Below, piece after piece: positions 1 through 64,000 of a stretch of DNA of 64,000 bases. How positions within the stretch are numbered: position 1 is the stretch's first letter; every line of letters begins with the position of its first letter. Below the pieces are notes generated by a model. It saw only the letters and a program-made list of their open reading frames with translations. It was not told the DNA's origin and ran no database searches. A program made the translations under genes and the position numbers. The stretch is taken from assembly GCA_003220795.1 (NCBI GenBank), contig QHTK01000045.1:62001-126000 (forward strand), given 5' to 3'. Origin of the DNA: Gemmatimonadota bacterium. GTDB lineage: Bacteria; Gemmatimonadota; Gemmatimonadetes; Gemmatimonadales; GWC2-71-9.

Positions 1-436
<436 letters not shown>

Positions 437-450
437 GGGCGATGGGCCGA

Positions 451-723
451 TCAGCTCAGGAACCGCTCGGCGAGCTGCTGCATCCGCTCGTCGCCGGCCG
501 CGCGGGCCCGATCGAGAAGGCGGCGGACATGCTCGCGCAGCCGGGGCTCGCCCCAATAGTATCCGGTGGCCTGCTCGGCGCTGGCCGTCTCGCCGGCGCG
601 GGCGGCCTCGAGCAGCGCGTCGGCGGCGGCCCGGTCGAAGTCCCGATGGCCCTTCGGTGGCAGCCCGTAGTTACGCCTGGGCGCCTCGTTGCCTGCATCC
701 TCTTTGGTGAACGCGCGCGACAT
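451..723 (-). CDS. Small conserved-looking protein, 90 aa, function unknown
   Basis: I do not recognise a characterised family for the whole protein. The N-terminus, MSRAFTKED, resembles from memory the opening of some GreA/GreB-like factors in other bacteria, but no Gre coiled coil or FKBP-like domain follows. The rest is charged and predicted helical, with a [17 protein letters not shown] segment near residues 54-70 and a helix ending in QQLAERFLS. No signal peptide or membrane segment is visible. It sits 17 bases after xerD and 14 bases before trpG, so it is probably co-transcribed. The ATG at 723 matches the compact intergenic spacing. A longer reading from 1686 in this frame is only an antisense-like fusion through xerD. 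Confidence 0.6.
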
Positions 724-740
724 GGTGCACCCCCCCCTCC

Positions 741-1649
741 TCACGCCCGGGGATGATACTGCCGATGCACGCTGCGCAGGTAGTCCCGGTCCACGTGGGT
801 GTAGAGCTGCGTCGTTGCGAGGTCGGCGTGCCCCAGCATCTCCTGGACCGCCCGCAGGTCCGCGCCGCCCTCGAGCAGATGAGTGGCGAAGCTGTGGCGC
901 AGCGTGTGGGGGGTGACCCGCTTCGTGAGCCCCGCCACTTTCGCGGCGCGCTTGATGATCGACCACGCGCCCACGCGCGACAGCGGCGTACCGCGCGCAT
1001 TGAGGAACAGGATGTTCCGTCCTTGCCCCTTGTCGAAGCGGGGCCGAATCTCGCGGACGTAGAGCGCCACCGCGCCCAGCGCGCGGCGCCCCACCGGCAC
1101 GATGCGCTCCTTCGACCCCTTCCCGAAGATCCGCACCAGCCCGTCCTCGTACAACAAATCTTGAGGCTTCACACCCACCACCTCGGACACGCGCGCCCCG
1201 GTCGCATAGGCGAACTCGAGCAGGGCCCGGTCCCGCATCGCGAGCGGCTCGTCGGTGTTCGGCGCCGCGAGCAGTCTGCCGACCTCGGGGACCGTCAGTA
1301 CCGTGGGCAGGGTGCGCCACTGCTTCGGCGATTCGAGGCGCTCGCTCGGGTCGCGCGTCGCGTGTCCTTCGCCGACCAGGAAGCGGTAGTACGTGCGGAT
1401 CGCCGAGATCTGGCGACGGATGGTGGCCGGGGCGAGGCCCAAGTCCTTGAGATCGTACACGAACTCGCGCAGCTGCGCCGCGGTAATGGCATCGGGGCGG
1501 TCGGCGCCCTTGGTCTTCGCGTGGGCGATGAGCCGCCCGACGTCGCGCAGGTAATTGGCCACGGTATTCGCGCTGTTTCCGGCCTCGAGAGCGAGGTAAT
1601 CGCGGAACGGCCCCACGTGAAATGCGTGATCGTCCGCGGTCACAACCAC
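741..1649 (-). CDS. xerD: Tyrosine recombinase XerD/XerC
   Basis: Site-specific recombinase that resolves chromosome dimers at dif with its Xer partner. The 302-residue length is typical. Residues 11-100 form the SAM-like core-binding domain; the catalytic domain follows. The full catalytic set is visible: Arg153 (GARVSE), Lys177/180 (GKGSKER), His248 and Arg251 (TPHTLRHSF), His274 (LGHADL) and the nucleophile Tyr283 (TQLYTHVD). The start is a GTG that overlaps the stop of the upstream methyltransferase-like gene by 10 bases; a second in-frame GTG lies two codons later. XerC versus XerD is not decided by sequence reading alone. It lies close to, but outside, the repeat-bounded module at 2137-8184. 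Confidence 0.9.
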   Translation of the reverse strand: MVVTADDHAFHVGPFRDYLALEAGNSANTVANYLRDVGRLIAHAKTKGADRPDAITAAQLREFVYDLKDLGLAPATIRRQISAIRTYYRFLVGEGHATRDPSERLESPKQWRTLPTVLTVPEVGRLLAAPNTDEPLAMRDRALLEFAYATGARVSEVVGVKPQDLLYEDGLVRIFGKGSKERIVPVGRRALGAVALYVREIRPRFDKGQGRNILFLNARGTPLSRVGAWSIIKRAAKVAGLTKRVTPHTLRHSFATHLLEGGADLRAVQEMLGHADLATTQLYTHVDRDYLRSVHRQYHPRA

Positions 1650-2110
1650 CGCCGTACCCGCGTCGTGTACGCCCGATAGGCGTCACCGAACTTGCGCTCG
1701 AGGTACGCCTCCTCGCGCGCGATGACCGCCCACCGGATCACGCCGAGCACCACCGGCAGCAGCAGGAGTGGCCACAGCGAGTTGATGAGCAGCGTGACGC
1801 CGGCGTAGAGGGCCGTGAGCCCGACGTACATCGGGTTGCGGGTGAAGCGATAGGGGCCCCGCACCACGAGCGCCGTGGTGGGTTGAATGGGAACCGGGCT
1901 CGTGCCGGCTCGGCGAAACAGGACGATGGCGCTCGCCGCAAGCGCAACGCCCGCGCCGGCGAAGACCCAGCCGAGCAGTATCCGAGCCCCGCCCACCGCT
2001 ACGGGTGCGGGCTTGAATCGATCCAGCGCGTACCCGATGCCGAACCCCAGCGCGTACACGATGGGCGGCGGCACCACCACGCCTGCGCTATCCGCCGAAG
2101 CATCCGCCAT
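1640..2110 (-). CDS. Isoprenylcysteine carboxyl methyltransferase-like membrane protein
   Basis: Integral membrane protein of 156 residues from the ICMT/PEMT methyltransferase superfamily. Four hydrophobic segments are apparent. The family signature is clear: GPYRFTRNPMYVG near residues 84-96 and the C-terminal REEAYLERKFGDAYRAY block, where the SAM-binding Arg-Asn-Pro and Glu-Glu residues sit. The substrate is unknown, because bacterial members methylate varied lipids or small molecules. I chose ATG 2110, preceded by AGGA about 7 bases upstream; a GTG at 2128 is in frame but has no such site. Just upstream, at 2139-2168, lies a ten-codon remnant of a dedA 3-prime end, so this gene was probably once directly downstream of dedA. 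Confidence 0.8.
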   Translation of the reverse strand: MADASADSAGVVVPPPIVYALGFGIGYALDRFKPAPVAVGGARILLGWVFAGAGVALAASAIVLFRRAGTSPVPIQPTTALVVRGPYRFTRNPMYVGLTALYAGVTLLINSLWPLLLLPVVLGVIRWAVIAREEAYLERKFGDAYRAYTTRVRRWL

Positions 2111-2136
2111 GTGGCTTCCTGTGGGCACTCAGGCGA

Positions 2137-2170
2137 TTCTAACGCCTCAGGCGGCGCCAAATCCATAGCC
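2137..2170. repeat. 34-bp direct repeat, left copy
   Basis: This 34-base segment matches 8151-8184 at 31 of 34 positions in the same orientation; mismatches are at repeat positions 10, 11 and 30. The shared core includes CAGGCGGCGCCAAATCCA. The identity stops sharply at both ends. The minus strand of this copy encodes the last nine residues of DedA and its stop codon. The copy lies between the methyltransferase-like gene and the GntP permease gene. Confidence 0.9.
2139..2168 (-). pseudogene. Ten-codon remnant of a dedA 3-prime end
   Basis: The minus strand reads LWIWRRLRR followed by TAG. The intact DedA at 8153-8755 ends LWIWRRLQR followed by TAG. The first Leu codon differs synonymously (CTA versus CTG) and one residue changes Gln to Arg. 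No DedA-like sequence continues upstream of the remnant, so it is a fragment, not a gene. It ends 28 bases before the ATG of the methyltransferase-like gene, a normal operon spacing. Confidence 0.8.
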
Positions 2171-2209
2171 GGTGGTTTCCAAGATGAAGGAGTACATTCT
2201 CTGGCGCTC

Positions 2210-3622
2210 ATGCATCCGTTACTGATCCTGCTGGTCGGCATGGCCACGATCCTCGTGGGGATCGTGGTGCTGCGCCTGAACGCGTTCCTGGCGCTGATCA
2301 CCGCCGCGATCGTGGTGAGCTTGCTTGCCCCCGGTGAGCCCGGGGTGAAGATCGCTCGCGTGGCGGAAGGCTTCGGCCGCACCGCAGGGACCATCGGGAT
2401 CGTCATCGCGCTGGCGGGGATCGCCGGTAAAGCGATGATGGACAGCGGTGCGGCGGACCGGATCGTCAGGGCGTTCCTCGCCCTGCTGGGCGAGAAGCGA
2501 GGCGCGACAGCCCTGTGCGCCACCGGCTACGTACTGTCGATCCCCGTGTTTTTCGACACGGTCTTCTATTTGCTGGTCCCCCTGGCCCGCTCGATGCACG
2601 TCCGCACCGGCCGCAACTATCTCAAGTACCTCCTGGCGATTGCGGCGGGCGCAGGGGCGACACACACGCTCGTCCCGCCCACCCCCGGACCTCTGGCGGT
2701 CGCGGGCACCTTGGGCGTAGACCTCGGCACCATGGTTCTGGTCGGCGCCGTCGTGGCGCTGCCGGCGGCCGTAGTCGGGCTGCTCGTCGCGGGGTGGGTG
2801 GACCGCCGCATGCCCGTTGTGCCGCGAGCTCCGGCCGGCATCGCCGCCCCAGCCTTGCGCGCGAGTGCCACAGAGGCGCCGGCCCCGCAGGCACTTCCCG
2901 GTCTCGTTCCCTCACTCCTGCCCATCGTCCTACCAGTGCTGCTCATTTCGTCGCACACGGTGGTCCAGTCCATGACGGCACGACCCGGCGTGCACCTGGC
3001 GATCTGGTCGGCGCTGGCCCGCTACACCGCGATCATCGGGAACCCCAACCTGGCGCTGCTCGTCGCTGCCGCGGTCGCCATGGTGGTGTACGCGCAGCAG
3101 CGCAGGGTGAGCCGGGCCGACCTCACGGAGATGGTGGACACATCCCTGATGAGCTCCGGGTTCCTCATCTTGATCATTGCGGCGAGCGGGGCGTTCGGGG
3201 TCGCGCTGCAGGCCGCGCAGATCGGGCCCGTGATCGAGCGGGCGTTCGTCGGGCAGACGGCCGCGTCGGGCACGGGCTCCGGCCTGATCTTTCTGTTCCT
3301 CGGGTTCGGGGTCGCAAGTCTGATCAAAATTGCCCAAGGTTCGAGTACCGTCGCGATGATCACGACCGCGGCGATGCTGGCCGCTATGCTGCCAGGGAAC
3401 GGCGGCGGTCTTCCCTTTCACACCGTATATGTCGCGACCGCGATTGCCAGCGGGTCGCTCGTCGGGTCGTGGATGAACGACAGCGGGTTCTGGATGTTTT
3501 CGAAGATGGGAGGAGTGACGGAGCTGGAGACCCTCAAGTCGTGGACTCCCGTGCTCGCCATCGTCGGTGTCACAGCCATGGTGACGACGCTCGTGCTCGC
3601 GCTCCTGGTGCCGCTGCGGTAG
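2210..3622 (+). CDS. GntP family gluconate/sugar-acid:H+ symporter
   Basis: Inner-membrane permease of 470 residues with roughly a dozen hydrophobic segments, matching the GntP family that imports gluconate and related aldonates or hydroxy acids. Family-typical stretches include the Thr-His-Thr-x-Val-Pro-Pro-Thr-Pro-Gly-Pro segment near residues 148-158 and NDSGFWMFSKMGG near residues 423-435. The preferred start is ATG 2210; an AAGGAG lies at 2187-2192, 17 bases away, which is long. An in-frame CTG at 2201 would sit 8 bases from it, so a nine-base-earlier start is possible. It is the first plus-strand gene of the repeat-bounded module with the dehydratase and lactonase, which points to an aldonate substrate; the exact sugar acid is inferred. 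Confidence 0.88.
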   Translation: MHPLLILLVGMATILVGIVVLRLNAFLALITAAIVVSLLAPGEPGVKIARVAEGFGRTAGTIGIVIALAGIAGKAMMDSGAADRIVRAFLALLGEKRGATALCATGYVLSIPVFFDTVFYLLVPLARSMHVRTGRNYLKYLLAIAAGAGATHTLVPPTPGPLAVAGTLGVDLGTMVLVGAVVALPAAVVGLLVAGWVDRRMPVVPRAPAGIAAPALRASATEAPAPQALPGLVPSLLPIVLPVLLISSHTVVQSMTARPGVHLAIWSALARYTAIIGNPNLALLVAAAVAMVVYAQQRRVSRADLTEMVDTSLMSSGFLILIIAASGAFGVALQAAQIGPVIERAFVGQTAASGTGSGLIFLFLGFGVASLIKIAQGSSTVAMITTAAMLAAMLPGNGGGLPFHTVYVATAIASGSLVGSWMNDSGFWMFSKMGGVTELETLKSWTPVLAIVGVTAMVTTLVLALLVPLR

Positions 3623-3655
3623 CGAGTGCTGAAAACCACCTGAGAGTCGTGCGCG

Positions 3656-4972
3656 TCATTTGATTGGACGCCCTGAAGGGCGCCCTCGGCTGTCTTCATC
3701 ATGCGGCGTCAGCACGGAACGGCCCGATCGGTCGGCCGCGATCGTGAAGTGCGCCACGCGCCGCCCGAGCAGTTGCCCGGCCTCGATGTCAAACCGGTAA
3801 TGGATGCCGCCGTACATGCGCGATAGCCCCGCCTCGATGACCATCGCGTCCAATTGCTTGCGCTGTGCCGGGAAGAAGGTCCTCAGCACCTCCGCGGCCG
3901 ATGATGAGAGGCAGCTGTGCCCCGAGGGATAGGACGGGTGGTTGGGCTTCCCGACCGCGGCAACGACCGTGATCGCGTGGTCCGCCTGCCAGGGCCGGAT
4001 GAGCCAGTACGTCTCCTTCGCGTCCCAGCAACCGATCTGGGCGTCGAACATCGTCGCGCTGAGCAACGCGTAGAGATGCGTCGCCCGGCGCTCGGAGAAG
4101 GGCTGTTGATTGATGCCGTCCGTCGCCTGCTGGATCCAGAACCCCGACGTGGTGGGGGTGCCCGCGGCCAGCGCCCAGAACGTGGCGATGTCCAGCTGCG
4201 CCTGCGTGCGCGTATCGGAGATCGCGCGGATTTCCCTCAGCCCTGCAAGGAACGCCGTGGACCCGAACGCCGGCGGGGGAGCCGACCGAAACTGGCTCGC
4301 GGAGGTCAGGAACCAGGGGCGCACCCCCGGCAACGACCCGCCCGCGACCGCCGGGGGCGTCGCTTCGCTGAACCACAGCCCGGCCCCCACCGGAATGGTG
4401 CCCGCGAACGGCGCGGTGAAGCCATCGGCCCTGGCGCGCGTCACGATGGCGGCGCCCACCCCGCGGCCGATCGTTTCGCCGCGCACAAACGCGTCGTGCG
4501 ACGCGGCGGAAGCTGTGTTTCTCTGCGTCGTCACCATGTCTTCAAGGGCCTGAGCCTGAGTGGGAAACAGGTAGGTCAGTACCACCGCCGATGCGCCGGC
4601 GACAGCGCCGCGATCGGATTCAGGACCGCTCCGCCCGCCGCCCCCGGTCTCGTCGTCGCCATCATCGTCGCCGTGCCTGGCGTGCGTGACGCCTTCGGCC
4701 TGCTGCACCGCCAGATACTGTGCTACGCCGACGAGGGAGTAGGCGCGAGTCGCGACCGTGGGAGACAGGTTCGCTTGCATGACGAGGTGGGCCGCGGTCC
4801 CCTGCCATCCCGGACTTGCCAAACCCTCCGTAGAGGAGACGCCGTTGCGCGACGCGGCGAGGGACCCGCTGGGTCCCACAGGGTTCGCGTCGGGCTGACA
4901 GGCCAAAAGGGGCGCGACGACGGCCGCAACTGCCAATAAGCCGTGGTGTGAGACAGTTGAATGAAGTCGCAT
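3656..4972 (-). CDS. Vanadium-haloperoxidase/PAP2-like lipoprotein
   Basis: Secreted lipoprotein of 438 residues in the PAP2/haloperoxidase superfamily, which hydrolyses phosphate esters or, with bound vanadate, oxidises halides. Residues 1-25 form a signal peptide ending in a lipobox (PLLAC, Cys25). All three active-site motifs are present near the C-terminus: K319-x6-R326-P327, PSGH at 349-352, and S384-R385-x5-H391-x3-D395. The domain before them is long and helical, as in bacterial haloperoxidase-like proteins. The ATG at 4972 follows GGAGG by 7 bases; longer starts up to 5086 would bury the signal peptide. It is divergent from the dehydratase gene and convergent with gntP. Phosphatase and haloperoxidase cannot be separated by motif; its link to sugar-acid use is unexplained. 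Confidence 0.82.
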   Translation of the reverse strand: MRLHSTVSHHGLLAVAAVVAPLLACQPDANPVGPSGSLAASRNGVSSTEGLASPGWQGTAAHLVMQANLSPTVATRAYSLVGVAQYLAVQQAEGVTHARHGDDDGDDETGGGGRSGPESDRGAVAGASAVVLTYLFPTQAQALEDMVTTQRNTASAASHDAFVRGETIGRGVGAAIVTRARADGFTAPFAGTIPVGAGLWFSEATPPAVAGGSLPGVRPWFLTSASQFRSAPPPAFGSTAFLAGLREIRAISDTRTQAQLDIATFWALAAGTPTTSGFWIQQATDGINQQPFSERRATHLYALLSATMFDAQIGCWDAKETYWLIRPWQADHAITVVAAVGKPNHPSYPSGHSCLSSSAAEVLRTFFPAQRKQLDAMVIEAGLSRMYGGIHYRFDIEAGQLLGRRVAHFTIAADRSGRSVLTPHDEDSRGRPSGRPIK

Positions 4973-5163
4973 GTGTCGCCTCCGCACGGTGGAAAGGCGC
5001 CGATGGTCCGGCGATCTCGACGTCGGGTGGCGTCGCGTGGCGACGCCAGAACGAAGGCGAGAGGGCCAACGCGAATGCGAGGCCATCGAAGAGGCGTCAA
5101 TATATGAAACGTTACCGGCGAGCGCTAGAATGAGTGTGACTCGGCTTGGGAGGAGTTAGCGTT
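4973..5163. promoter_or_regulatory. Divergent intergenic region between the lipoprotein and dehydratase genes
   Basis: This 191-base gap must hold promoters for two divergent genes. On the plus strand a TAGAAT at 5126-5131 could be a -10 box for the dehydratase, but no convincing -35 lies 16-18 bases upstream. On the minus strand a TTGACG at about 5093-5098 could be a -35 box, with a poor -10 partner. A strong Shine-Dalgarno, GGGAGGAG, occupies 5148-5155. No clear operator palindrome is visible. The promoter calls are weak. Confidence 0.35.
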
Positions 5164-7170
5164 GTGAACATGCACGACAAGCTCGTTGCGCCGCCGCTCG
5201 ATGCAGTGCTCGGCTCGGCGAGCGCTGTGGCCGCCGGCCGGCTCGCGGGTGCAGGACCGGCGGGCCGGCTCCCCCTCACGCCCGACATGCTGCGCGAGGA
5301 GCCGAGCGGCAACGTCTTCGGCCTGACGCAGAACGTCGGGATGGGCTGGAGCCCGGCATCCCTCGACGGCCCGCAGTACGTCATCGTAAGCACCCATGGC
5401 GGCCTGCGGAGCGAGGACGGTAGCCCCGTGGCGCTGGGATACCACACCGGGCACTGGGAGATCGGGTTGCTGGTCCGGGCAGCGGCCGAAACGCTCCGCG
5501 CGGCGGGAGCGATCCCCTTTGCGGCGTACTGCAGCGACCCGTGCGACGGCCGCACGCAGGGGACCACGGGGATGTTCGACAGCCTGCCCTATCGCAACGA
5601 CGCGGCGGTCGTGATGCGCCGCCTGATCCGCTCCCTTCCCACCGGGTCGGGCGTCATGGGTGTCGCCACCTGCGACAAGGGTCTGCCCGCGACGATGCTC
5701 GCGCTCGCCGGATGCGGGGAGCTGCCCGGCGTCATCGTTCCCGGTGGCGTGACCCTGCCGGCGGTCGGGGGCGAGGACGCGGGCCAGGTGCAGAGCCTGG
5801 GCGCCCGCTTCGCGCGGGACCTGGTGAGCCTGGACTACGCGGCCACGATGGGGTGCCGCGCCTGCGGCTCCGCGGGCGGCGGATGTCAGTTCCTGGGGAC
5901 CGCGGCGACGTCGCAGGTCGTGGCAGAGGCGCTCGGGTTGGCCCTGCCGCACAGCGCGCTCGCGCCGTCCGGTGAGCCGGTATGGCTCGAGCTGGGCACC
6001 CGCTCGGGCCTAGCCCTGCTGCGGCTTCACGCGCTCGCGATTCCGATCAAGCGGATCCTGAGTCAACACGCGCTCGAGAACGCCATGCTGGTGCACGCGG
6101 CGTTCGGTGGGTCGACCAACCTGGTGCTGCACATTCCGGCGATTGCGCACGCGGCGGGGCTCCGACCGCCCACGGTGGACGACTGGAGCCGCGTCAATCG
6201 CGCCACGCCGCGCCTGGTCGATGCTCTGCCGAACGGCCCGCGCGGCCATCCTACCGTGCAGGTCTTCATGGCCGGGGGTGTGCCCGAAGTGATGCTGCAC
6301 TTGCGCCGGATGGGCCTGCTGCACGGCGACGTGCTCACGGCGACGGGCGACACGCTCGACGCGACGCTCGACTGGTGGGCGGCGAGCGACCGGCGTCGAG
6401 TGGCGCGGGCGCGGCTCGCCGCGGCGGCGGCGGTCGCTCCCGACGACGTCATCATGGGTCCGGACGCCGCGCGCCGCGCCGGGCTGACCAGCACCGTCGT
6501 CTTCCCGGTCGGAAACCTGGCACCCGAGGGGGCGGTGATCAAAGCCACCGCGCTCGACCCCTCCGTTGTGGGCGACAATCAGCTATACCGCCACCGTGGC
6601 CCCGCGCGCGTGTTCGTCGACGAGCGAGACGCGATCCGTGCCGTGAAAGGCGCGACCGAGCGGCCGATTCAACCGGGCGACGTGATCGTGCTGATCGGCA
6701 CGGGGCCGTCGGGCACGGGGATGCAGGAGACTGCGCAGATCACCACGGCGCTCAGGTACCTCCCCTGGGGGAAGCACGTCGCGCTCCTCACCGACGGCCG
6801 TTTTTCCGGGTTCTCGAGCGGCGCGTGTGTAGGCCACATCGGACCGGAGGCGCTGCACGGCGGCCCGATCGGGCGGGTGCGCGACGATGACTTGATCGAG
6901 ATCGTGATCGACCGCGCCACGCTCACGGGTTCGGTCGACCTCGTGGGAGCCGCCGGCCAGCCGCTCGACACGGCCGCGTGCGCCGCGCTGCTCGAGCAAC
7001 GGAGCCCGCACCCCGGGCTCGCGCCCCACCCCGCCCTGCCGGCGGACACCCGCCTGTGGGCGGCGCTGCAGCGGGCGAGCGGCGGAACGTGGGCCGGCTG
7101 CGTGTACGACGTCGATCGGATCGTGGCGGCGCTCGAGGCAGGTCTCAACCTCACCAAGGAGGTGAAGTGA
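5164..7170 (+). CDS. YjhG/YagF-type aldonate (D-xylonate) dehydratase, IlvD/Edd family
   Basis: Iron-sulfur dehydratase of 668 residues that removes water from a sugar acid to give the 2-keto-3-deoxy acid. Length and sequence fit the YjhG/YagF branch (about 655 residues) rather than IlvD or Edd. Cluster cysteines are visible at about Cys127 (CSDPCDG), Cys170 (ATCDKG) and Cys241 (GGGCQFLG). The C-terminal half carries the TDGRFSG motif near residue 540. The start is GTG 5164, 8 bases after GGGAGGAG; an ATG two codons later is possible and a TTG at 5146 would overlap the ribosome site. Its stop overlaps the lactonase start by 4 bases. Substrate assignment to xylonate or a similar pentonate or hexonate is family-based. 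Confidence 0.88.
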
Positions 7171-8156
7171 TCTCGCTGCTACTGGTGCTCGCACAGGCAG
7201 CCGGCGCGGTTCAAGGCGATCCTTCGATCGTCGCGCCGGGCGCCAAGCTGGAGCGGCTGTTCGGCGACGGGTTCTTCACCGAGGGTCCCGCGCAGGCGCC
7301 CGACGGCTCGGTCTATTTCTCGGACATCACCTTCGTCAAGGCATCCGGGTATCAGGCGGGCCACATCTGGCGCTGGGATCCGCGGACCGGGACCGCCACC
7401 GTATTCCGCTCGCCGAGCGGGATGTCCAACGGGATCGTGTTCGACGAGCAAGACCGCCTGGTCGTCGCGGAGGGAGCGGGGTTCGGCGGTCGCCGCATCA
7501 CCCGGACCGACATGAAAACCGGCAAGAGCTGGATCATCGCCGGGCTCTACAACGGCCGACCGTTCAATTCTCCGAATGATCTGGTGATCGATGCGCGCGG
7601 GCGTATCTACTTCACCGACCCGCGCTACTCGGGGCACGAGCCGGTCGAGCAGCCGGTGCAAGGGGTGTACCGTATCGATCCGGACGGACGGGTCTCGCTG
7701 GTGGCGGCCAACGCCGGCAAGCCGAACGGTATCGCCGTGTCTCCCGATCAGGCCACGCTGTACGTCGCCTCAATCGATAACGGATCGTTCGACGAGAATC
7801 TGTCGCCGGAGACGCCGACCCTGCCCGGACGCATGGCGCTGCTCGCGTACGACCTGGCGCCGGACGGCTCGGCGAAATTCCGCCGCACCGTGGTGGATTT
7901 TTCGCCGGGCGTCGGGCCCGACGGGATCGGCGTCGACCGGGACGGCAACATCTATTGCGCGATTCCGGGTCGCGACCGACCGGGCATCCACGTCTACTCT
8001 CCGGCTGGGACGGAGCTGGCCTATATCCCGACGCCGGAGACGCCGACGAATGTAAGGTTCGGCCGCGGGGCGGATAAACAGACGTTGTTCATTACGGCGG
8101 GGAAGAGTCTGTACCGGATTAACGTGGAGCGCAGCGGGTACCACCCGGGCTTCTAA
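7167..8156 (+). CDS. SMP-30/gluconolactonase family lactonase, probably exported
   Basis: Six-bladed beta-propeller hydrolase of 329 residues that opens sugar lactones to the acids used by the dehydratase next door. Metal-site residues of the family are recognisable: Glu39 (TEGP), Asn137 (SPNDLVID), Asn187 (PNGIAV) and an Asp in the later GPDGIGVD blade. The N-terminus, [17 protein letters not shown], looks like a short signal peptide, which would place lactone opening in the periplasm ahead of GntP import. GTG 7167 overlaps the dehydratase TGA as GTGA, with AAGGAGG at 7156-7162. Its stop codon lies inside the right 34-bp repeat and overlaps the dedA stop by 4 bases, convergently. Confidence 0.87.
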
Positions 8157-8184
8157 CGCTGCAGGCGGCGCCAAATCCACAGCC
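8151..8184. repeat. 34-bp direct repeat, right copy
   Basis: Matches 2137-2170 at 31 of 34 positions. This copy contains the stop codon of the SMP-30 gene on the plus strand and the last nine codons plus stop of dedA on the minus strand. Beyond 8184 the dedA reading frame continues with no counterpart at the left copy, so this copy is the one joined to the intact gene. Confidence 0.9.
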
Positions 8185-8755
8185 CGAGGCCCAACACCGC
8201 CGCGAGCGCGACGACGGCCAGGGCGCCGTTGACGCGCGCGACCATTCGCAGGACCGCGTCCAGGTTCGTACCCAGCGCGGTCACCAGGTACGTGAGGAGC
8301 CCGTACCACAGTGCCGACGCGAGCGCCAGCGGGAGGAGTGCCCGCACCGGCGGGACGCCGGCGATCCCCGCGAACGGCATCACGACGCCGCGCCACACCG
8401 GAAGCAGCCGGCTCAGGAAGATCCCGTAGGTTCCGTGGCGACGATACTCTCGTTCGATATGCCCCATGGCGTGCTCGGAGAGCAGGCGCCGTCCGAGCTT
8501 CCCCTGGAAAAATGGCCGGCCGAACCGGTGGGAGGCGAAATAGACGACCGCCCCGGAGCCGACGTTGGCGGTCCACGTGAGCCCAAAGACGGCCCACGGA
8601 TCGAGCGTCCCCCGCCCCGCCAGGAACGCGCCGAGCGCGACGGCGGTGTCGGCGGGAACGGGCGGGAAAATATTCTCGAGGGCGGCGAAGGTGGCGACCA
8701 GCGCGTACAGCGGGCCCGGTGGGAGGGCTTCGAGCCAGTGGACGAGATCGCTCAC
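8153..8755 (-). CDS. dedA: DedA family membrane protein
   Basis: Polytopic inner-membrane protein of 200 residues in the DedA/VTT (SNARE-associated Golgi protein) superfamily, whose members move undecaprenyl phosphate or phosphatidylethanolamine across the membrane. Visible motifs are LENIFPPVPADT near residues 27-38, with the conserved Glu and Pro-Pro, and the LSRLLPVWRGVVMPFAGIAG segment near residues 114-133 holding the conserved Arg-x3-Pro. The GTG at 8755 overlaps the ispF TGA as GTGA. The last nine codons form the right copy of the 34-bp repeat and are duplicated at 2139-2168. It is the last gene of the 35-gene minus-strand run that begins at nuoA. Confidence 0.87.
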   Translation of the reverse strand: MSDLVHWLEALPPGPLYALVATFAALENIFPPVPADTAVALGAFLAGRGTLDPWAVFGLTWTANVGSGAVVYFASHRFGRPFFQGKLGRRLLSEHAMGHIEREYRRHGTYGIFLSRLLPVWRGVVMPFAGIAGVPPVRALLPLALASALWYGLLTYLVTALGTNLDAVLRMVARVNGALAVVALAAVLGLGLWIWRRLQR

Positions 8756-9219
8756 TCCAACACCGCCACGGCGATGACCGCGATCCCCTCGGCGCGCCCG
8801 ATCCACCCCATCCCCTCGTTGGTCTTTCCCTTTACGGCGATGGCGCCCGGCGCCACGGACAGCGCTCCCGCCAGCCGCTCGCGCATCCGCGTCACGTGCG
8901 GCCCGATCTTCGGCTGCTCGGCGATGACGGTGATGTCGGCCTGCACGAGCCTATGGCCCGCGGCCACGACGGCACGGGAGGCCCGTTGCAAGAGCTCGAG
9001 TGAGTCGGCGCCCTGCCAGCGAGGATCCGAATCGGGAAACATGGCGCCGATGTCCCCGAGGCCGGCGGCGCCCAGCATGGCGTCGATGAGCGCATGGGCG
9101 ACGGCGTCGGCGTCGGAGTGACCGGCGAGACCGAGAGGATGTGCGATCTCGACCCCGCCGAGGACCAGCTTGCGGCCGGCGGCGAAGCGGTGCGAGTCGT
9201 AGCCCAGGCCGACACGCAT
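8752..9219 (-). CDS. ispF: 2-C-methyl-D-erythritol 2,4-cyclodiphosphate synthase
   Basis: Fifth enzyme of the MEP isoprenoid pathway; cyclises CDP-methylerythritol phosphate with loss of CMP. The 155-residue length is standard. Zinc ligands Asp8 and His10 (GYDSHRF) and His42 (AHALIDAMLGAAG) are in place, and the signature KGKTNEGMGWIGRAEG is near the C-terminus. ATG 9219 is 12 bases downstream of the purE-like stop; the end overlaps dedA by 4 bases. The partner ispD is in this window but 52 kb away (61422-62138), so the common ispD-ispF pair is split. Isoprenoid supply also serves the menaquinone side chain, which fits its place after mqnC. Confidence 0.95.
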   Translation of the reverse strand: MRVGLGYDSHRFAAGRKLVLGGVEIAHPLGLAGHSDADAVAHALIDAMLGAAGLGDIGAMFPDSDPRWQGADSLELLQRASRAVVAAGHRLVQADITVIAEQPKIGPHVTRMRERLAGALSVAPGAIAVKGKTNEGMGWIGRAEGIAVIAVAVLE

Positions 9220-9231
9220 GACGCGACGACT

Positions 9232-9627
9232 TCAGACCTTGAGGATGCGGATCGCGAGCAGGGCCGCGTTCTTCACGTTGTCGATTCCGACCGTGGCCAC
9301 CGGCACGCCGCCCGGCACCTGCGCCGTGGCGAGCAGGGCATCGAGCCCGTTCAGCGGGCCCACGGCGAAGGGGACGCCGATGACGGGCAGGTCCGTGAGC
9401 GACGCGGCGAACCCCGGCAGTGCCGCCGACAGCCCGGCGCCCGCGATGATCACCCTGAATCCCTGACCCCTGGCACCCGACACCAGCTTGGCGGTCTGCT
9501 CGGGCTGGCGATGGGCGGAGGACACGTGGAATTCGTATGACACGCCCGCCTTGCTCAGCACTTCGAAGGCGGGCTCGATTCTCGGTTTGTCGCTGTCGGA
9601 CCCCACGAGAATCAGCACGTCGGGCAT
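9232..9627 (-). CDS. PurE-like AIR carboxylase/NCAIR mutase family protein, short form
   Basis: A 131-residue protein of the PurE fold, shorter than the usual roughly 160. It keeps the GSDSD phosphate-binding loop at 9-13 and the catalytic SAHR His at about residue 39. The normally His-containing GGAAHLPG loop reads GLSAALPG (about 65-72), so the second conserved His is Ala. The C-terminal PxxALNGLDxLL block reads AVGPLNGLDALL. No purK is adjacent; the gene overlaps the mqnC stop by 1 base and precedes ispF. It may be a true PurE variant or a relative with a different role near the menaquinone genes; the sequence does not decide. Confidence 0.72.
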   Translation of the reverse strand: MPDVLILVGSDSDKPRIEPAFEVLSKAGVSYEFHVSSAHRQPEQTAKLVSGARGQGFRVIIAGAGLSAALPGFAASLTDLPVIGVPFAVGPLNGLDALLATAQVPGGVPVATVGIDNVKNAALLAIRILKV

Positions 9628-10670
9628 CAGGCGGCTTCGTCGATGACGCTGTAGTCCTGGCGGCGCTTCCGCGGCACATAGCCCGCGTCGGCGATCAGCC
9701 GCTGCATCTCCGGCAGCGTCATGCGCCACGTCGTGCCCGCCGCCGAGACGACGTTCTCTTCCATCATGAGCGAGCCGAAATCGTTCGCGCCGAAACGCAG
9801 GGCGACCTGCCCGATCTTCGGGCCCATCGTCACCCAGGAGGCCTGGATGTTCGGCACGTTGTCGAGCACGATGCGCGCGATCGCCTGCGTGCGCAGGTAG
9901 GTGACCGCGTCGGTCTTGGGGAGGTGCTCGAGCTCGGTGTGCTCGGGCTGCAGCGGCCAGCAGATGAACGCCGTGAAGCCGCCGGTGCGCGCCTGGACCT
10001 CGCGCACGCGGAACAGGTGCTCGATGCGGTCGGCCGCGGTCTCCCCCAGCCCGTACATCATGGTGACCGACGTCTTCAGTCCCAGCCGGTGTGCCGTCTC
10101 CATCACCTCGAGCCAGCGGTCGGCCCCGGCCTTTTTCTTCGCCACGCGGTCGCGGACCTCCTGCACCAGGATCTCGCCGCCGCCGCCGGGAACCGAGTCG
10201 AGGCCAGCCGCGACCAGCTCGCGGATCACCGCTTCGAGCGTCATCCCGAACCGCCCGGCGAAGAAGTCGATCTCGGAAGGCGAGAAACCGTGAATGTGGA
10301 TCGGGTGGTGCCGCTTGATGTAGCGCAACAGATCCAGGTACCACGCGAACGGGATGTAGGGGTTGTGGCCGCCCTGGATCAGAATCTGCACACCGCCCAG
10401 CGCGCGCAGCTCGTCGATCTTCCTGCCGATCTGCTCGAAGGAGAGCACGTAGCCCTCGGCGTGCTTGGGGCGGCGGTAGAACGCGCAGAACTTGCAGTCG
10501 GCGACGCAGACGTTGGTGTAGTTGATGTTGCGGTCGATGATGTAGGTGACGGCGTTCTCGGGGTGGAGGCGCCACCGTGCCTGATCGGCGAGCGCCCCCA
10601 ACTCGAGCAGCGTGGCCCGCTCGTATAGCTCCAGCGCGGAGCGGAATTCGGAGGAGGTGCGGTCGACCAC
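9627..10670 (-). CDS. mqnC: Cyclic dehypoxanthinyl futalosine synthase
   Basis: Radical SAM enzyme of the futalosine menaquinone pathway that closes the ring of dehypoxanthine futalosine. It has 347 residues. The cluster motif is C55-x3-C59-x2-C62 (NYTNVCVADCKFC). Further family blocks are QILIQGGHNP, LDSVPGGGGEIL, MMYGLGET, NIQASWVTMGPKIGQ and GANDFGSLMMEENVVSAAGT (split across residues 290-315). GTG 10670 starts 2 bases after the mqnA stop with AGGTGG 7 bases upstream; the longer frame to 11147 is only mqnA antisense-frame sequence. Order mqnE, mqnA, mqnC gives three pathway steps; mqnB and mqnD are absent from the window. Confidence 0.93.
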   Translation of the reverse strand: MVDRTSSEFRSALELYERATLLELGALADQARWRLHPENAVTYIIDRNINYTNVCVADCKFCAFYRRPKHAEGYVLSFEQIGRKIDELRALGGVQILIQGGHNPYIPFAWYLDLLRYIKRHHPIHIHGFSPSEIDFFAGRFGMTLEAVIRELVAAGLDSVPGGGGEILVQEVRDRVAKKKAGADRWLEVMETAHRLGLKTSVTMMYGLGETAADRIEHLFRVREVQARTGGFTAFICWPLQPEHTELEHLPKTDAVTYLRTQAIARIVLDNVPNIQASWVTMGPKIGQVALRFGANDFGSLMMEENVVSAAGTTWRMTLPEMQRLIADAGYVPRKRRQDYSVIDEAA

Positions 10671-10672
10671 GC

Positions 10673-11494
10673 TCAGGCCACCTGCAGGAACCGAAGCGAC
10701 CCGTCGGGGACGAGCCCGCGGGCGGCGAGCCGTCGGAAGAAATCCGTCAAGCCCGCGAGATGCTTGTAGCTCAAGGCATAGTCGAGGCCGGCCAAATACT
10801 GGAGGCACGTTGCACGTCGCACGTTGCACGTAAGCGCAGCGGCATCGGCGAGCTGATCGAGATGACTGAGTCCCCACGCGCGCGAGGCGAGCAAGGCCTT
10901 GTGGATGCGGCGCACCCGAGCGGGATCGCTCGAGCGGCGCGCGGCCCACACCGCGAACACGAAGGGCATGCCGGTCCAGCGCTTCCACTCCTCGCCCAAG
11001 TCGTAACGGTGCGGGTAGGCGTGGCGCGCCGCGAGCAGCAGGGCTGCATCGCCGATCACGAGTACCGCGTCGTGCGGCAGACCCTCGAGTGCGTCGAGGT
11101 CGCCTGCTTCGGCTCGCGCCTCCGCAAAGTGGGGGCGAACCTTCCACACGTCACCGCACAACAGTTCCAGGAGCGCGACCGACGTGCGGGAGGAGGCAGA
11201 GAGCAGCACAGTCCGACCGTCCAGCTGTCCGACGGTCCGACGACTGAAAAGCGCGACGCTGCGCACCGGCCCGTCGCACGAGATCGCCAGGTCCGGCAGC
11301 AGGACGTAATCGCGCGCGTTGCGGGCGTATTCGACCGCGCTCACGACGCTCACATCGAGCTCAGCGGCGGCGAGCAGCTCGTTGAGCTCGGACGGCGTGC
11401 CAGTCACGAGATCGGCCGGGAGCGGGATGACGCCCCGGTCGATGCCGCCGTACACCGGGTAGCAGTTGATGTAGCCGATGCGCCCGACTCTCAT
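10673..11494 (-). CDS. mqnA: Chorismate dehydratase (menaquinone, futalosine pathway)
   Basis: Periplasmic-binding-protein-fold enzyme of 273 residues that converts chorismate to 3-enolpyruvyl-benzoate, the entry to the futalosine route. Family motifs are GYINCYPVY at 7-15, SSRTSVALLELL near 100-111, VIGDAALLL near 144-152 and DLGEEWKRWTGMPFVFAVW near 164-182. ATG 11494 overlaps the mqnE stop as ATGA. Two short tandem arrays sit inside the gene: four heptamers at 10805-10832, coding for the TCNVRRATC stretch, and four octamers at 11211-11242, coding for RRTVGQLDGRTV. Neither breaks the frame. Confidence 0.93.
   Translation of the reverse strand: MRVGRIGYINCYPVYGGIDRGVIPLPADLVTGTPSELNELLAAAELDVSVVSAVEYARNARDYVLLPDLAISCDGPVRSVALFSRRTVGQLDGRTVLLSASSRTSVALLELLCGDVWKVRPHFAEARAEAGDLDALEGLPHDAVLVIGDAALLLAARHAYPHRYDLGEEWKRWTGMPFVFAVWAARRSSDPARVRRIHKALLASRAWGLSHLDQLADAAALTCNVRRATCLQYLAGLDYALSYKHLAGLTDFFRRLAARGLVPDGSLRFLQVA
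10805..10832. repeat. Four tandem heptamers inside mqnA
   Basis: Exactly four 7-base units, consensus GCACGTN, occupy 28 bases; the last base is T, C, T and A in order. On the coding strand they give the Cys-rich stretch TCNVRRATC near the C-terminus of MqnA, a segment that is not conserved in the family as I recall it. Architecture matches the other four-unit arrays in this window, although the unit sequence differs. Confidence 0.75.
11211..11242. repeat. Four tandem octamers inside mqnA
   Basis: Four 8-base units fill 32 bases with no spacer. Read on the mqnA coding strand the units follow NGNYGGAC (for example CGTCGGAC twice). The same unit pattern recurs in moaE (51294-51333) and radA (63257-63345). 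The encoded stretch, RRTVGQLDGRTV, does not look longer than the family norm, so this array replaced rather than lengthened the protein, or arose by chance. Confidence 0.7.
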
Positions 11495-12735
11495 TCGACC
11501 CCATCAACTGCAGAGAGCACCGGCAGCCCGCGCTGCCCCCGGGCGCGAGCCCGGAGACGATGGGAGATCTGGAACGTCGGCCCTTCGGGGCCCTGCGGTC
11601 TGCCCACTAGCTCAGCAGGCACCCAATCCTCGAAGGTGCGCACCGTGCGGTACAGCGAGTCGCGCTCGGCCGGCTCCTTCCCTGCGCCGCGGATCAACGA
11701 GACGACCTGATCGTAGCCGAGCCACATGGGCGTGCCCGCGCCGGCCTCGTGGTACACCCGCTCGAACACGACCGTGCCCTCGAGGTCGTCACACCCGAAC
11801 GTGAGCGCCACCTGCGAGATGAACGGCGTCACCATGGGCCAATGGGTCTTAACGTGGGGGATGTTGTCGAGCACGAGCCGCCCCACAGCGATGTTCTTCA
11901 AGTCGTCGAAGCCGGTCGTCGCCGTGCCGGTCCGCCCCAGCGCCTCGCCCAGCTCGTTATGGTCCGGATGATACGCGAGCGGGATATAGGTGAGGAACCC
12001 GGCGGTCTCGTCCTGGAGGGCCCGCAGCGCCAGCAGGTGGTCGACGCGGTCGGCCATCGTCTCGACGTGGCCGTAGAGCATGGTGCAGTTGGACGGAATG
12101 CCCAACCGGTGCGCCTCGCGGTGGACGGCGAGCCATTCCTCCCCCGAAAGCTTCTTGTCGGCGATGGTGGCGCGCGCCGCGGGACTGAACACCTCGGCGC
12201 CCCCTCCGGGGAGGCTCGTGACGCCGGCGTCGCGCATCGCGAGCAGCACGTCGCGCACGCTCAGCCGCTCGAGGCGGGCGAGGTGCGCGACCTCGACGGC
12301 CGTGAGCGCCTTAATGTGGACGCCGGGGTGGCGCTCTCTCAGGCCGCGGAACATCTCCAAGTAATACGCCAGCCGCAGCTTCGGGTGCAGCCCGCCCACG
12401 ATGTGGAATTCGCGAGTCGGGTTGTCGCGCGCCGCATCCGCCTCGGCAAACACCTCGTCGAGGCTCCGCGTGTACGCCCCCGATTCCTGCGGCATGCGCG
12501 CGAACGAGCAGAAGACGCAGGTGTTGCGCAGCACACAGACGTTGGTGGGGTTCAGGTGCTGGTTCGCCGCGAAGTACACCCGGTCGCCGTTCAGCCGGCA
12601 GTTGGCGAGGTCTGCGAGCCGGCCGACGGTGAGCAGATCCGCCGAGTTGAACAGGTCAAGCGCGTCGTCGCGGTCAAGACGCTCGCCGCGCTCGACCTTC
12701 TCGGCGATGGGCTGGAGGGCGGGATCGCCCTTCAC
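11491..12735 (-). CDS. mqnE: Aminofutalosine synthase
   Basis: Radical SAM enzyme that joins 3-enolpyruvyl-benzoate to the adenosyl moiety of SAM to make aminofutalosine. It has 414 residues. The cluster motif is C67-x5-C73-x2-C76 (NPTNVCVLRNTCVFC), two residues longer in the first loop than the x3 of the neighbouring MqnC. Other blocks are IVGGLHPKL near 108-116, SLPGGGAEVFS, MLYGHVET near 210-217 and HVKTHWPMVTPFISQ. A C-terminal tail of about 30 residues after ELVGRPQGPEG is not conserved-looking. GTG 12735 overlaps the fabF TGA as GTGA. Use of MqnE implies the aminofutalosine variant of the pathway. Confidence 0.93.
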   Translation of the reverse strand: MKGDPALQPIAEKVERGERLDRDDALDLFNSADLLTVGRLADLANCRLNGDRVYFAANQHLNPTNVCVLRNTCVFCSFARMPQESGAYTRSLDEVFAEADAARDNPTREFHIVGGLHPKLRLAYYLEMFRGLRERHPGVHIKALTAVEVAHLARLERLSVRDVLLAMRDAGVTSLPGGGAEVFSPAARATIADKKLSGEEWLAVHREAHRLGIPSNCTMLYGHVETMADRVDHLLALRALQDETAGFLTYIPLAYHPDHNELGEALGRTGTATTGFDDLKNIAVGRLVLDNIPHVKTHWPMVTPFISQVALTFGCDDLEGTVVFERVYHEAGAGTPMWLGYDQVVSLIRGAGKEPAERDSLYRTVRTFEDWVPAELVGRPQGPEGPTFQISHRLRARARGQRGLPVLSAVDGVE

Positions 12736-13976
12736 GCGGCCCGCTTGATCGCGAGCGTCACGTTGTGTCCCCCGAACCCGAAGGAGTTCGAGAGCGCGAC
12801 GTCTACGTGCCGTTTCACGGCCCGGTTCGGCGCCGAGTCGAGGTCGCAGGCCGGGTCGGGGGTGAACTGGTTGATGGTGGGCGGGATGGTCCCGGTCTGC
12901 ACTACGAGCGCGCACACCGCCGCCTCGAGCGCGCCCGCCGCGCCCAGCAGGTGGCCGGTCATCGACTTGGTCGAGCCGAACACGAGTTTGTGGGCCTGGG
13001 GACCGAACACGCTCTTCACCGCCGCCGTTTCCGCTGCGTCGCCGTGGGGCGTCGAGGTCCCGTGTGCGTTGATGTAGCCGATCTGGTCGGGCTGCAGGCC
13101 CCCATCCTGCATCGCCAGCTGCATGGCGTCCCGTGCGCCAGCGCCGTCCGGCGCGGGGGCGGTGATGTGGTGCGCGTCCGCGGTCATGCCGTAGCCCACG
13201 ACCTCGGCGTACACCTTCGCGCCGCGCCGCTGGGCGTGCTCCCACTCCTCGAGGATCAGCACGGCGGCGCCGTCGCCCATGACGAACCCGTCGCGATCCT
13301 TGTCGAACGGGCGGCTCGCGGTCTGCGGGTCGTCGTTGCGCTCCGACAGCGCCTTCATGTTGGCGAAGCTCGCGACGGCGAGCGGCGTGATCGCCGCCTC
13401 CGCGCCGCCCGCGATCATGAGGTCGGCTTTGTCGTTGCGGATCAGATCGAGTGCGTCGCCCACGCTGTGGGCGGACGACGCGCACGCCGACACGGTGCAG
13501 TAGTTGGGCCCCTTCGCTCCGTAGCGCATCGAGATGAGCGCCGCAGCGACGTTCGGCATGTACATCGGCACGAAGAACGGCGACACCCGACTCGGCCCCT
13601 TCTCGAACAGGGCGCGACAGTTCTCCTCGAAGGTCTGGAGGCCGCCCGTGCCGGTGCCGATGAGCACGCCGGCGCGCCGCAAGTCCAGCTTATCCCAATT
13701 GTTCACGAGGCACGCGTCGGCCACCGCCTGCTCCGCTGCGCCGATCGCGAACTGCGCGAACAGGTCGTAGCGGCGGACTTCTTTCTTGTCCAGGAACTTT
13801 GCCGGTTCGAAACCCTTGACCTCGCAGGCGAACTTCACGGGGCTCTGGGCCGGGTCGAAGCGCGTGATCGGGCCCGCGCCCGATCGGCCGGCGACGAGGC
13901 CCTCCCAGGTGCTCTGGACGCTCGTCCCCAGCGGGGTCACGACCCCCAGACCCGTGATCGCTACCCGACGTCGCAT
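12732..13976 (-). CDS. fabF: 3-oxoacyl-ACP synthase II (KAS II)
   Basis: Condensing enzyme of fatty-acid elongation, using malonyl-ACP and acyl-ACP. The 414-residue length is standard. The catalytic triad is visible: Cys165 in SACASSAHS, His near 304 in INAHGTSTPHGD and His near 341 in MTGHLLGAAGALE. The N-terminus MRRRVAITGLGVVTPLG is typical. ATG 13976 begins 4 bases after the acpP stop. It closes the plsX-fabH-fabD-fabG-acpP-fabF lipid cluster and overlaps mqnE, so lipid and menaquinone genes are probably on one transcript. Confidence 0.96.
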   Translation of the reverse strand: MRRRVAITGLGVVTPLGTSVQSTWEGLVAGRSGAGPITRFDPAQSPVKFACEVKGFEPAKFLDKKEVRRYDLFAQFAIGAAEQAVADACLVNNWDKLDLRRAGVLIGTGTGGLQTFEENCRALFEKGPSRVSPFFVPMYMPNVAAALISMRYGAKGPNYCTVSACASSAHSVGDALDLIRNDKADLMIAGGAEAAITPLAVASFANMKALSERNDDPQTASRPFDKDRDGFVMGDGAAVLILEEWEHAQRRGAKVYAEVVGYGMTADAHHITAPAPDGAGARDAMQLAMQDGGLQPDQIGYINAHGTSTPHGDAAETAAVKSVFGPQAHKLVFGSTKSMTGHLLGAAGALEAAVCALVVQTGTIPPTINQFTPDPACDLDSAPNRAVKRHVDVALSNSFGFGGHNVTLAIKRAA

Positions 13977-13980
13977 TCCG

Positions 13981-14232
13981 CTATTTCCCCATCTTCTCGT
14001 GCAGGTACTGCAGCGCCTGCCCCACCGTGCGCAGCTTCTCGGCCTCCTCGTCGGGGATGTCGATGTCGAACTCCTTCTCGAAGGCCATGACCAGCTCGAC
14101 GGTATCGAGGCTGTCCGCGCCCAGGTCCTCCATGAAGCTCGCGTCGGACGTGAGCTTGTCGCGCTCGACCCCCAGCTCTTCGACGATGATATCTTTGACC
14201 TTCTCTTCGAGCTGCTTCATTTCCATTGCCAT
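13981..14232 (-). CDS. acpP: Acyl carrier protein
   Basis: Small acidic four-helix protein of 83 residues that carries growing acyl chains on a 4-phosphopantetheine arm. The attachment site is Ser41 in [10 protein letters not shown], followed by the recognition helix with the acidic [19 protein letters not shown] stretch. Start choice: ATG 14232 is 7 bases after GAGG on the coding strand; an ATG two codons later is in frame but further from that site. It is placed between fabG (31-base gap) and fabF (4-base gap), the usual order. Confidence 0.97.
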
Positions 14233-14263
14233 GGGTGTCCTCAATCGAGGTGTGGGAAATGGG

Positions 14264-15004
14264 TCACAGCACCATCCCGCCGTCGACGACCAGCAGCTGC
14301 CCCGTAATGTAGCTGGCGAAGTCGGAGGCGAGAAAGAGCACGGCGGCGGCGACATCCTGCCCTTGCCCTAGCCGACCCAGCGGGATGGCCTTGATCAAGG
14401 CATCCCGCGCCTCCGGGCTGATCCCGCGGGTCAGCTCGGTGTCGATAAACCCCGGCGCCACGGCGTTCACCAGCACGTTGCGGGAGGCGAGCTCCTTGGA
14501 GACTGACTTGGTGAACCCGATCAGGCCCGCCTTGGACGCGGTGTAGTTCGCCTGGCCCTTGTTCCCGGAGATCCCGACGACGCTCGTGATGTTGATGATC
14601 CGACCCCAGCGCCGCTTGATCATGCCCCGGGCGGCGTGCTTGGTCGTCAGGAACGCGCCCTTGAGGTTGGTGTCGAGCACCGTGTTCCAGTCGTCCTCAG
14701 TGATGCGGAACAACAGGTTGTCGCGCGTGGTGCCCGCGTTGTTGACGAGGACGTCGATCCGGTCGAGCTCTTCCTCGACGCTCGCCACGGCCCGCTCGAC
14801 CTGCGCGGCCTGGGTCACGTCACAGGCGTAGCCGCGCCCGCGCCCGTCGCCCAACGCCTGCGCCGCCTCCCGCGCCTTCGCCCCGTCGCGGCCCAGCACC
14901 GCCACCTTGGCTCCCGCGCCCGCCAGGGCCTGCGCGATGGAGAAGCCGATGCCGCGACTGCCCCCGGTGACGAGGGCGACCTTGCCCGTGAGGTCGATGT
15001 GCAT
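14264..15004 (-). CDS. fabG: 3-oxoacyl-ACP reductase
   Basis: NADPH-dependent short-chain reductase of fatty-acid synthesis, 246 residues. The cofactor loop TGGSRGIG is at 13-20, NNAG is at about 90, the catalytic Ser is near 140 (NITSVVG) and the Tyr-x3-Lys pair is in NYTASKAG near 152-157. The C-terminus [12 protein letters not shown] is typical of FabG. It lies 12 bases after fabD and 31 bases before acpP in the fab cluster. Confidence 0.96.
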
Positions 15005-15016
15005 GCCCCGAGTCCG

Positions 15017-15958
15017 CTACGCTGCCTCGAGGAAGCGCGTGACCTCATCCGCGGTGCCCAGCGACAGGGCGTTCGCTCCCGGCACCGTCCGTTTCACGAG
15101 CCCCGCCAGCACGGTGCCCGGTCCGATTTCGATGAAGCGCGCGTCGCCACCGGCCAGCTCGCCGGCGCGCTGCATGCACCCGACCCAGCGCACGGCGGTG
15201 GTCAGCTGGTCGCCCAGCAGCCGGCGCGCGCGGCCGGCATCCCGCACCGGCTCGGCGGTGGCGTTGGCGATCACGGGAAACCCCGGGTCGCGAAACGGCG
15301 CCCGCTCGAGCGCGACGCGCAGCTGATTCGCCGCCGGGCCCATGAGGGGGGAATGAAACGCGCCGCTCACCTTGAGGGCGATCACCCGCTTGGCGCCGCG
15401 CGCCTTGCACGCATCGCCAGCACGGGCCACCGCGGCCGGATCGCCCGAGATCACCGTCTGGTCCGGAGCGTTCAGGTTCGCGGCGACGACGACCTCGCCC
15501 CCGGTGGACGAGTCGCGGCAGGCGGCCTCGACGTCCGCGGTGGCGAGGCCCAGGACCGCCGCCATGGTTCCCGGTCGCTCGGTGCCGGCTTGATGCATCA
15601 ACTCCCCGCGGCGCCGCACCAGCGTCGCCGCCTCGGTGGGCGCCAGCGCCCCGGCCGTCACGTATGCGGAGTATTCGCCCAGGGAGTGGCCTGCCGCGGC
15701 CGCGCCGGCGCCGGCCCGCGGGCCGACGACCGCGAACACGGCCGCGCTGTGGGCGAGGATGGCCGGCTGGGCGTTGTGAGTCGCCGTGAGCTCCTCTTCC
15801 GGTCCCTCGAACATCAGCCGGCTCAAGCCGAAGCCGAGCGCCTGGTCGATTGCCTGGAACGTCTCGCGGGCCGCCGGGAACCGCTCGGCCAGGTCCTTCC
15901 CCATCCCGACTTTTTGAGCGCCCTGCCCCGGGCAGAGCCACACGGTGGCTGCTACCAC
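15017..15958 (-). CDS. fabD: Malonyl-CoA:ACP transacylase
   Basis: Loads malonyl groups from CoA onto ACP. With the GTG at 15958 the protein has 313 residues. It shows the CPGQGAQ oxyanion loop near residue 9, the nucleophile in GHSLGEYSA (about Ser92), an Arg some 25 residues later and the catalytic His in SGAFHSPLM. GTG 15958 overlaps the fabH stop by 7 bases; a second in-frame GTG at 15943 would give MWLCPGQG and cannot be excluded. Neither start has a clear ribosome site, so coupling to fabH translation is likely. Confidence 0.95.
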   Translation of the reverse strand: MVAATVWLCPGQGAQKVGMGKDLAERFPAARETFQAIDQALGFGLSRLMFEGPEEELTATHNAQPAILAHSAAVFAVVGPRAGAGAAAAGHSLGEYSAYVTAGALAPTEAATLVRRRGELMHQAGTERPGTMAAVLGLATADVEAACRDSSTGGEVVVAANLNAPDQTVISGDPAAVARAGDACKARGAKRVIALKVSGAFHSPLMGPAANQLRVALERAPFRDPGFPVIANATAEPVRDAGRARRLLGDQLTTAVRWVGCMQRAGELAGGDARFIEIGPGTVLAGLVKRTVPGANALSLGTADEVTRFLEAA

Positions 15959-16938
15959 TGCACGACCATGCTCGCCCATGTGAATCCCGCGCCGAACGCG
16001 CAGAACATCACCTTCATCCCGGGTTGGACGCGACCGCACCGCACCGCCTCGTCGAGCGCGATCGCCACGGACGCGGCCGAGGTGTTGCCGAAGCGGTCCA
16101 CGTTTACGTAGACCTTATCCATCGGCACGCCCGCGTGCTTCGCGGTGGCCTCGATGATCCGGATGTTCGCCTGGTGGGGGATCAGCAGATCGATGTCGGC
16201 CGCGGTGAGGCCGGCGCGGGTCAGCGCCGTGTCGCACGCGTCCGCCATCGAGAGCACGGCGGCCTTGAACACCTCGCGTCCCGCCATCTTGATGTAGTAC
16301 GAGTGGTCCTTGAGCAGCGCCTCGTCCGGCGGGTGCGCGGCGCCCCCGCCCGGCCGGTACAGCAGCTCGGCGAGGGTGCCGTCGGACTTCATGAAGCTCG
16401 AGAGGATCCCGCGGCCGGTGGCGCTCTTGCGGACGAGGGTGGCTCCCGCCCCGTCGCCGAACAACACCGCCGTCGTCCGGTCGCTCCAGTCCATGATGCT
16501 CGTGAGCTTCTCCGACGCTACGACCAGCACGTGTCGCGCCTGCTCGGCGGCGACGAGTCCTTCGGCGACGTTCAGGGCGTACAGAAAGCCCGTGCACGCC
16601 GCGCCGACGTCGAACGCCGCCGCGTTCTTGGCGCCCAGGATCGCCTGCAGGTCGCACGCCTGGGAGGGGAGCAGCCGGTCGGGGGAGCAGGTGGCGACCA
16701 CCACGGCGTCGAGGTCCGCCGCCGTCAGCGCGGTCTCCTCGAGGACGCGCTCGGCGGCGGCCTTGGCCATGCAGGCGTTCGACTCGGCGGGCCCGGCGAC
16801 GCGCCGCTCGCGGATTCCCGTTCGCTCGCGGATCCATTGGTCGGACGTGTCCAGGATCTTCGAGAACTCGTCGTTCGTCAGCACGCGCTTGGGCGTGTAG
16901 CTCCCGGTGCCCCAGAGCTCCGCGATCGGCCGCTTCAC
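15952..16938 (-). CDS. fabH: 3-oxoacyl-ACP synthase III (KAS III)
   Basis: Starts fatty-acid synthesis by condensing acyl-CoA with malonyl-ACP. The protein has 328 residues with Cys115 (GAACTGFLYAL), His near 250 (LIPHQANIRI) and Asn near 280 (RFGNTSAAS) forming the active site. The C-terminus GFTWASMVVQW is characteristic. GTG 16938 overlaps the plsX TGA as GTGA. The plsX-fabH-fabD order is widely conserved and supports the assignment over other KAS III-like enzymes. Confidence 0.96.
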   Translation of the reverse strand: MKRPIAELWGTGSYTPKRVLTNDEFSKILDTSDQWIRERTGIRERRVAGPAESNACMAKAAAERVLEETALTAADLDAVVVATCSPDRLLPSQACDLQAILGAKNAAAFDVGAACTGFLYALNVAEGLVAAEQARHVLVVASEKLTSIMDWSDRTTAVLFGDGAGATLVRKSATGRGILSSFMKSDGTLAELLYRPGGGAAHPPDEALLKDHSYYIKMAGREVFKAAVLSMADACDTALTRAGLTAADIDLLIPHQANIRIIEATAKHAGVPMDKVYVNVDRFGNTSAASVAIALDEAVRCGRVQPGMKVMFCAFGAGFTWASMVVQW

Positions 16939-17942
16939 CGGACGGCGCCTCCTTCCGCGAATTCCGCGCCGATGTCCTGATCGAGATGACTGGTGACCAT
17001 CTGGGCGGCCACGCGCACCGCGTTCATGATCGCGCGGGCCAGGGAGGCCCCGTGGCAGATGATGGCGACGCCCTTCACACCCAGCAGGGGGGCGCCGCCG
17101 TACTCCGAGTAGTCGAGGAACTTGAAGAGCTGCTTCACCTCGGGGCGACCCAGCACGTCGGGGACGGCCTGCTGGAGCATGCCGGCGAACATGCGGCCGG
17201 CGGACTCGTAGAACTTGAGGATGGCGTTGCCCACGAACCCGTCGCACACCACGACGTCGATCTCGCCGCCCTTGCCGCGGCCCGCGAGGATGTCGCGCCC
17301 TTCCACGTTGCCGACGTAGCGGATCCCGGGGGTCTGCTTCAGCAGCTGGTGTGCTTCCTTGACGACCGCGTTGCCCTTCTCGTCCTCTTCCCCGACGTTC
17401 AACAGCCCGACGCCGGGGCTCGGGCGCCCCATCACGTCACGTGCGTACACCGAGCCGAGGTGGGCGAACCCCACAAGCTCGCGCGCGTCGCAGTCTACGT
17501 TGGCGCCGCCGTCGATGACGAGCACCGGCCGGCCGGCCGTCGGAAACTGCGTGCCGATGGCGGCGCGCGCCACGCCCTCGTGCACGCGCAGCAGCAGCGT
17601 CGCGGCCGCCATGACGGCGCCGGTGTTGCCCGCCGAGATGAACGCGTCGGACTGGCCCTTCTTCTGCAGGCCGAGACCGACCGCGATGGACGAGCGGGGC
17701 TTGCTCTTGATGGCGGCGAGCGGCTTTTCCCCCATGCCCACGACTTCGGGGGCCTCGACGATGTCGAGCCGCTTGCGGTCGACGTCGCCCTGAGCCTGGA
17801 GCGCGGCTTCGACGTCGGCAGTCCGCCCCACGAGCTGAATGCGGAACGTGGGCGGCAGCTCCCGCAGTGCCTGCACCGCTCCCTCGACTTCCACGCGCGG
17901 GGCGTTGTCGCCGCCCATCGCATCCAGCGCGATGCTGATCAC
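16935..17942 (-). CDS. plsX: Phosphate acyltransferase PlsX
   Basis: Peripheral membrane enzyme that makes acyl-phosphate from acyl-ACP for glycerolipid synthesis. It has 335 residues, opening with ISIALDAMGGDNAP. It contains SAGNTGAVMA near residue 103, the DGGANVDC segment near 150 and the CDGFVGNAILK region near 230, all PlsX hallmarks. The start is GTG 17942, 1 base after the rpmF stop. The yceD-rpmF-plsX-fabH order is the common bacterial arrangement. Confidence 0.96.
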   Translation of the reverse strand: MISIALDAMGGDNAPRVEVEGAVQALRELPPTFRIQLVGRTADVEAALQAQGDVDRKRLDIVEAPEVVGMGEKPLAAIKSKPRSSIAVGLGLQKKGQSDAFISAGNTGAVMAAATLLLRVHEGVARAAIGTQFPTAGRPVLVIDGGANVDCDARELVGFAHLGSVYARDVMGRPSPGVGLLNVGEEDEKGNAVVKEAHQLLKQTPGIRYVGNVEGRDILAGRGKGGEIDVVVCDGFVGNAILKFYESAGRMFAGMLQQAVPDVLGRPEVKQLFKFLDYSEYGGAPLLGVKGVAIICHGASLARAIMNAVRVAAQMVTSHLDQDIGAEFAEGGAVR

Positions 17943-17943
17943 G

Positions 17944-18123
17944 TCAGTCTTCGACCGCCACCCGCTGCTCGCCGCGGTAGTAGCCGCAGGTCGGGCACAC
18001 GTGGTGCGGCCGCTTCAGATCACCGCAGCGCGGGCACGGCTGGAGCGTGATGTGCGCCGCCTTGTAGTGGGTGCGGCGGGCGCGTTTCTTCCGTTTGGAG
18101 GTCCTTCGCTTGGGTACGGCCAT
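17944..18123 (-). CDS. rpmF: Ribosomal protein bL32
   Basis: A 59-residue basic protein of the large ribosomal subunit. It opens MAVPKRRTSKRKKRARRTHY and carries a four-Cys zinc ribbon, CPRC near residue 30 and CPTC near residue 43, so this is the zinc-binding form. ATG 18123 is preceded by GAGGA about 10 bases upstream. It lies between yceD (15-base gap) and plsX (1-base gap), as in many bacteria. Confidence 0.96.
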   Translation of the reverse strand: MAVPKRRTSKRKKRARRTHYKAAHITLQPCPRCGDLKRPHHVCPTCGYYRGEQRVAVED

Positions 18124-18138
18124 GGGATTGTCCTCTGT

Positions 18139-18648
18139 TCAGTCGCGGGACTTGCCTTTGAAGGCGGCGAGGGCCTGCCAGCGGGGATCGCCGGCCGGCG
18201 GACAGCCGCAGGGGCCCGCATTCAAGTCCTTGCCGCAGCGCGGGCACAGCCCGCGGCAGTCCTCCCGGCATACGACCCACTGCGGCGCCGCCAGCAGCAG
18301 CTCCTCTCGCACCGCGGGCCGCAGGTCGATCTGCGTGGCGTCGCGCGCCAGGGGGTAGCAGTCCGGGTCCTCCAGGGCGTCGGGATCCTGCGTAAACAGG
18401 GCGCGAATGTCCGCCACGACCGCCACGGGGACCGGCGTCAGACAGCGACGACACTCCCCCGCGACCTGCGCCCTCAGGGAAGCCTGCCAGTAGAATCGTC
18501 CCTCTCCCGCCGCGTGCAATCGCCCGGTGACCCGCACCGGCCCGGCCAGGACCAGCCCGAGTCCCTCGAACAGCGGGTCTGCCGCCCCGAGCTCGGCGTG
18601 CGTGGTTGCGGCACCGCCGGACAGCTCCCGCAGGTCGACTTGCAACAT
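18139..18648 (-). CDS. yceD: YceD/DUF177 family protein
   Basis: A 169-residue member of the DUF177 family, which is linked to 23S rRNA accumulation and sits next to rpmF in most genomes. Visible features are the GECRRCL motif near residue 64 and a Cys-rich tail with CREDCRGLCPRCGKDLN near 126-142 and PCGC after it, a likely zinc-binding site. ATG 18648 starts 34 bases after ndk. The molecular role is not settled for the family; the assignment to the family is firm. Confidence 0.9.
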   Translation of the reverse strand: MLQVDLRELSGGAATTHAELGAADPLFEGLGLVLAGPVRVTGRLHAAGEGRFYWQASLRAQVAGECRRCLTPVPVAVVADIRALFTQDPDALEDPDCYPLARDATQIDLRPAVREELLLAAPQWVVCREDCRGLCPRCGKDLNAGPCGCPPAGDPRWQALAAFKGKSRD

Positions 18649-18682
18649 AGACGAGCGAAGCTAAACCCTTGTGGGACTTGAG

Positions 18683-19102
18683 TCAACCAAGCTCGCGCAG
18701 CTCTCGCTCCGAGAAGAAAAACGCCACTTCACGCGCCGCGTTCTCGGGCGAATCGGAGGCGTGAATCGCGTTTCGCTCCTTCGACTCAGCGTACAGTTTT
18801 CGCACGGTTCCGGGCTTCGCCTCTGCGGGATCGGTCGCGCCGATGACCTCCCGCAGCCGCGCCACGGCGTCCTCGCGCTCCAGCGCCAGCGCCAGAGCGG
18901 GCCCGGACGTCATGAACGCCACGAGCGGGCGATAGAACGGCCGCTCGCGGTGCACCGCGTAGAACGCTTCGGCCTGGGCGGTCGTGAGCTTCACGAGGCG
19001 CGCGGCGCGGATCTGGAAGCCGGCGCCCTCCAGCTGGGCGAGGATCTTGCCGGTCTTGCCCGCGTGCACGGCGTCCGGCTTGATGATGGCGAGGGTGAGC
19101 AT
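18683..19102 (-). CDS. ndk: Nucleoside diphosphate kinase
   Basis: Transfers the gamma phosphate of ATP to nucleoside diphosphates through a phospho-His. The 139-residue length is standard. The active-site His114 is in RNAIHASDS, with the N-terminal LAIIKPDAV strand and the RPFYRPLVAFM loop in place. It starts 1 base after the EIIA-CBS gene stop and ends 34 bases before yceD. Confidence 0.96.
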   Translation of the reverse strand: MLTLAIIKPDAVHAGKTGKILAQLEGAGFQIRAARLVKLTTAQAEAFYAVHRERPFYRPLVAFMTSGPALALALEREDAVARLREVIGATDPAEAKPGTVRKLYAESKERNAIHASDSPENAAREVAFFFSERELRELG

Positions 19103-19103
19103 G

Positions 19104-20012
19104 TCAGGGCGCGATGAGGCGGCGGATCACGTCCGCCCGCGTGAGAAATCCCACTACGACCCCCTCCCGGACGACCGGGAAGCGGTCCACGTCCTTCGAG
19201 CTCATCAAGTTCGCGACGTCGCTCAGCGTCTGGTCTTCGGACAGGCACAGCACCGAGCGCGCCATCGCGTCCTTCACCGCGATGAGCCGCGGGTCCGCGG
19301 TGCCGCGCTGCAGCTGACTGTGCGTCGGGGCGCGGAACTCGCCGGACTTGGTGCGCTGGAGGAAATCCGGAATCAGGTAGCGCAACAGCTCGCGATGGGT
19401 CACCATGCCGATGAGCGACCCAGCGTCATCCACGACCGGCATGGCCCGGATGTCGCGCTCCACCATGGTGTGCGCGACCTCGCCAAGAGTCTGCTGCGGC
19501 CGCACGGTGAGGACATCGGGCGTCATGATGTCTCGCACGGTCAGCTGGCTCGGCAGCTCCACGGCGTCGAGCGCCGCGAGCCGGACCACCTGCTCGGCCG
19601 TCTTCGCGGCCAGGAGGGCGAGCACGGTATCCGGGGCGGAGAGCGCGCGCGCGAACGCCCCCACGACCTGGAGGTACAGCGCGGCCTCGCGCAGCGGGGC
19701 GACGATGAAGATCACGATGCGGGCCGCGCGGTTGGGGTCCTTCTCCCACCGGATCGGCGTGGGCGAGATACCGACCGCGCTGACCAGGCCCCGTACGGCT
19801 TCGGTGCGGAAGTGCGGCAGGAACGCATGTTCCCCGACCGACACCATGTCCTCGGGCCAGGTGTGGCGGATCACGGCGTTCAAGCGCTGCGGCTCGGCGA
19901 CGGCGCCGGCCTGAATCAGTCGTTCGACCAGGCGCTCGGTGGCTTCCTTGACGGTGCCGGCACGCAGCGGCACGATGACGTGCTCGGGCTTCAGGACGTC
20001 CTTGAGCTTCAC
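19104..20012 (-). CDS. PTS EIIA-like domain fused to two CBS domains
   Basis: A 302-residue fusion. Residues about 1-150 match the type-2 (fructose/nitrogen) PTS EIIA fold, with the phosphorylatable His kept at His67 (HAFLPHFRT). Residues about 158-215 and 250-302 are CBS domains ([26 protein letters not shown]), which usually bind adenine nucleotides. No membrane segment or other PTS component is present. GTG 20012 overlaps the sucD TGA as GTGA, and ndk follows after 1 base. The likely role is regulatory, coupling phosphorylation and nucleotide state to sucCD, but that is inferred from context; the partner that phosphorylates it is not in this window. Confidence 0.85.
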
Positions 20013-20878
20013 AACCGCTCCCGCAAGAGCGGCACGACGTCGGCGGGGCGCTTCATCACCGAGATGCCGGCCTGTGCGAACGCCGCCATTTTTTCCGCCG
20101 CCGTGCCGGCCGAGCCCGAAATAATCGCCCCGGCGTGGCCCATGCGACGTCCCGGCGGGGCGGTCTGGCCCGCAATGAAGCCGATCACGGGCTTGGTCAT
20201 CCCCTGCTGTACGAACTCCGCGGCCTGCTGTTCGTCGGTGCCGCCGATCTCGCCGATCACGACCACGGCATCGGTCGCCGGGTCGGCCTGGAAGGCCGAC
20301 AGGCAGTGGATGAAGTTCGTCCCGATCAGGGGATCGCCGCCGATGCCGATGCAGGTGGATTGGCCGAATCCGTTGCTGGAAAGCTGGTGCACGATCTCGT
20401 AGGTGAGGGTGCCGCTGCGCGACACGACCCCGACCCGCCCCGGCTTGCAGATGTTGCCCGGGATGATCCCGACCTTGCTTTGCGTCGGTGAGATCAGGCC
20501 GGGGCAGTTCGGGCCGATGAGCCGGGCGCCCCGCTCGTGCACGTACGGGAGCACCTTCGTCATGTCGAGCACGGGGATGCCCTCGGTGATGCACACGATC
20601 AATCCCATCCCGGCGTCGGCCGCTTCGTACATCGCCGACGCGGCGAGCGCGGCGGGGACGTAAATGACCGTCGCGTTCGCCCGGGTCTCCCGCACGGCAT
20701 CCGCGACGGTATCGAACACGGGGACGACGCCGTCGAACGGCTGCCCGCCCTTCCCGGGTGTCACGCCGGCCACGACCTTCGTGCCGTACGCGATCATCTG
20801 TCGCGTGTGGAACGAGCCGTCCCGCCCCGTGATCCCCTGCACCAGCAGCCGGGTCTCGAGGTCGACGAAGACGCTCAC
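20009..20878 (-). CDS. sucD: Succinyl-CoA synthetase alpha subunit
   Basis: Forms the phospho-His and CoA-binding half of succinyl-CoA ligase. The 289-residue length is standard. It has the N-terminal CoA loop [11 protein letters not shown], the [10 protein letters not shown] and [12 protein letters not shown] blocks and the phosphorylated His in GHAGAIISG near 247. The start overlaps sucC by 4 bases (GTGA). It catalyses substrate-level phosphorylation in the TCA cycle together with SucC. Confidence 0.96.
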
Positions 20879-22008
20879 GTCGCGGCCCGCGCGACGGCCT
20901 GGCGTACGGCCTCATCCATGTCCGTGAGGGCCGAGAAGCCGGCCTGCGTGAGGATCTTGACGGCTTCGGCCTCGTTCGTGCCGGTGAGGCGAATCACGAG
21001 CGGCACGGCCAGCGGGAATTGCCGTGTGGCTTGTACGATGCCGTTGGCGACGTCGTCGCCGCGCGTGATGCCGCCGAAGATGTTGAAGAGGATCGCCTTC
21101 ACGTGCGGGTCGGCGGTGATGATCCGCAGCGCGTCGACGACCTTTTGCGGGTTGGAGCTGCCGCCGATGTCGAGGAAGTTGGCGGGTGCGCCGCCGTAGT
21201 ACTTCACCAGGTCCATCGTCGCCATCGCGAGCCCGGCACCGTTGACGCAGCAGCCGACCGAGCCGTCGAGCTTGACGAAGGTCAGCCCCGCCTCGCGCGC
21301 TTGCACTTCGGACGGCGCCTCGGCCGAGGTGTCTCGCAGAGCGGCGATCTCGGGATGGCGCCCGAGCTCGTTGTCGTCGATCACGATCTTGGCGTCGAGC
21401 GCGAGCACGCGCCCGTCGGGCGTGACGACGAGCGGGTTGATCTCCGCGAGCGAAGCCCCGACGGCGTAAAAGGCCGCATACAGGTTCGCCATAATCGCCG
21501 CCGCGCTGCGCGCCTGCGCGAGGTCGCGGTACAGCCGCAGCGCGAGCCCCAACCCCTGGTGCGGTAACAGCCCGTAGCGCGGGTCGATCGCGAGGCGGTA
21601 GATCCGCTCGGGCGTCGCGCGCGCCACCTCCTCGATGTCGATGCCGCCTGCATCGCTCACCATGAGCACGGGGCGCTGGGAGCCGCGGTCCACGATGATC
21701 CCGACGTAGCTCTCAGAGGCGATGTCCGTCGCGGGCGCCACCAGCACCTTCTGGACCGTCAGGCCTTTGATCGTCATTCCGAGGATGCGGGAGGCGTGTG
21801 CGGCGGCCTCGTCGGGCTGGGCCGCGAGCTTGACGCCGCCCGCCTTGCCCCGCCCGCCCGCGTGCACCTGCGCCTTCACCACGACCTTCCCACCGAGACG
21901 CTGCGCAATGGTCTGCGCCTCGGCGGGCGTCTGCGCGACGTCGCCGTCCGGTACCGGGATGCCGTGACGCTTGAGGATGTCGCGAGCCTGGTATTCGTGC
22001 AGGTTCAC
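20875..22008 (-). CDS. sucC: Succinyl-CoA synthetase beta subunit
   Basis: ATP-grasp subunit of succinyl-CoA ligase, 377 residues. It opens [19 protein letters not shown], carries [17 protein letters not shown] near 45-61, [17 protein letters not shown] near 195-211 and the [13 protein letters not shown] loop near 315. GTG 22008 has GGAG 5 bases upstream and overlaps the arcC stop by 4 bases. It forms a tight pair with sucD. Confidence 0.96.
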
Positions 22009-22955
22009 GCGTGCTCCGGCGTGATGGTGGTGCCGGCCTCACCCCGCAACGCCGGGAGACCCTGGGCCAAGGCGGCGATGATGGCGCGCCGGCCGCCCGC
22101 CCGCACGAAGTCGGCCGCCGCCTCGACCTTGGGGCGCATGCTGCCGGTGCCCAGCTCTTTCCCAGCCAGCAGGTGATCGGCGCTCGCCAGGTCGAGGTGC
22201 CGAACGGCGCGCTGATGCTTCGTGCCGTAGCCGTGGTACACGGCGTCCACGTTGGTCAGGATCAGCAGCACGTCGGCGGCGATCTCACGTCCCAGCACGG
22301 CCGCCACGCGGTCCTTGTCGGCCACCGCGTCGATCCCTTCGAGTCCCAGGCCGGGGTCCGGATACACCGGCGGCCCGCCGCCCCCACAGGCCACGACGAT
22401 GTGGCCTCGGGCGACCAAGTCGCGGATCATGTCCCGTTCGACCACGGCGACCGGCCGCGGGCTCGGCGCCAGCCGGCGCCAGCGGCCGGGCAGCTCCTCC
22501 CGCACCGGGACGCCCCGGGCCTCGAGCCGCGCCACTCGCGCCGCATCGAGGGCATGGCCGATCGGCTTGCTCGGCTGGCGCAGGTTCGGATCGTTGGCGT
22601 CGCACAGTGTTTGCGTGACGAGCGTGACGACCTGCCGCTGGACGGCGGCGCGCGCGAGGGCGTTCTGGAGCGACTGCTGGATCATGTACCCCATCCATCC
22701 GGCCGTCGCGGCGACCAGGACGCCCAACGGCAGCGGCTCGACCTGATCGGCAGCGAGCTCGTTGCGCGCCAGCTCGTCGCCCACCTGCGGGCCGTTGCCG
22801 TGCACGAGGGCGATCGCCCATCCCTCGCGCGCGAGGTCCACGATCGGCGCCAGGCTCTCGCGGGTGTGGCGGAACTGGTTCCCGATGGTGGGCCGCTCGC
22901 CCGGCGGCGCGACCGCGTTCCCGCCCAGCGCCACGACGATCGTCCCCGGAATCAC
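22005..22955 (-). CDS. arcC: Carbamate kinase
   Basis: Amino-acid kinase family enzyme of 316 residues that interconverts carbamoyl phosphate plus ADP with carbamate plus ATP. Motifs are VVALGGNAVAPPGE near the N-terminus, VHGNGPQVG near residue 51, ACGGGGPPVY near 190 and the C-terminal GSMRPKVEAAADFV. GTG 22955 starts 11 bases after the UPF0182 stop and the end overlaps sucC by 4 bases. No arcA, arcB or other carbamoyl-phosphate-producing catabolic gene is adjacent, so the physiological pathway is unclear. A purely catabolic arginine role is unsupported here. Confidence 0.9.
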   Translation of the reverse strand: MIPGTIVVALGGNAVAPPGERPTIGNQFRHTRESLAPIVDLAREGWAIALVHGNGPQVGDELARNELAADQVEPLPLGVLVAATAGWMGYMIQQSLQNALARAAVQRQVVTLVTQTLCDANDPNLRQPSKPIGHALDAARVARLEARGVPVREELPGRWRRLAPSPRPVAVVERDMIRDLVARGHIVVACGGGGPPVYPDPGLGLEGIDAVADKDRVAAVLGREIAADVLLILTNVDAVYHGYGTKHQRAVRHLDLASADHLLAGKELGTGSMRPKVEAAADFVRAGGRRAIIAALAQGLPALRGEAGTTITPEHA

Positions 22956-22966
22956 GGCGGCGCAAC

Positions 22967-25447
22967 CTAGCGCGGGGCCGGGGCGGGAGCAAGCGCGCGC
23001 CGGCCCTGATCGAGCAGCTGCCTGAGCTGTCGGTAGTAGCGTCCGAAGGCCTCGAGATCCCCGGCGGCGAGGGCGGCGTCGGCTTGTGCCGCGAGGCGGC
23101 GCGCCTCCTCCCAGCGCCCGGCGAGCGAGGTGTCCGCCGCGAACCGGTCGCCGCGTGCGGCGGCCAAGAGGTCGCGCAAGGCGGCCCACGGCGTCGCGCC
23201 CTGGCCGCGCCGGTCGCTCCACGTGAGGAATACAGTGTCGATGCCGGCCGGCGGGCCGCCGGGCGTGGGTTCGTTGAACAGCGCCTGCTCCGAGAACAGG
23301 CCCCCGCCCACGTTCCACAGCCGCAGCACACCGGGCGCCGTGGGCGGCTGGGGTGACCCCACGAGCAGACTCGGCAGGCGCACCGCCGGGCTCAGGCGCC
23401 AGGCGAACAGTTCCGGCCCGCGCGGTCCGATCGTCGCGGCCACGAGCGCCGCGAACTCGCGCTGCGTCCCGGTCTCGAAGCCCTGAGCGGTCCAGGCGCG
23501 CGGGTCGCGACCGCCGTCGGTCCCGGGTGCGACGAGCTCGAACGGCTCCCGCGGGCGGGGCAGCCACGCGGCCGAGTCGGGTCGCGGCGGCGCCACCAGG
23601 GCCGCTGCGATCCGGAAGGTCTGGCGCGGATACGGCAGTTGCGAGCGCAGCGCCGCCGGCAGGCTGTCGGTCGGCCGAACCAGCGGATCGAGAATGCGGG
23701 CCCACGCAGCGGCGAGCGAGTCGGCGCCGGGCGCCAGATAGAGCAGCGTCGCGCCGCTCGCCGCGCTGACGGTGCCGAGCAGCCCCGCGCGCACGTAGCG
23801 CACGGGCCGCCCTTGCCACTCCACGCGCCGCACCAGCGGGAACGCCTCCGACTCGAGGTAGCCGTAGGTGACCCACCAGAGCGTGCCCTCCGCCAGCAGG
23901 GGCACCGGGGCGTCGAACGCGGCGAAGGGCGCGAGCCGCTGGAGCCGCTCCACGACGTCGCGACGCCACAGGAGCAGCAACCCATCGGTCTCACTGCGGG
24001 TCAGCTCCGGGCTCTGCAACGCCCAGGCAAGCGCGGTGCGCCGCCACGAGCCGGCGAGCGGGATGCCCGACGTTTGGAGCGACGGCCAGCTGTCGGGAGC
24101 CGCCACGGCGAACTCGCGAAAGCCCGGCCCGAACCAGGTGGTCGAGTCGTGCGTCGCGACGGGGGCGAACCGCAGGCCGCTGTCTGCCTCTACGGCGACG
24201 AGCGGCGGGCCGGCGCGGGCCCAGGCGCCGCGGTGAATTTCGGGCCACCCGGGCGCGGGCTGGGTGCGCGCGAGCGCGTCGAGGTCCGGCATCGCAGCCA
24301 CCAGCCAGCTGGCGCGGCCGCCGCCGGGTCCGTGCGCGGACACCGCAATCCCCGCGACCTCGCTGCGCGGGCCCAGCAGCTCCGACGCCCGACGGGCAGT
24401 CGCCGCGCCGACACGCCCGGGGTCCCACAGCGGCAACGCCGTGACCGCCGCCTCCGCGGTCGGCCACGCCGGCGGCGCCCGGTCCACGAGAGAGTCGGCG
24501 CCGAAGGCCAGTCGCTCCAGTCGCGTCTGCTCCACGGCGAGCGCCGCCGTCTGCGGGCCGGCGCCACGCCACACGCCGGGGACCACCACGTAGACGATGC
24601 CCACCGCGCCGAGCAGGACGCTCCAGCTCGCGAAGAGCAGCGCGGGCCCGTCGCGCAGCGCCCACACGAGACTCGCGAGCGTCGCCACGAGGGCGAATGC
24701 CGTCACCAAGGGGGCGGCCGGGAGGCGCACCTCGAGCGCGGCGCGGTCGAGCGCGCCGTGCAACCCCGCCACGGTTTCCGCCGGATCGAGTACCGCGCCC
24801 CACGCCAGCGCCAGCGCCGTGGCGGCGAGCAGCAAGCCGAGGTGGCCCCGCGCGTGTGCGCTCGCCTGAGGGAGCCAGCGACGGAACCGCAGCGAGCCCA
24901 TGCCGAGATACAGCAGGGCGACCAGGAGCGTGCCCGTCACACCCGCCAGGAGCAGCAGTCCGTGCATGCGCTCGAGCCAGGGGAGCCGACCGACATAAAA
25001 GCCCAAGTCCCGATGGAGCAGCGGGTCGACGACGCCGAAGCGCGGGGGACGCGCCGCGAGGCGCGCCGCCATCCACCAGTCGCCCGTGCCGAGGGCCAGC
25101 AGGAAGCCGAAGGCGAGACCGCTCGCGAGCGTACCACCGAGCAGCACGCGCTGGGGCACCGCTTCCACGATCTCGAGATCACCCAGCCGCCGCGGCAGCT
25201 GGACGGAGCCGATGGCGCGGTAGACGAAGAACACGTTGCCGGTGCCCCAGGCGACGGCGAGCAGCAGGATCAGCCCGCTCACCAGCCGGGCGACGTCATG
25301 CCCCACCACGTACACCTGACCGCCCGGGACGCTCGCTGCCCACGCCCGCTCGGCGGTCTCGAGGGCCAGCCAGCGACCCCCCACCAGCACGACGACCAGC
25401 GCGGCGGCGCCGGCGACCAGCCACGACCGCCGGGCCGGGCGCGTCAC
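22967..25447 (-). CDS. UPF0182 family large membrane protein
   Basis: An 826-residue protein of the UPF0182/COG1615 family, function unknown. The first roughly 320 residues hold about seven hydrophobic segments, with the family-like RFGVVDPLLHRDLGFYV stretch near residue 125. A long extracytoplasmic region follows, with FGPGFREFAV near 430 and LLPxxLRSQLPYPxxxFRxAA near 630. The C-terminal 60 residues are helical (AQADAALAAGDLEAFGRYYRQLRQLL), also typical. GTG 25447 overlaps the manB TGA as GTGA. The extracytoplasmic part appears divergent from actinobacterial members as I remember them. Confidence 0.82.
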   Translation of the reverse strand: MTRPARRSWLVAGAAALVVVLVGGRWLALETAERAWAASVPGGQVYVVGHDVARLVSGLILLLAVAWGTGNVFFVYRAIGSVQLPRRLGDLEIVEAVPQRVLLGGTLASGLAFGFLLALGTGDWWMAARLAARPPRFGVVDPLLHRDLGFYVGRLPWLERMHGLLLLAGVTGTLLVALLYLGMGSLRFRRWLPQASAHARGHLGLLLAATALALAWGAVLDPAETVAGLHGALDRAALEVRLPAAPLVTAFALVATLASLVWALRDGPALLFASWSVLLGAVGIVYVVVPGVWRGAGPQTAALAVEQTRLERLAFGADSLVDRAPPAWPTAEAAVTALPLWDPGRVGAATARRASELLGPRSEVAGIAVSAHGPGGGRASWLVAAMPDLDALARTQPAPGWPEIHRGAWARAGPPLVAVEADSGLRFAPVATHDSTTWFGPGFREFAVAAPDSWPSLQTSGIPLAGSWRRTALAWALQSPELTRSETDGLLLLWRRDVVERLQRLAPFAAFDAPVPLLAEGTLWWVTYGYLESEAFPLVRRVEWQGRPVRYVRAGLLGTVSAASGATLLYLAPGADSLAAAWARILDPLVRPTDSLPAALRSQLPYPRQTFRIAAALVAPPRPDSAAWLPRPREPFELVAPGTDGGRDPRAWTAQGFETGTQREFAALVAATIGPRGPELFAWRLSPAVRLPSLLVGSPQPPTAPGVLRLWNVGGGLFSEQALFNEPTPGGPPAGIDTVFLTWSDRRGQGATPWAALRDLLAAARGDRFAADTSLAGRWEEARRLAAQADAALAAGDLEAFGRYYRQLRQLLDQGRRALAPAPAPR

Positions 25448-26820
25448 GGTCGGACGCCCTGCGCGGCGAGCCAATCCTCCACTTCGGCCCGGTACGCGGC
25501 GAGCGCGGACTCGCTGCCCGCCTCGAACCGCAGCACCAGGACCGGTTGAGTGTTCGACGCGCGCACCAGCCCCCAGCCGTCGGGGAACGTGATGCGGACG
25601 CCGTCCAGCGTGGACACGGGGTAGCGAGCGGCGAAGTGCTGCGCGGCGCGCTCGACGATGGCGAACTTGTGCTCGTCGGCACAGTCGACCCGTACTTCCG
25701 GAGTGGACACGGTGGCCGGGAGATCGGCGAGCAGGCGCGAGAGCGGGCCGCCGAGCTCCGCCACGTACTGCAGCAGGCGTGCGGCGGCGAACAAGGCGTC
25801 GTCGAACCCGTACCAATCACCGCCGAAGAACATGTGGCCGCTCATCTCGCCGGCGAGCGGGGCCCCGAGTTCCTTCATCTTTTGCTTGATCAGCGAGTGA
25901 CCGGTCTTCCACATCGTCGGTCGCAACCCGGACCGCGTGAGCTCCTGCGCGAGCACCTGCGAGCACTTCACGTCGAAGATCACCGGGTGTCCGGGGCCCA
26001 TCCGGCGCGCCAGGTCGCGGCCCAGCAGCACCAGCAGCTGATCGCCGAACAGGACGCGCCCCTGCTCGTCCACCGCGCCGATCCGGTCGCCATCCCCGTC
26101 GAACGCGATGCCGAGCTCCGCGTGCTCGCGACGCACCGCGGCCTGCAGGTCGCGCAGGTTCTCGACCACGGTGGGATCGGGATGGTGATTCGGGAACGTC
26201 CCGTCCGACTCGCAGAACAGCGGTACGACGTCCGCGCCGACCTGCCGCAGCGTGTCGACCGCGACGACGCTGGAGACGCCGTTCCCGCAATCGACGACGA
26301 CCTTGACGCGCCGGGCGAGCGGGCTGTTGCGCTGCGCGATCGCATCGCGGTAGCGCGGCAGCACGGCGTCGTCGCGCTGGCGGGTGCCCCCCGGACGGCC
26401 GGCGGCGTCGCCATCTTCGATCAGCCGGCGCAGGCGCTGGATCTCCGGACCGGCCACCGCCTCGCCCGACAGTACGACCTTGAACCCGTTGAACTGCGGC
26501 GGATTGTGCGAGCCCGTGACCTGCACGCCGCCGTCGACCTCGAGCACGTGAGTGGCGAAGTACAGCGCCGGAGTGGGCAGGATGCCGACGTCGATCGCGT
26601 GCCCGCCGGCGGCGGCGATTCCGGCTTGCAGCCCCTCGGCGAGCCCGCCGCCCGAGGGCCGATTGTCACGGCCCACGGCGATCCGCGGCGCCCGCCGCAA
26701 CCGCTCCCAGCCGAGGGTAGCGACCCCCTGTCCGATCGCCTGCGCCCCGTCGGCCGTGAGCTGGTCGCCCACGATGCCGCGGATGTCGTACTCGCGAAAA
26801 ATGGTGGCGGGGAGCGGCAT
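25444..26820 (-). CDS. manB: Phosphomannomutase/phosphoglucomutase
   Basis: Alpha-D-phosphohexomutase of 458 residues that interconverts hexose 6- and 1-phosphates for nucleotide-sugar synthesis. Domain markers in order are the phosphoserine loop TGSHNPP (Ser104), the metal loop DGDGDR near 240, the sugar-binding GEMSGHMFF near 320 and the phosphate-binding RASNTQP near 425. The N-terminus FREYDIRGIVG is typical of the ManB/AlgC group. ATG 26820 lies 14 bases after nuoN. Substrate preference between mannose and glucose phosphates cannot be read from motifs. Confidence 0.92.
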   Translation of the reverse strand: MPLPATIFREYDIRGIVGDQLTADGAQAIGQGVATLGWERLRRAPRIAVGRDNRPSGGGLAEGLQAGIAAAGGHAIDVGILPTPALYFATHVLEVDGGVQVTGSHNPPQFNGFKVVLSGEAVAGPEIQRLRRLIEDGDAAGRPGGTRQRDDAVLPRYRDAIAQRNSPLARRVKVVVDCGNGVSSVVAVDTLRQVGADVVPLFCESDGTFPNHHPDPTVVENLRDLQAAVRREHAELGIAFDGDGDRIGAVDEQGRVLFGDQLLVLLGRDLARRMGPGHPVIFDVKCSQVLAQELTRSGLRPTMWKTGHSLIKQKMKELGAPLAGEMSGHMFFGGDWYGFDDALFAAARLLQYVAELGGPLSRLLADLPATVSTPEVRVDCADEHKFAIVERAAQHFAARYPVSTLDGVRITFPDGWGLVRASNTQPVLVLRFEAGSESALAAYRAEVEDWLAAQGVRP

Positions 26821-26834
26821 GGGACCTGCCCGCC

Positions 26835-28385
26835 TCAGCGGCCCGTCGGCTCTCGGAGGGGAGCGGGCGGCACGTCCGACGAGACTGCGGGCGCCGCCCG
26901 GACCGAGGCGCCGCTCACCCGGGCGATGTCGAGCAGCCGGTTCGGTCGGACGCCCAAGAACAGCAGGCCGGCGACGGCCGCCGCCACGACGGCGCTGCCG
27001 AGCCGGCCGAGCCGCATGCCGGCATGCGCGTCGGCGGAGGGCTCGGGCTGCATGTACATCGCCATGATCACGGGAAGATAGTAGCCTGCCGAGATCACGC
27101 TGGCGAGCACCAGGACCGCCGCGAGGAGCACCTGTCCCGACGAAGTGGCCGCGACCAGGATGTACCATTTGCCGATGAAGCCCGCGGTGACCGGGAAGCC
27201 GAGGAGGGAGAGCATGCACACCGCCAGGGCGAGTGCGAGCCAGGGCCGCCGTTGGGCGAGCCCCGCGAGATCGTCGATCCGGACGTCACGCTCCCCGTTC
27301 GTTCCCTTGGCGGCGAGCAGGGCGAACGCCGCGAGCGTCATCAGCGTGTACGCGACCAGATAGAAGAGGAATGCGGCCGCGCCGGCTCCGGTCCCGGTCG
27401 CCACAGCGACGAGCAGGTAGCCGGCGTGCGCGATCGACGAGTACGCGAGCATCCGCTTGAGGGTGCGCTGGGCCAGCGCGATCAGGTTGCCCACCACCAT
27501 GGTGGCGACGGCCAGCCACCACACGATCGCGTGCCAGGCGGGGACGGCGGCGAACGCCTCGCCCAGCACCCGGAACAGCGCCGCGAAGGCGGCCGCCTTC
27601 ACGGCCGTCGCCATGTACCCGGCGATGGGCGTCGGCGAGCCGTCATAGACGTCGGGCGCCCACATGTGGAACGGCACCGCGGCGACCTTGAAGCCGAACC
27701 CGACGAGCAGCAGTCCGAGCCCGATCAGCAACATCGCGCTGTGCTGCAGGCCGAGCGTCGCGATCTGCACGCCGATCAGGGTGAGGTTCGTGGTGGCGGT
27801 CGCGCCGTACACGAGCGCGATGCCGTACAGCAGGAAGCCGGAGGCGAACGCGCCCAACAGGAAATATTTGAGCGCCGCCTCCGCTCCCGCGGCGCTGCGC
27901 CGGCTGCTGCCCGCGAGCACGTACAGCGCGATCGACATGAGCTCGAGGCCGAGGAACAGCACCATCAGATCCTGGGCGCCGGCCATCAGCATCATCCCCA
28001 GGCTGGCGAAGAGCAGCAGCGCGAAGTACTCGGGCACCCACAGCTCCTCGCGCTCGAGGTAGTCGAACGAGACGAGCACCGTGAGCGCGGTCGTGCCGAG
28101 GAACAGCCAGTCGGCCACGAACCGGAAGTCGTCCACCGCGATCATGGCCGGGATGCCCGCCGCCCGGGCGGCTTGCCACCACAGGAACCAGGCGGCGAAG
28201 CCGGCGGCGCCGAGCCCGGCTAGCGTCAGCCAGCCGGCGAGGCGCAGATCCTCGGGAGTGCGGTGCCGCCAGGCGACCACGAGGAGCACCAGCAGCGCGG
28301 CGAGCGTAAGCACGAGCTCCGGCGCGAGCGCGACGAGGAGGTCGCCGGTGCGGGACAGGTCGAGCGCCTGAAAGTCGAGGTTCAT
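26835..28385 (-). CDS. nuoN: NADH-quinone oxidoreductase subunit N
   Basis: Antiporter-like membrane subunit of complex I, 516 residues with about 14 membrane segments. The proton-channel region carries the conserved Glu in LELMSIALYVL near 150 and Lys residues in YFLLGAFASGF and AVPFHMWAPDVYDGSPTP near 225-270. The C-terminus after LDIARVSG is a short soluble tail. ATG 28385 overlaps the nuoM TGA as ATGA. Last gene of the nuo set; manB follows after 14 bases. Confidence 0.95.
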   Translation of the reverse strand: MNLDFQALDLSRTGDLLVALAPELVLTLAALLVLLVVAWRHRTPEDLRLAGWLTLAGLGAAGFAAWFLWWQAARAAGIPAMIAVDDFRFVADWLFLGTTALTVLVSFDYLEREELWVPEYFALLLFASLGMMLMAGAQDLMVLFLGLELMSIALYVLAGSSRRSAAGAEAALKYFLLGAFASGFLLYGIALVYGATATTNLTLIGVQIATLGLQHSAMLLIGLGLLLVGFGFKVAAVPFHMWAPDVYDGSPTPIAGYMATAVKAAAFAALFRVLGEAFAAVPAWHAIVWWLAVATMVVGNLIALAQRTLKRMLAYSSIAHAGYLLVAVATGTGAGAAAFLFYLVAYTLMTLAAFALLAAKGTNGERDVRIDDLAGLAQRRPWLALALAVCMLSLLGFPVTAGFIGKWYILVAATSSGQVLLAAVLVLASVISAGYYLPVIMAMYMQPEPSADAHAGMRLGRLGSAVVAAAVAGLLFLGVRPNRLLDIARVSGASVRAAPAVSSDVPPAPLREPTGR

Positions 28386-29890
28386 CGCGCCGCCGCCGCG
28401 GGGCCGGGCGCGGGCCGGACCGACTCGATGAAGCGCTGCGCGCTCGGCTCCATGCGACGCAGCAGCGGCGCCGGATACACGCCGATCCACACGATGCAGG
28501 CGACGAGCGGGAGCAGCACCGCGAGCTCGCGCGCCGACAGATCCGTCAGCCCCGCGTTCTCCGGCTTGTCGAGCGGGTTGTAGATCACGCGCTGCAGCGC
28601 GGGGAGCAGGTACATCGCCGCCACGATCACGCCCACCGCGGCGATGCCGGCGGCCGCGGGATACGTCCGGAACGCGCCGAGCAGCACGAGGAACTCGCCC
28701 ACGAAGCCGTTCGTGGCCGGAAGGCCGATCGACGAGAGCGACACGATGGTCAGCACGGCGGCGAAGAGCGGCACGACCTTGGCGATCCCGCCGAACGCCT
28801 CGATCAGCCGGGTGTGTCGCCGCTCGTACAGCATGCCGACGAGAAAGAACAGCGCGCCCGTCGAAATGCCGTGATTGATCATGACCATGAGCGCTCCCTG
28901 GACGCTCTGCAGTGTCAGGGCCCAGATCCCGAGCATCACGAATCCCAGGTGCGCCACCGACGAATAGGCGATCAGCTTCTTGAAGTCGGGCTGCACCATG
29001 GCGACGAGCCCGCCGTAGATGATCCCGACCAACGACAACGTGACGATCGCCGTCTGCACCGCCGGGTGGAGCGCCACCCGGGGGAACAGCGGCAGCGCGA
29101 ATCGCAAAAAGCCGTACGTCCCCATCTTGAGCAGCACCGCGGCGAGGATCACCGAGCCCGCGGTCGGCGCCTCCACGTGGGCGTCGGGGAGCCAGGTGTG
29201 GAACGGGAAGATCGGGACCTTGATTGCGAACGCGAGGAAGAAGGCGCCGAACAGCCAGAACGCCACCGTTCCCAGCTCACCGACGTTGCCCATCAGGTGG
29301 AAGTAGGAGAACGAGTAGACGCCGGTGCGCTCCGCGACGAGGTAGACCAGCGCCAGGATTGCGACCAGCATCAGCAGCGATCCGAGGAACGTGTAGACGA
29401 AGAACTTGAGCGCGGCGTACAGGCGATTTTGTCCGCCCCACACCCCGATGATGAAATACATCGGGATGAGCATCACGTCCCACATGATGTAGAACAGGAA
29501 CAGATCGAGCGCCACGAATACGCCGATCATTCCGGAGGTGAGCACCAGCAGGAGCGCGTAGAATGCCCGCTCGCGCGTCGTGATGTAGCTGTAGCTCCCC
29601 AGAATCGAGAGCGGCATCAGGAAGGTCGTGAGCAGGATCAGAAAGAGCGAGATCCCGTCCACGCCTACGGCGTAGTGAATCCCCCAGCTCGGGATCCACG
29701 GCACGTCGACCTGCAGCTGCATCCCGCCAGCGGGCTGGAACACCCACCACAGCGGCACGGAGATCGCGAGCTCGAGCAGGCTCCCGGCGAGCGCGATGTG
29801 CTTCGCCCAACGCGCCGGCGCCGTGAGTACGCCGACGGCCGCGATCGCGGGCCAGGCGATGAGAGCCGTGAGGACGGTTTGGGCGTACAT
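28382..29890 (-). CDS. nuoM: NADH-quinone oxidoreductase subunit M
   Basis: Antiporter-like membrane subunit of complex I, 502 residues. The key channel motifs are visible: MWDVMLIPMYFIIG near 135-148 with its Glu position replaced by Asp-x-Met context, FHTWLPDAHVEAPTAGS near 228-244 and the LLKMGTYGFLRF stretch. The VGVDGISLFLILLTTFL block marks NuoM. ATG 29890 begins 3 bases after nuoL. Confidence 0.95.
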   Translation of the reverse strand: MYAQTVLTALIAWPAIAAVGVLTAPARWAKHIALAGSLLELAISVPLWWVFQPAGGMQLQVDVPWIPSWGIHYAVGVDGISLFLILLTTFLMPLSILGSYSYITTRERAFYALLLVLTSGMIGVFVALDLFLFYIMWDVMLIPMYFIIGVWGGQNRLYAALKFFVYTFLGSLLMLVAILALVYLVAERTGVYSFSYFHLMGNVGELGTVAFWLFGAFFLAFAIKVPIFPFHTWLPDAHVEAPTAGSVILAAVLLKMGTYGFLRFALPLFPRVALHPAVQTAIVTLSLVGIIYGGLVAMVQPDFKKLIAYSSVAHLGFVMLGIWALTLQSVQGALMVMINHGISTGALFFLVGMLYERRHTRLIEAFGGIAKVVPLFAAVLTIVSLSSIGLPATNGFVGEFLVLLGAFRTYPAAAGIAAVGVIVAAMYLLPALQRVIYNPLDKPENAGLTDLSARELAVLLPLVACIVWIGVYPAPLLRRMEPSAQRFIESVRPAPGPAAAAR

Positions 29891-29893
29891 CGC

Positions 29894-31872
<1,979 letters not shown>

Positions 31873-31876
<4 letters not shown>

Positions 31877-32169
31877 CCCTTGAGCAGGTTGATGTTCTGG
31901 AGGTCCACCGTTCCCCGGTGACGGAAGATCGCCAGGATGATCGCGAGACCCACCGCCGCCTCAGCGGCGGCGACCGCCATTACGAAGAAGACGAAGATCT
32001 GGCCGGCGACGCCGATGCTCTGGGCCAGGGCGACGAATGTGAGATTCACGGCGTTCAGCATCAGCTCGACGCACATGAAGATCACGATGGCGTTGCGGCG
32101 CAGCAGCACGCCGAAGACGCCGAGGGTGAAGAGCGCGGCGGACACGCCGAGGGCCGGTCCGAGCAGCAT
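31873..32169 (-). CDS. nuoK: NADH-quinone oxidoreductase subunit K
   Basis: Three-helix membrane subunit of 98 residues. The two conserved membrane Glu residues are present: in [13 protein letters not shown] near 31-43 and in [12 protein letters not shown] near 66-77. These take part in proton transfer between the quinone site and the antiporter subunits. Directly abuts nuoJ with no gap and overlaps nuoL. Confidence 0.96.
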
Positions 32170-32691
32170 TCAGAGCCTCCGCTTGGCCAGGACCACCGCG
32201 CCGACGAGCGCGGCGAGGAGGAGGAGGCTGGTGATTTCGAACGGGATGAGGTACGTGTCGAACAACGGCCGGGCGACCGCGCCCACGAGTCCTTGCTCCT
32301 GCTGGAGGCGCGCCACGCTGCCGGGGGGGAGCTGGATCGACGCCGGGGGAGCGGCCTGGCGCAGGATCCACAGCTGGAACAGGAGCACACCGCCGAGCAG
32401 GAACGCGGTCCCGACGCCGACCGGGCCCTTCACGTCCATCGGACCGGGGTGGCCCAGGTTCAAGAGCATGATCACGAACAGAAACAGCACCATGATGGCG
32501 CCGGCGTAGACCAGGAGCTGCAGCACGGCGATGAACTGGGCGTCGAGCAGCACGAACAGGGCGGCCAGCGCGAACAGCGTCACCACGAGCCACAAGGCGC
32601 TCGCCACCGGGCTGCGCCGGGTGATGCAGCCGAGCGCGCTCGCCAGCGCGAGTCCGGCGAATGCCCAGAACAGGACCAGCGTTCCGGCCAT
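32170..32691 (-). CDS. nuoJ: NADH-quinone oxidoreductase subunit J
   Basis: Membrane subunit of complex I, 173 residues and five hydrophobic segments. The conserved helix-3 stretch VYAGAIMVLFLFVIMLLNL near 60-78 contains the Tyr and Gly that shape the pi-bulge in this helix. It starts 3 bases after nuoI and runs straight into nuoK. Confidence 0.95.
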   Translation of the reverse strand: MAGTLVLFWAFAGLALASALGCITRRSPVASALWLVVTLFALAALFVLLDAQFIAVLQLLVYAGAIMVLFLFVIMLLNLGHPGPMDVKGPVGVGTAFLLGGVLLFQLWILRQAAPPASIQLPPGSVARLQQEQGLVGAVARPLFDTYLIPFEITSLLLLAALVGAVVLAKRRL

Positions 32692-32694
32692 GCG

Positions 32695-33201
32695 CTACTC
32701 GCCTTTGGGGTCTGAGGGGTCCCACAGCGTCGACACGGGATGCGTTTGAGCGCACAGCCGCTCCAGATCGTAGACGAACCGGTCGCGCGAGTACTCCGCG
32801 TTCTCGTAATGCACCCCAACATGGATCGCCTCCTCGGGGCACACCTCCTGGCAGTAGCCGCAGAACACGCAGCGAAACTCGTCGATCTCGTAGATCAGCG
32901 GGTAGCGGTTGCCGTGCTCGTCCTCTCCCGGGACGAGCTTGATGCAGTTCGCCGGACAGATCTGGGGACATAGGCCGCAGGCGACGCATTTGGCGCGCCC
33001 CTGCTCGTCGGTGAGCATGCGATGCGTCCCACGCCAGCGCGGTGAAAGCGTCCAGTCCTTGCTGCTCTTTTCCTCCGGGTATTGCATCGTCACCTTCGGC
33101 CGCCACAGGTGGCTGAAGGTGAGCGCCATGCCCTTGAGCGTGGCGCGCAGGTAGGAGGCCTGGCCCCCGGGGCGCTTCATCACCTTGATGCCGATCGCCA
33201 T
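32695..33201 (-). CDS. nuoI: NADH-quinone oxidoreductase subunit I
   Basis: Peripheral-arm ferredoxin-like subunit, 168 residues, with two [4Fe-4S] motifs, CVACGLCPQICP near 72-83 and CVFCGYCQEVCP near 111-122, that hand electrons toward NuoB. The ATG at 33201 shares a base with the nuoH TGA. The N-terminal amphipathic helix (ATLKGMALTFSHLWRP) anchors it to the membrane arm. The reading extending upstream to 33408 is nuoH sequence in another frame. Confidence 0.96.
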   Translation of the reverse strand: MAIGIKVMKRPGGQASYLRATLKGMALTFSHLWRPKVTMQYPEEKSSKDWTLSPRWRGTHRMLTDEQGRAKCVACGLCPQICPANCIKLVPGEDEHGNRYPLIYEIDEFRCVFCGYCQEVCPEEAIHVGVHYENAEYSRDRFVYDLERLCAQTHPVSTLWDPSDPKGE

Positions 33202-34364
33202 CAGGCCCGTTCCTCGGCCACCGAGCCGGCGACGATGCGGCCGCGATCGAGCACGAAGAACAGCGGGATCGCGAGCAGCACGTTCAGTCCGAACAGCGCG
33301 AGCGCGAACCGTGTGCCGTACGTCCAGCCCAGCTGCTCGTGCAGGATCCAGATCGCGGTGGCGATCACCGTGACGTACGCGAGGGCCAGCGGCAGCATCA
33401 CCTTCCACCCCAGCGCCATCAGCTGGTCATAGCGGAAGCGCGGCAGGGTCCACCGCACCCAGATGTACACAAAGAGGAAGCCGATGACCTTGAGAGAGAA
33501 CATCCCCAGTGTCAGGACGGTCTTGAGTGGCGACCACGGGGGCGTGTTGTCCCAATGCGTGAAAGGGATATCCCACCCGCCGAAGAAGAGGGTGGTCATG
33601 AGCGCCGACGCGGTCACCATGTTCGAGTACTCCGCGATGTAGAACATCGAGAACTTCATGGCGCTGTACTCGGTGTGATACCCGGCGATCAGCTCGCCCT
33701 CGGCTTCGGGGAGGTCGAACGGCAGCCGGTTCGTCTCGGCGAACGCCGCGACGATAAAGAGGAAGTATGCGAGCGACAGCGGGAACACGAACCAGATGGA
33801 CTGCGCCTGACGCGCCACCACCTCGGACAGCGTGACGTTGCCCGCGAGCAGCAGCACCGCCACGGTGCTCATGCCCATGGCGATCTCGTAGGAGATCATC
33901 TGGGCCGAGGCGCGCAGGCCCCCGAGCAGCGAGTACTTGTTGTTCGACGCCCAACCCGCCAGCACGATGCCATACACTCCGAGCGAGCCGAACGCGAGGA
34001 TGTAGAGGAAGCCGACCGGCAGGTTCGCCACCACCATCTCTACGTCGCCCCAGGGCGTCGGCAGCGGCGTCGCGAACGGGATCACGGCGAACGTGAGGAG
34101 CGCCGGCACGAAGGACATGGCCGGCGCGAGCAGGAACAAGACCTTGTCGGCCTGCGCCGGCAGCGTCTCTTCCTTGAGCAGGTTCTTGAGCCCGTCCGCG
34201 GCCGGCTGCAGCAGTCCCTGAGGCCCCACGCGGTTCGGTCCCAGGCGATCCTGCATCCAGGCACAGATGCGTCGCTCCGCGAGCGTCAGCAGGGCCACGC
34301 CGACCATGATCACCGTGAACACGACGATGATCTTGATGACCGAGGACACCAGGAAGAACGTCAC
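33201..34364 (-). CDS. nuoH: NADH-quinone oxidoreductase subunit H
   Basis: Membrane subunit forming part of the quinone chamber, 387 residues, eight or nine helices. Hallmarks are AERRICAWMQDRLGPNRVGP near 29-48, SYEIAMGMS near 160 and the acidic loop AETNRLPFDLPEAEGELIAG near 212-231, the E-channel entrance. GTG 34364 overlaps the nuoG TGA as GTGA. Confidence 0.96.
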   Translation of the reverse strand: MTFFLVSSVIKIIVVFTVIMVGVALLTLAERRICAWMQDRLGPNRVGPQGLLQPAADGLKNLLKEETLPAQADKVLFLLAPAMSFVPALLTFAVIPFATPLPTPWGDVEMVVANLPVGFLYILAFGSLGVYGIVLAGWASNNKYSLLGGLRASAQMISYEIAMGMSTVAVLLLAGNVTLSEVVARQAQSIWFVFPLSLAYFLFIVAAFAETNRLPFDLPEAEGELIAGYHTEYSAMKFSMFYIAEYSNMVTASALMTTLFFGGWDIPFTHWDNTPPWSPLKTVLTLGMFSLKVIGFLFVYIWVRWTLPRFRYDQLMALGWKVMLPLALAYVTVIATAIWILHEQLGWTYGTRFALALFGLNVLLAIPLFFVLDRGRIVAGSVAEERA

Positions 34365-35929
34365 GCCGTTGCTCCGGCCCCGACGCCGGCGTTGATCGGC
34401 TTGCCGAGCGCGCCGAGGCTCGCATAGCTCAGCCCGGCGAACGGGCCCACCGAGCGAGCGAGCCGGTCGAACGCCGCGTCGGGCCCTGCCAGGGACTCGC
34501 CCCGGCCCAGGGCCGCCAGCAGCTCGGCGAGCACCCACCACGCCGGCCGGGCCATCCCAGGCGCGGGCTTCGCCTGGAAATAGCGCTGCACCCGCCCATC
34601 CCGGTTCACGAAGGTGCCCTCCTCCTCCGCCACGTTCGCGATCGGCAGCACCACCTCGGCGTCACGTGCGCCCTCCGGGAGGGCCGTGCCGAGATAGATG
34701 AGCGCGCCCGCGGTCCGGATCGTGACCTCCGGCTCGTCGAGCACGAGCACGACGGCGGCCGATTCCGCCGCCTTGAGGGCCGCCGCGTAGTCACGGCCGT
34801 AGCCGAGCAGCTCGGCTGCCGTCCCGTTCGGGGCCCGCTCCGGCCGCAGCGCCAGGTTCGGGACGCCCGCCAGCGGCGCCGCTTCGCCCATCACAATCTG
34901 CACGGCGCCCGTCCAATCGAGTCCCGCGCACAGCTCGCGTGTCAGGAACAGCGCCTCGGTCGACATCTTGGGGGACGCGAGCACCACCGCCCTGCCCCCC
35001 GCGCCCCGCAGCACCCTGGCCGTCCGCTGCAGCGCTTCGTCCCAGTCCACGGCCTGGAGCTCTCCGGCTCCCCGCTTCACCAGCGGCGCCTCGACGCGGT
35101 CGCCTCGGTTCATCCAGCGGTAGCTCATGCGGCCGTGGTCGCAGATGAAATAGCGGTTGACTAGGAGGTTGGGGCGCGGGCGCACCCGCACGACGACGTT
35201 GTCGCGCGTGTCGAGGGTGATGTTGCACCCCTGCGAGCATCCCGTACAGACGGAGGCGGTCTTGTCGAGCTCCCAGGCGCGTGCCTTGTGCAGGAAATCC
35301 TTGGAGAGGAGCGAGCCGACCGGGCACAGATCGACGACGTTGCCGGCCCACGGATGGTCGAGCCGCGCCTCGGAATGGATCCCGATGTAGGCCCGGTCGC
35401 CCCGCTCGGAGACATTGAGCACGGGCTCCTGGGCCACGTCTTCCATGAAGCGCACGCAGCGGGTACACAGAATGCAGCGGTTCGGTACGTACAGCACGTC
35501 GGGGCCGAAGTCCTCGACCGGATTGAAGCGCTTGGCATAGTCCGGGCTGTAGCGCGTCGCCGAGCGGCCTTCCTGAAAGGTGAAATCCTGTAATTCGCAT
35601 TCGCCCGCTTGATCGCAGATCGGGCAATCGAGTGGGTGGTTGATCAGCAGCAGCTCGAGCACGCCCATCCGTGCGCTCTTCGCCTGCTCGGACTGGGTGT
35701 GCACCACCATGCCCTCGGCGACCTGCGTGGCACAGGCGATCTGCAGCTTCGGGGCCTTCTCGACCTCCACGAGACACATGCGGCACAGGCCGGCGACCGG
35801 GAGCCCCGGATGGTAGCAGTAGTGCGGAACGAGCACCCCCCCCTGCTTCGCGGCCTCGATGAGGAGCGTCCCGGGAGGCACGCTCACCGGCATGCCGTCG
35901 ATGATCAGATTGACTGCGCCGTCAGCCAT
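34361..35929 (-). CDS. nuoG: NADH-quinone oxidoreductase subunit G (short form)
   Basis: Iron-sulfur subunit of the NADH arm, 522 residues. The N-terminal [2Fe-2S] ferredoxin domain (CYHPGLPVAGLCRMC), the His/Cys cluster region (CPICDQAGECELQD) and a [4Fe-4S] region (CILCTRCVRF) fill the first 160 residues. A further CTGCSQGCN near 228 belongs to the molybdopterin-oxidoreductase-like domain. That domain is much shorter than in the roughly 900-residue E. coli protein, and the 522-residue protein is complete between flanking genes. ATG 35929 is 14 bases after nuoF; the end overlaps nuoH. Confidence 0.93.
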   Translation of the reverse strand: MADGAVNLIIDGMPVSVPPGTLLIEAAKQGGVLVPHYCYHPGLPVAGLCRMCLVEVEKAPKLQIACATQVAEGMVVHTQSEQAKSARMGVLELLLINHPLDCPICDQAGECELQDFTFQEGRSATRYSPDYAKRFNPVEDFGPDVLYVPNRCILCTRCVRFMEDVAQEPVLNVSERGDRAYIGIHSEARLDHPWAGNVVDLCPVGSLLSKDFLHKARAWELDKTASVCTGCSQGCNITLDTRDNVVVRVRPRPNLLVNRYFICDHGRMSYRWMNRGDRVEAPLVKRGAGELQAVDWDEALQRTARVLRGAGGRAVVLASPKMSTEALFLTRELCAGLDWTGAVQIVMGEAAPLAGVPNLALRPERAPNGTAAELLGYGRDYAAALKAAESAAVVLVLDEPEVTIRTAGALIYLGTALPEGARDAEVVLPIANVAEEEGTFVNRDGRVQRYFQAKPAPGMARPAWWVLAELLAALGRGESLAGPDAAFDRLARSVGPFAGLSYASLGALGKPINAGVGAGATA

Positions 35930-35943
35930 CGGCCGTCAGCCCT

Positions 35944-37224
<1,281 letters not shown>

Positions 37225-37227
37225 CAC

Positions 37228-37327
37228 GATTCCCCGATTGCGGATTGCGGATTGCGGATTTGGCGTGCAGGGCTTCGAGGGGCCAAACGAGCCAATCCGC
37301 AATCCGCAATCGCAAATCCGCAATTCC
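37228..37327. repeat. Palindromic heptamer-repeat element between nuoE and nuoF
   Basis: The 106-base gap between two otherwise tightly packed nuo genes is almost entirely an imperfect inverted repeat. The left arm (about 37236-37264) has tandem TTGCGGA units; the right arm (about 37291-37326) has the reverse-complement units in a near-matching order. The loop is about 26 bases. Each arm carries about four 7-base units. It can form a long hairpin in DNA or RNA upstream of nuoF. Confidence 0.85.
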
Positions 37328-37330
37328 TGC

Positions 37331-37852
37331 TCATTGATACTTCCTCACCAGCTCCGCCACTCTCTCTGGCGTCACGCTCTCGATGAAGTCGTCGTCGATC
37401 AGCACCGGGGTCGCAAACCCGCACGCCCCTAGGCACTCCACTTCGATTACCGTCCACTTGCCGTCGGGGCTCGTGGCGCCGAGCTCCTTCGCGCCAGTGG
37501 CCTGGAGCAGCGCGTGCACCACATCTTCGGCTCCACAGATGTTGCAGGGCGAGGTCGTGCACACCTGCACGAAGTGCTGTCCCACCGGGTGCTGGTGGTA
37601 CATGGTGTAGAACGTCACCACGCCCTTGACGTAGGCGGGCGTGAGTCCCAGCACGGCCGCTACTTCGGTCATGTTGCGGTCCGAAATCCAGCCGCGCTGC
37701 TGCTGCACCAGCCACAGGGCTGGGAGCAGCGCTCCCTGTTTGGTGGGATAGCGCTCGAGCAGCACCTGCAGCTTCTCGAGGACCTTCCCGGTGAATACCG
37801 TCTGATACTGTTCGGTCTCGGCGTCGTGGGTCGGGCGCGCGCTCACGCTCAT
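37331..37852 (-). CDS. nuoE: NADH-quinone oxidoreductase subunit E
   Basis: Thioredoxin-like [2Fe-2S] subunit of the NADH arm, 173 residues. The four cluster Cys are in CTTSPCNICG near 102-111 and CLGACGFATPV near 142-152. The helical N-terminal part contains LPALWLVQQQRGWIS. ATG 37852 overlaps the nuoD TGA as ATGA. Its stop is followed directly by the palindromic element. Confidence 0.96.
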   Translation of the reverse strand: MSVSARPTHDAETEQYQTVFTGKVLEKLQVLLERYPTKQGALLPALWLVQQQRGWISDRNMTEVAAVLGLTPAYVKGVVTFYTMYHQHPVGQHFVQVCTTSPCNICGAEDVVHALLQATGAKELGATSPDGKWTVIEVECLGACGFATPVLIDDDFIESVTPERVAELVRKYQ

Positions 37853-39135
37853 CGGTCGACCTCGCCCATCACGATGTCCACGGATGCATTGATGGCGATC
37901 AGATCGGAGAGCAGGTGCCCTTCCGCCATCTTTGGCAGCGCCGCCAGGTTGATGAACGACGGCGGCCGGATCCGCCAGCGCACCGGCTTCGCGGTGCCGT
38001 CGGAGACGAGGTAGGTGCCCAGCTCCCCTTTCGGGTTCTCGATCCCAACGTACGCCTCGCCCACCGGGGCCTTCACGCCTTCCATGACCTGCTTGAAGTG
38101 GTAGATCATCGCTTCCATGTCGCTCATGGCGCGCGACTTGGGGGGCAGAATCATGCGGGGGTCCGCCACATTCACCGGGCCGTCGGCGAGCCGCTCGAGC
38201 GCCTGCCGCAGGATGCGGTTCGACTGGTGGCACTCCTCCAGCCGCACCAGGTAGCGGTCGTAGACGTCGCCGTGCTCGCCCACGGGCACATCGAACTCGT
38301 AGCTGTCGTAGTCGAGGTACGGCTGGTCGCGGCGCACGTCGTACGGGACGCCGCTGGCGCGCAACATCGGCCCGGACAGGGAGTAGTTGATCGCTTCCTG
38401 CGCCGTCATCACGCCGACCCCCTGGGTGCGGCCGACCCAGACGGCGTTGCGCGTGAGCACGCGGTCGATCTCGTACAGCGTCTTGGGATAGGTGTCGATG
38501 AACTGCCGCAACCCCGCGACGAAATCATCGGTGATATCGGCCATCATGCCCCCGACCCGCGTGACGCTCGTCGTGAGTCGGGCCCCGGTCCACATCTCCT
38601 GCAGGTTGTAGATGCGCTCCCGCTCCTGGAAGGCCCACAAGAACGGCGTGAACGCGCCCAGGTCGATCGACGTCGTGCCGAGCCACACCATGTGCGAGAT
38701 GATGCGGCTCATCTCGCACGCGATCACCCGCAGCACGGTGCAGCGCGGCGTGATCTCGATCCCCATCAGCTTCTCGGCCGCGAGCGCGAACCCGACGTTG
38801 TTCGCCATGGGTGAGAGGTAGTCGGTGCGGTCGGTGAGCGGGATGATCTGGTTGTAGTGGCGGTACTCGCCGAGCTTTTCGAATCCGGAGTGCAGGTAGC
38901 CGACGTGGGGGATGACCCGGACCACGGTCTCGCCATCGAGCTCGACCACGAGGCGCAGCACGCCGTGCGTCGCCGGGTGTTGCGGCCCGATGTTGATCAG
39001 CATGTGCTCGCCGGCGTCGGGCTCCCCGTACTGCTCCAGCGGGCCCACTCCCGCCGCGAGCGGGATGCGCGCCGGGCGGCCCTGCGGGTCCAGCCCCGGG
39101 GTCGCGAGCTCGACGGCGATGGTCCGCTTGCTCAT
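37849..39135 (-). CDS. nuoD: NADH-quinone oxidoreductase subunit D
   Basis: Quinone-site subunit of the peripheral arm, 428 residues. NIGPQHPATHGVLRLVVELDG near 48-68 holds the quinone-contacting His, and the conserved GYLHSGFEKL, YLSPMANNVGFALA and C-terminal SDLIAINASVDIVMGEVDR blocks are intact. ATG 39135 overlaps nuoC by 4 bases. It is a separate gene from nuoC, unlike the nuoCD fusion of enterobacteria. Confidence 0.97.
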   Translation of the reverse strand: MSKRTIAVELATPGLDPQGRPARIPLAAGVGPLEQYGEPDAGEHMLINIGPQHPATHGVLRLVVELDGETVVRVIPHVGYLHSGFEKLGEYRHYNQIIPLTDRTDYLSPMANNVGFALAAEKLMGIEITPRCTVLRVIACEMSRIISHMVWLGTTSIDLGAFTPFLWAFQERERIYNLQEMWTGARLTTSVTRVGGMMADITDDFVAGLRQFIDTYPKTLYEIDRVLTRNAVWVGRTQGVGVMTAQEAINYSLSGPMLRASGVPYDVRRDQPYLDYDSYEFDVPVGEHGDVYDRYLVRLEECHQSNRILRQALERLADGPVNVADPRMILPPKSRAMSDMEAMIYHFKQVMEGVKAPVGEAYVGIENPKGELGTYLVSDGTAKPVRWRIRPPSFINLAALPKMAEGHLLSDLIAINASVDIVMGEVDR

Positions 39136-39749
39136 TCGGAGTACGGGATCTTGTCGCGCTCGCCGCGACGCAATCGCTCCCGCATGTCGGGCGGGAGCTC
39201 GTCGTGCGCCTCCGCGATCGACAGCTCCTCCATCGAGTAGTGCGCCTCGGGGTTGGCGTTGAGCGCCTGGCGCACCTGCTCCGCCCGGCTGAAGCGACCG
39301 CGCAGCGGGAAATCCTTCCGCAGCGGGTAGCCCTCGGCGTACGTCTCCCACATCAGGATGCGCCGCAGGTCCGGGTGGCCACGGAACGTGACGCCGAACA
39401 TGTCGTAGACTTCGCGCTCTAGCCAGTCGGCGCCCCGCCACAGCGGCACGACCGAGTCGATCGCCAGGTCGCCGCGCAGGTCGAGTTCGACCTTCACCCG
39501 CAGGTCCGTGCGGCGTGCGAGCGAGCGCAGGTTGTACACGACCTCGAGCGGTCGCTCCCGGTCGCGGTACTCTACGGCGGTGACGTCGACCAGATAGTCG
39601 TACTGCTGCCCGGGCGTGTCGCGCAGCCAAGCCATCACGGCGAGCAGCGCCGCGCGGTCCACATACACGATCGTGTCCCCGCACGACTCCGCCGCGCGGG
39701 CGATCGCGCCGCCGAAGGTCGCGCGCAGGGCGTCTGCGGAGGGGTTCAC
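39132..39749 (-). CDS. nuoC: NADH-quinone oxidoreductase subunit C
   Basis: Peripheral-arm subunit of 205 residues. The family signature [24 protein letters not shown] lies near 114-137 and is followed by [10 protein letters not shown]. The protein ends in a charged tail ([14 protein letters not shown]). GTG 39749 overlaps the nuoB stop as GTGA, and the end overlaps nuoD by 4 bases. Confidence 0.95.
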
Positions 39750-40366
39750 CCCGAGCGAAACTGGTGGATGGAGTTCCCGAACGGCTCGGAGATCTCGTCG
39801 ATCTGCTCGGGCGGGAGTCGCAGGCCACGCTCGTCGAGCGGCTGCTCGTCGCGCCGTGGGGCACGGTCGAACAGCGATTCTCCCTTGATTTTCTTGTGCA
39901 ACAACAGGATGCCGTACAGCAGCCCCTCGGGGCGCGGCGGACACCCCGGCACGTAGACATCCACCGGGACGATGGTGTCGATCCCCTGCACCATCGCGTA
40001 GTTGTCGAAGATGCCGCCCGTCGACGCGCACGCGCCCATTGAGATCACCCACTTGGGCTGCGGCATCTGGTCGTAGATCCGCCGGATCACGGGAGCGAGC
40101 TTGAACGGCAGGCGCCCCGCGCAGATGAGGACGTCTGCCTGGCGCGGGCTGAAGGCTTGACGCTCCATGCCGAAGCGGGCGAAGTCGTAGCGCGACGCCG
40201 CCGTCGCCATGAACTCGATGGCGCAGCACGCCGTGCCGAACGGCATCGGCCACAACGAGTTCGCCCGGGACGAGTTCACCGCCCAGTCGATCAGATCCTG
40301 CGCCTTCGCGAGCAGGTAGTTCGGGCTTTGGCCGGAAACTGCTTTCGTCTCGAGAACGCGCTTCAT
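39746..40366 (-). CDS. nuoB: NADH-quinone oxidoreductase subunit B
   Basis: Carries the terminal N2 [4Fe-4S] cluster next to the quinone site; 206 residues. Cluster ligands are the paired Cys in [10 protein letters not shown], the Cys in MGACASTGG and that in [10 protein letters not shown]. The C-terminal tail (about 175-206) is longer than minimal NuoB and charged. ATG 40366 lies 7 bases after nuoA. Confidence 0.96.
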
Positions 40367-40373
40367 CTACGCC

Positions 40374-40742
40374 TCAATCCCACTGTAACGCCCCCCGCTT
40401 CCACACATAGACGTAGCCCACCGCGAGGATGAGCATGAACACCAGCATCTCCACGAGCAGAAACCCCATCCCCGGGCCCCCCGCGCCGAAGTAAATCGCG
40501 CCCCACGGGATCAGGAACACCGTCTCGAGGTCGAAGATGATGAACAGCATCGCGACGAGGTAGAACTTCACCGAGAAGCGCTCGTGGGCGCTGCCGAGCG
40601 GCGGCATGCCGCTCTCGTAAGGCGCGTCTTTGACGACGGTGGGCTTGCGCGGGGCGACGAGATGCGATAACCCGATCAGCAACGCCGCGTTGAAAGCGAC
40701 GAACGCGAGGAGGAGAAGGAAGGCGAGGTAGGGCTGGGTCAT
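40374..40742 (-). CDS. nuoA: NADH-quinone oxidoreductase subunit A
   Basis: Three-helix membrane subunit of 122 residues, first gene of the complete nuoA-N set. The conserved acidic loop PYESGMPPLGSAHERFSVKFY lies near 42-62 and FIIFDLETVFLIPW near 68-81. No good Shine-Dalgarno precedes the ATG; a promoter-like pair lies at 40775-40803. Confidence 0.95.
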   Translation of the reverse strand: MTQPYLAFLLLLAFVAFNAALLIGLSHLVAPRKPTVVKDAPYESGMPPLGSAHERFSVKFYLVAMLFIIFDLETVFLIPWGAIYFGAGGPGMGFLLVEMLVFMLILAVGYVYVWKRGALQWD

Positions 40743-40774
40743 GAGTTCGTGAAAAAATTCACTTGATCGGCCGA

Positions 40775-40803
40775 AACGTATTCTCGCGCGCCGACGTTGT
40801 CAA
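40775..40803 (-). promoter_or_regulatory. Probable sigma-70-type promoter of the nuo operon
   Basis: On the minus strand a perfect TTGACA (40803-40798) is followed after 17 bases by TACGTT (40780-40775), which would start transcription near 40768, about 26 bases before the nuoA ATG. A short hairpin, GTGAATTTTTTCAC, falls in the leader. No other good promoter is visible in the 109-base gap, which also serves the divergent dcd gene. Confidence 0.5.
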
Positions 40804-40851
40804 CCGAATCGAGTGGCGTAAGTGTCGACGGCGCCGATATATTGGCCCGCC

Positions 40852-41412
40852 ATGTCCATTAAGTCCGACCGCTGGATCCGGCGCATGGCGCGCGAGCGAG
40901 GCATGATCGATCCCTTCGCCGAGAACCAGGCCCGCGCCGGCGTGATCTCCTACGGCGTGTCGTCCTACGGCTACGACATGCGGGTCGCGCCCGAGTTCAA
41001 GATCTTCACCAACGCCCTGTCCGCCGTGGTCGATCCCAAGAGCTTCGATCCGAAATCGTTCGTCGAGTTCACGGGCGACGTGTGCATCGTGCCGCCCAAC
41101 TCGTTCGCCCTGGCGCGCTCGGTCGAATACTTCCGCATCCCCCGGAACGTGCTGACGATCTGCGTGGGAAAGAGCACGTACGCGCGTTGCGGCATCATCA
41201 CCAACGTCACCCCGTTCGAACCAGAGTGGGAAGGATTCGTCACGCTCGAGATCTCGAACACGACCCCCCTCCCCGCTAAGATCTACGCCAACGAGGGCAT
41301 CGCGCAGGTGCTGTTCTTCACGGCGGATGAGGGCGACGAGTGCGAGGTGAGCTATGCAGACAAGAAAGGCAAGTATCAGGCGCAACAGGGGATCACGCTG
41401 CCGAAACTGTGA
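40852..41412 (+). CDS. dcd: dCTP deaminase
   Basis: Deaminates dCTP to dUTP for thymidylate supply; 186 residues, normal length. Motifs are [13 protein letters not shown] near 35-47, [15 protein letters not shown] near 81-95, the [12 protein letters not shown] stretch with the catalytic Arg and Glu region ([17 protein letters not shown], about 121-137), and the C-terminal nucleotide-binding tail [20 protein letters not shown] 40852 fits the family N-terminus; a GTG 30 bases upstream would add a non-conserved stretch. It lacks a Shine-Dalgarno, and TATATT lies 8 bases before the ATG, so a leaderless transcript is possible. Divergent from nuo. Confidence 0.94.
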
Positions 41413-41419
41413 CACCCCC

Positions 41420-41848
41420 TCACGCTGGGCGCGGTCCCTCGCGAGGCACCACGCCCAGCAGCGTGACCGCGGCGGTGGCGGCGGCCAGGATGACGATGTC
41501 CGGCTTCCACCCCAACTCGGTAGCGGGGACGGCCATCTGCACCAGGTACATCGCGAAGTCGAACACCCCCACGAGCAGACCCAACAGGACCGTGCGCTGC
41601 AGCGAGCGGCCGAACTGGGCCAGTACGCTCCCCGTCACCAGCGCCACCGCTCCCTGCCCCGCCGCGATCGCCAAGGCCGTGACGGCGTCGCCGACGAGGG
41701 TGAAGATCAGTCCCGACCGCGTGGGGATATAGCTGAACAACCAGGTGTGCAGCCCGGCGATCACGAGTCCGGCCACGGCGGCGCACATGGTCGCCCAGAT
41801 GGCGTAGTAGATCACGACTTTCATCCGGTCTCCGGTATCGGTTGCCAT
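41420..41848 (-). CDS. Small integral membrane protein, function unknown
   Basis: A 142-residue protein with four hydrophobic segments at roughly 11-33, 42-66, 77-103 and 110-130 and little else. No enzyme motif is visible and I do not recognise the family. ATG 41848 has GAGG about 8 bases upstream, better than the longer frame to 41875. It is convergent with dcd (7 bases apart) and divergent from the hybrid kinase gene, with which it may share a control region. Confidence 0.6.
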   Translation of the reverse strand: MATDTGDRMKVVIYYAIWATMCAAVAGLVIAGLHTWLFSYIPTRSGLIFTLVGDAVTALAIAAGQGAVALVTGSVLAQFGRSLQRTVLLGLLVGVFDFAMYLVQMAVPATELGWKPDIVILAAATAAVTLLGVVPREGPRPA

Positions 41849-42005
41849 GGTGCGAGCCTCTCGAGGTGCCCCCAATCTGCGCCCGGCCGGGACGAGGCGC
41901 CAGCGCGGCGCCGGGTGACGTGCGACCGGTGCGTGAATCGGCGACGGGTTATGTTATTGCCTGACTCTCGCCGGGGCGCTCCCGTGCGATACAGACCGAG
42001 AATGG

Positions 42006-42023
42006 CCGGTTGCGCGCAACCGG
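42006..42023. promoter_or_regulatory. Perfect 18-bp palindrome, possible operator
   Basis: CCGGTTGCGCGCAACCGG is an exact inverted repeat with no mismatches, ending 10 bases before the proposed GTG start of the hybrid kinase and lying in the divergent gap with the membrane protein. It has the size of a dimeric regulator site, but could also form a short hairpin in the leader. Its function is inferred from position only. Confidence 0.45.
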
Positions 42024-42033
42024 TACGCAGGTC

Positions 42034-43980
42034 GTGAAGCGCGTCGTGAGCCTCCGCGCGACTCTGCTGCTGATGACGCTCGCGGCGGGGGTCTATGCAG
42101 GGGTCCTGCCCCTCTACCTCTTCGTGCGCGCACGCGCCGCGGCGTTGGCGCTCGGCAAGGGAACGGCCGCCCTCGTGGTCCTGCAGGACGACCTGGCGCG
42201 CCGCAACAGCGGGCTGCGCCATGCGGCGGCGCTCGTGCGACAGCTCGTCCCATCGCGCACCCGTCCGGCTCCAGGCTCCCTCGACAGCATTCGTCTCTTC
42301 ATCGCGGCCGCGAGCGCCCCGGCGTCCGGGCAGTCGTACGGGACGGTTCCTGCGGCGCTGCGCGCGCCGCTGGGGCGGGCCGAAGAGGCGTTGTCCCGGG
42401 TGGCGAGCGCGCTCGCCGCAGAGCTCGCGTTGCTGGAGCGAGGCGGTGACCGGTCAGGGGACGCCCGGCGGATCCGCACGCTCGACAGCCTCACACAGAT
42501 CGCCGACGAGCGAATGCTCGTCGCGGGTCAGCAGGCGCGTCGCGACCTGCTGGATCGACAACAGGCGCTCCAGCTGGCGGCGGGCGAGGTGCTGCGCGAC
42601 GCGATCCTCTGGCTCGCCCTCGGCGCAGTAGGCGTGGTTCCCGCAGTCTACCTCGTGCGCCGACGCGTGTGGCGGCCGCTCGCGGAGCTCGAGGCCGGGC
42701 TCGCCCGCGTCGCCGAAGGCGACCTGACGACGGGCGTGCCGGTTCGCGGCAGCGACGAGCTGGCCAGGCTGGCGCAGCACTTCAACGAAATGACGCGGGT
42801 GCTGCGGGATCGCGCGGAGGAGCAGGGCCGCTTCGCCGCCGCCGGGGAGCTGCTCGCCGGCGTGGCCCACGAGGTCAACAACCCGCTCATGGCCATCGCG
42901 GCGCACGCGGAGAACAGCATCGCCGATCCCGCCCTTGCCGAGCCGCAACGCGCCGAGATGCTCCAGATCCTCCGTCAGGCGCGTCGCGCCGCCAAGCTGC
43001 TGCGTGGCTTGCTGCGGTTCGTGCGGGTCACGGACCAGGAGGTCACGCGCGTCAACCTGAACGACGCGGTGCGAGGCGCGATGGACCTCGTGTCCTACCG
43101 GTTCGTGCTCGACGAGATCACGGTGGGCGGGCGCTTGGATCCGGGGCTGGTCGCCGTCGAAGGCGACGCGATCAAGTTGGAGCAGGTGGTCGTGAATCTC
43201 CTGTCCAACGCGATCGATGCCCTGCGTGCGATCAGCCCCCCCCGCGAGCTCACCGTGGATACGTGGTGCGAGGGGGCCCGCGTGTCGGTCGCCGTCGAGG
43301 ACAATGCGCGCGGCGTCGCCGCGGAGATGGTGCCGCGGCTGTTCCGGCCGTTCGCGACGACCAAGGCGCGCCGCGGCACGGGGCTCGGACTCTACATTTC
43401 GCGTCAGATCGCCCGAGCGGCGGGCGGCGACTTGGCGCTCGAGTCCCGTCCGGGAAAGGGGGCGCGCTTCGTGCTCTCGCTCCCCGCAGCCGCCGCTCTC
43501 CCGGTCGCCTCCCCTGCCCCCCCTGCACCCCCCGCTCCGAGCGCTGTCCGGCCGGGTGCCGTGCCGCATCCCGTCGCGTCGCTGGCGGGCCTGCACGTGC
43601 TCATCGTGGACGACGAGGAGGCCGTGCGCCGCCCGATGGCCAGGTTCCTGAGCCGCCGGGGCGCGCGGGTGGACGAGGCGCAGGACGGGGCCGAGGCGTT
43701 GGAGCGGTTGAACGGCGCGGGGGGGGAGGCCGACGTGATCGTCGCCGACCTCCGGATGCCGCGGATGGGTGGAGTGGAGCTATTCGCCACACTGGAAGAC
43801 ACCCGGCCGGCGCTCGCCTCGCGCGTCTTGTTTCTGTCGGGCGACATCTCGCAGCTCGCCGAGCCGGGAAACACGCCGGTGCCGCGGGAACGGGTGCTCG
43901 TGAAGCCGGTCGAGCTGGCGGAGCTGGAGCGGCGTATCCTGGAGTTCATCCGGGCGCGGGAGAGCGAGGGGGCCGGGTGA
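42034..43980 (+). CDS. Hybrid sensor histidine kinase with C-terminal receiver domain
   Basis: A 648-residue membrane sensor. Order of parts: membrane helix near 8-30, a periplasmic, mostly helical sensor of about 150 residues, a second helix near 190-210, a HAMP domain (to about 265), a HisKA helix with the phospho-His in GVAHEVNNPL near 285, an HATPase domain with VVVNLLSNAIDAL (N box) and GTGLGLYISRQI (G box), a proline-rich linker, and a receiver domain (LIVDDEEAVRRP; phospho-acceptor Asp in VADLRMPRMGG). The N-box and GHKL features place it near NtrB-like kinases. GTG 42034 is chosen because a TTG at 42010 lies inside the 18-bp palindrome. No cognate DNA-binding regulator is adjacent. 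Confidence 0.85.
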   Translation: MKRVVSLRATLLLMTLAAGVYAGVLPLYLFVRARAAALALGKGTAALVVLQDDLARRNSGLRHAAALVRQLVPSRTRPAPGSLDSIRLFIAAASAPASGQSYGTVPAALRAPLGRAEEALSRVASALAAELALLERGGDRSGDARRIRTLDSLTQIADERMLVAGQQARRDLLDRQQALQLAAGEVLRDAILWLALGAVGVVPAVYLVRRRVWRPLAELEAGLARVAEGDLTTGVPVRGSDELARLAQHFNEMTRVLRDRAEEQGRFAAAGELLAGVAHEVNNPLMAIAAHAENSIADPALAEPQRAEMLQILRQARRAAKLLRGLLRFVRVTDQEVTRVNLNDAVRGAMDLVSYRFVLDEITVGGRLDPGLVAVEGDAIKLEQVVVNLLSNAIDALRAISPPRELTVDTWCEGARVSVAVEDNARGVAAEMVPRLFRPFATTKARRGTGLGLYISRQIARAAGGDLALESRPGKGARFVLSLPAAAALPVASPAPPAPPAPSAVRPGAVPHPVASLAGLHVLIVDDEEAVRRPMARFLSRRGARVDEAQDGAEALERLNGAGGEADVIVADLRMPRMGGVELFATLEDTRPALASRVLFLSGDISQLAEPGNTPVPRERVLVKPVELAELERRILEFIRARESEGAG

Positions 43981-44029
43981 GCGTGACCGGTGCTGTAGCT
44001 GCCCGCCGGGCCGCGCGCTAAGATTTGGC

Positions 44030-44293
44030 ATGCTGATCGTCGTCGTCTTGCTGGCAACGGTGGCGATGCGGGTCGCGATCGTCACGGTGGTGGTGTACCT
44101 GCTGCTGCCGCAAGGCAGGTTCTGCCCGCACTGCGGCGGTGAAATGACGGCGATCCGAAACCGGTTCTTCGACCGGGTCGTCTCCGCGCTGGAGCGCCGC
44201 TGGTGCGTGGAGTGTGGGTGGGACGGCATCGTGCGCCGCGTCCGCGCGGCGTCACGGCGCCGCGCCGCGCGGCGGCCCCTCATTCCTTCGTGA
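44030..44293 (+). CDS. Small membrane-anchored zinc-ribbon protein
   Basis: An 87-residue protein: one N-terminal membrane helix (about 2-27) followed by a cytoplasmic zinc ribbon, CPHC near 32-35 and CVEC near 59-62, and a very basic tail rich in Arg. No family is recognised. It starts 49 bases after the hybrid kinase stop. There is no ribosome site; TAAGAT lies 5 bases before the ATG, suggesting a leaderless message. Its end overlaps the end of ndh by 14 bases, convergently. Confidence 0.55.
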   Translation: MLIVVVLLATVAMRVAIVTVVVYLLLPQGRFCPHCGGEMTAIRNRFFDRVVSALERRWCVECGWDGIVRRVRAASRRRAARRPLIPS

Positions 44294-45518
44294 TCAGTCG
44301 CGCGGCCCGCTCGTAGAAGAAGTAGTCCCACGCCCAGTTCATCAGCACGAACAGCTTGTTCCGGAACCCGATGAGCTGGATGATGTGCACGATCAACCAG
44401 ACGACCCAGGCCGCGAATCCCTTGAACGCGACTCCGCCGAGGTAGGCGACCGCGGCGTTGCGGCCGATCGTGGCGAGCGAGCCGGGATCCTTGTAGCGGA
44501 ACGCGAGCGGCGCCTCGTCGCGCAAGCGGCGCGCGATGTTCGCGACCGCCGTGTCGGCCATCTGAATAGCGACGGGTGCCATCATCGGCAGCGGGGTCCC
44601 GTCGTGCTCGAGATACGCGGCGTCCCCGATGACGTACACCTCCGGATGGCCGGGCGCCTGCAGCTCCGGCGTCACCGTCACTCTCCCCTGCCGTGCCGTC
44701 GTCAGCCCGAGCGTCGCCGTGAGCGAAACGGCCTTCGCGCCCGCGGCCCAGATGAGCGTGCGCGCGGGAATCACTTCTCCGCCCTTCAAGGTGACCCGCG
44801 CGCCGTCGAAGTCTAGGACGGCGGCGCCGAACCGGACTTCCACGTGTTTCTTGCGCCACAAGGTCTCGGCCGCGGCTTCACTCAAGCGATCCGGCATCGC
44901 GGCGAGCAGCCGGTCGGAGGCCTCGAGCAGCAGCACGCGCACGTCCTTGATGTTCAGGCGCGGGTAGTCCTTGACGAGCACCAGCCGGATCAGCTCGGAC
45001 AGCGCCCCCGCCATCTCCACGCCCGTCGGGCCGCCGCCCACCACCACGAAGGTGAGCAGCGCGCGCCGGCGCTCCGCGTCGGGCTCGAGCATGGCCTGCT
45101 CGAAGCACCGCAGCACGTGGTTGCGGATCGCCACCGCGTCGACCACGCCTTTCAGGCCAAAGCCGTGGCGCACGATGCTCTCCAGGCCGAAGTAGTTCGT
45201 TTCGCCGCCCAGGGCGAGGATCAGGAAGTCGTACGGGACCGGGCCGCGGTCGGTCGCGACCTGCCGGGTCGCGAAGTCGACGCCCGTGACTTCGACCATC
45301 CGGAACTCGAAGTTCGGCTGGCGGCGCAGGATGGCGCGCACCGGCTTGGCGATCTGCTCGGGCTCGAGGCCGGCCGTGGCGACCTGATAGAGGAGCGGCT
45401 GGAAGAGGTGGTAATTGTGCCGGTCGAGCAGCACCACGTCGACCGGGGCCTTGCGGAGCGCGCGGGCGGCCCGCAGGCCGCCGAAGCCCGCGCCGACGAT
45501 GACGATGGTGGGTCGCAC
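44280..45518 (-). CDS. ndh: Type II NADH dehydrogenase (NDH-2)
   Basis: Single-subunit, non-pumping NADH:quinone oxidoreductase, 412 residues. FAD loop IVGAGFGGLRAARAL at 6-20, NAD loop VVVGGGPTGVEMAGAL near 160-175, the second FAD block VYVIGDAA near 295 and the quinone-site signature PMMAPVAIQMADTAVANIARR near 311-331. The C-terminal hydrophobic and amphipathic region (LIVHIIQLIGFRNKLFVLMNW) attaches it to the membrane. It offers an uncoupled alternative to the complex I encoded 4 kb away. The stop overlaps the zinc-ribbon gene. Confidence 0.92.
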   Translation of the reverse strand: MRPTIVIVGAGFGGLRAARALRKAPVDVVLLDRHNYHLFQPLLYQVATAGLEPEQIAKPVRAILRRQPNFEFRMVEVTGVDFATRQVATDRGPVPYDFLILALGGETNYFGLESIVRHGFGLKGVVDAVAIRNHVLRCFEQAMLEPDAERRRALLTFVVVGGGPTGVEMAGALSELIRLVLVKDYPRLNIKDVRVLLLEASDRLLAAMPDRLSEAAAETLWRKKHVEVRFGAAVLDFDGARVTLKGGEVIPARTLIWAAGAKAVSLTATLGLTTARQGRVTVTPELQAPGHPEVYVIGDAAYLEHDGTPLPMMAPVAIQMADTAVANIARRLRDEAPLAFRYKDPGSLATIGRNAAVAYLGGVAFKGFAAWVVWLIVHIIQLIGFRNKLFVLMNWAWDYFFYERAARLITKE

Positions 45519-45530
45519 CCGGTCGCCGCG

Positions 45531-45869
45531 CTACTCGAGCACCACGGCGGTGCCGTAGCAGAGCACCTCGGTCGCCGAGGCGCGCGCCGCTACCTCCGAG
45601 GCGTCGAAGCTCATCCCGATCACTGCGTTGGCGCCCAACTGCTGGGCGTGCTCGATCATCAGGTCGTACGCCGTCTGCCGCGCCTGCTCGCACATTTCCG
45701 TGTAGGCGCCGATTTGGCCGCCGATGATGCTCTTCAGGCCGCCGAGGATGCCCTGGGTGATGGTCGGCGCCCGCACGGTAAGGCCCCGCACGACGCCCTT
45801 GTACTCGCGGATGCGGCGGCCCTGCACGTCGAACGTGGTCGAGACGACAATCGGCGATCGCATGGCCAT
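45531..45869 (-). CDS. YbjQ/UPF0145 family protein
   Basis: A 112-residue member of the YbjQ (DUF74) family of heavy-metal-binding-like oligomeric proteins, function unsettled. Typical stretches are GVVRGLTVRAPTITQGILGGLKSIIGGQ near 26-53, the QARQTAYDLMIEHAQQLGANAVIGMSFD helix-strand unit near 63-90 and the C-terminal EVLCYGTAV. ATG 45869 follows AGGAG by about 7 bases; the upstream extension to 45920 has no support. It precedes ndh by 12 bases. Confidence 0.88.
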   Translation of the reverse strand: MAMRSPIVVSTTFDVQGRRIREYKGVVRGLTVRAPTITQGILGGLKSIIGGQIGAYTEMCEQARQTAYDLMIEHAQQLGANAVIGMSFDASEVAARASATEVLCYGTAVVLE

Positions 45870-45956
45870 GGGGCGCTCCTGGTGGTTGGTTGACAGCTGG
45901 AGTTTACGCCGCGCCCGCACGTCGCCGCGACACCGAGTCTCGCGCGTTCACCGAGG

Positions 45957-46700
45957 CTACCCAGTGAGTTTCCGCCACAGCGCCGCTAGCGGATCGTAGT
46001 TCGCGTCCACCACCCGCTCCTTGAGCGGGATGATCGCGTTGTCCGTGATTGTGATCGACTCGGGACAGACCTCGGTGCAGCACTTGGTGATGTTGCAGTA
46101 GCCGATTCCCCCCGATTCGCGGAGATAGGACCGGCGGTCCTCCTCGTCGAGCGGGTGCATCTCGTACACCGCGGCGCGCACCAGAAAGGCGGGGCCCATG
46201 AACTCGGCGTGCTTTTCGTGCGCGCGCAGCACGTGACACACGTCCTGGCACAGGAAGCACTCGATGCACTTGCGGAATTCCTGGGGCCGCTCGACCTCGT
46301 ACTGGTACATCCGCCAGGTGCCGTCCGGTGCGTCGGGCGCGCGCGGCTGGAAGGCGGGGATCCGCTTGTTGACCTCGTAGTTCCACGACACGTCGGTCAC
46401 GAGGTCCTTGATCACGGGGAATGCTTTCATCGGCGTGACCGTGATCGTCTCGCCGGCCTGATAGTCCGACATCCGCGTCATGCACATCAGCCGCGGCTTG
46501 CCGTTGATTTCGGCGGAGCATGACCCGCATTTCCCCGCCTTGCAGTTCCAGCGGACGGCGAGGTCGGGCGCCTGCTCGGCTTGAATGGCGTGTACCGCAT
46601 CCAGCACTACCATTCCCTCCGCCGCGGCGACCTGATACTCCTTCAGCTCGCCATGCTCCCGCGTGCCGCGGAACAGCCGCAAGCGGCGCTGCTCAGCCAC
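45957..46700 (-). CDS. sdhB: Succinate dehydrogenase/fumarate reductase iron-sulfur subunit
   Basis: Carries three clusters between flavin and quinone; 247 residues. The [2Fe-2S] Cys lie in NCKAGKCGSCSAEINGKPRLMC near 52-73, and the [4Fe-4S]/[3Fe-4S] motifs are CIECFLCQDVC near 144-154 and CNITKCCTEVCPES near 202-215. The insert between the two domains is longer than in E. coli SdhB. ATG 46700 follows sdhA by 2 bases. Together with the large SdhC this is the non-classical three-gene sdhCAB set. Confidence 0.94.
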   Translation of the reverse strand: MAEQRRLRLFRGTREHGELKEYQVAAAEGMVVLDAVHAIQAEQAPDLAVRWNCKAGKCGSCSAEINGKPRLMCMTRMSDYQAGETITVTPMKAFPVIKDLVTDVSWNYEVNKRIPAFQPRAPDAPDGTWRMYQYEVERPQEFRKCIECFLCQDVCHVLRAHEKHAEFMGPAFLVRAAVYEMHPLDEEDRRSYLRESGGIGYCNITKCCTEVCPESITITDNAIIPLKERVVDANYDPLAALWRKLTG

Positions 46701-46702
46701 GG

Positions 46703-48493
46703 TCAGCTCCCTTCTTTAATGAGCTTCATCAAGTCCGCCGGGAGCGGCGGCTGCGCCTCGCGTCGTACGATCATGCGGTCCCCTTCCTTCTTAATGACGA
46801 TCTGCTCGCGTACCTGACGCTCGTCGGAGTCCGGATAATCGCTCCGGGTGTGCGCACCCCGGCTCTCGGTCCGCTCCAACGCGGCGCGCGCGGTCGCTTC
46901 CGATACAATCAGGAGGGAGCGCAGGTCGATCGCCGTGTGCCAGCCGGGATTGTACTCGCGGCTCCCGGTGATCCCCGATTTCCGAGCGCGTCCTTTCAAG
47001 TTCTCGAGCTCGGCCAGCGCGGTCTCGAGGCCGCTCTTGTCGCGGATGATCCCGGCGTTGCGCTGCATGACGGTCTGGAGCGCGGACTGCACGGCAAACG
47101 GATTCTCCCCGTTCGCGTTCTCGAAGGGCGCGAGCGCGGCGCGCATCGTCGCCTCGATCTCGGCGTCCGGAATGCCGGGGGCGCCACCGCGCTTCCCGGC
47201 GGCGTACAGCCCTGCCCGCCGTCCAAACACGAGCAGATCGCTCAGGGAATTGCCGCCGAGCCGGTTGGCGCCGTGCATCCCGCCTCCCACTTCTCCAACC
47301 GCAAAGAGCCCGGAGATTGTGGCCTCTTGTGTTTCCGCATCCACCTTGACCCCTCCCATCATGTAATGGGTCGTCGGCCCGATCTCCATGGGTTCTTTGG
47401 TAATGTCGACCTGGGCGAGCTCCTTGAACTGGTGGTACATGCTCGGGAGCTTTTGCTTGATGTAGTCGGGAGCCTGCTTCGAGGCGATGTCGAGAAAGAC
47501 GCCGCCGTGGGGACTGCCTCGCCCTTCGGCGATCTCCCGGGTGATCGCCTTCGCTACCACGTCGCGCGTCAACAGCTCAGGGGGGCGGCGGTTCTTCTTC
47601 CGTTCGCCTTTCACCCAAGCGTCGGCCTCCGCCTCCGTCTCGGCGAAATCGCCCTTGAACATGTCGGGCATGTAGCGGAACATGAACCGCTCGCCGGCCG
47701 CGTTCTTGAGGACGCCGCCTTCGCCGCGCACGCCTTCGGTCACCAGAATCCCGCGCACGCTGGGCGGCCAGACCATCCCGGTGGGATGGAACTGCACGAA
47801 TTCCATATCGATCAGCTCGGCGCCGGCCTCGTAGGCGAGGGCGTGCCCGTCGCCCGTGTACTCCCACGAATTGCTCGTGATCTGCCACGCTTTCCCGATG
47901 CCGCCCGTGGCCACCACAATCGCGCCGCTCTTGAACAGGACAAAACGGCCCGTTTCGCGGAAGTATCCGAGCGCCCCGGCGATCCGTCCGCCTACCGCGA
48001 ACAGCCGCACAATGGTGCATTCCATGTGGACGTCGATTCCGGAGTGCACGGCTTTGTCCTGGAGGACGCGAATCATCTCCAGGCCGGTGCGGTCGCCGAC
48101 GTGGGCCAAACGGCTGTAGGTATGACCTCCGAAGGGGCGCTGATTGATGCGGCCATCGGGCGTGCGATCGAACAGCGCACCCCACGCCTCGAGCTCGTTG
48201 ATGCGGTCGGGGGCTTCCTGAGCGTGGATCTGGGCCATGCGCCAGTTGTTGTGCATCTTGCCGCCCCGCATCGTGTCGCGGAAATGCACGCGCCAGTTGT
48301 CTTCCCCCATCACGTTGCCGAGCGCCGCCGCGGCGCCCCCCTCGGCCATCACGGTGTGGGCTTTGCCGAGCAGCGATTTGCAGACCAGGGCGACTTTGGC
48401 TTTCTGCGCGCTCGCTTCGATGGCGGCACGCAGGCCGGCGCCGCCGGCGCCGATCACGACGACGTCGTAGTCGTGGGTCCGGATGTCGGTCAC
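46703..48493 (-). CDS. sdhA: Succinate dehydrogenase flavoprotein subunit
   Basis: FAD-containing catalytic subunit, 596 residues. GAGGAGLRAAIEA at 16-28 binds FAD, His47 in KAHTVMAEGG is the covalent flavin attachment position, and HPTG near 245 and HGANRLGGNSLSDLLVFGRRAG near 375-396 hold substrate and flavin residues. GTG 48493 shares its first base with the sdhC TAG; the longer frame to 48658 runs into sdhC. It works with SdhB and SdhC in the membrane, reducing menaquinone (or, in reverse, reducing fumarate). Confidence 0.95.
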   Translation of the reverse strand: MTDIRTHDYDVVVIGAGGAGLRAAIEASAQKAKVALVCKSLLGKAHTVMAEGGAAAALGNVMGEDNWRVHFRDTMRGGKMHNNWRMAQIHAQEAPDRINELEAWGALFDRTPDGRINQRPFGGHTYSRLAHVGDRTGLEMIRVLQDKAVHSGIDVHMECTIVRLFAVGGRIAGALGYFRETGRFVLFKSGAIVVATGGIGKAWQITSNSWEYTGDGHALAYEAGAELIDMEFVQFHPTGMVWPPSVRGILVTEGVRGEGGVLKNAAGERFMFRYMPDMFKGDFAETEAEADAWVKGERKKNRRPPELLTRDVVAKAITREIAEGRGSPHGGVFLDIASKQAPDYIKQKLPSMYHQFKELAQVDITKEPMEIGPTTHYMMGGVKVDAETQEATISGLFAVGEVGGGMHGANRLGGNSLSDLLVFGRRAGLYAAGKRGGAPGIPDAEIEATMRAALAPFENANGENPFAVQSALQTVMQRNAGIIRDKSGLETALAELENLKGRARKSGITGSREYNPGWHTAIDLRSLLIVSEATARAALERTESRGAHTRSDYPDSDERQVREQIVIKKEGDRMIVRREAQPPLPADLMKLIKEGS

Positions 48494-49296
48494 TACAGAA
48501 TCCTGAGGTCGGTGATGATGCCGCTCGAGCAGAGCCGGATGTACACGTCCGTCAGGGCCACGGAGAAGAGCGAGCACCACGCCCACAGCATGTGATTCCG
48601 GTTGAGCACACTCACCGCGCGCCACAGCCGGTAACGCGCCGGCCCGCCGCGCGCGCACGAGAAGCAGTCTACGCTACCGCCCACCAGGTGCCGCAGCGAA
48701 TGACAGCCGAAGGTATAGCTCGCGAGCAGGATCACGTTCACCGCCATCACCAGCGTCCCGATGCCGATGCCGAACTCGCGCGGGCCGGGCGGCATCGCGC
48801 CGTTCGCCGGCACGCCGTTCACAGGCCAACGGGTGGCGAGGAGCACGTCGTACGAGAGAATGAAGATGAACACGACCGCGGCGTACATGAAGAACCGGTG
48901 CACGTTCTGCAGGATGAAGGGGAACCTCGTCTCGCCCCGGTAACCGTGCCGCGGCTCGCCTACGGCGCACGCCACCGGGTCAAGGAAGAAGGCCCGGTAG
49001 TAGGCCTTGCGGTAGTAGTAGCACGTCAGCCGGAAGCCGAGCGGGAAGACCAGAATCAAGAACGCCGGCGACAGCGGCCACCAGGACGGTCGCAGCAACG
49101 GCGAATAGAAAGGCGAAAGGTACGGCCCCCACTCGTAGTGCGCCCCGGTCCACGCCGCCCAGGTGGCGTAGATGCCGAAGCTGCCGAGCACGAGCGCCGT
49201 GAGCGCCGGCGCTACCCACCAGGCATCGCGGCGCAGCGTCACGCCGAGGCCCTGCTCCTGGAGGTCTCGCACGGAAGGTGTCATGGGCATTCCCAT
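48493..49296 (-). CDS. sdhC: Succinate dehydrogenase membrane anchor, large single-subunit type
   Basis: A 267-residue membrane protein with about five hydrophobic segments, found upstream of sdhA-sdhB. It resembles the large anchor of the non-classical complexes in Actinobacteria and Gemmatimonadota: LTCYYYRKAYYRAFFLDPVAC near 91-111, HRFFMYAAVVFIF near 133-145, and SLRHLVGGSVDCFSC near 200-214. Several His residues (133, 199, 203, 235) could be haem ligands. There is no separate sdhD. ATG 49296 abuts the mdh TAA; an ATG four codons later follows GGGA and is possible. Confidence 0.83.
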   Translation of the reverse strand: MGMPMTPSVRDLQEQGLGVTLRRDAWWVAPALTALVLGSFGIYATWAAWTGAHYEWGPYLSPFYSPLLRPSWWPLSPAFLILVFPLGFRLTCYYYRKAYYRAFFLDPVACAVGEPRHGYRGETRFPFILQNVHRFFMYAAVVFIFILSYDVLLATRWPVNGVPANGAMPPGPREFGIGIGTLVMAVNVILLASYTFGCHSLRHLVGGSVDCFSCARGGPARYRLWRAVSVLNRNHMLWAWCSLFSVALTDVYIRLCSSGIITDLRIL

Positions 49297-50225
49297 TAGA
49301 TTTTCACCGCCGCCATGGTCTCCTTCACTGCCTCCGCCGACTTCCGCAGGGCGGCCGCTTCTTCTGGAGTCAGCTTCACTTCGAGGATCTGCTCCAGCCC
49401 CCTCGCACCCAATTTACACGGCACGCCGCAGTACATCCCCGACAGCCCGTACTCACCCTGGAGCCACGCCGCGCACGGCAGCAGGCGTTTCTTGTCCCGC
49501 ACGATGGCTTCGACCATCTGCGTGACCGCCGCCGACGGGGCGTAGTAGGCCGACCCGGTTTTCAAGAACGCAACGATCTCCGCCCCGCCGTTGCGGGTGC
49601 GGTCGACGATCTTGTCGAGCGTCGCCTTGTCCAGGAGCTGACTGACCGGGATGCCCGAGACGGTGGTATAGGAGACGAGCGGCACCATCGTGTCGCCGTG
49701 GCCGCCCAGCACCATCGCCTGGATATCCTCGACGGAGACGTCCAGCGCCTCGGCGAGGAAGGCGCGGTAGCGCGCCGTGTCGAGCACACCGGCCATGCCG
49801 ATCACCCGCTCGCGCGCGAACCCTGTGACCTGCTTCGTCACCCAGCACATCACGTCGAGCGGGTTCGACACCACGACGACGATCGCCTGTGGGCAGTGCT
49901 GCTTGATCTGCTGCGAGACCTGCTTCACGATGTCGGCGTTAGTGCGGACCAGGTCGTCGCGGCTCATGCCGGGCTTGCGCGCGATCCCCGCCGTAACGAC
50001 CACGAGCTCGCTCCCCGCCGCCGGGGCGTAGTCGTTGGCGCCGATCACGCGCGTGTCGAATCCTTCGATCGACGCCGACTCCCATTGGTCGAGGGCTTTG
50101 CCCTGGGGCACACCCTCGATCACGTCGACGAGGACGACGCGCCTGGCGAGCTCCTTTTCGGCCAGGCGTTGGGCGGTGGTGGCGCCGACGTTGCCGGCGC
50201 CGACGACCGTGATCTTCTCGAGCAT
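49296..50225 (-). CDS. mdh: Malate dehydrogenase (LDH-like type)
   Basis: NAD-dependent malate/oxaloacetate enzyme of the TCA cycle, 309 residues, of the lactate-dehydrogenase-like tetrameric group. NAD loop [11 protein letters not shown] at 9-19, substrate Arg in [10 protein letters not shown] near 83-92 (Arg rather than Gln at the specificity loop supports malate), [11 protein letters not shown] near 120 and catalytic His in [10 protein letters not shown] near 176-185. ATG 50225 has AGGA about 9 bases upstream. It heads the mdh-sdhC-sdhA-sdhB set, a TCA-cycle block. Confidence 0.95.
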
Positions 50226-50254
50226 GCGGGGATCCTGAGTTGACGAGACGGTGG

Positions 50255-51292
50255 TCAGCCGCCCCGGGTGTGCATCTCGCGATGTGGGTCGGCGCGCAGG
50301 GCCGCGATCGGGTACAGCGCACCGCGTGCCCGTACCGCCAGCCGCTCCTCGGCGCCACGGTCGGCGCGCTGCTGCCACGTGTCGCGCAGTAGCGCCGCGA
50401 GCTGGTCGTCGCTGGCGCCGGAGCGCAGTCGCTCCCGCAGATCCACGCCGTGCGCTGCATAGAGACACAAGAACCACGTGCCGTCGGCCGTGAGGCGGCT
50501 GCGATCGCACGCCCGACAGAACGGCGCGGTGGTCGACGCGATGATGCCGAACGTGGTCCCGTCCGCCAGGCGGAATCGCTCCGCGGGCGCGGGGGATCCC
50601 TGGTCGCCCTCAATCGGCTCGATCCGACCGTAGCGACCCGTCAACCGCTCGAGCATCTCCCGCTGCGATACGACCTGGTCCATCGACCAGCGGGTCGCGC
50701 CACCCACGTCCATGTACTCGATGAACCGGACCTCGGCACGATTCGCTCGGCCGAACTCGAGCAGGTCGGCAAGCTCGTCGTCGTTGAAGCCACGGATGAC
50801 GACGCTGTTGAGCTTGAGGCGGTCGTAGCCCGCCGCGCGTGCCGCCGCGATCCCGGCCAGGACATCCCCGTGGCGCTCGCTCTTCGCGAACGTGAGCATG
50901 CGCGCGGCGCGCAACGTATCGAGGCTGACCGTGAGGCGCTTGAGTCCCGCTCGGTGCAGCGCCGCGGCGTGTTTCGCGAGCAGCAGCCCGTTCGTCGTCA
51001 TCGCGAGGTCCGTGATGCGTGCGTCGCGCGCGATCAGGTCGACCAGCGTCGGCAGGTCGTGCCGCAGCAGCGGCTCCCCGCCGGTGAGCCGGATCTTGTG
51101 CACGCCCAGCCCGCCGAACACGCCGACCAGGCGCGCGATCTCCTCGAACGTGAGGATCGATTCCCGCGGCAGCCAGACGTACTCGTCCTCCGGCATGCAG
51201 TAGCGGCACCGCATGTTGCAGCGGTCGGTAACCGAGATCCGCAGACTGCCGAGCGGGCGGCCGAACGTGTCGCGCAGGACGGGATCAGACAT
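50255..51292 (-). CDS. moaA: GTP 3,8-cyclase (molybdopterin synthesis)
   Basis: Radical SAM enzyme for the first step of molybdenum-cofactor synthesis, 345 residues. The N-terminal cluster motif is CNMRCRYC near 25-32 and the second cluster Cys lie in CRACDRSRL and the Cys in WFLCLY near 275-290. The C-terminus ends in Gly-Gly, required for activity. ATG 51292 lies inside the end of moaE (8-base overlap), next to an octamer repeat array. The set moaD-moaE-moaA is compact; moaC, needed for the next step, is not in the window. Confidence 0.95.
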
Positions 51293-51737
51293 GCGTCGGA
51301 AGGTCGGACGGGCGGACTGTGGGACGGCCGGACGGATCCACCCACGTCTCGCTCCCATCGGCCCGCAGTTCCTTCTTCCACACGGGCACGCGCCGCTTCA
51401 CCTCTTCGATCACGTAGCGACACGCCTCGAACGCGTGCGCCCGGTGCGGCGCCGCAGCGACGATCGCGATGCTCGCCTCGCCCACTGGGATCAGCCCCAG
51501 CCGGTGCCGCACGGCGACCCGGGCTCCCGACCAGCGCTCCCCGACCTCCGTGACGATACGACCCAGCTCTCCCTCGACCATCTCCTCGTAGGCGGAGTAC
51601 TCGATCGCGGTCACGCCGTGCTCATCCGGGCCGTCGCGCACGGTCCCGAGAAACACGCACGTGCCGCCGCACTCGGGCGACGAGACGGTGGCAAGCAGCT
51701 CGTCGAGAATGATGGGGGCGCGGGTGAGGTAGCTCAC
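51285..51737 (-). CDS. moaE: Molybdopterin synthase catalytic subunit
   Basis: Large subunit of molybdopterin synthase, 150 residues from GTG 51737; a TTG at 51758 inside moaD is a weaker option. FLGTVRD near 30-36, EYSAYEEMVEGEL near 47-59, the RLGLIPVGEASI stretch near 79-90 and VPVWKKE near 118-124, with its catalytic Lys, identify it. The protein should end soon after GSETWVDP; here the last 15 residues are coded by an array of five octamers (51294-51333), so the tail looks repeat-derived. The last 8 bases overlap the moaA start. Confidence 0.92.
   Translation of the reverse strand: MSYLTRAPIILDELLATVSSPECGGTCVFLGTVRDGPDEHGVTAIEYSAYEEMVEGELGRIVTEVGERWSGARVAVRHRLGLIPVGEASIAIVAAAPHRAHAFEACRYVIEEVKRRVPVWKKELRADGSETWVDPSGRPTVRPSDLPTHV
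51294..51333. repeat. Five tandem octamers spanning the end of moaE
   Basis: Forty bases split exactly into five 8-base units with the pattern NGNNGGAM on the plus strand (for example GGTCGGAC and GGCCGGAC). The same unit pattern occurs in radA and, on the other strand, in mqnA. Only one arm is present, so no large hairpin forms. The array ends one base before the moaA ATG on the minus strand, inside the moaE reading frame. Confidence 0.8.
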
Positions 51738-51744
51738 GGCTCGT

Positions 51745-52011
51745 TTACCCGCCTGCAATCGGCGGCAGCAGCGCTACTTCATCTCCATCTCCCACGCTGG
51801 CGTCGAGCTTGGCGTGATGCAAGTTGACCGCCGCGAGCGGGCGCTCGGGGATGGCGCGGGCGCCTGGAAGCTGCTCCCGGACGCGCCGCACCACGTCGCC
51901 GACTGTGGCGGGGAGCGACACGGCCACCGCGGCTTCGGCCCGCCCCACCAGCTCCGCATAGCGCGCGAAGAACCGCACCCGAATCGTACCGGACAGCGCT
52001 GGACGCTCCAT
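51745..52011 (-). CDS. moaD: Molybdopterin synthase sulfur-carrier subunit
   Basis: Ubiquitin-fold protein of 88 residues ending in the required Gly-Gly (PPIAGG), whose C-terminus becomes a thiocarboxylate donating sulfur to molybdopterin. RVRFFARYAELVGR near 11-24 and GDEVALLPPIAGG at the end are typical. ATG 52011 is preceded by AGGCG. Its stop comes 7 bases before the preferred moaE start. Confidence 0.92.
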   Translation of the reverse strand: MERPALSGTIRVRFFARYAELVGRAEAAVAVSLPATVGDVVRRVREQLPGARAIPERPLAAVNLHHAKLDASVGDGDEVALLPPIAGG

Positions 52012-52034
52012 GTCGCCTGAGAAGATAGCCGTCC

Positions 52035-53819
52035 TCACCCGCCCGTGGAACCGGTTGTGATCCCGCGCCACAGCTTCGTCTGTTTCGGCGTGGCGGCGGC
52101 CGCCGGCGTCAGGGTGAACGCCGTGCTACTGCGCTCGCGCACCTGGGTGGTGAGCGTCACGGTCTGACCGCCGCGTTGCGCGGTGATCGTGAGCGGCGCG
52201 CCCCCCTGGCCGCGGTACTGCTGTCGAAATTTCGACGCCCAGTCGCTGTCGGGCCGAGTCTCGACCTCCCCCACTCTCACGAGCTCGTCCCCAGCCGCGA
52301 GCCCTGCGGCCTCCGCGGCGCTCCCGGGGACGATGTCCCGCACCACCAGCTTCCCGTGTTCGTTCGGCTGAGCGTTGACGCCGAGGAACGGAACCGCCGT
52401 GGTCTTCCGCACGACAGCGATCGCGGCCTTCGGCAAGACGCTCTCATACGGCAGCGGCTCCCGGCCGTTGATGTAGCGCTGGTAGAAGCCGTCCGCGTCG
52501 GGCATGCCGAACTCCCGCAACAGCCCGAGCAGATCGGCGGTGCCGAAGCCCTTGTGCTTCTGGTAGAACCGGGTATACAACGCCCGCATCACGTCGTCCA
52601 GGCTGTTCTTGTTGTCCGTCGCATCACGGATCGAGACGTCGAGCAGCATCCCCGTGAGGGACCCCTTGGGATAGTAGAGCTGGGAGCTGTTGACGAAGAC
52701 TTCGTTGATCCAGGTCGCCACGCTGCCGTCTTCCTCGCTCCACGGCTCCGCGGCCGACTCGACCTGCTGCATGTCCGACGCGGCGTTGCCCAAGAACTGC
52801 GCCGACGTCCACAGTCCGGAGCGGACATTGGTGAGGTCGGCGTAGTAGTCGGTCACCCCCTCCGACCACCACAACAACGGCGTGTATTGCTCGCCGTGAT
52901 AGTCGTACGGCCACATCTCGGCGGGGCGGATCCGCTTGACGTTCCACAGGTGGAAATACTCGTGCGACATGAGCGGCACCATGAAGTCCCCGAAGCTGCC
53001 GGCCGCGTCCGCGAACGCGTTTTGCGGCATGATGTCGAACTGCGCCGCACTGTGCTCCAGGCCGCCGCCGAAGTTGATCGGCTCCCGGATGACGTTGAAG
53101 AACACCGTGTAGTGGTCGTACGGCGGTCCGCCCATCAGCCCGTTCTCGGTCTTCGCGATCCGCTCGACGTCGCCGCGCATGTTCCGGGCGACCGCGGCGC
53201 TGTAGGCGTCGGCCGGCCAGACGGCGAGCCGGATCCACCTTCCGTCGACCTGCACCGAGTCGAGGCTGTACTTGCCCACGAATGTTTCCGCGTCCACCAG
53301 TTCGTGATAGTCGGATGCGCTGTACGGGCCCGCGCCCGTTCCCGCCAGCGCGGTCGTCACCTGCCAGCCGGCGGGCAGGTTGAACTTGAGCTGCGCGGGC
53401 CGTTGCAGCTGCCCTTCTTCGTACAGAAACAGATTCGTGCCGAGGAACTGGCCGAACTCACCGCTGATGCGAGCGAGCGACAAGTCGACGGTATCGGCGA
53501 GGTAGTCGAATTCGACCGTCACGCGATCGCTCCGGCCGGTGGTGACGCGCCACGTGTCTTTGTCGAAGCGGTCCCAGAACAGCGCCTGGCCCGTGGGATT
53601 CTTCGCGCCGAAGTGCCGCACGTAGCGCGCGTAGTTCTGGATCTCGTACGCGCCGGGACTCCACGCCGGCAGCGACAGGTACAGCGTGTCGCGACCACGG
53701 GCGGGAAACTCGGCCTTCACGTGGAACAGCTTGGCGGCCGGGGACGGGACAGACACTTCGTAGTTGACGGTTTGCGCGGACAAGGGGACGGCGATGAGCA
53801 GGGCAACGAGCTGACGCAC
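52035..53819 (-). CDS. M61 family metallopeptidase with C-terminal PDZ domain, exported
   Basis: Glycyl-aminopeptidase-like zinc protease, 594 residues. Residues 1-15 form a signal peptide ending near LSAQ. The N-terminal beta domain contains LSLPAWSPGAYEIQNYARYV near 48-67, typical of M61. The zinc site is H286-E287-x2-H290 (SHEYFHLWNVKRIRP) with the third ligand Glu320 in WWSEGVTDYYADL. A PDZ domain (FLGVNAQ to the LTITAQRGG strand) covers about 470-560. GTG 53819 has GGAG about 9 bases upstream. It lies just after the HU terminator, so it likely has its own promoter. Confidence 0.9.
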   Translation of the reverse strand: MRQLVALLIAVPLSAQTVNYEVSVPSPAAKLFHVKAEFPARGRDTLYLSLPAWSPGAYEIQNYARYVRHFGAKNPTGQALFWDRFDKDTWRVTTGRSDRVTVEFDYLADTVDLSLARISGEFGQFLGTNLFLYEEGQLQRPAQLKFNLPAGWQVTTALAGTGAGPYSASDYHELVDAETFVGKYSLDSVQVDGRWIRLAVWPADAYSAAVARNMRGDVERIAKTENGLMGGPPYDHYTVFFNVIREPINFGGGLEHSAAQFDIMPQNAFADAAGSFGDFMVPLMSHEYFHLWNVKRIRPAEMWPYDYHGEQYTPLLWWSEGVTDYYADLTNVRSGLWTSAQFLGNAASDMQQVESAAEPWSEEDGSVATWINEVFVNSSQLYYPKGSLTGMLLDVSIRDATDNKNSLDDVMRALYTRFYQKHKGFGTADLLGLLREFGMPDADGFYQRYINGREPLPYESVLPKAAIAVVRKTTAVPFLGVNAQPNEHGKLVVRDIVPGSAAEAAGLAAGDELVRVGEVETRPDSDWASKFRQQYRGQGGAPLTITAQRGGQTVTLTTQVRERSSTAFTLTPAAAATPKQTKLWRGITTGSTGG

Positions 53820-53861
53820 GTGGATGAGCTCCGCGAGTGGTGTGAGGGATCAGTACCCCGT

Positions 53862-53898
53862 GCAAAACAAAGCGGCCCAGACGGTTAGTCCGGGCCGC
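53862..53898 (-). terminator. Rho-independent terminator after the HU gene
   Basis: On the minus strand an 11-base stem, GCGGCCCGGAC pairing with GTCTGGGCCGC (one G-T pair), encloses a five-base loop and is followed by TTTGTTTT. It starts 22 bases after the HU stop codon. This is the clearest terminator in the window and separates HU from the M61 peptidase gene. Confidence 0.88.
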
Positions 53899-53920
53899 CG
53901 ACTGCGGGTGAACCCTCGCG

Positions 53921-54235
53921 TCAGGGCGTCACCTTCTCGCTCGCCTCCGCGACCATCGCGCGCAACTCCTTGCTGGGCTTGAACACCGGGACGGGGCGCG
54001 CCGCGACTTCCACGGGGTCGCCGGTGCGCGGATTGCGGGCCATGCGGGTCTTGCGCTGCCGGATCTTGAACGTCCCAAACCCGCGTACCTCAATGTTATG
54101 CTGCTCCGCAAGCGCAGCTTTCACGGCGTCGAGAAATGAATCAACGACGCGCGCGCAGTCCTTCTTGGAAATCAGGGGACCAGCGGTGCGTGCGATCTGC
54201 GCGGTGACCTTCTCGACCAGATCGGCCTTCGTCAT
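53921..54235 (-). CDS. hup: HU/IHF family DNA-binding protein
   Basis: Histone-like protein of 104 residues that bends and compacts DNA as a dimer. It has MTKADLVEKVTAQIA at the N-terminus, the RGFGTFKIRQRKTRMARNP core near 51-69 (conserved GFGTF and arm Pro in NPRTGDPVEV) and the VPVFKPSKELR C-terminal helix. ATG 54235 follows AGGGGGA. It has its own promoter (54279-54307) and terminator (53862-53898), so it is a single-gene unit inside a larger run of minus-strand genes. Confidence 0.94.
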   Translation of the reverse strand: MTKADLVEKVTAQIARTAGPLISKKDCARVVDSFLDAVKAALAEQHNIEVRGFGTFKIRQRKTRMARNPRTGDPVEVAARPVPVFKPSKELRAMVAEASEKVTP

Positions 54236-54278
54236 CCGTCCCCCTTGCAGGGCCCAAGGGCAGTCAAGACGAGGGGCC

Positions 54279-54307
54279 AACATACGGGCTTACCTATTGT
54301 GTGTCAA
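54279..54307 (-). promoter_or_regulatory. Sigma-70-type promoter of the HU gene
   Basis: On the minus strand TTGACA (54307-54302) and TATGTT (54284-54279) are separated by exactly 17 bases. The expected start point is near 54272, giving a leader of about 37 bases with AGGGGGA before the ATG. The -35 box overlaps the last codons of carA, whose stop is at 54294-54296. Confidence 0.75.
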
Positions 54308-55373
54308 GAGCTTGGAGGAACTGCTGGAAGTGCCCCTGGGCGTCGTGCGGGCCGGGTGAGGCCTCCGGATGGTACTGCACCGCGAAGATGGGATACTCAC
54401 GGTGCTTCACTCCTTCGACCGTACCGTCATTGAGGTTGAGATGGGTCACTTCAAGTGGCTTCGCGCCCGGGACGCCCCCGGTGTCGCCGCGCACCGCGAA
54501 CCCGTGGTTCTGCGACGTTATAAGCACTTGTCCTGTCGCGAGATCGCGCACTGGATGGTTGCCCCCCCGATGCCCGTACGGCAGCTTCACCGTCCCACCG
54601 CCCAACGCGAGGCCGAGCAGTTGGTGGCCGAGACAGATCCCGAAGATCGGCAGCGTGCCGTCGGCTAGCTCGCGCAGCGTCGCGATCGCATAGGTGACCG
54701 CGGCCGGATCGCCGGGGCCGTTCGAGAGAAACAGACCGTCGGGCTCGAGCTCGCGCACTTGCGCCGCCGATGTGGCCGCCGGCACGACCGTCACGCGGCA
54801 CCCATGCTGCAGGAACAGCCGCACGATGTTGCGCTTCATCCCGTAATCGTACGCGACGATGTGGCGGCGGGCGTCGGCCGGTCCTTCGCAGTATCGCTGC
54901 GCGATGGTCGCGTGCGTGGCGAGGTCGAGCCCGTCCATCGAGGGACTCGCGGCGAGCGCGGCGCGCACGTCGTCGCTCGGTTGCTCGCCCAGCGCGACCG
55001 CGCCGCGCATCGCGCCCTTGGAGCGAATGTGACGCGTGAGCTGGCGCGTGTCGACGTCCGCGATGATCGGCACCCGCGCCTCCGCCAACCAGTCGGCGAG
55101 CGCGCCCGTCGATCGCCAGTTGGACGGCTTGAGCGACAGCTCGCGCACCACCACACCGGCCACGCGCGGCCGGTCGGATTCGATGTCCTCGGGATTGATG
55201 CCGTAGTTGCCGATCATCGGGGCCGTCATCACCACGATCTGCCCGAGATACGACGGGTCGGTGAAGACCTCCTGGTAGCCCGACAGGTTCGTGGTGAAGA
55301 CGACTTCGGCGTACGTCCGCTCGAACGGGATGGGCGCCGTTCCGGGGAACCAGGCGCCGTCTTCGAGCAGCAC
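54294..55373 (-). CDS. carA: Carbamoyl-phosphate synthase small subunit
   Basis: Glutaminase subunit supplying ammonia for carbamoyl phosphate (arginine and pyrimidine synthesis), 359 residues. N-terminal half: TNLSGYQEVFTDPSYLGQIV near 28-47 and DTRQLTRHIRSKGAMRG near 107-123. C-terminal amidotransferase: SNGPGDP near 217, nucleophile Cys in GICLGHQLLGLALGG and the His-Glu pair in VQYHPEASPGPHD near 335-347. GTG 55373 is 16 bases after secG; no better start lies upstream. carB is not in the window. Confidence 0.94.
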   Translation of the reverse strand: MLLEDGAWFPGTAPIPFERTYAEVVFTTNLSGYQEVFTDPSYLGQIVVMTAPMIGNYGINPEDIESDRPRVAGVVVRELSLKPSNWRSTGALADWLAEARVPIIADVDTRQLTRHIRSKGAMRGAVALGEQPSDDVRAALAASPSMDGLDLATHATIAQRYCEGPADARRHIVAYDYGMKRNIVRLFLQHGCRVTVVPAATSAAQVRELEPDGLFLSNGPGDPAAVTYAIATLRELADGTLPIFGICLGHQLLGLALGGGTVKLPYGHRGGNHPVRDLATGQVLITSQNHGFAVRGDTGGVPGAKPLEVTHLNLNDGTVEGVKHREYPIFAVQYHPEASPGPHDAQGHFQQFLQALDTQ

Positions 55374-55389
55374 GTAGGCTGGGGAGGGC

Positions 55390-55770
55390 TCAGCGATCAG
55401 GAGGTCTCCGGCCGGACGACGGATTGGACGGCGGCGGGGCCGGTGGCGGCGCCTGCGGCGTGGATTGCAGCGGCAGCGGCGTGGGCAGCACCGGAGCCGG
55501 CGGCGGGGCGGTCGTGTCGATCACCGAGCGCGGGGCGCTGGTCTGCGCGGACATGATCGCGAGCACGAGCGACAGGAACAGAAAGGTCCCCGCCGACCAC
55601 CAGGTGAGTTTGGTGAGCAGGGTCGTCGCCTGCCGCCCGCCCATGAACTGCTCGGTGCCGGCGCCGCCGCCGAGCGATGCGAGCCCGCCCCCCTGCCCCG
55701 CCTGCAGCAGGATGGCCGTCGTCAGCACCAGCGAGTCGAGGATGAGAACGCTGACCAGGAAGCCGTACAT
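55390..55770 (-). CDS. secG: Protein translocase subunit SecG
   Basis: Small component of the SecYEG channel, 126 residues. Two membrane helices (about 4-22 and 55-73) flank the conserved LLQAGQGGGLASLGGGAGTEQFMGGR region, which runs from about 21 to 46. The C-terminal 45 residues are a Pro-rich tail (many PPP runs) with no expected function. ATG 55770 lies 19 bases after tpiA. Its position after tpiA is a common bacterial order. Confidence 0.9.
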   Translation of the reverse strand: MYGFLVSVLILDSLVLTTAILLQAGQGGGLASLGGGAGTEQFMGGRQATTLLTKLTWWSAGTFLFLSLVLAIMSAQTSAPRSVIDTTAPPPAPVLPTPLPLQSTPQAPPPAPPPSNPSSGRRPPDR

Positions 55771-55789
55771 GCGCGCGGGCGGATAATAG

Positions 55790-56538
55790 CTACGCCGCGC
55801 CGGTTTGCACAAGCTCGGCCCAGCTCGCGGGATCGAGCGACGCACCGCCGACGAGCACGCCGTCGAGCTCCGGTTCGGCGAGCAACTCGGCGATGTTCTT
55901 GAGATTCACGCTGCCGCCGTACAGGACGCGGGCCTGCGCCACGCCGCGGGCGGCGAGCCAGCCGCGAATCTCGCGGTGCACTTGGGCGGCGTCCCGGGGC
56001 GTGGCATTCTTGCCGGTGCCGATCGCCCACACCGGCTCGTATGCCGTCGTGATTTGGCCGAGCTTGCTCGCATCCAGCCCGCCGAGCGCGCCCACGAGCT
56101 GCCGGGTCACGACGGCGAGCGTGTGCCCCGCCTCGCGCTCCGCGAGCGTTTCGCCGACGCACAATACGGGGGCGAGGCCCACCGCCAGGGCCGCGGCGAC
56201 CTTCTTGCGCGTGTCTTCGTCGGTCTCGCCGAAGACGTGACGGCGCTCCGAGTGGCCCACGAGGGTCGCCCGGGCGCCGGCTTGGGCGACGAGCGGGCCG
56301 GAAACGGCGCCGGTGAAGGCCCCCTTGGGCTCCCAGTGGATGTCCTGCGCGCCCACGAGCAGGTCGGCGCGCTCGCGCGCCGCCTGCGCCGCCGCCTCCA
56401 GCGACACGGCGGGTGGGAAGAACCATACCTCGCACTGCTCGCGCGGGTGGTAGCGCGTGCGGAACGTCTTGAAGTAGGCACGCGCCTCGTCGGGCCCGAT
56501 GTGCATCTTCCAGTTGGCGGCGAACCGGAGGGGGCGGC

Positions 56539-56542
<4 letters not shown>
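55790..56542 (-). CDS. tpiA: Triosephosphate isomerase
   Basis: TIM-barrel enzyme interconverting DHAP and glyceraldehyde 3-phosphate, 250 residues. Catalytic residues: Lys in AANWKMH near 9-14, His in [12 protein letters not shown] near 94-105 and Glu in [16 protein letters not shown] near 166-181. The phosphate loop YGGSVNLKN is near 209. GTG 56542 overlaps the pgk stop by 4 bases. Confidence 0.96.
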
Positions 56543-58730
<2,188 letters not shown>

Positions 58731-59489
58731 TCAGGTGAAATCCGGTAGGATCGCTCGGCCGAACGTCACGCCCAACACGGTGCGGGCGCCGGCCTGCTCC
58801 AGGGCCCGCGCCGCCTCGGCGAGCGTGGCGCCGGTCGTAAAGACGTCGTCGACCAGAACCAGTGGGGAGTGCGGAATGCGGAGTGCGGAGTTTGCTGGCG
58901 CGCGTTCACTCCGCACTCCGCACTCCCCATTCCGCACGTGAAATGCCCCCGCCACATTCGCCAGCCGCGCTTCCGGTGTCAACGCCGTCTGGGTCGCCGT
59001 TTCCCGCACCCGCGTCAGCAGATCCAGCACCGGACGCCGCCAGCGCCGCGCCAGGGCGCGCGCCAGTCGCTCGCTCTGGTTATAGCCGCGCTCGCGCAGG
59101 CGTTGCCGGCCGAGCGGCACCGGCACGAGCCAGGCCGCGTCGCGCTCCGGCAACGCGATGCCCGCCACCGCCTCGGCGAGGGCGTCGGCGATGCGCGCCA
59201 GCGCCCCGTACTTGAGGGCGTGCACTGCGTCGCGCGCCCCGGCCTCGAGCCACACCGCCGACCGCACGACGCGCAATGCGCCGGGCCAGTCGGTGCACAA
59301 CCGACATGGGCCGAAATGCGGCTCGGGCTGGCCGCAGCGCCCGCACCAGGGGGGCCGCACGCCCCGCCAGCGGTGGCGGCAGACGGCGCACACCACCCGA
59401 CCGGAGCTGGCGTACGACAGCAGGGCGTGGCAGAGGGCGCACTCCGCCGGGAGGAGCAGCTGCTCGATCGCGTCACGCGCCGAGTGCAT
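58731..59489 (-). CDS. comF: ComF/GntX-like amidophosphoribosyltransferase with repeat-derived insert
   Basis: A 252-residue ComF family protein, linked to DNA uptake and processing in competent bacteria. The N-terminal zinc region has Cys pairs at 17/20, 34/37, 49/52 and 62/65; the phosphoribosyltransferase part has [19 protein letters not shown] near 122-140 and the PRPP loop [12 protein letters not shown] at 211-222. Between GAFHV and the PRPP loop, residues 186-209 ([15 protein letters not shown] and following) are coded by a palindromic repeat at 58862-58937 and have no counterpart I know in the family. The frame stays open. ATG 59489 overlaps aroE by 17 bases. Confidence 0.85.
58862..58937. 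repeat. Palindromic heptamer-repeat element inside comF
   Basis: A 76-base imperfect inverted repeat. Each arm of about 30 bases holds four 7-base units with consensus RTGCGGA (variants GTGGGGA and ATGGGGA) and the loop is about 16 bases. The unit variants appear in swapped order in the two arms. It lies wholly inside the comF reading frame, directly before the codons for the PRPP-binding loop, and adds about 24 residues without a stop. Confidence 0.88.
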
Positions 59490-60294
59490 GGTGCACCGCG
59501 GCCCGCATGACCTCCACCGGCGCGGGGTGACCGGGGAAAAAGCGAGCGAACGCCGCCACACCCTGCTGCACCAGCATCTCGCGCCCGTCGTGCGCGGGGA
59601 TCCCCGCAGCGCGGAGGGCGCGCACCCACCGGGTGCCGCCGCGACAGTACACGAGGTCGAGCGCCGCGCTGAGTCGTTCGGTACGCGCCGGGTCGAGCGG
59701 CAACGGATCGGTCTCCTTCAGGCCCAGCGGCGTGGCATTGATGGCGACCTCGGGCTCCAGCGCACCGCGGGCCGGCTGCACCCGCGCCCCGCGGCTGCGG
59801 GCCCAGTCGGCGAAGCGCTGGGCGCGCGCCGCGTCGCGCGACAGCACGTGCACGTCCGCCCGCAGCTCGGCGGCCGCGACGGCGACCGCCCGCGCGGCGC
59901 CGCCCGTGCCGACGAGCAGCCAGGAGCGGGCGCCATCGACCCCGAGCTGCTTGAGGCATGCCAGCACGCCGGGGACGTCGGTGTTGTCGCCTACCAGCTC
60001 GCCGCGTTCGGTCCAGAACGTATTGCACGCGCCCACGCGGGCGCACAGATCCGTTTTACGCGCCAGGCATCGTTCCGCCGCCTCCTTGTGCGGAACCGTG
60101 ACGTTCCCCGCCGCGCCGACCACCGCCAGGGCGGCGAGCACCGGCGGGAGCGCGTCCGCAGGCGTCGGCAGCGCGACGTACACGGCGTCGAGGCCGAGGG
60201 CGCGCAGCGCGGCGTTGTGCATGATGGGGGACAGCGAGTGGGTGACCGGGTCACCGATCACGGCGAGCAGCCGCGTGCTAGCGCTGATTTCCAC
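59473..60294 (-). CDS. aroE: Shikimate dehydrogenase
   Basis: NADPH-dependent enzyme of the chorismate pathway, 273 residues. Shikimate-site SHSLSPIMHNA-type motif (THSLSPIMHNAAL near 18-30), catalytic Lys in NVTVPHKE near 64-71, Asp in GDNTDVPG near 101-108, and the nucleotide loop VGTGGAARAVAVA near 127-139. GTG 60294 is preferred; a TTG three codons earlier is possible. The gene overlaps both the phosphatase (17 bases) and comF (17 bases). Its product also feeds chorismate to MqnA and TrpG. Confidence 0.93.
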   Translation of the reverse strand: MEISASTRLLAVIGDPVTHSLSPIMHNAALRALGLDAVYVALPTPADALPPVLAALAVVGAAGNVTVPHKEAAERCLARKTDLCARVGACNTFWTERGELVGDNTDVPGVLACLKQLGVDGARSWLLVGTGGAARAVAVAAAELRADVHVLSRDAARAQRFADWARSRGARVQPARGALEPEVAINATPLGLKETDPLPLDPARTERLSAALDLVYCRGGTRWVRALRAAGIPAHDGREMLVQQGVAAFARFFPGHPAPVEVMRAAVHHALGA

Positions 60295-60772
60295 CGCTCG
60301 CAAACTCTTTGACGATCCGCTCCACCGCCGCGTCGATAAGGGCCTCGAGCTCGACGCAGGTGTCGCGGTAGACCTCGAGGTCGCCTCCGAACGGGTCGCT
60401 CACCTCTGCGGCGTCGCCCTCGCGCCCGGCGTACTCGCCCAGCACGAAGACGTGGCTCTCGCCGCCCAGCTCGTCGACGCGGGCGCGATGATGGCGGGCC
60501 ATGGTCAGGATAAGATCCGCCTGGTCGACCAGCTCCCGCGTGAGCAGACGGGCGCGGTGCGCCGAGAGGTCGAGCCCGCGCTCCAGCCCCACGAGATACG
60601 CGCCCTCCGACACGGGCGCCCCGTCCCACGCCCCGGTCCCGGCGGACGCCACCTCCAGGCCGTCGATGCCGCGCTGCGCCAGGGCGCGCTGCAGCAGGGC
60701 GGCGGCCAACGGGCTGCGGCAGATATTGCCGGTGCAGACGAACAGGATCCGCTTCGTTTTCGTGTGCTCCAT
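60278..60772 (-). CDS. Low-molecular-weight protein-tyrosine phosphatase family protein
   Basis: A 164-residue LMW-PTP fold protein that removes phosphate from tyrosine or arginine residues. The P-loop FVCTGNICRSP gives nucleophile Cys13 and Arg19 (C-x5-R); the general acid Asp is in SDPFGGD near 124-130. ATG 60772 shares one base with the sua5 stop. A sua5-phosphatase pair is known from Bacillus (ywlC-ywlE, where the enzyme acts on phosphoarginine), so an arginine-phosphatase role is possible but unproven. Confidence 0.9.
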   Translation of the reverse strand: MEHTKTKRILFVCTGNICRSPLAAALLQRALAQRGIDGLEVASAGTGAWDGAPVSEGAYLVGLERGLDLSAHRARLLTRELVDQADLILTMARHHRARVDELGGESHVFVLGEYAGREGDAAEVSDPFGGDLEVYRDTCVELEALIDAAVERIVKEFASGGNQR

Positions 60773-61425
60773 TACGGCGCCAGTCGGCCCACGGCGCGCC
60801 GCAGCTCTTCGAGGGTCAGGGCCCCTTCGCGCACCAGCCGGGGCTCGGGCTGCGTGCAGTCAACCACGGTCGAGGGGGGGGAGTTCCCCAACACTCCCCC
60901 GTCGAGCACCAGCAGCGTGCCGGCCGCGACGGCGTCCGCGAAATCGCGGATGATCGCGGCGGCCCCGGGCGCCGGCGGCTGGCCTGGCAGGTTCGCCGAC
61001 GTGGACGTTATGGGCTCCCCCAGGACCTGCACCAGCTGCGCCATCCCGCGATGCGACGTCCAGCGCACGGCGATCCCTCCCTCAGGCCCGCGCAGCAGGT
61101 CGGGCAGTTGGCCGCTCCCGCCGGGAAGCACGAGCGACAGCGGCCCGGGCCAGAACGCCCGGGCCAGCGCGCTCGCCGCCGGGGTGAACGCCAGCCCCTG
61201 CGCCTCGGCCATGTCGCGGTGGCTCACCAGCAGCAGGAACGGTTTGTCCGGCCGCCGCCCCTTCAGGCGCTGCAGCGCCGCCACGTCCGCGGCGCGCGGC
61301 CGGGAGCCCACGCCGTACACCGTTTCGGTCGGGTAGGCAATCAATCCGCCCGAGCGCAGGTGGGCTATGGTGGGCTCGAGGGCCGCCTCCACCTCTGCGG
61401 CCGTGCGGAACGGAATCGGGTTCAC
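60772..61425 (-). CDS. tsaC: Threonylcarbamoyl-AMP synthase (Sua5/YwlC/TsaC)
   Basis: Makes threonylcarbamoyl-AMP for t6A modification of tRNAs reading ANN codons; 217 residues, the short form without the C-terminal Sua5 domain. GGLIAYPTETVYGVG near 26-40, KGRRPDKPFLLLV near 55-67, SLVLPGGSG near 97 and ITSTSANLPGQPP near 138-150 are the substrate-binding blocks. ATG 61425 overlaps the ispD stop by 4 bases. Confidence 0.93.
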   Translation of the reverse strand: MNPIPFRTAAEVEAALEPTIAHLRSGGLIAYPTETVYGVGSRPRAADVAALQRLKGRRPDKPFLLLVSHRDMAEAQGLAFTPAASALARAFWPGPLSLVLPGGSGQLPDLLRGPEGGIAVRWTSHRGMAQLVQVLGEPITSTSANLPGQPPAPGAAAIIRDFADAVAAGTLLVLDGGVLGNSPPSTVVDCTQPEPRLVREGALTLEELRRAVGRLAP

Positions 61426-62138
61426 CGCAGCTCACGCGCCAGCGCCTCGGCGATGCGGAAGTCGTCCGCCGTCGTGACCTTGAGATTGTGCGGCGTATCG
61501 GGGATCACCTCGACCGCGAACCCGGCGCGCTCGCACAGCTCCGCATCGTCGGTTGGGACGGGGTCCTGCTTCCGTACGCGGGCGTACGCTTCGTCGATCA
61601 TCGCCCGCGGGAATCCCTGCGGCGTCTGCGCGCGCCAGAGACGCTCCCGCGCGACGGTTCTCGTGATACGATTCTGCTCGACGACTTCTTTGATCGTGTC
61701 GTGCAACGGCACCGCCGCCACGGCGCCCACGCCGCCGCGCGCCCGCGCGATCACGTTGTCGATCGTCTCGCGACTGACGAACGGCCGGGCGCCGTCGTGC
61801 ACCAGCACGACGCTGGCACTCGACGGCAGGGCACGCAACCCCGCCCGCACCGATTGAGCCCGCGCGGCGCCGCCGGGGACGAGGCACAGGCGATCCCCCA
61901 CGAGCTTCCCCAGCCACTCCGGCGGCCGCTCGGCGAAGCCGGCGGGCACCGCCACGACCACCTGGCCTACCGCGGGGTGCGACGTAAAGGGGCGGAGCGT
62001 CCGGAGCAGCATCGGTACACCGTGGATGGGACGGAACTGCTTCGGCTCACCCGGTCCGGCGCGGACGCCGGCACCCGCGGCCACGATCACTACGCCGACG
62101 TCAGGCGGCGAGGCGGTGGGCGAGCTCACCGATCCCAT
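61422..62138 (-). CDS. ispD: 2-C-methyl-D-erythritol 4-phosphate cytidylyltransferase
   Basis: MEP-pathway enzyme that activates methylerythritol phosphate with CTP; 238 residues from ATG 62138. CTP loop VVIVAAGAGVRAG near 16-28 with PKQFRPIHGVPML after it, VHDGARPFVS near 114-123 and RAQTPQGFPRAMI near 168-180. The ATG lies 38 bases inside radA; GTG starts at 62129 and 62090 are possible, but 62090 leaves almost no residues before the CTP loop. ispF is 52 kb away rather than next door. Confidence 0.92.
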   Translation of the reverse strand: MGSVSSPTASPPDVGVVIVAAGAGVRAGPGEPKQFRPIHGVPMLLRTLRPFTSHPAVGQVVVAVPAGFAERPPEWLGKLVGDRLCLVPGGAARAQSVRAGLRALPSSASVVLVHDGARPFVSRETIDNVIARARGGVGAVAAVPLHDTIKEVVEQNRITRTVARERLWRAQTPQGFPRAMIDEAYARVRKQDPVPTDDAELCERAGFAVEVIPDTPHNLKVTTADDFRIAEALARELR

Positions 62139-63459
62139 CCACCCCGACCACGTCGAGGTCGGCGACGCTGCCGCGCGAGCGCGCCGACAGGAAGACGCGC
62201 CGGAATCCCTGGCGGGCCGCTTCTGCGAGGCGCCGCTCCACGCCCGCCACCGGCCGGACCTCCCCGCCCAGCCCTACCTCGCCCAGAAATAGCGCATCTG
62301 CCGGCAACGCCCGGTCCCGCACGCTCGACAGCAGCGCGGCGGTCACGGCCAGGTCGCTGGACGGCTCGAGCAGCCGCACGCCGCCGGTCACGTTGACGAA
62401 CACGTCCAACGCAGCGAACGGCACGCCGCCGCGGCGCTCGAGCACCGCGAGCAGGACGGCGAGCCGGCGGTGATCGAGTCCCGTCGCCACGCGCTGCGGC
62501 GTGCCGAACCCGGTCTTCGCGGCGAGCGCCTGGATCTCGACCAGCATGGGCCGCGTCCCCTCCATCAACGCGGTGACGGCGGAGCCGGAGACGCCGGTCG
62601 CCCGACCCGCGAGGAAGGTCGCGGCCGGGTCGGCCACCGGCTCGAGTCCCGCGCCGGTCATCTCGAACACGCCGATCTCGTCCACGGAGCCGAAGCGGTT
62701 CTTCGCCGCCCGCAGGATGCGGTGATCGAGCGAGCTCTCCCCCTCGAAGTACAACACCGTGTCGACGATGTGCTCGAGCGTCTTGGGACCGGCGATGCCG
62801 CCGCCCTTGGTGACGTGGCCCACCAGGAACACGGCGGGTCCCGCCTCCTTGGCGAACCGCATCAGCCGCGCGGCGCAGTCGCGCACCTGGCCCACGTTCC
62901 CAGGCGCGCCTTCCAGGTCCTCGGTGTACGTCGTCTGGATCGAGTCGACGAACACGACTCGGCTGCCGAGCGCCTGCGCATGATGCAGCACCGCCTCGAG
63001 CCGCGTCTCACCCAGCACGTGCACTCGGCCGGCGTCGACCATGAGGCGGTCGGCGCGGAGCCGCACCTGGTCGGGTGACTCCTCGCCCGAAACGTACAGC
63101 GTGGCAATCCCGGCCTGCTCGAGCCGGGCGGCGCACTGCAGCAACAGGGTGGATTTGCCGATCCCGGGCTCGCCGCCCACAAGGGTGACCGATCCGGGGA
63201 CGATGCCCCCGCCGAGCACGTAGTCGAACTCGGTCATGCCGGTGCGCCAGCGCTCTGGGCGGACGGTTGGAAGGTTGGAAAGTTGGACGGGGGTGGCGTC
63301 CGTTTCTTGGGCCTTCCAACCTTTCGACATTCCAACCTTCCGCCCGACTACTTCTTCTACCAGCGTATTCCACGCCCCGCACGCCTCGCAGCGTCCGCCC
63401 CATTTCGGCTGTTCCGCGCCGCAGTCGGTGCAGCGGAACACCGAGCGGGCTTTACCCAC
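62101..63459 (-). CDS. radA: DNA repair protein RadA
   Basis: Branch-migration ATPase in recombinational repair, 452 residues. Zinc finger with Cys 10, 13, 24 and 27; Walker [10 protein letters not shown] near 97-105; the RadA-specific KNRFG motif near 250; and a C-terminal Lon-protease-like domain ([22 protein letters not shown]-type block near 385-405). The linker between zinc finger and ATPase, about residues 38-71, is coded by a palindromic octamer element (63257-63345). The start overlaps the dnaB stop by 8 bases. Confidence 0.94.
63257..63345. repeat. Palindromic octamer-repeat element inside radA
   Basis: Two 31-base arms (63257-63287 and 63315-63345) are reverse complements at 26 of 31 positions around a 27-base loop. 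Each arm divides into four 8-base units of pattern NGNYGGAM (for example GGTTGGAA). The element is entirely in the radA frame and codes for the linker between zinc finger and ATPase domain. Confidence 0.87.
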
Positions 63460-64000
63460 GACTGGCCTCGGTGGGTGCCTCGCGCGACGTGTAGTTGTCG
63501 AAGCGGGTGTACTCCTTCTTGAAGACCAGCTTCACGGTGCCGGTGGGGCCGTTGCGCTGCTTGCCCACGCTGAGCTCCGCCAGCCCCTCGATGCTCTCGT
63601 TGGTCTTGGGGTCCACCGGGCCGTCGTAGAACTCCTGCCGAAAGATGAAGCAGACGACGTCGGCGTCCTGCTCGATGGCGCCCGATTCGCGCAGGTCCGA
63701 CAGCTGAGGTCGCCGATGCTCGCCGCCGCGCTGCTCCGGCGCGCGGGACAGCTGCGACAGGGCGAGCACCGGCACGTCCAGCTCCTTCGCCAGCGCCTTG
63801 AGCGAGCGGGAAATGAACGAGATCTCCTGCTGGCGGCTCTCCGAGTCGGTGGGGCCCTGCATCATCTGCAGGTAGTCGACCACGACCATGCCGATGTCGT
63901 GCTCCGCCTTGAGCCGCCGCGCCTTGGAGCGCATCGCGAGGGGGGTGAGCATGGCGGAGTCGTCGATCCAAATCGGCGCCGTGCCGAGCAGGCCGGCCGC
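63452..64000 (-). CDS. dnaB: Replicative DNA helicase DnaB (C-terminal part)
   Basis: The window cuts off the N-terminal two thirds. The visible 182 residues are the end of the RecA-like helicase domain: [12 protein letters not shown] (Walker B), [23 protein letters not shown] (motif H3 region, run from about 68 to 90 of this part), [19 protein letters not shown] with the arginine-finger area, and the closing KNRNGPTG-like block written here as [12 protein letters not shown]. It ends with [10 protein letters not shown] and a short tail, overlapping radA by 8 bases. Confidence 0.95.

Follow-up and report, generated by a model that had tools for sequence, protein, structure and literature searches.

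A second dedA gene end in a Gemmatimonadetes operon: the probable scar of a sugar-acid cluster insertion, possibly kept as a promoter

Why does the end of a dedA gene occur a second time about 6 kb from the gene itself, in front of a methyltransferase gene? The question is raised by the window analysed here, that is, the whole stretch of 64,000 nucleotides from a Gemmatimonadota bacterium (contig QHTK01000045.1, positions 62,001 to 126,000), whose minus strand at 2139-2168 reads LWIWRRLRR followed by a stop codon, against LWIWRRLQR and stop where the intact dedA (8153-8755, minus strand) ends. A sequence-only reading had called this stretch a ghost of the dedA C-terminus, and comparison of the two copies bears out both peptides as well as the count of three base differences in 30, one of them synonymous: the ghost has CTA where dedA has CTG in the first codon and AGG where dedA has CAG in the eighth, the codons TGG, ATT, TGG, CGC, CGC and CTG between them and the closing CGT and TAG being common to both. 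The distance of 28 bases between the ghost and the ATG of the methyltransferase gene PEMT (2108-2110) was also given correctly. The likeness extends beyond the 30 bases first described, as the ghost is part of a direct repeat of 39 bases. The features of the locus are listed below; the genus sample consists of five genomes, G000 (the window's own) to G004, and higher numbers denote genomes from outside the genus.

2139-2168, minus strand: ghost of the dedA C-terminus (LWIWRRLRR and stop), from the sequence; its 34-nucleotide core lies upstream of PEMT in G000, G001, G003 and G004
2137-2175, minus strand: left copy of the direct repeat in its full extent, 34/39 identical to 8151-8189
8151-8189, minus strand: right repeat copy, which is the intact dedA 3' end; its first bases are the last codon and stop of SGL (TTC TAA); from the sequence and a repeat search
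2133-2145, minus strand: GCGTTAGAATCGC (PEMT strand), ancestral dedA-PEMT junction and candidate -10 (TAGAAT) of the PEMT-xerD operon; invariant in the four ghosts and in outgroups G034 and G072
1640-2110, minus strand: PEMT, phospholipid/isoprenylcysteine-type methyltransferase (PEMT/ICMT; Pfam PF04191), by synteny originally directly downstream of dedA
741-1649, minus strand: xerD-like tyrosine recombinase (Pfam PF00589), a conserved dedA neighbour in family and order (23 of 25 out-of-genus dedA loci)
2176-8150, no strand: inserted module as it now stands, about 6 kb; 10 out-of-genus loci lack it between PEMT and dedA, and the direct repeat lies at both its sides
2210-3622, plus strand: GntP-family sugar-acid permease of the module (Pfam PF02447)
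3656-5086, minus strand: PAP2-superfamily protein within the module (Pfam PF01569)
5164-7170, plus strand: IlvD/EDD-family sugar-acid dehydratase of the module (Pfam PF00920, PF24877)
7167-8156, plus strand: SGL, SMP-30/gluconolactonase-type protein converging on dedA (Pfam PF08450); G028 and G070 have copies elsewhere that are 88-89% identical
8153-8755, minus strand: intact dedA (VTT domain, VTT_dom; Pfam PF09335); residues 2-200 matched in 4/4 congeners

That the two copies resemble each other by chance, or belong to some unrelated dispersed repeat, deserves practically no credence. The next best ungapped match to the 39-mer on both strands of the whole window reaches 23/39, and a scan of the 3.3-Mb genome with a degenerate form of the repeat, allowing up to three mismatches, returned two places only, which are the two repeat copies; these two results rule such readings out, and the reversed pattern, used as a control, gave no match in the same 3.3 Mb. 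The ghost's position, which is the same in four species, and the ancestral junction preserved in outgroups speak against them as well.

Both the relationship between the copies and the direction of change can be read from relatives. The synonymous difference had been taken as a sign that the copies diverged while at least one of them was coding; the count of one in three stands, but the inference drawn from it is weak, because random change gives about one-third synonymous differences. Polarity is better evidence, because the ghost agrees with the outgroups and with some congeners at two of the three differences. When both copies were compared with the dedA 3' ends of relatives, a check that the sequence-only reading had proposed, these two sites of the ghost were found to carry the ancestral base; the three differences fall in two codons. 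The base that the ghost has at the synonymous site is also present in the intact dedA of G003, G004 and both outgroups. Of the two differing bases in the Q/R codon, one has a state seen in the window's intact dedA alone; at the other, the outgroups and G002 have the same base as the window's intact dedA, and a different one stands in the ghosts and in three congeners, so that this site is ambiguous. Most simply, at least two of the three changes would have happened in the coding copy, dedA.

Searches, one of them covering 102 genomes, provided 30 PEMT loci to read, 4 in the genus and 26 outside it. In 10 of the latter, from three genera, dedA lies directly upstream of PEMT without the module (G034 and G072 of genus g31; G073, G074, G076, G077, G079, G080 and G081 of g25; G070 of g50), and xerD comes after PEMT in nine of these ten, the tenth (L066) stopping at a contig edge; the remaining 16 are methyltransferase matches without dedA within the flanks read. 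Similarly, xerD is found just downstream of dedA in 23 of 25 out-of-genus dedA loci, with the exception of one locus at a contig end (L012) and of G028, which carries a different insert there. The order dedA-(PEMT)-xerD is therefore old and the module a newcomer. In g31, the closest genus, the likeness to the ghost extends to the junction itself: GCGATTCTAACGC, which links the stop codon of dedA with the PEMT leader, is identical in G034, G072 and at the ghosts, and the ghost is therefore the original dedA end as seen from the PEMT side. The proposal that dedA and the methyltransferase gene were adjacent before the module arrived is thus supported by the ten out-of-genus loci and by the G034 and G072 junction. 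A second dedA tail sought in two loci of relatives (L054 and L055) was not found, the best matches being 22 and 21 of 40. IspF is also among the Pfam-named neighbours of the window's dedA. As for G028, the insert between its xerD and dedA (L039, 6534-10740) measures about 4.3 kb, and one of its products looks HAD/FkbH-like in translation.

Within the genus, module genes are found near dedA in all five genomes. PEMT is kept in four of the five, and in all four the ghost lies 27-30 bases upstream of it; in G002 there was no PEMT match and no ghost either (best 20/34). Over 34 bases the ghosts of G000 and G003 are identical, while that of G004 differs at 3 positions and that of G001 at 4. The changes in these last two alter amino acids, and the reading frame is therefore not what is kept.

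The module has a history different from that of its surroundings. Its SGL is 88-89% identical to the copies in G028 and G070, which belong to two other genera, whereas the dedA genes of these two genomes are only about 65% identical, and at four-fold sites between the genus and G028 and G070, module genes differ by 17-35% compared to 38-62% for backbone genes. By these sequence comparisons, the module is foreign and horizontally acquired. Its right edge can be placed within SGL: in G028, whose SGL is 88% identical, the gene ends GGC CCG TAA, and in the genus GGC is followed by TTC or TCC and by TAA CGC, the dedA tail coming after the stop, which indicates that SGL uses duplicated target sequence from its last codon on. 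This SGL-dedA junction is present in four of the five genomes; the fifth, G001, has lost SGL, and bases resembling the SGL end still adjoin its dedA. Where SGL was lost in G001, an aldehyde oxidase/xanthine dehydrogenase-type (molybdopterin-binding) gene adjoins dedA (L087, 4691-7189).

The left edge was sought through relatives of a GH3 gene (four loci, L107-L110), where alignments begin inside the gene and no common upstream sequence was seen. In G003, the genes found on the left side of gntP are of the GH3, FGGY-kinase (xylulokinase-like) and xylose-isomerase-like types. G004 can be aligned with G003 across the kinase and isomerase genes, with one internal stop in the kinase match, and a short GH3-like remnant can be read after its ghost. 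G000 and G001 have probably lost these genes, since their ghost stands directly in front of gntP. In the gntP-ilvD interval of G003 (L088, 8111-10752), we also noted a glucosamine-6-phosphate isomerase/6-phosphogluconolactonase-type gene and a second FGGY sugar kinase; the cargo of the module therefore varies between species. The window's PAP2 gene, which lies between gntP and ilvD, had no match in the module regions read from the four congeners G001-G004. G001 has two gntP copies that are 95.5% identical, one adjoining the ghost and one adjoining ilvD (L086 and L087, on contigs C26 and C24), by duplication or as an effect of assembly.

Taken together, these data make it very probable that a sugar-acid/pentose cluster entered at the dedA 3' end and duplicated about 37 bases; the ghost may then have been kept as a promoter. 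Given the repeat, the ancestral order, the shared junctions and the foreign module, we infer that the ends were joined once, by a non-homologous event that duplicated a short target. The minus-strand order would originally have been ispF-dedA-PEMT-xerD, and the horizontally acquired cluster would have entered it at the dedA 3' end in the ancestor of the genus. The joining would have duplicated about 37 bases, leaving one copy with PEMT, which is the ghost, and the other to complete the intact dedA; SGL would have been cut at its last codon, which together with its stop would now be supplied by the duplicated target. The insertion would also have separated PEMT and xerD from the upstream operon, and the ghost would probably have been retained, as its conservation suggests, for a PEMT promoter close to the start of the gene. 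Three things that such an insertion should leave behind are all found, namely host sequence repeated at both ends, an empty and unduplicated site in relatives, and a foreign insert. It counts against this explanation that a duplication of 37 bases is long for a transposon target duplication. Pfam searches of the insert proteins (the module genes of G000 and nine ORFs of G003 and G001) revealed no integrase, transposase or other mobility gene, and nothing positive therefore identifies the mechanism of joining.

A transfer in two steps might have produced the same arrangement: the module would first have become linked to dedA in a related strain, and a fragment carrying both would then have entered this lineage, its dedA-ispF side by homologous exchange and its PEMT side by illegitimate joining, with the recipient's own dedA tail left behind as the ghost. 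Such homology-facilitated illegitimate recombination has been described in bacteria (PMC3240628). The main support for this scenario is that, between G003 and G004, module and dedA are more divergent than the backbone, with differences at 237 of 1007 four-fold sites compared to 99 of 657 (P=3e-5). Because dedA also diverges more than the adjoining ispF between these two genomes (31/125 compared to 9/90 four-fold sites), it is probable that dedA moved along with the module in at least one exchange within the genus. The step from the divergent dedA to the ispF alongside (L088, 14874-15937) has the look of a recombination ending between the two genes. That dedA would appear to have partly shared the history of the module counts against our preferred explanation, as a single insertion does not need it. 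On the other hand, the left end of the dedA tail is common to the ghosts, and both junctions look genus-wide, which one event explains, and the dedA of the genus looks native, given that its four-fold distance to G034 is about equal to that of its neighbours. We regard a two-step transfer as unlikely.

Site-specific integration, in which the recombinase of an island would have used the dedA 3' end, the repeat would represent attL and attR, and the integrase would have been lost later, appears to us quite improbable. Direct repeats of such size that restore the 3' end of a gene are typical of islands of this kind, which speaks for the idea. No integrase, however, is among the scanned insert proteins of G000, G001 and G003, even though it could have been lost, and the junction falls within the final SGL codon, not at the edge of an element. 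The unrelated insert of G028 between xerD and dedA is, moreover, not accompanied by a second dedA tail (best 21/40), which argues against the dedA 3' end as a general attachment site, albeit from one case only.

If the cluster was inserted with a short target duplication, as we favour, the question becomes why the ghost has survived in four species. The ghost changes more slowly than four-fold sites and flanks, which is new here. On the four-species tree, it shows 7 parsimony changes in 34 sites, compared to 0.55 changes per site at the four-fold sites of PEMT and xerD (P=0.0006 for so few changes at 34 four-fold sites, a nominal value, as are all P values for conservation here, given that similarity to dedA was the reason for choosing the stretch). 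Of the 36 columns that the ghost block occupies in the intergenic alignment, 31 are invariant; the left flank, towards PEMT, has 9 invariant columns out of 22, and the other flank, where the G000 sequence is not homologous throughout, has 3 out of 22. No other stretch in front of PEMT is well conserved, and the blocks conserved most are those around GCGTTAGAATCGC and CTATGGATTTG (PEMT strand). Gene conversion keeping the copies alike was also considered; the ghost of G000 matches that of G003 at 34/34 positions and its own dedA at only 31/34, and conversion from dedA therefore does not explain the conservation.

An insertion that severed PEMT and xerD from their upstream operon would leave the two genes in need of a promoter of their own, and conservation above both the flanks and the neutral sites, as expected of such an element, is what was observed, with the nominal P values given above. 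The ghost may hence be kept as the promoter of the severed genes. A regulatory role is possible because the scar is more conserved than its flanks, and "ghost" is perhaps too passive a name for a scar that may now be regulatory. A scan for sigma-70 sites that could serve PEMT-xerD returned none, in a phylum whose promoter types may differ, and a terminator scan returned nothing. TTAGAAT occurs once in the window compared to 0.36 occurrences expected, a count that is no evidence for a general -10 motif. We would tentatively go one step further, with less than even confidence, and propose that the last codons of dedA double as the PEMT-xerD promoter, that an insertion here was viable only by copying this overlap, that the 37-base duplication is the reason why the module could settle, and that the second copy has since been preserved by selection as a promoter in its own right.

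The locus is a polarised record of an accessory sugar-use cluster entering a conserved operon in uncultured Gemmatimonadetes, with junctions that can be read across species. If the promoter reading is true, overlap between the end of one gene and the promoter of the next constrains where insertions survive; if it is false, what we describe is ordinary genome evolution, well resolved. Among known systems, the locus has points in common with three. Homology-facilitated illegitimate recombination could also leave a host tail and a donor-linked copy, and signs of dedA exchange with the module are present, but here one junction pair is common to the genus and is explained without it. Genomic islands at gene 3' ends are alike in that the att repeat equals the gene 3' end and the intact gene is retained; here, however, no integrase was found and the G028 insert at the same place lacks a second dedA tail. 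With scars of target-site duplication or illegitimate insertion, the locus shares foreign genes between short repeats of host sequence and an empty site in relatives, and it differs from them in the length of the duplication, about 37 bases with no mobility gene seen, and in the roles of the two repeat copies, one closing a functional gene and the other perhaps acting as a promoter. In our view, the locus bears the scar of an insertion that duplicated a short target; relatives polarise it well, and it is possibly kept as a promoter.
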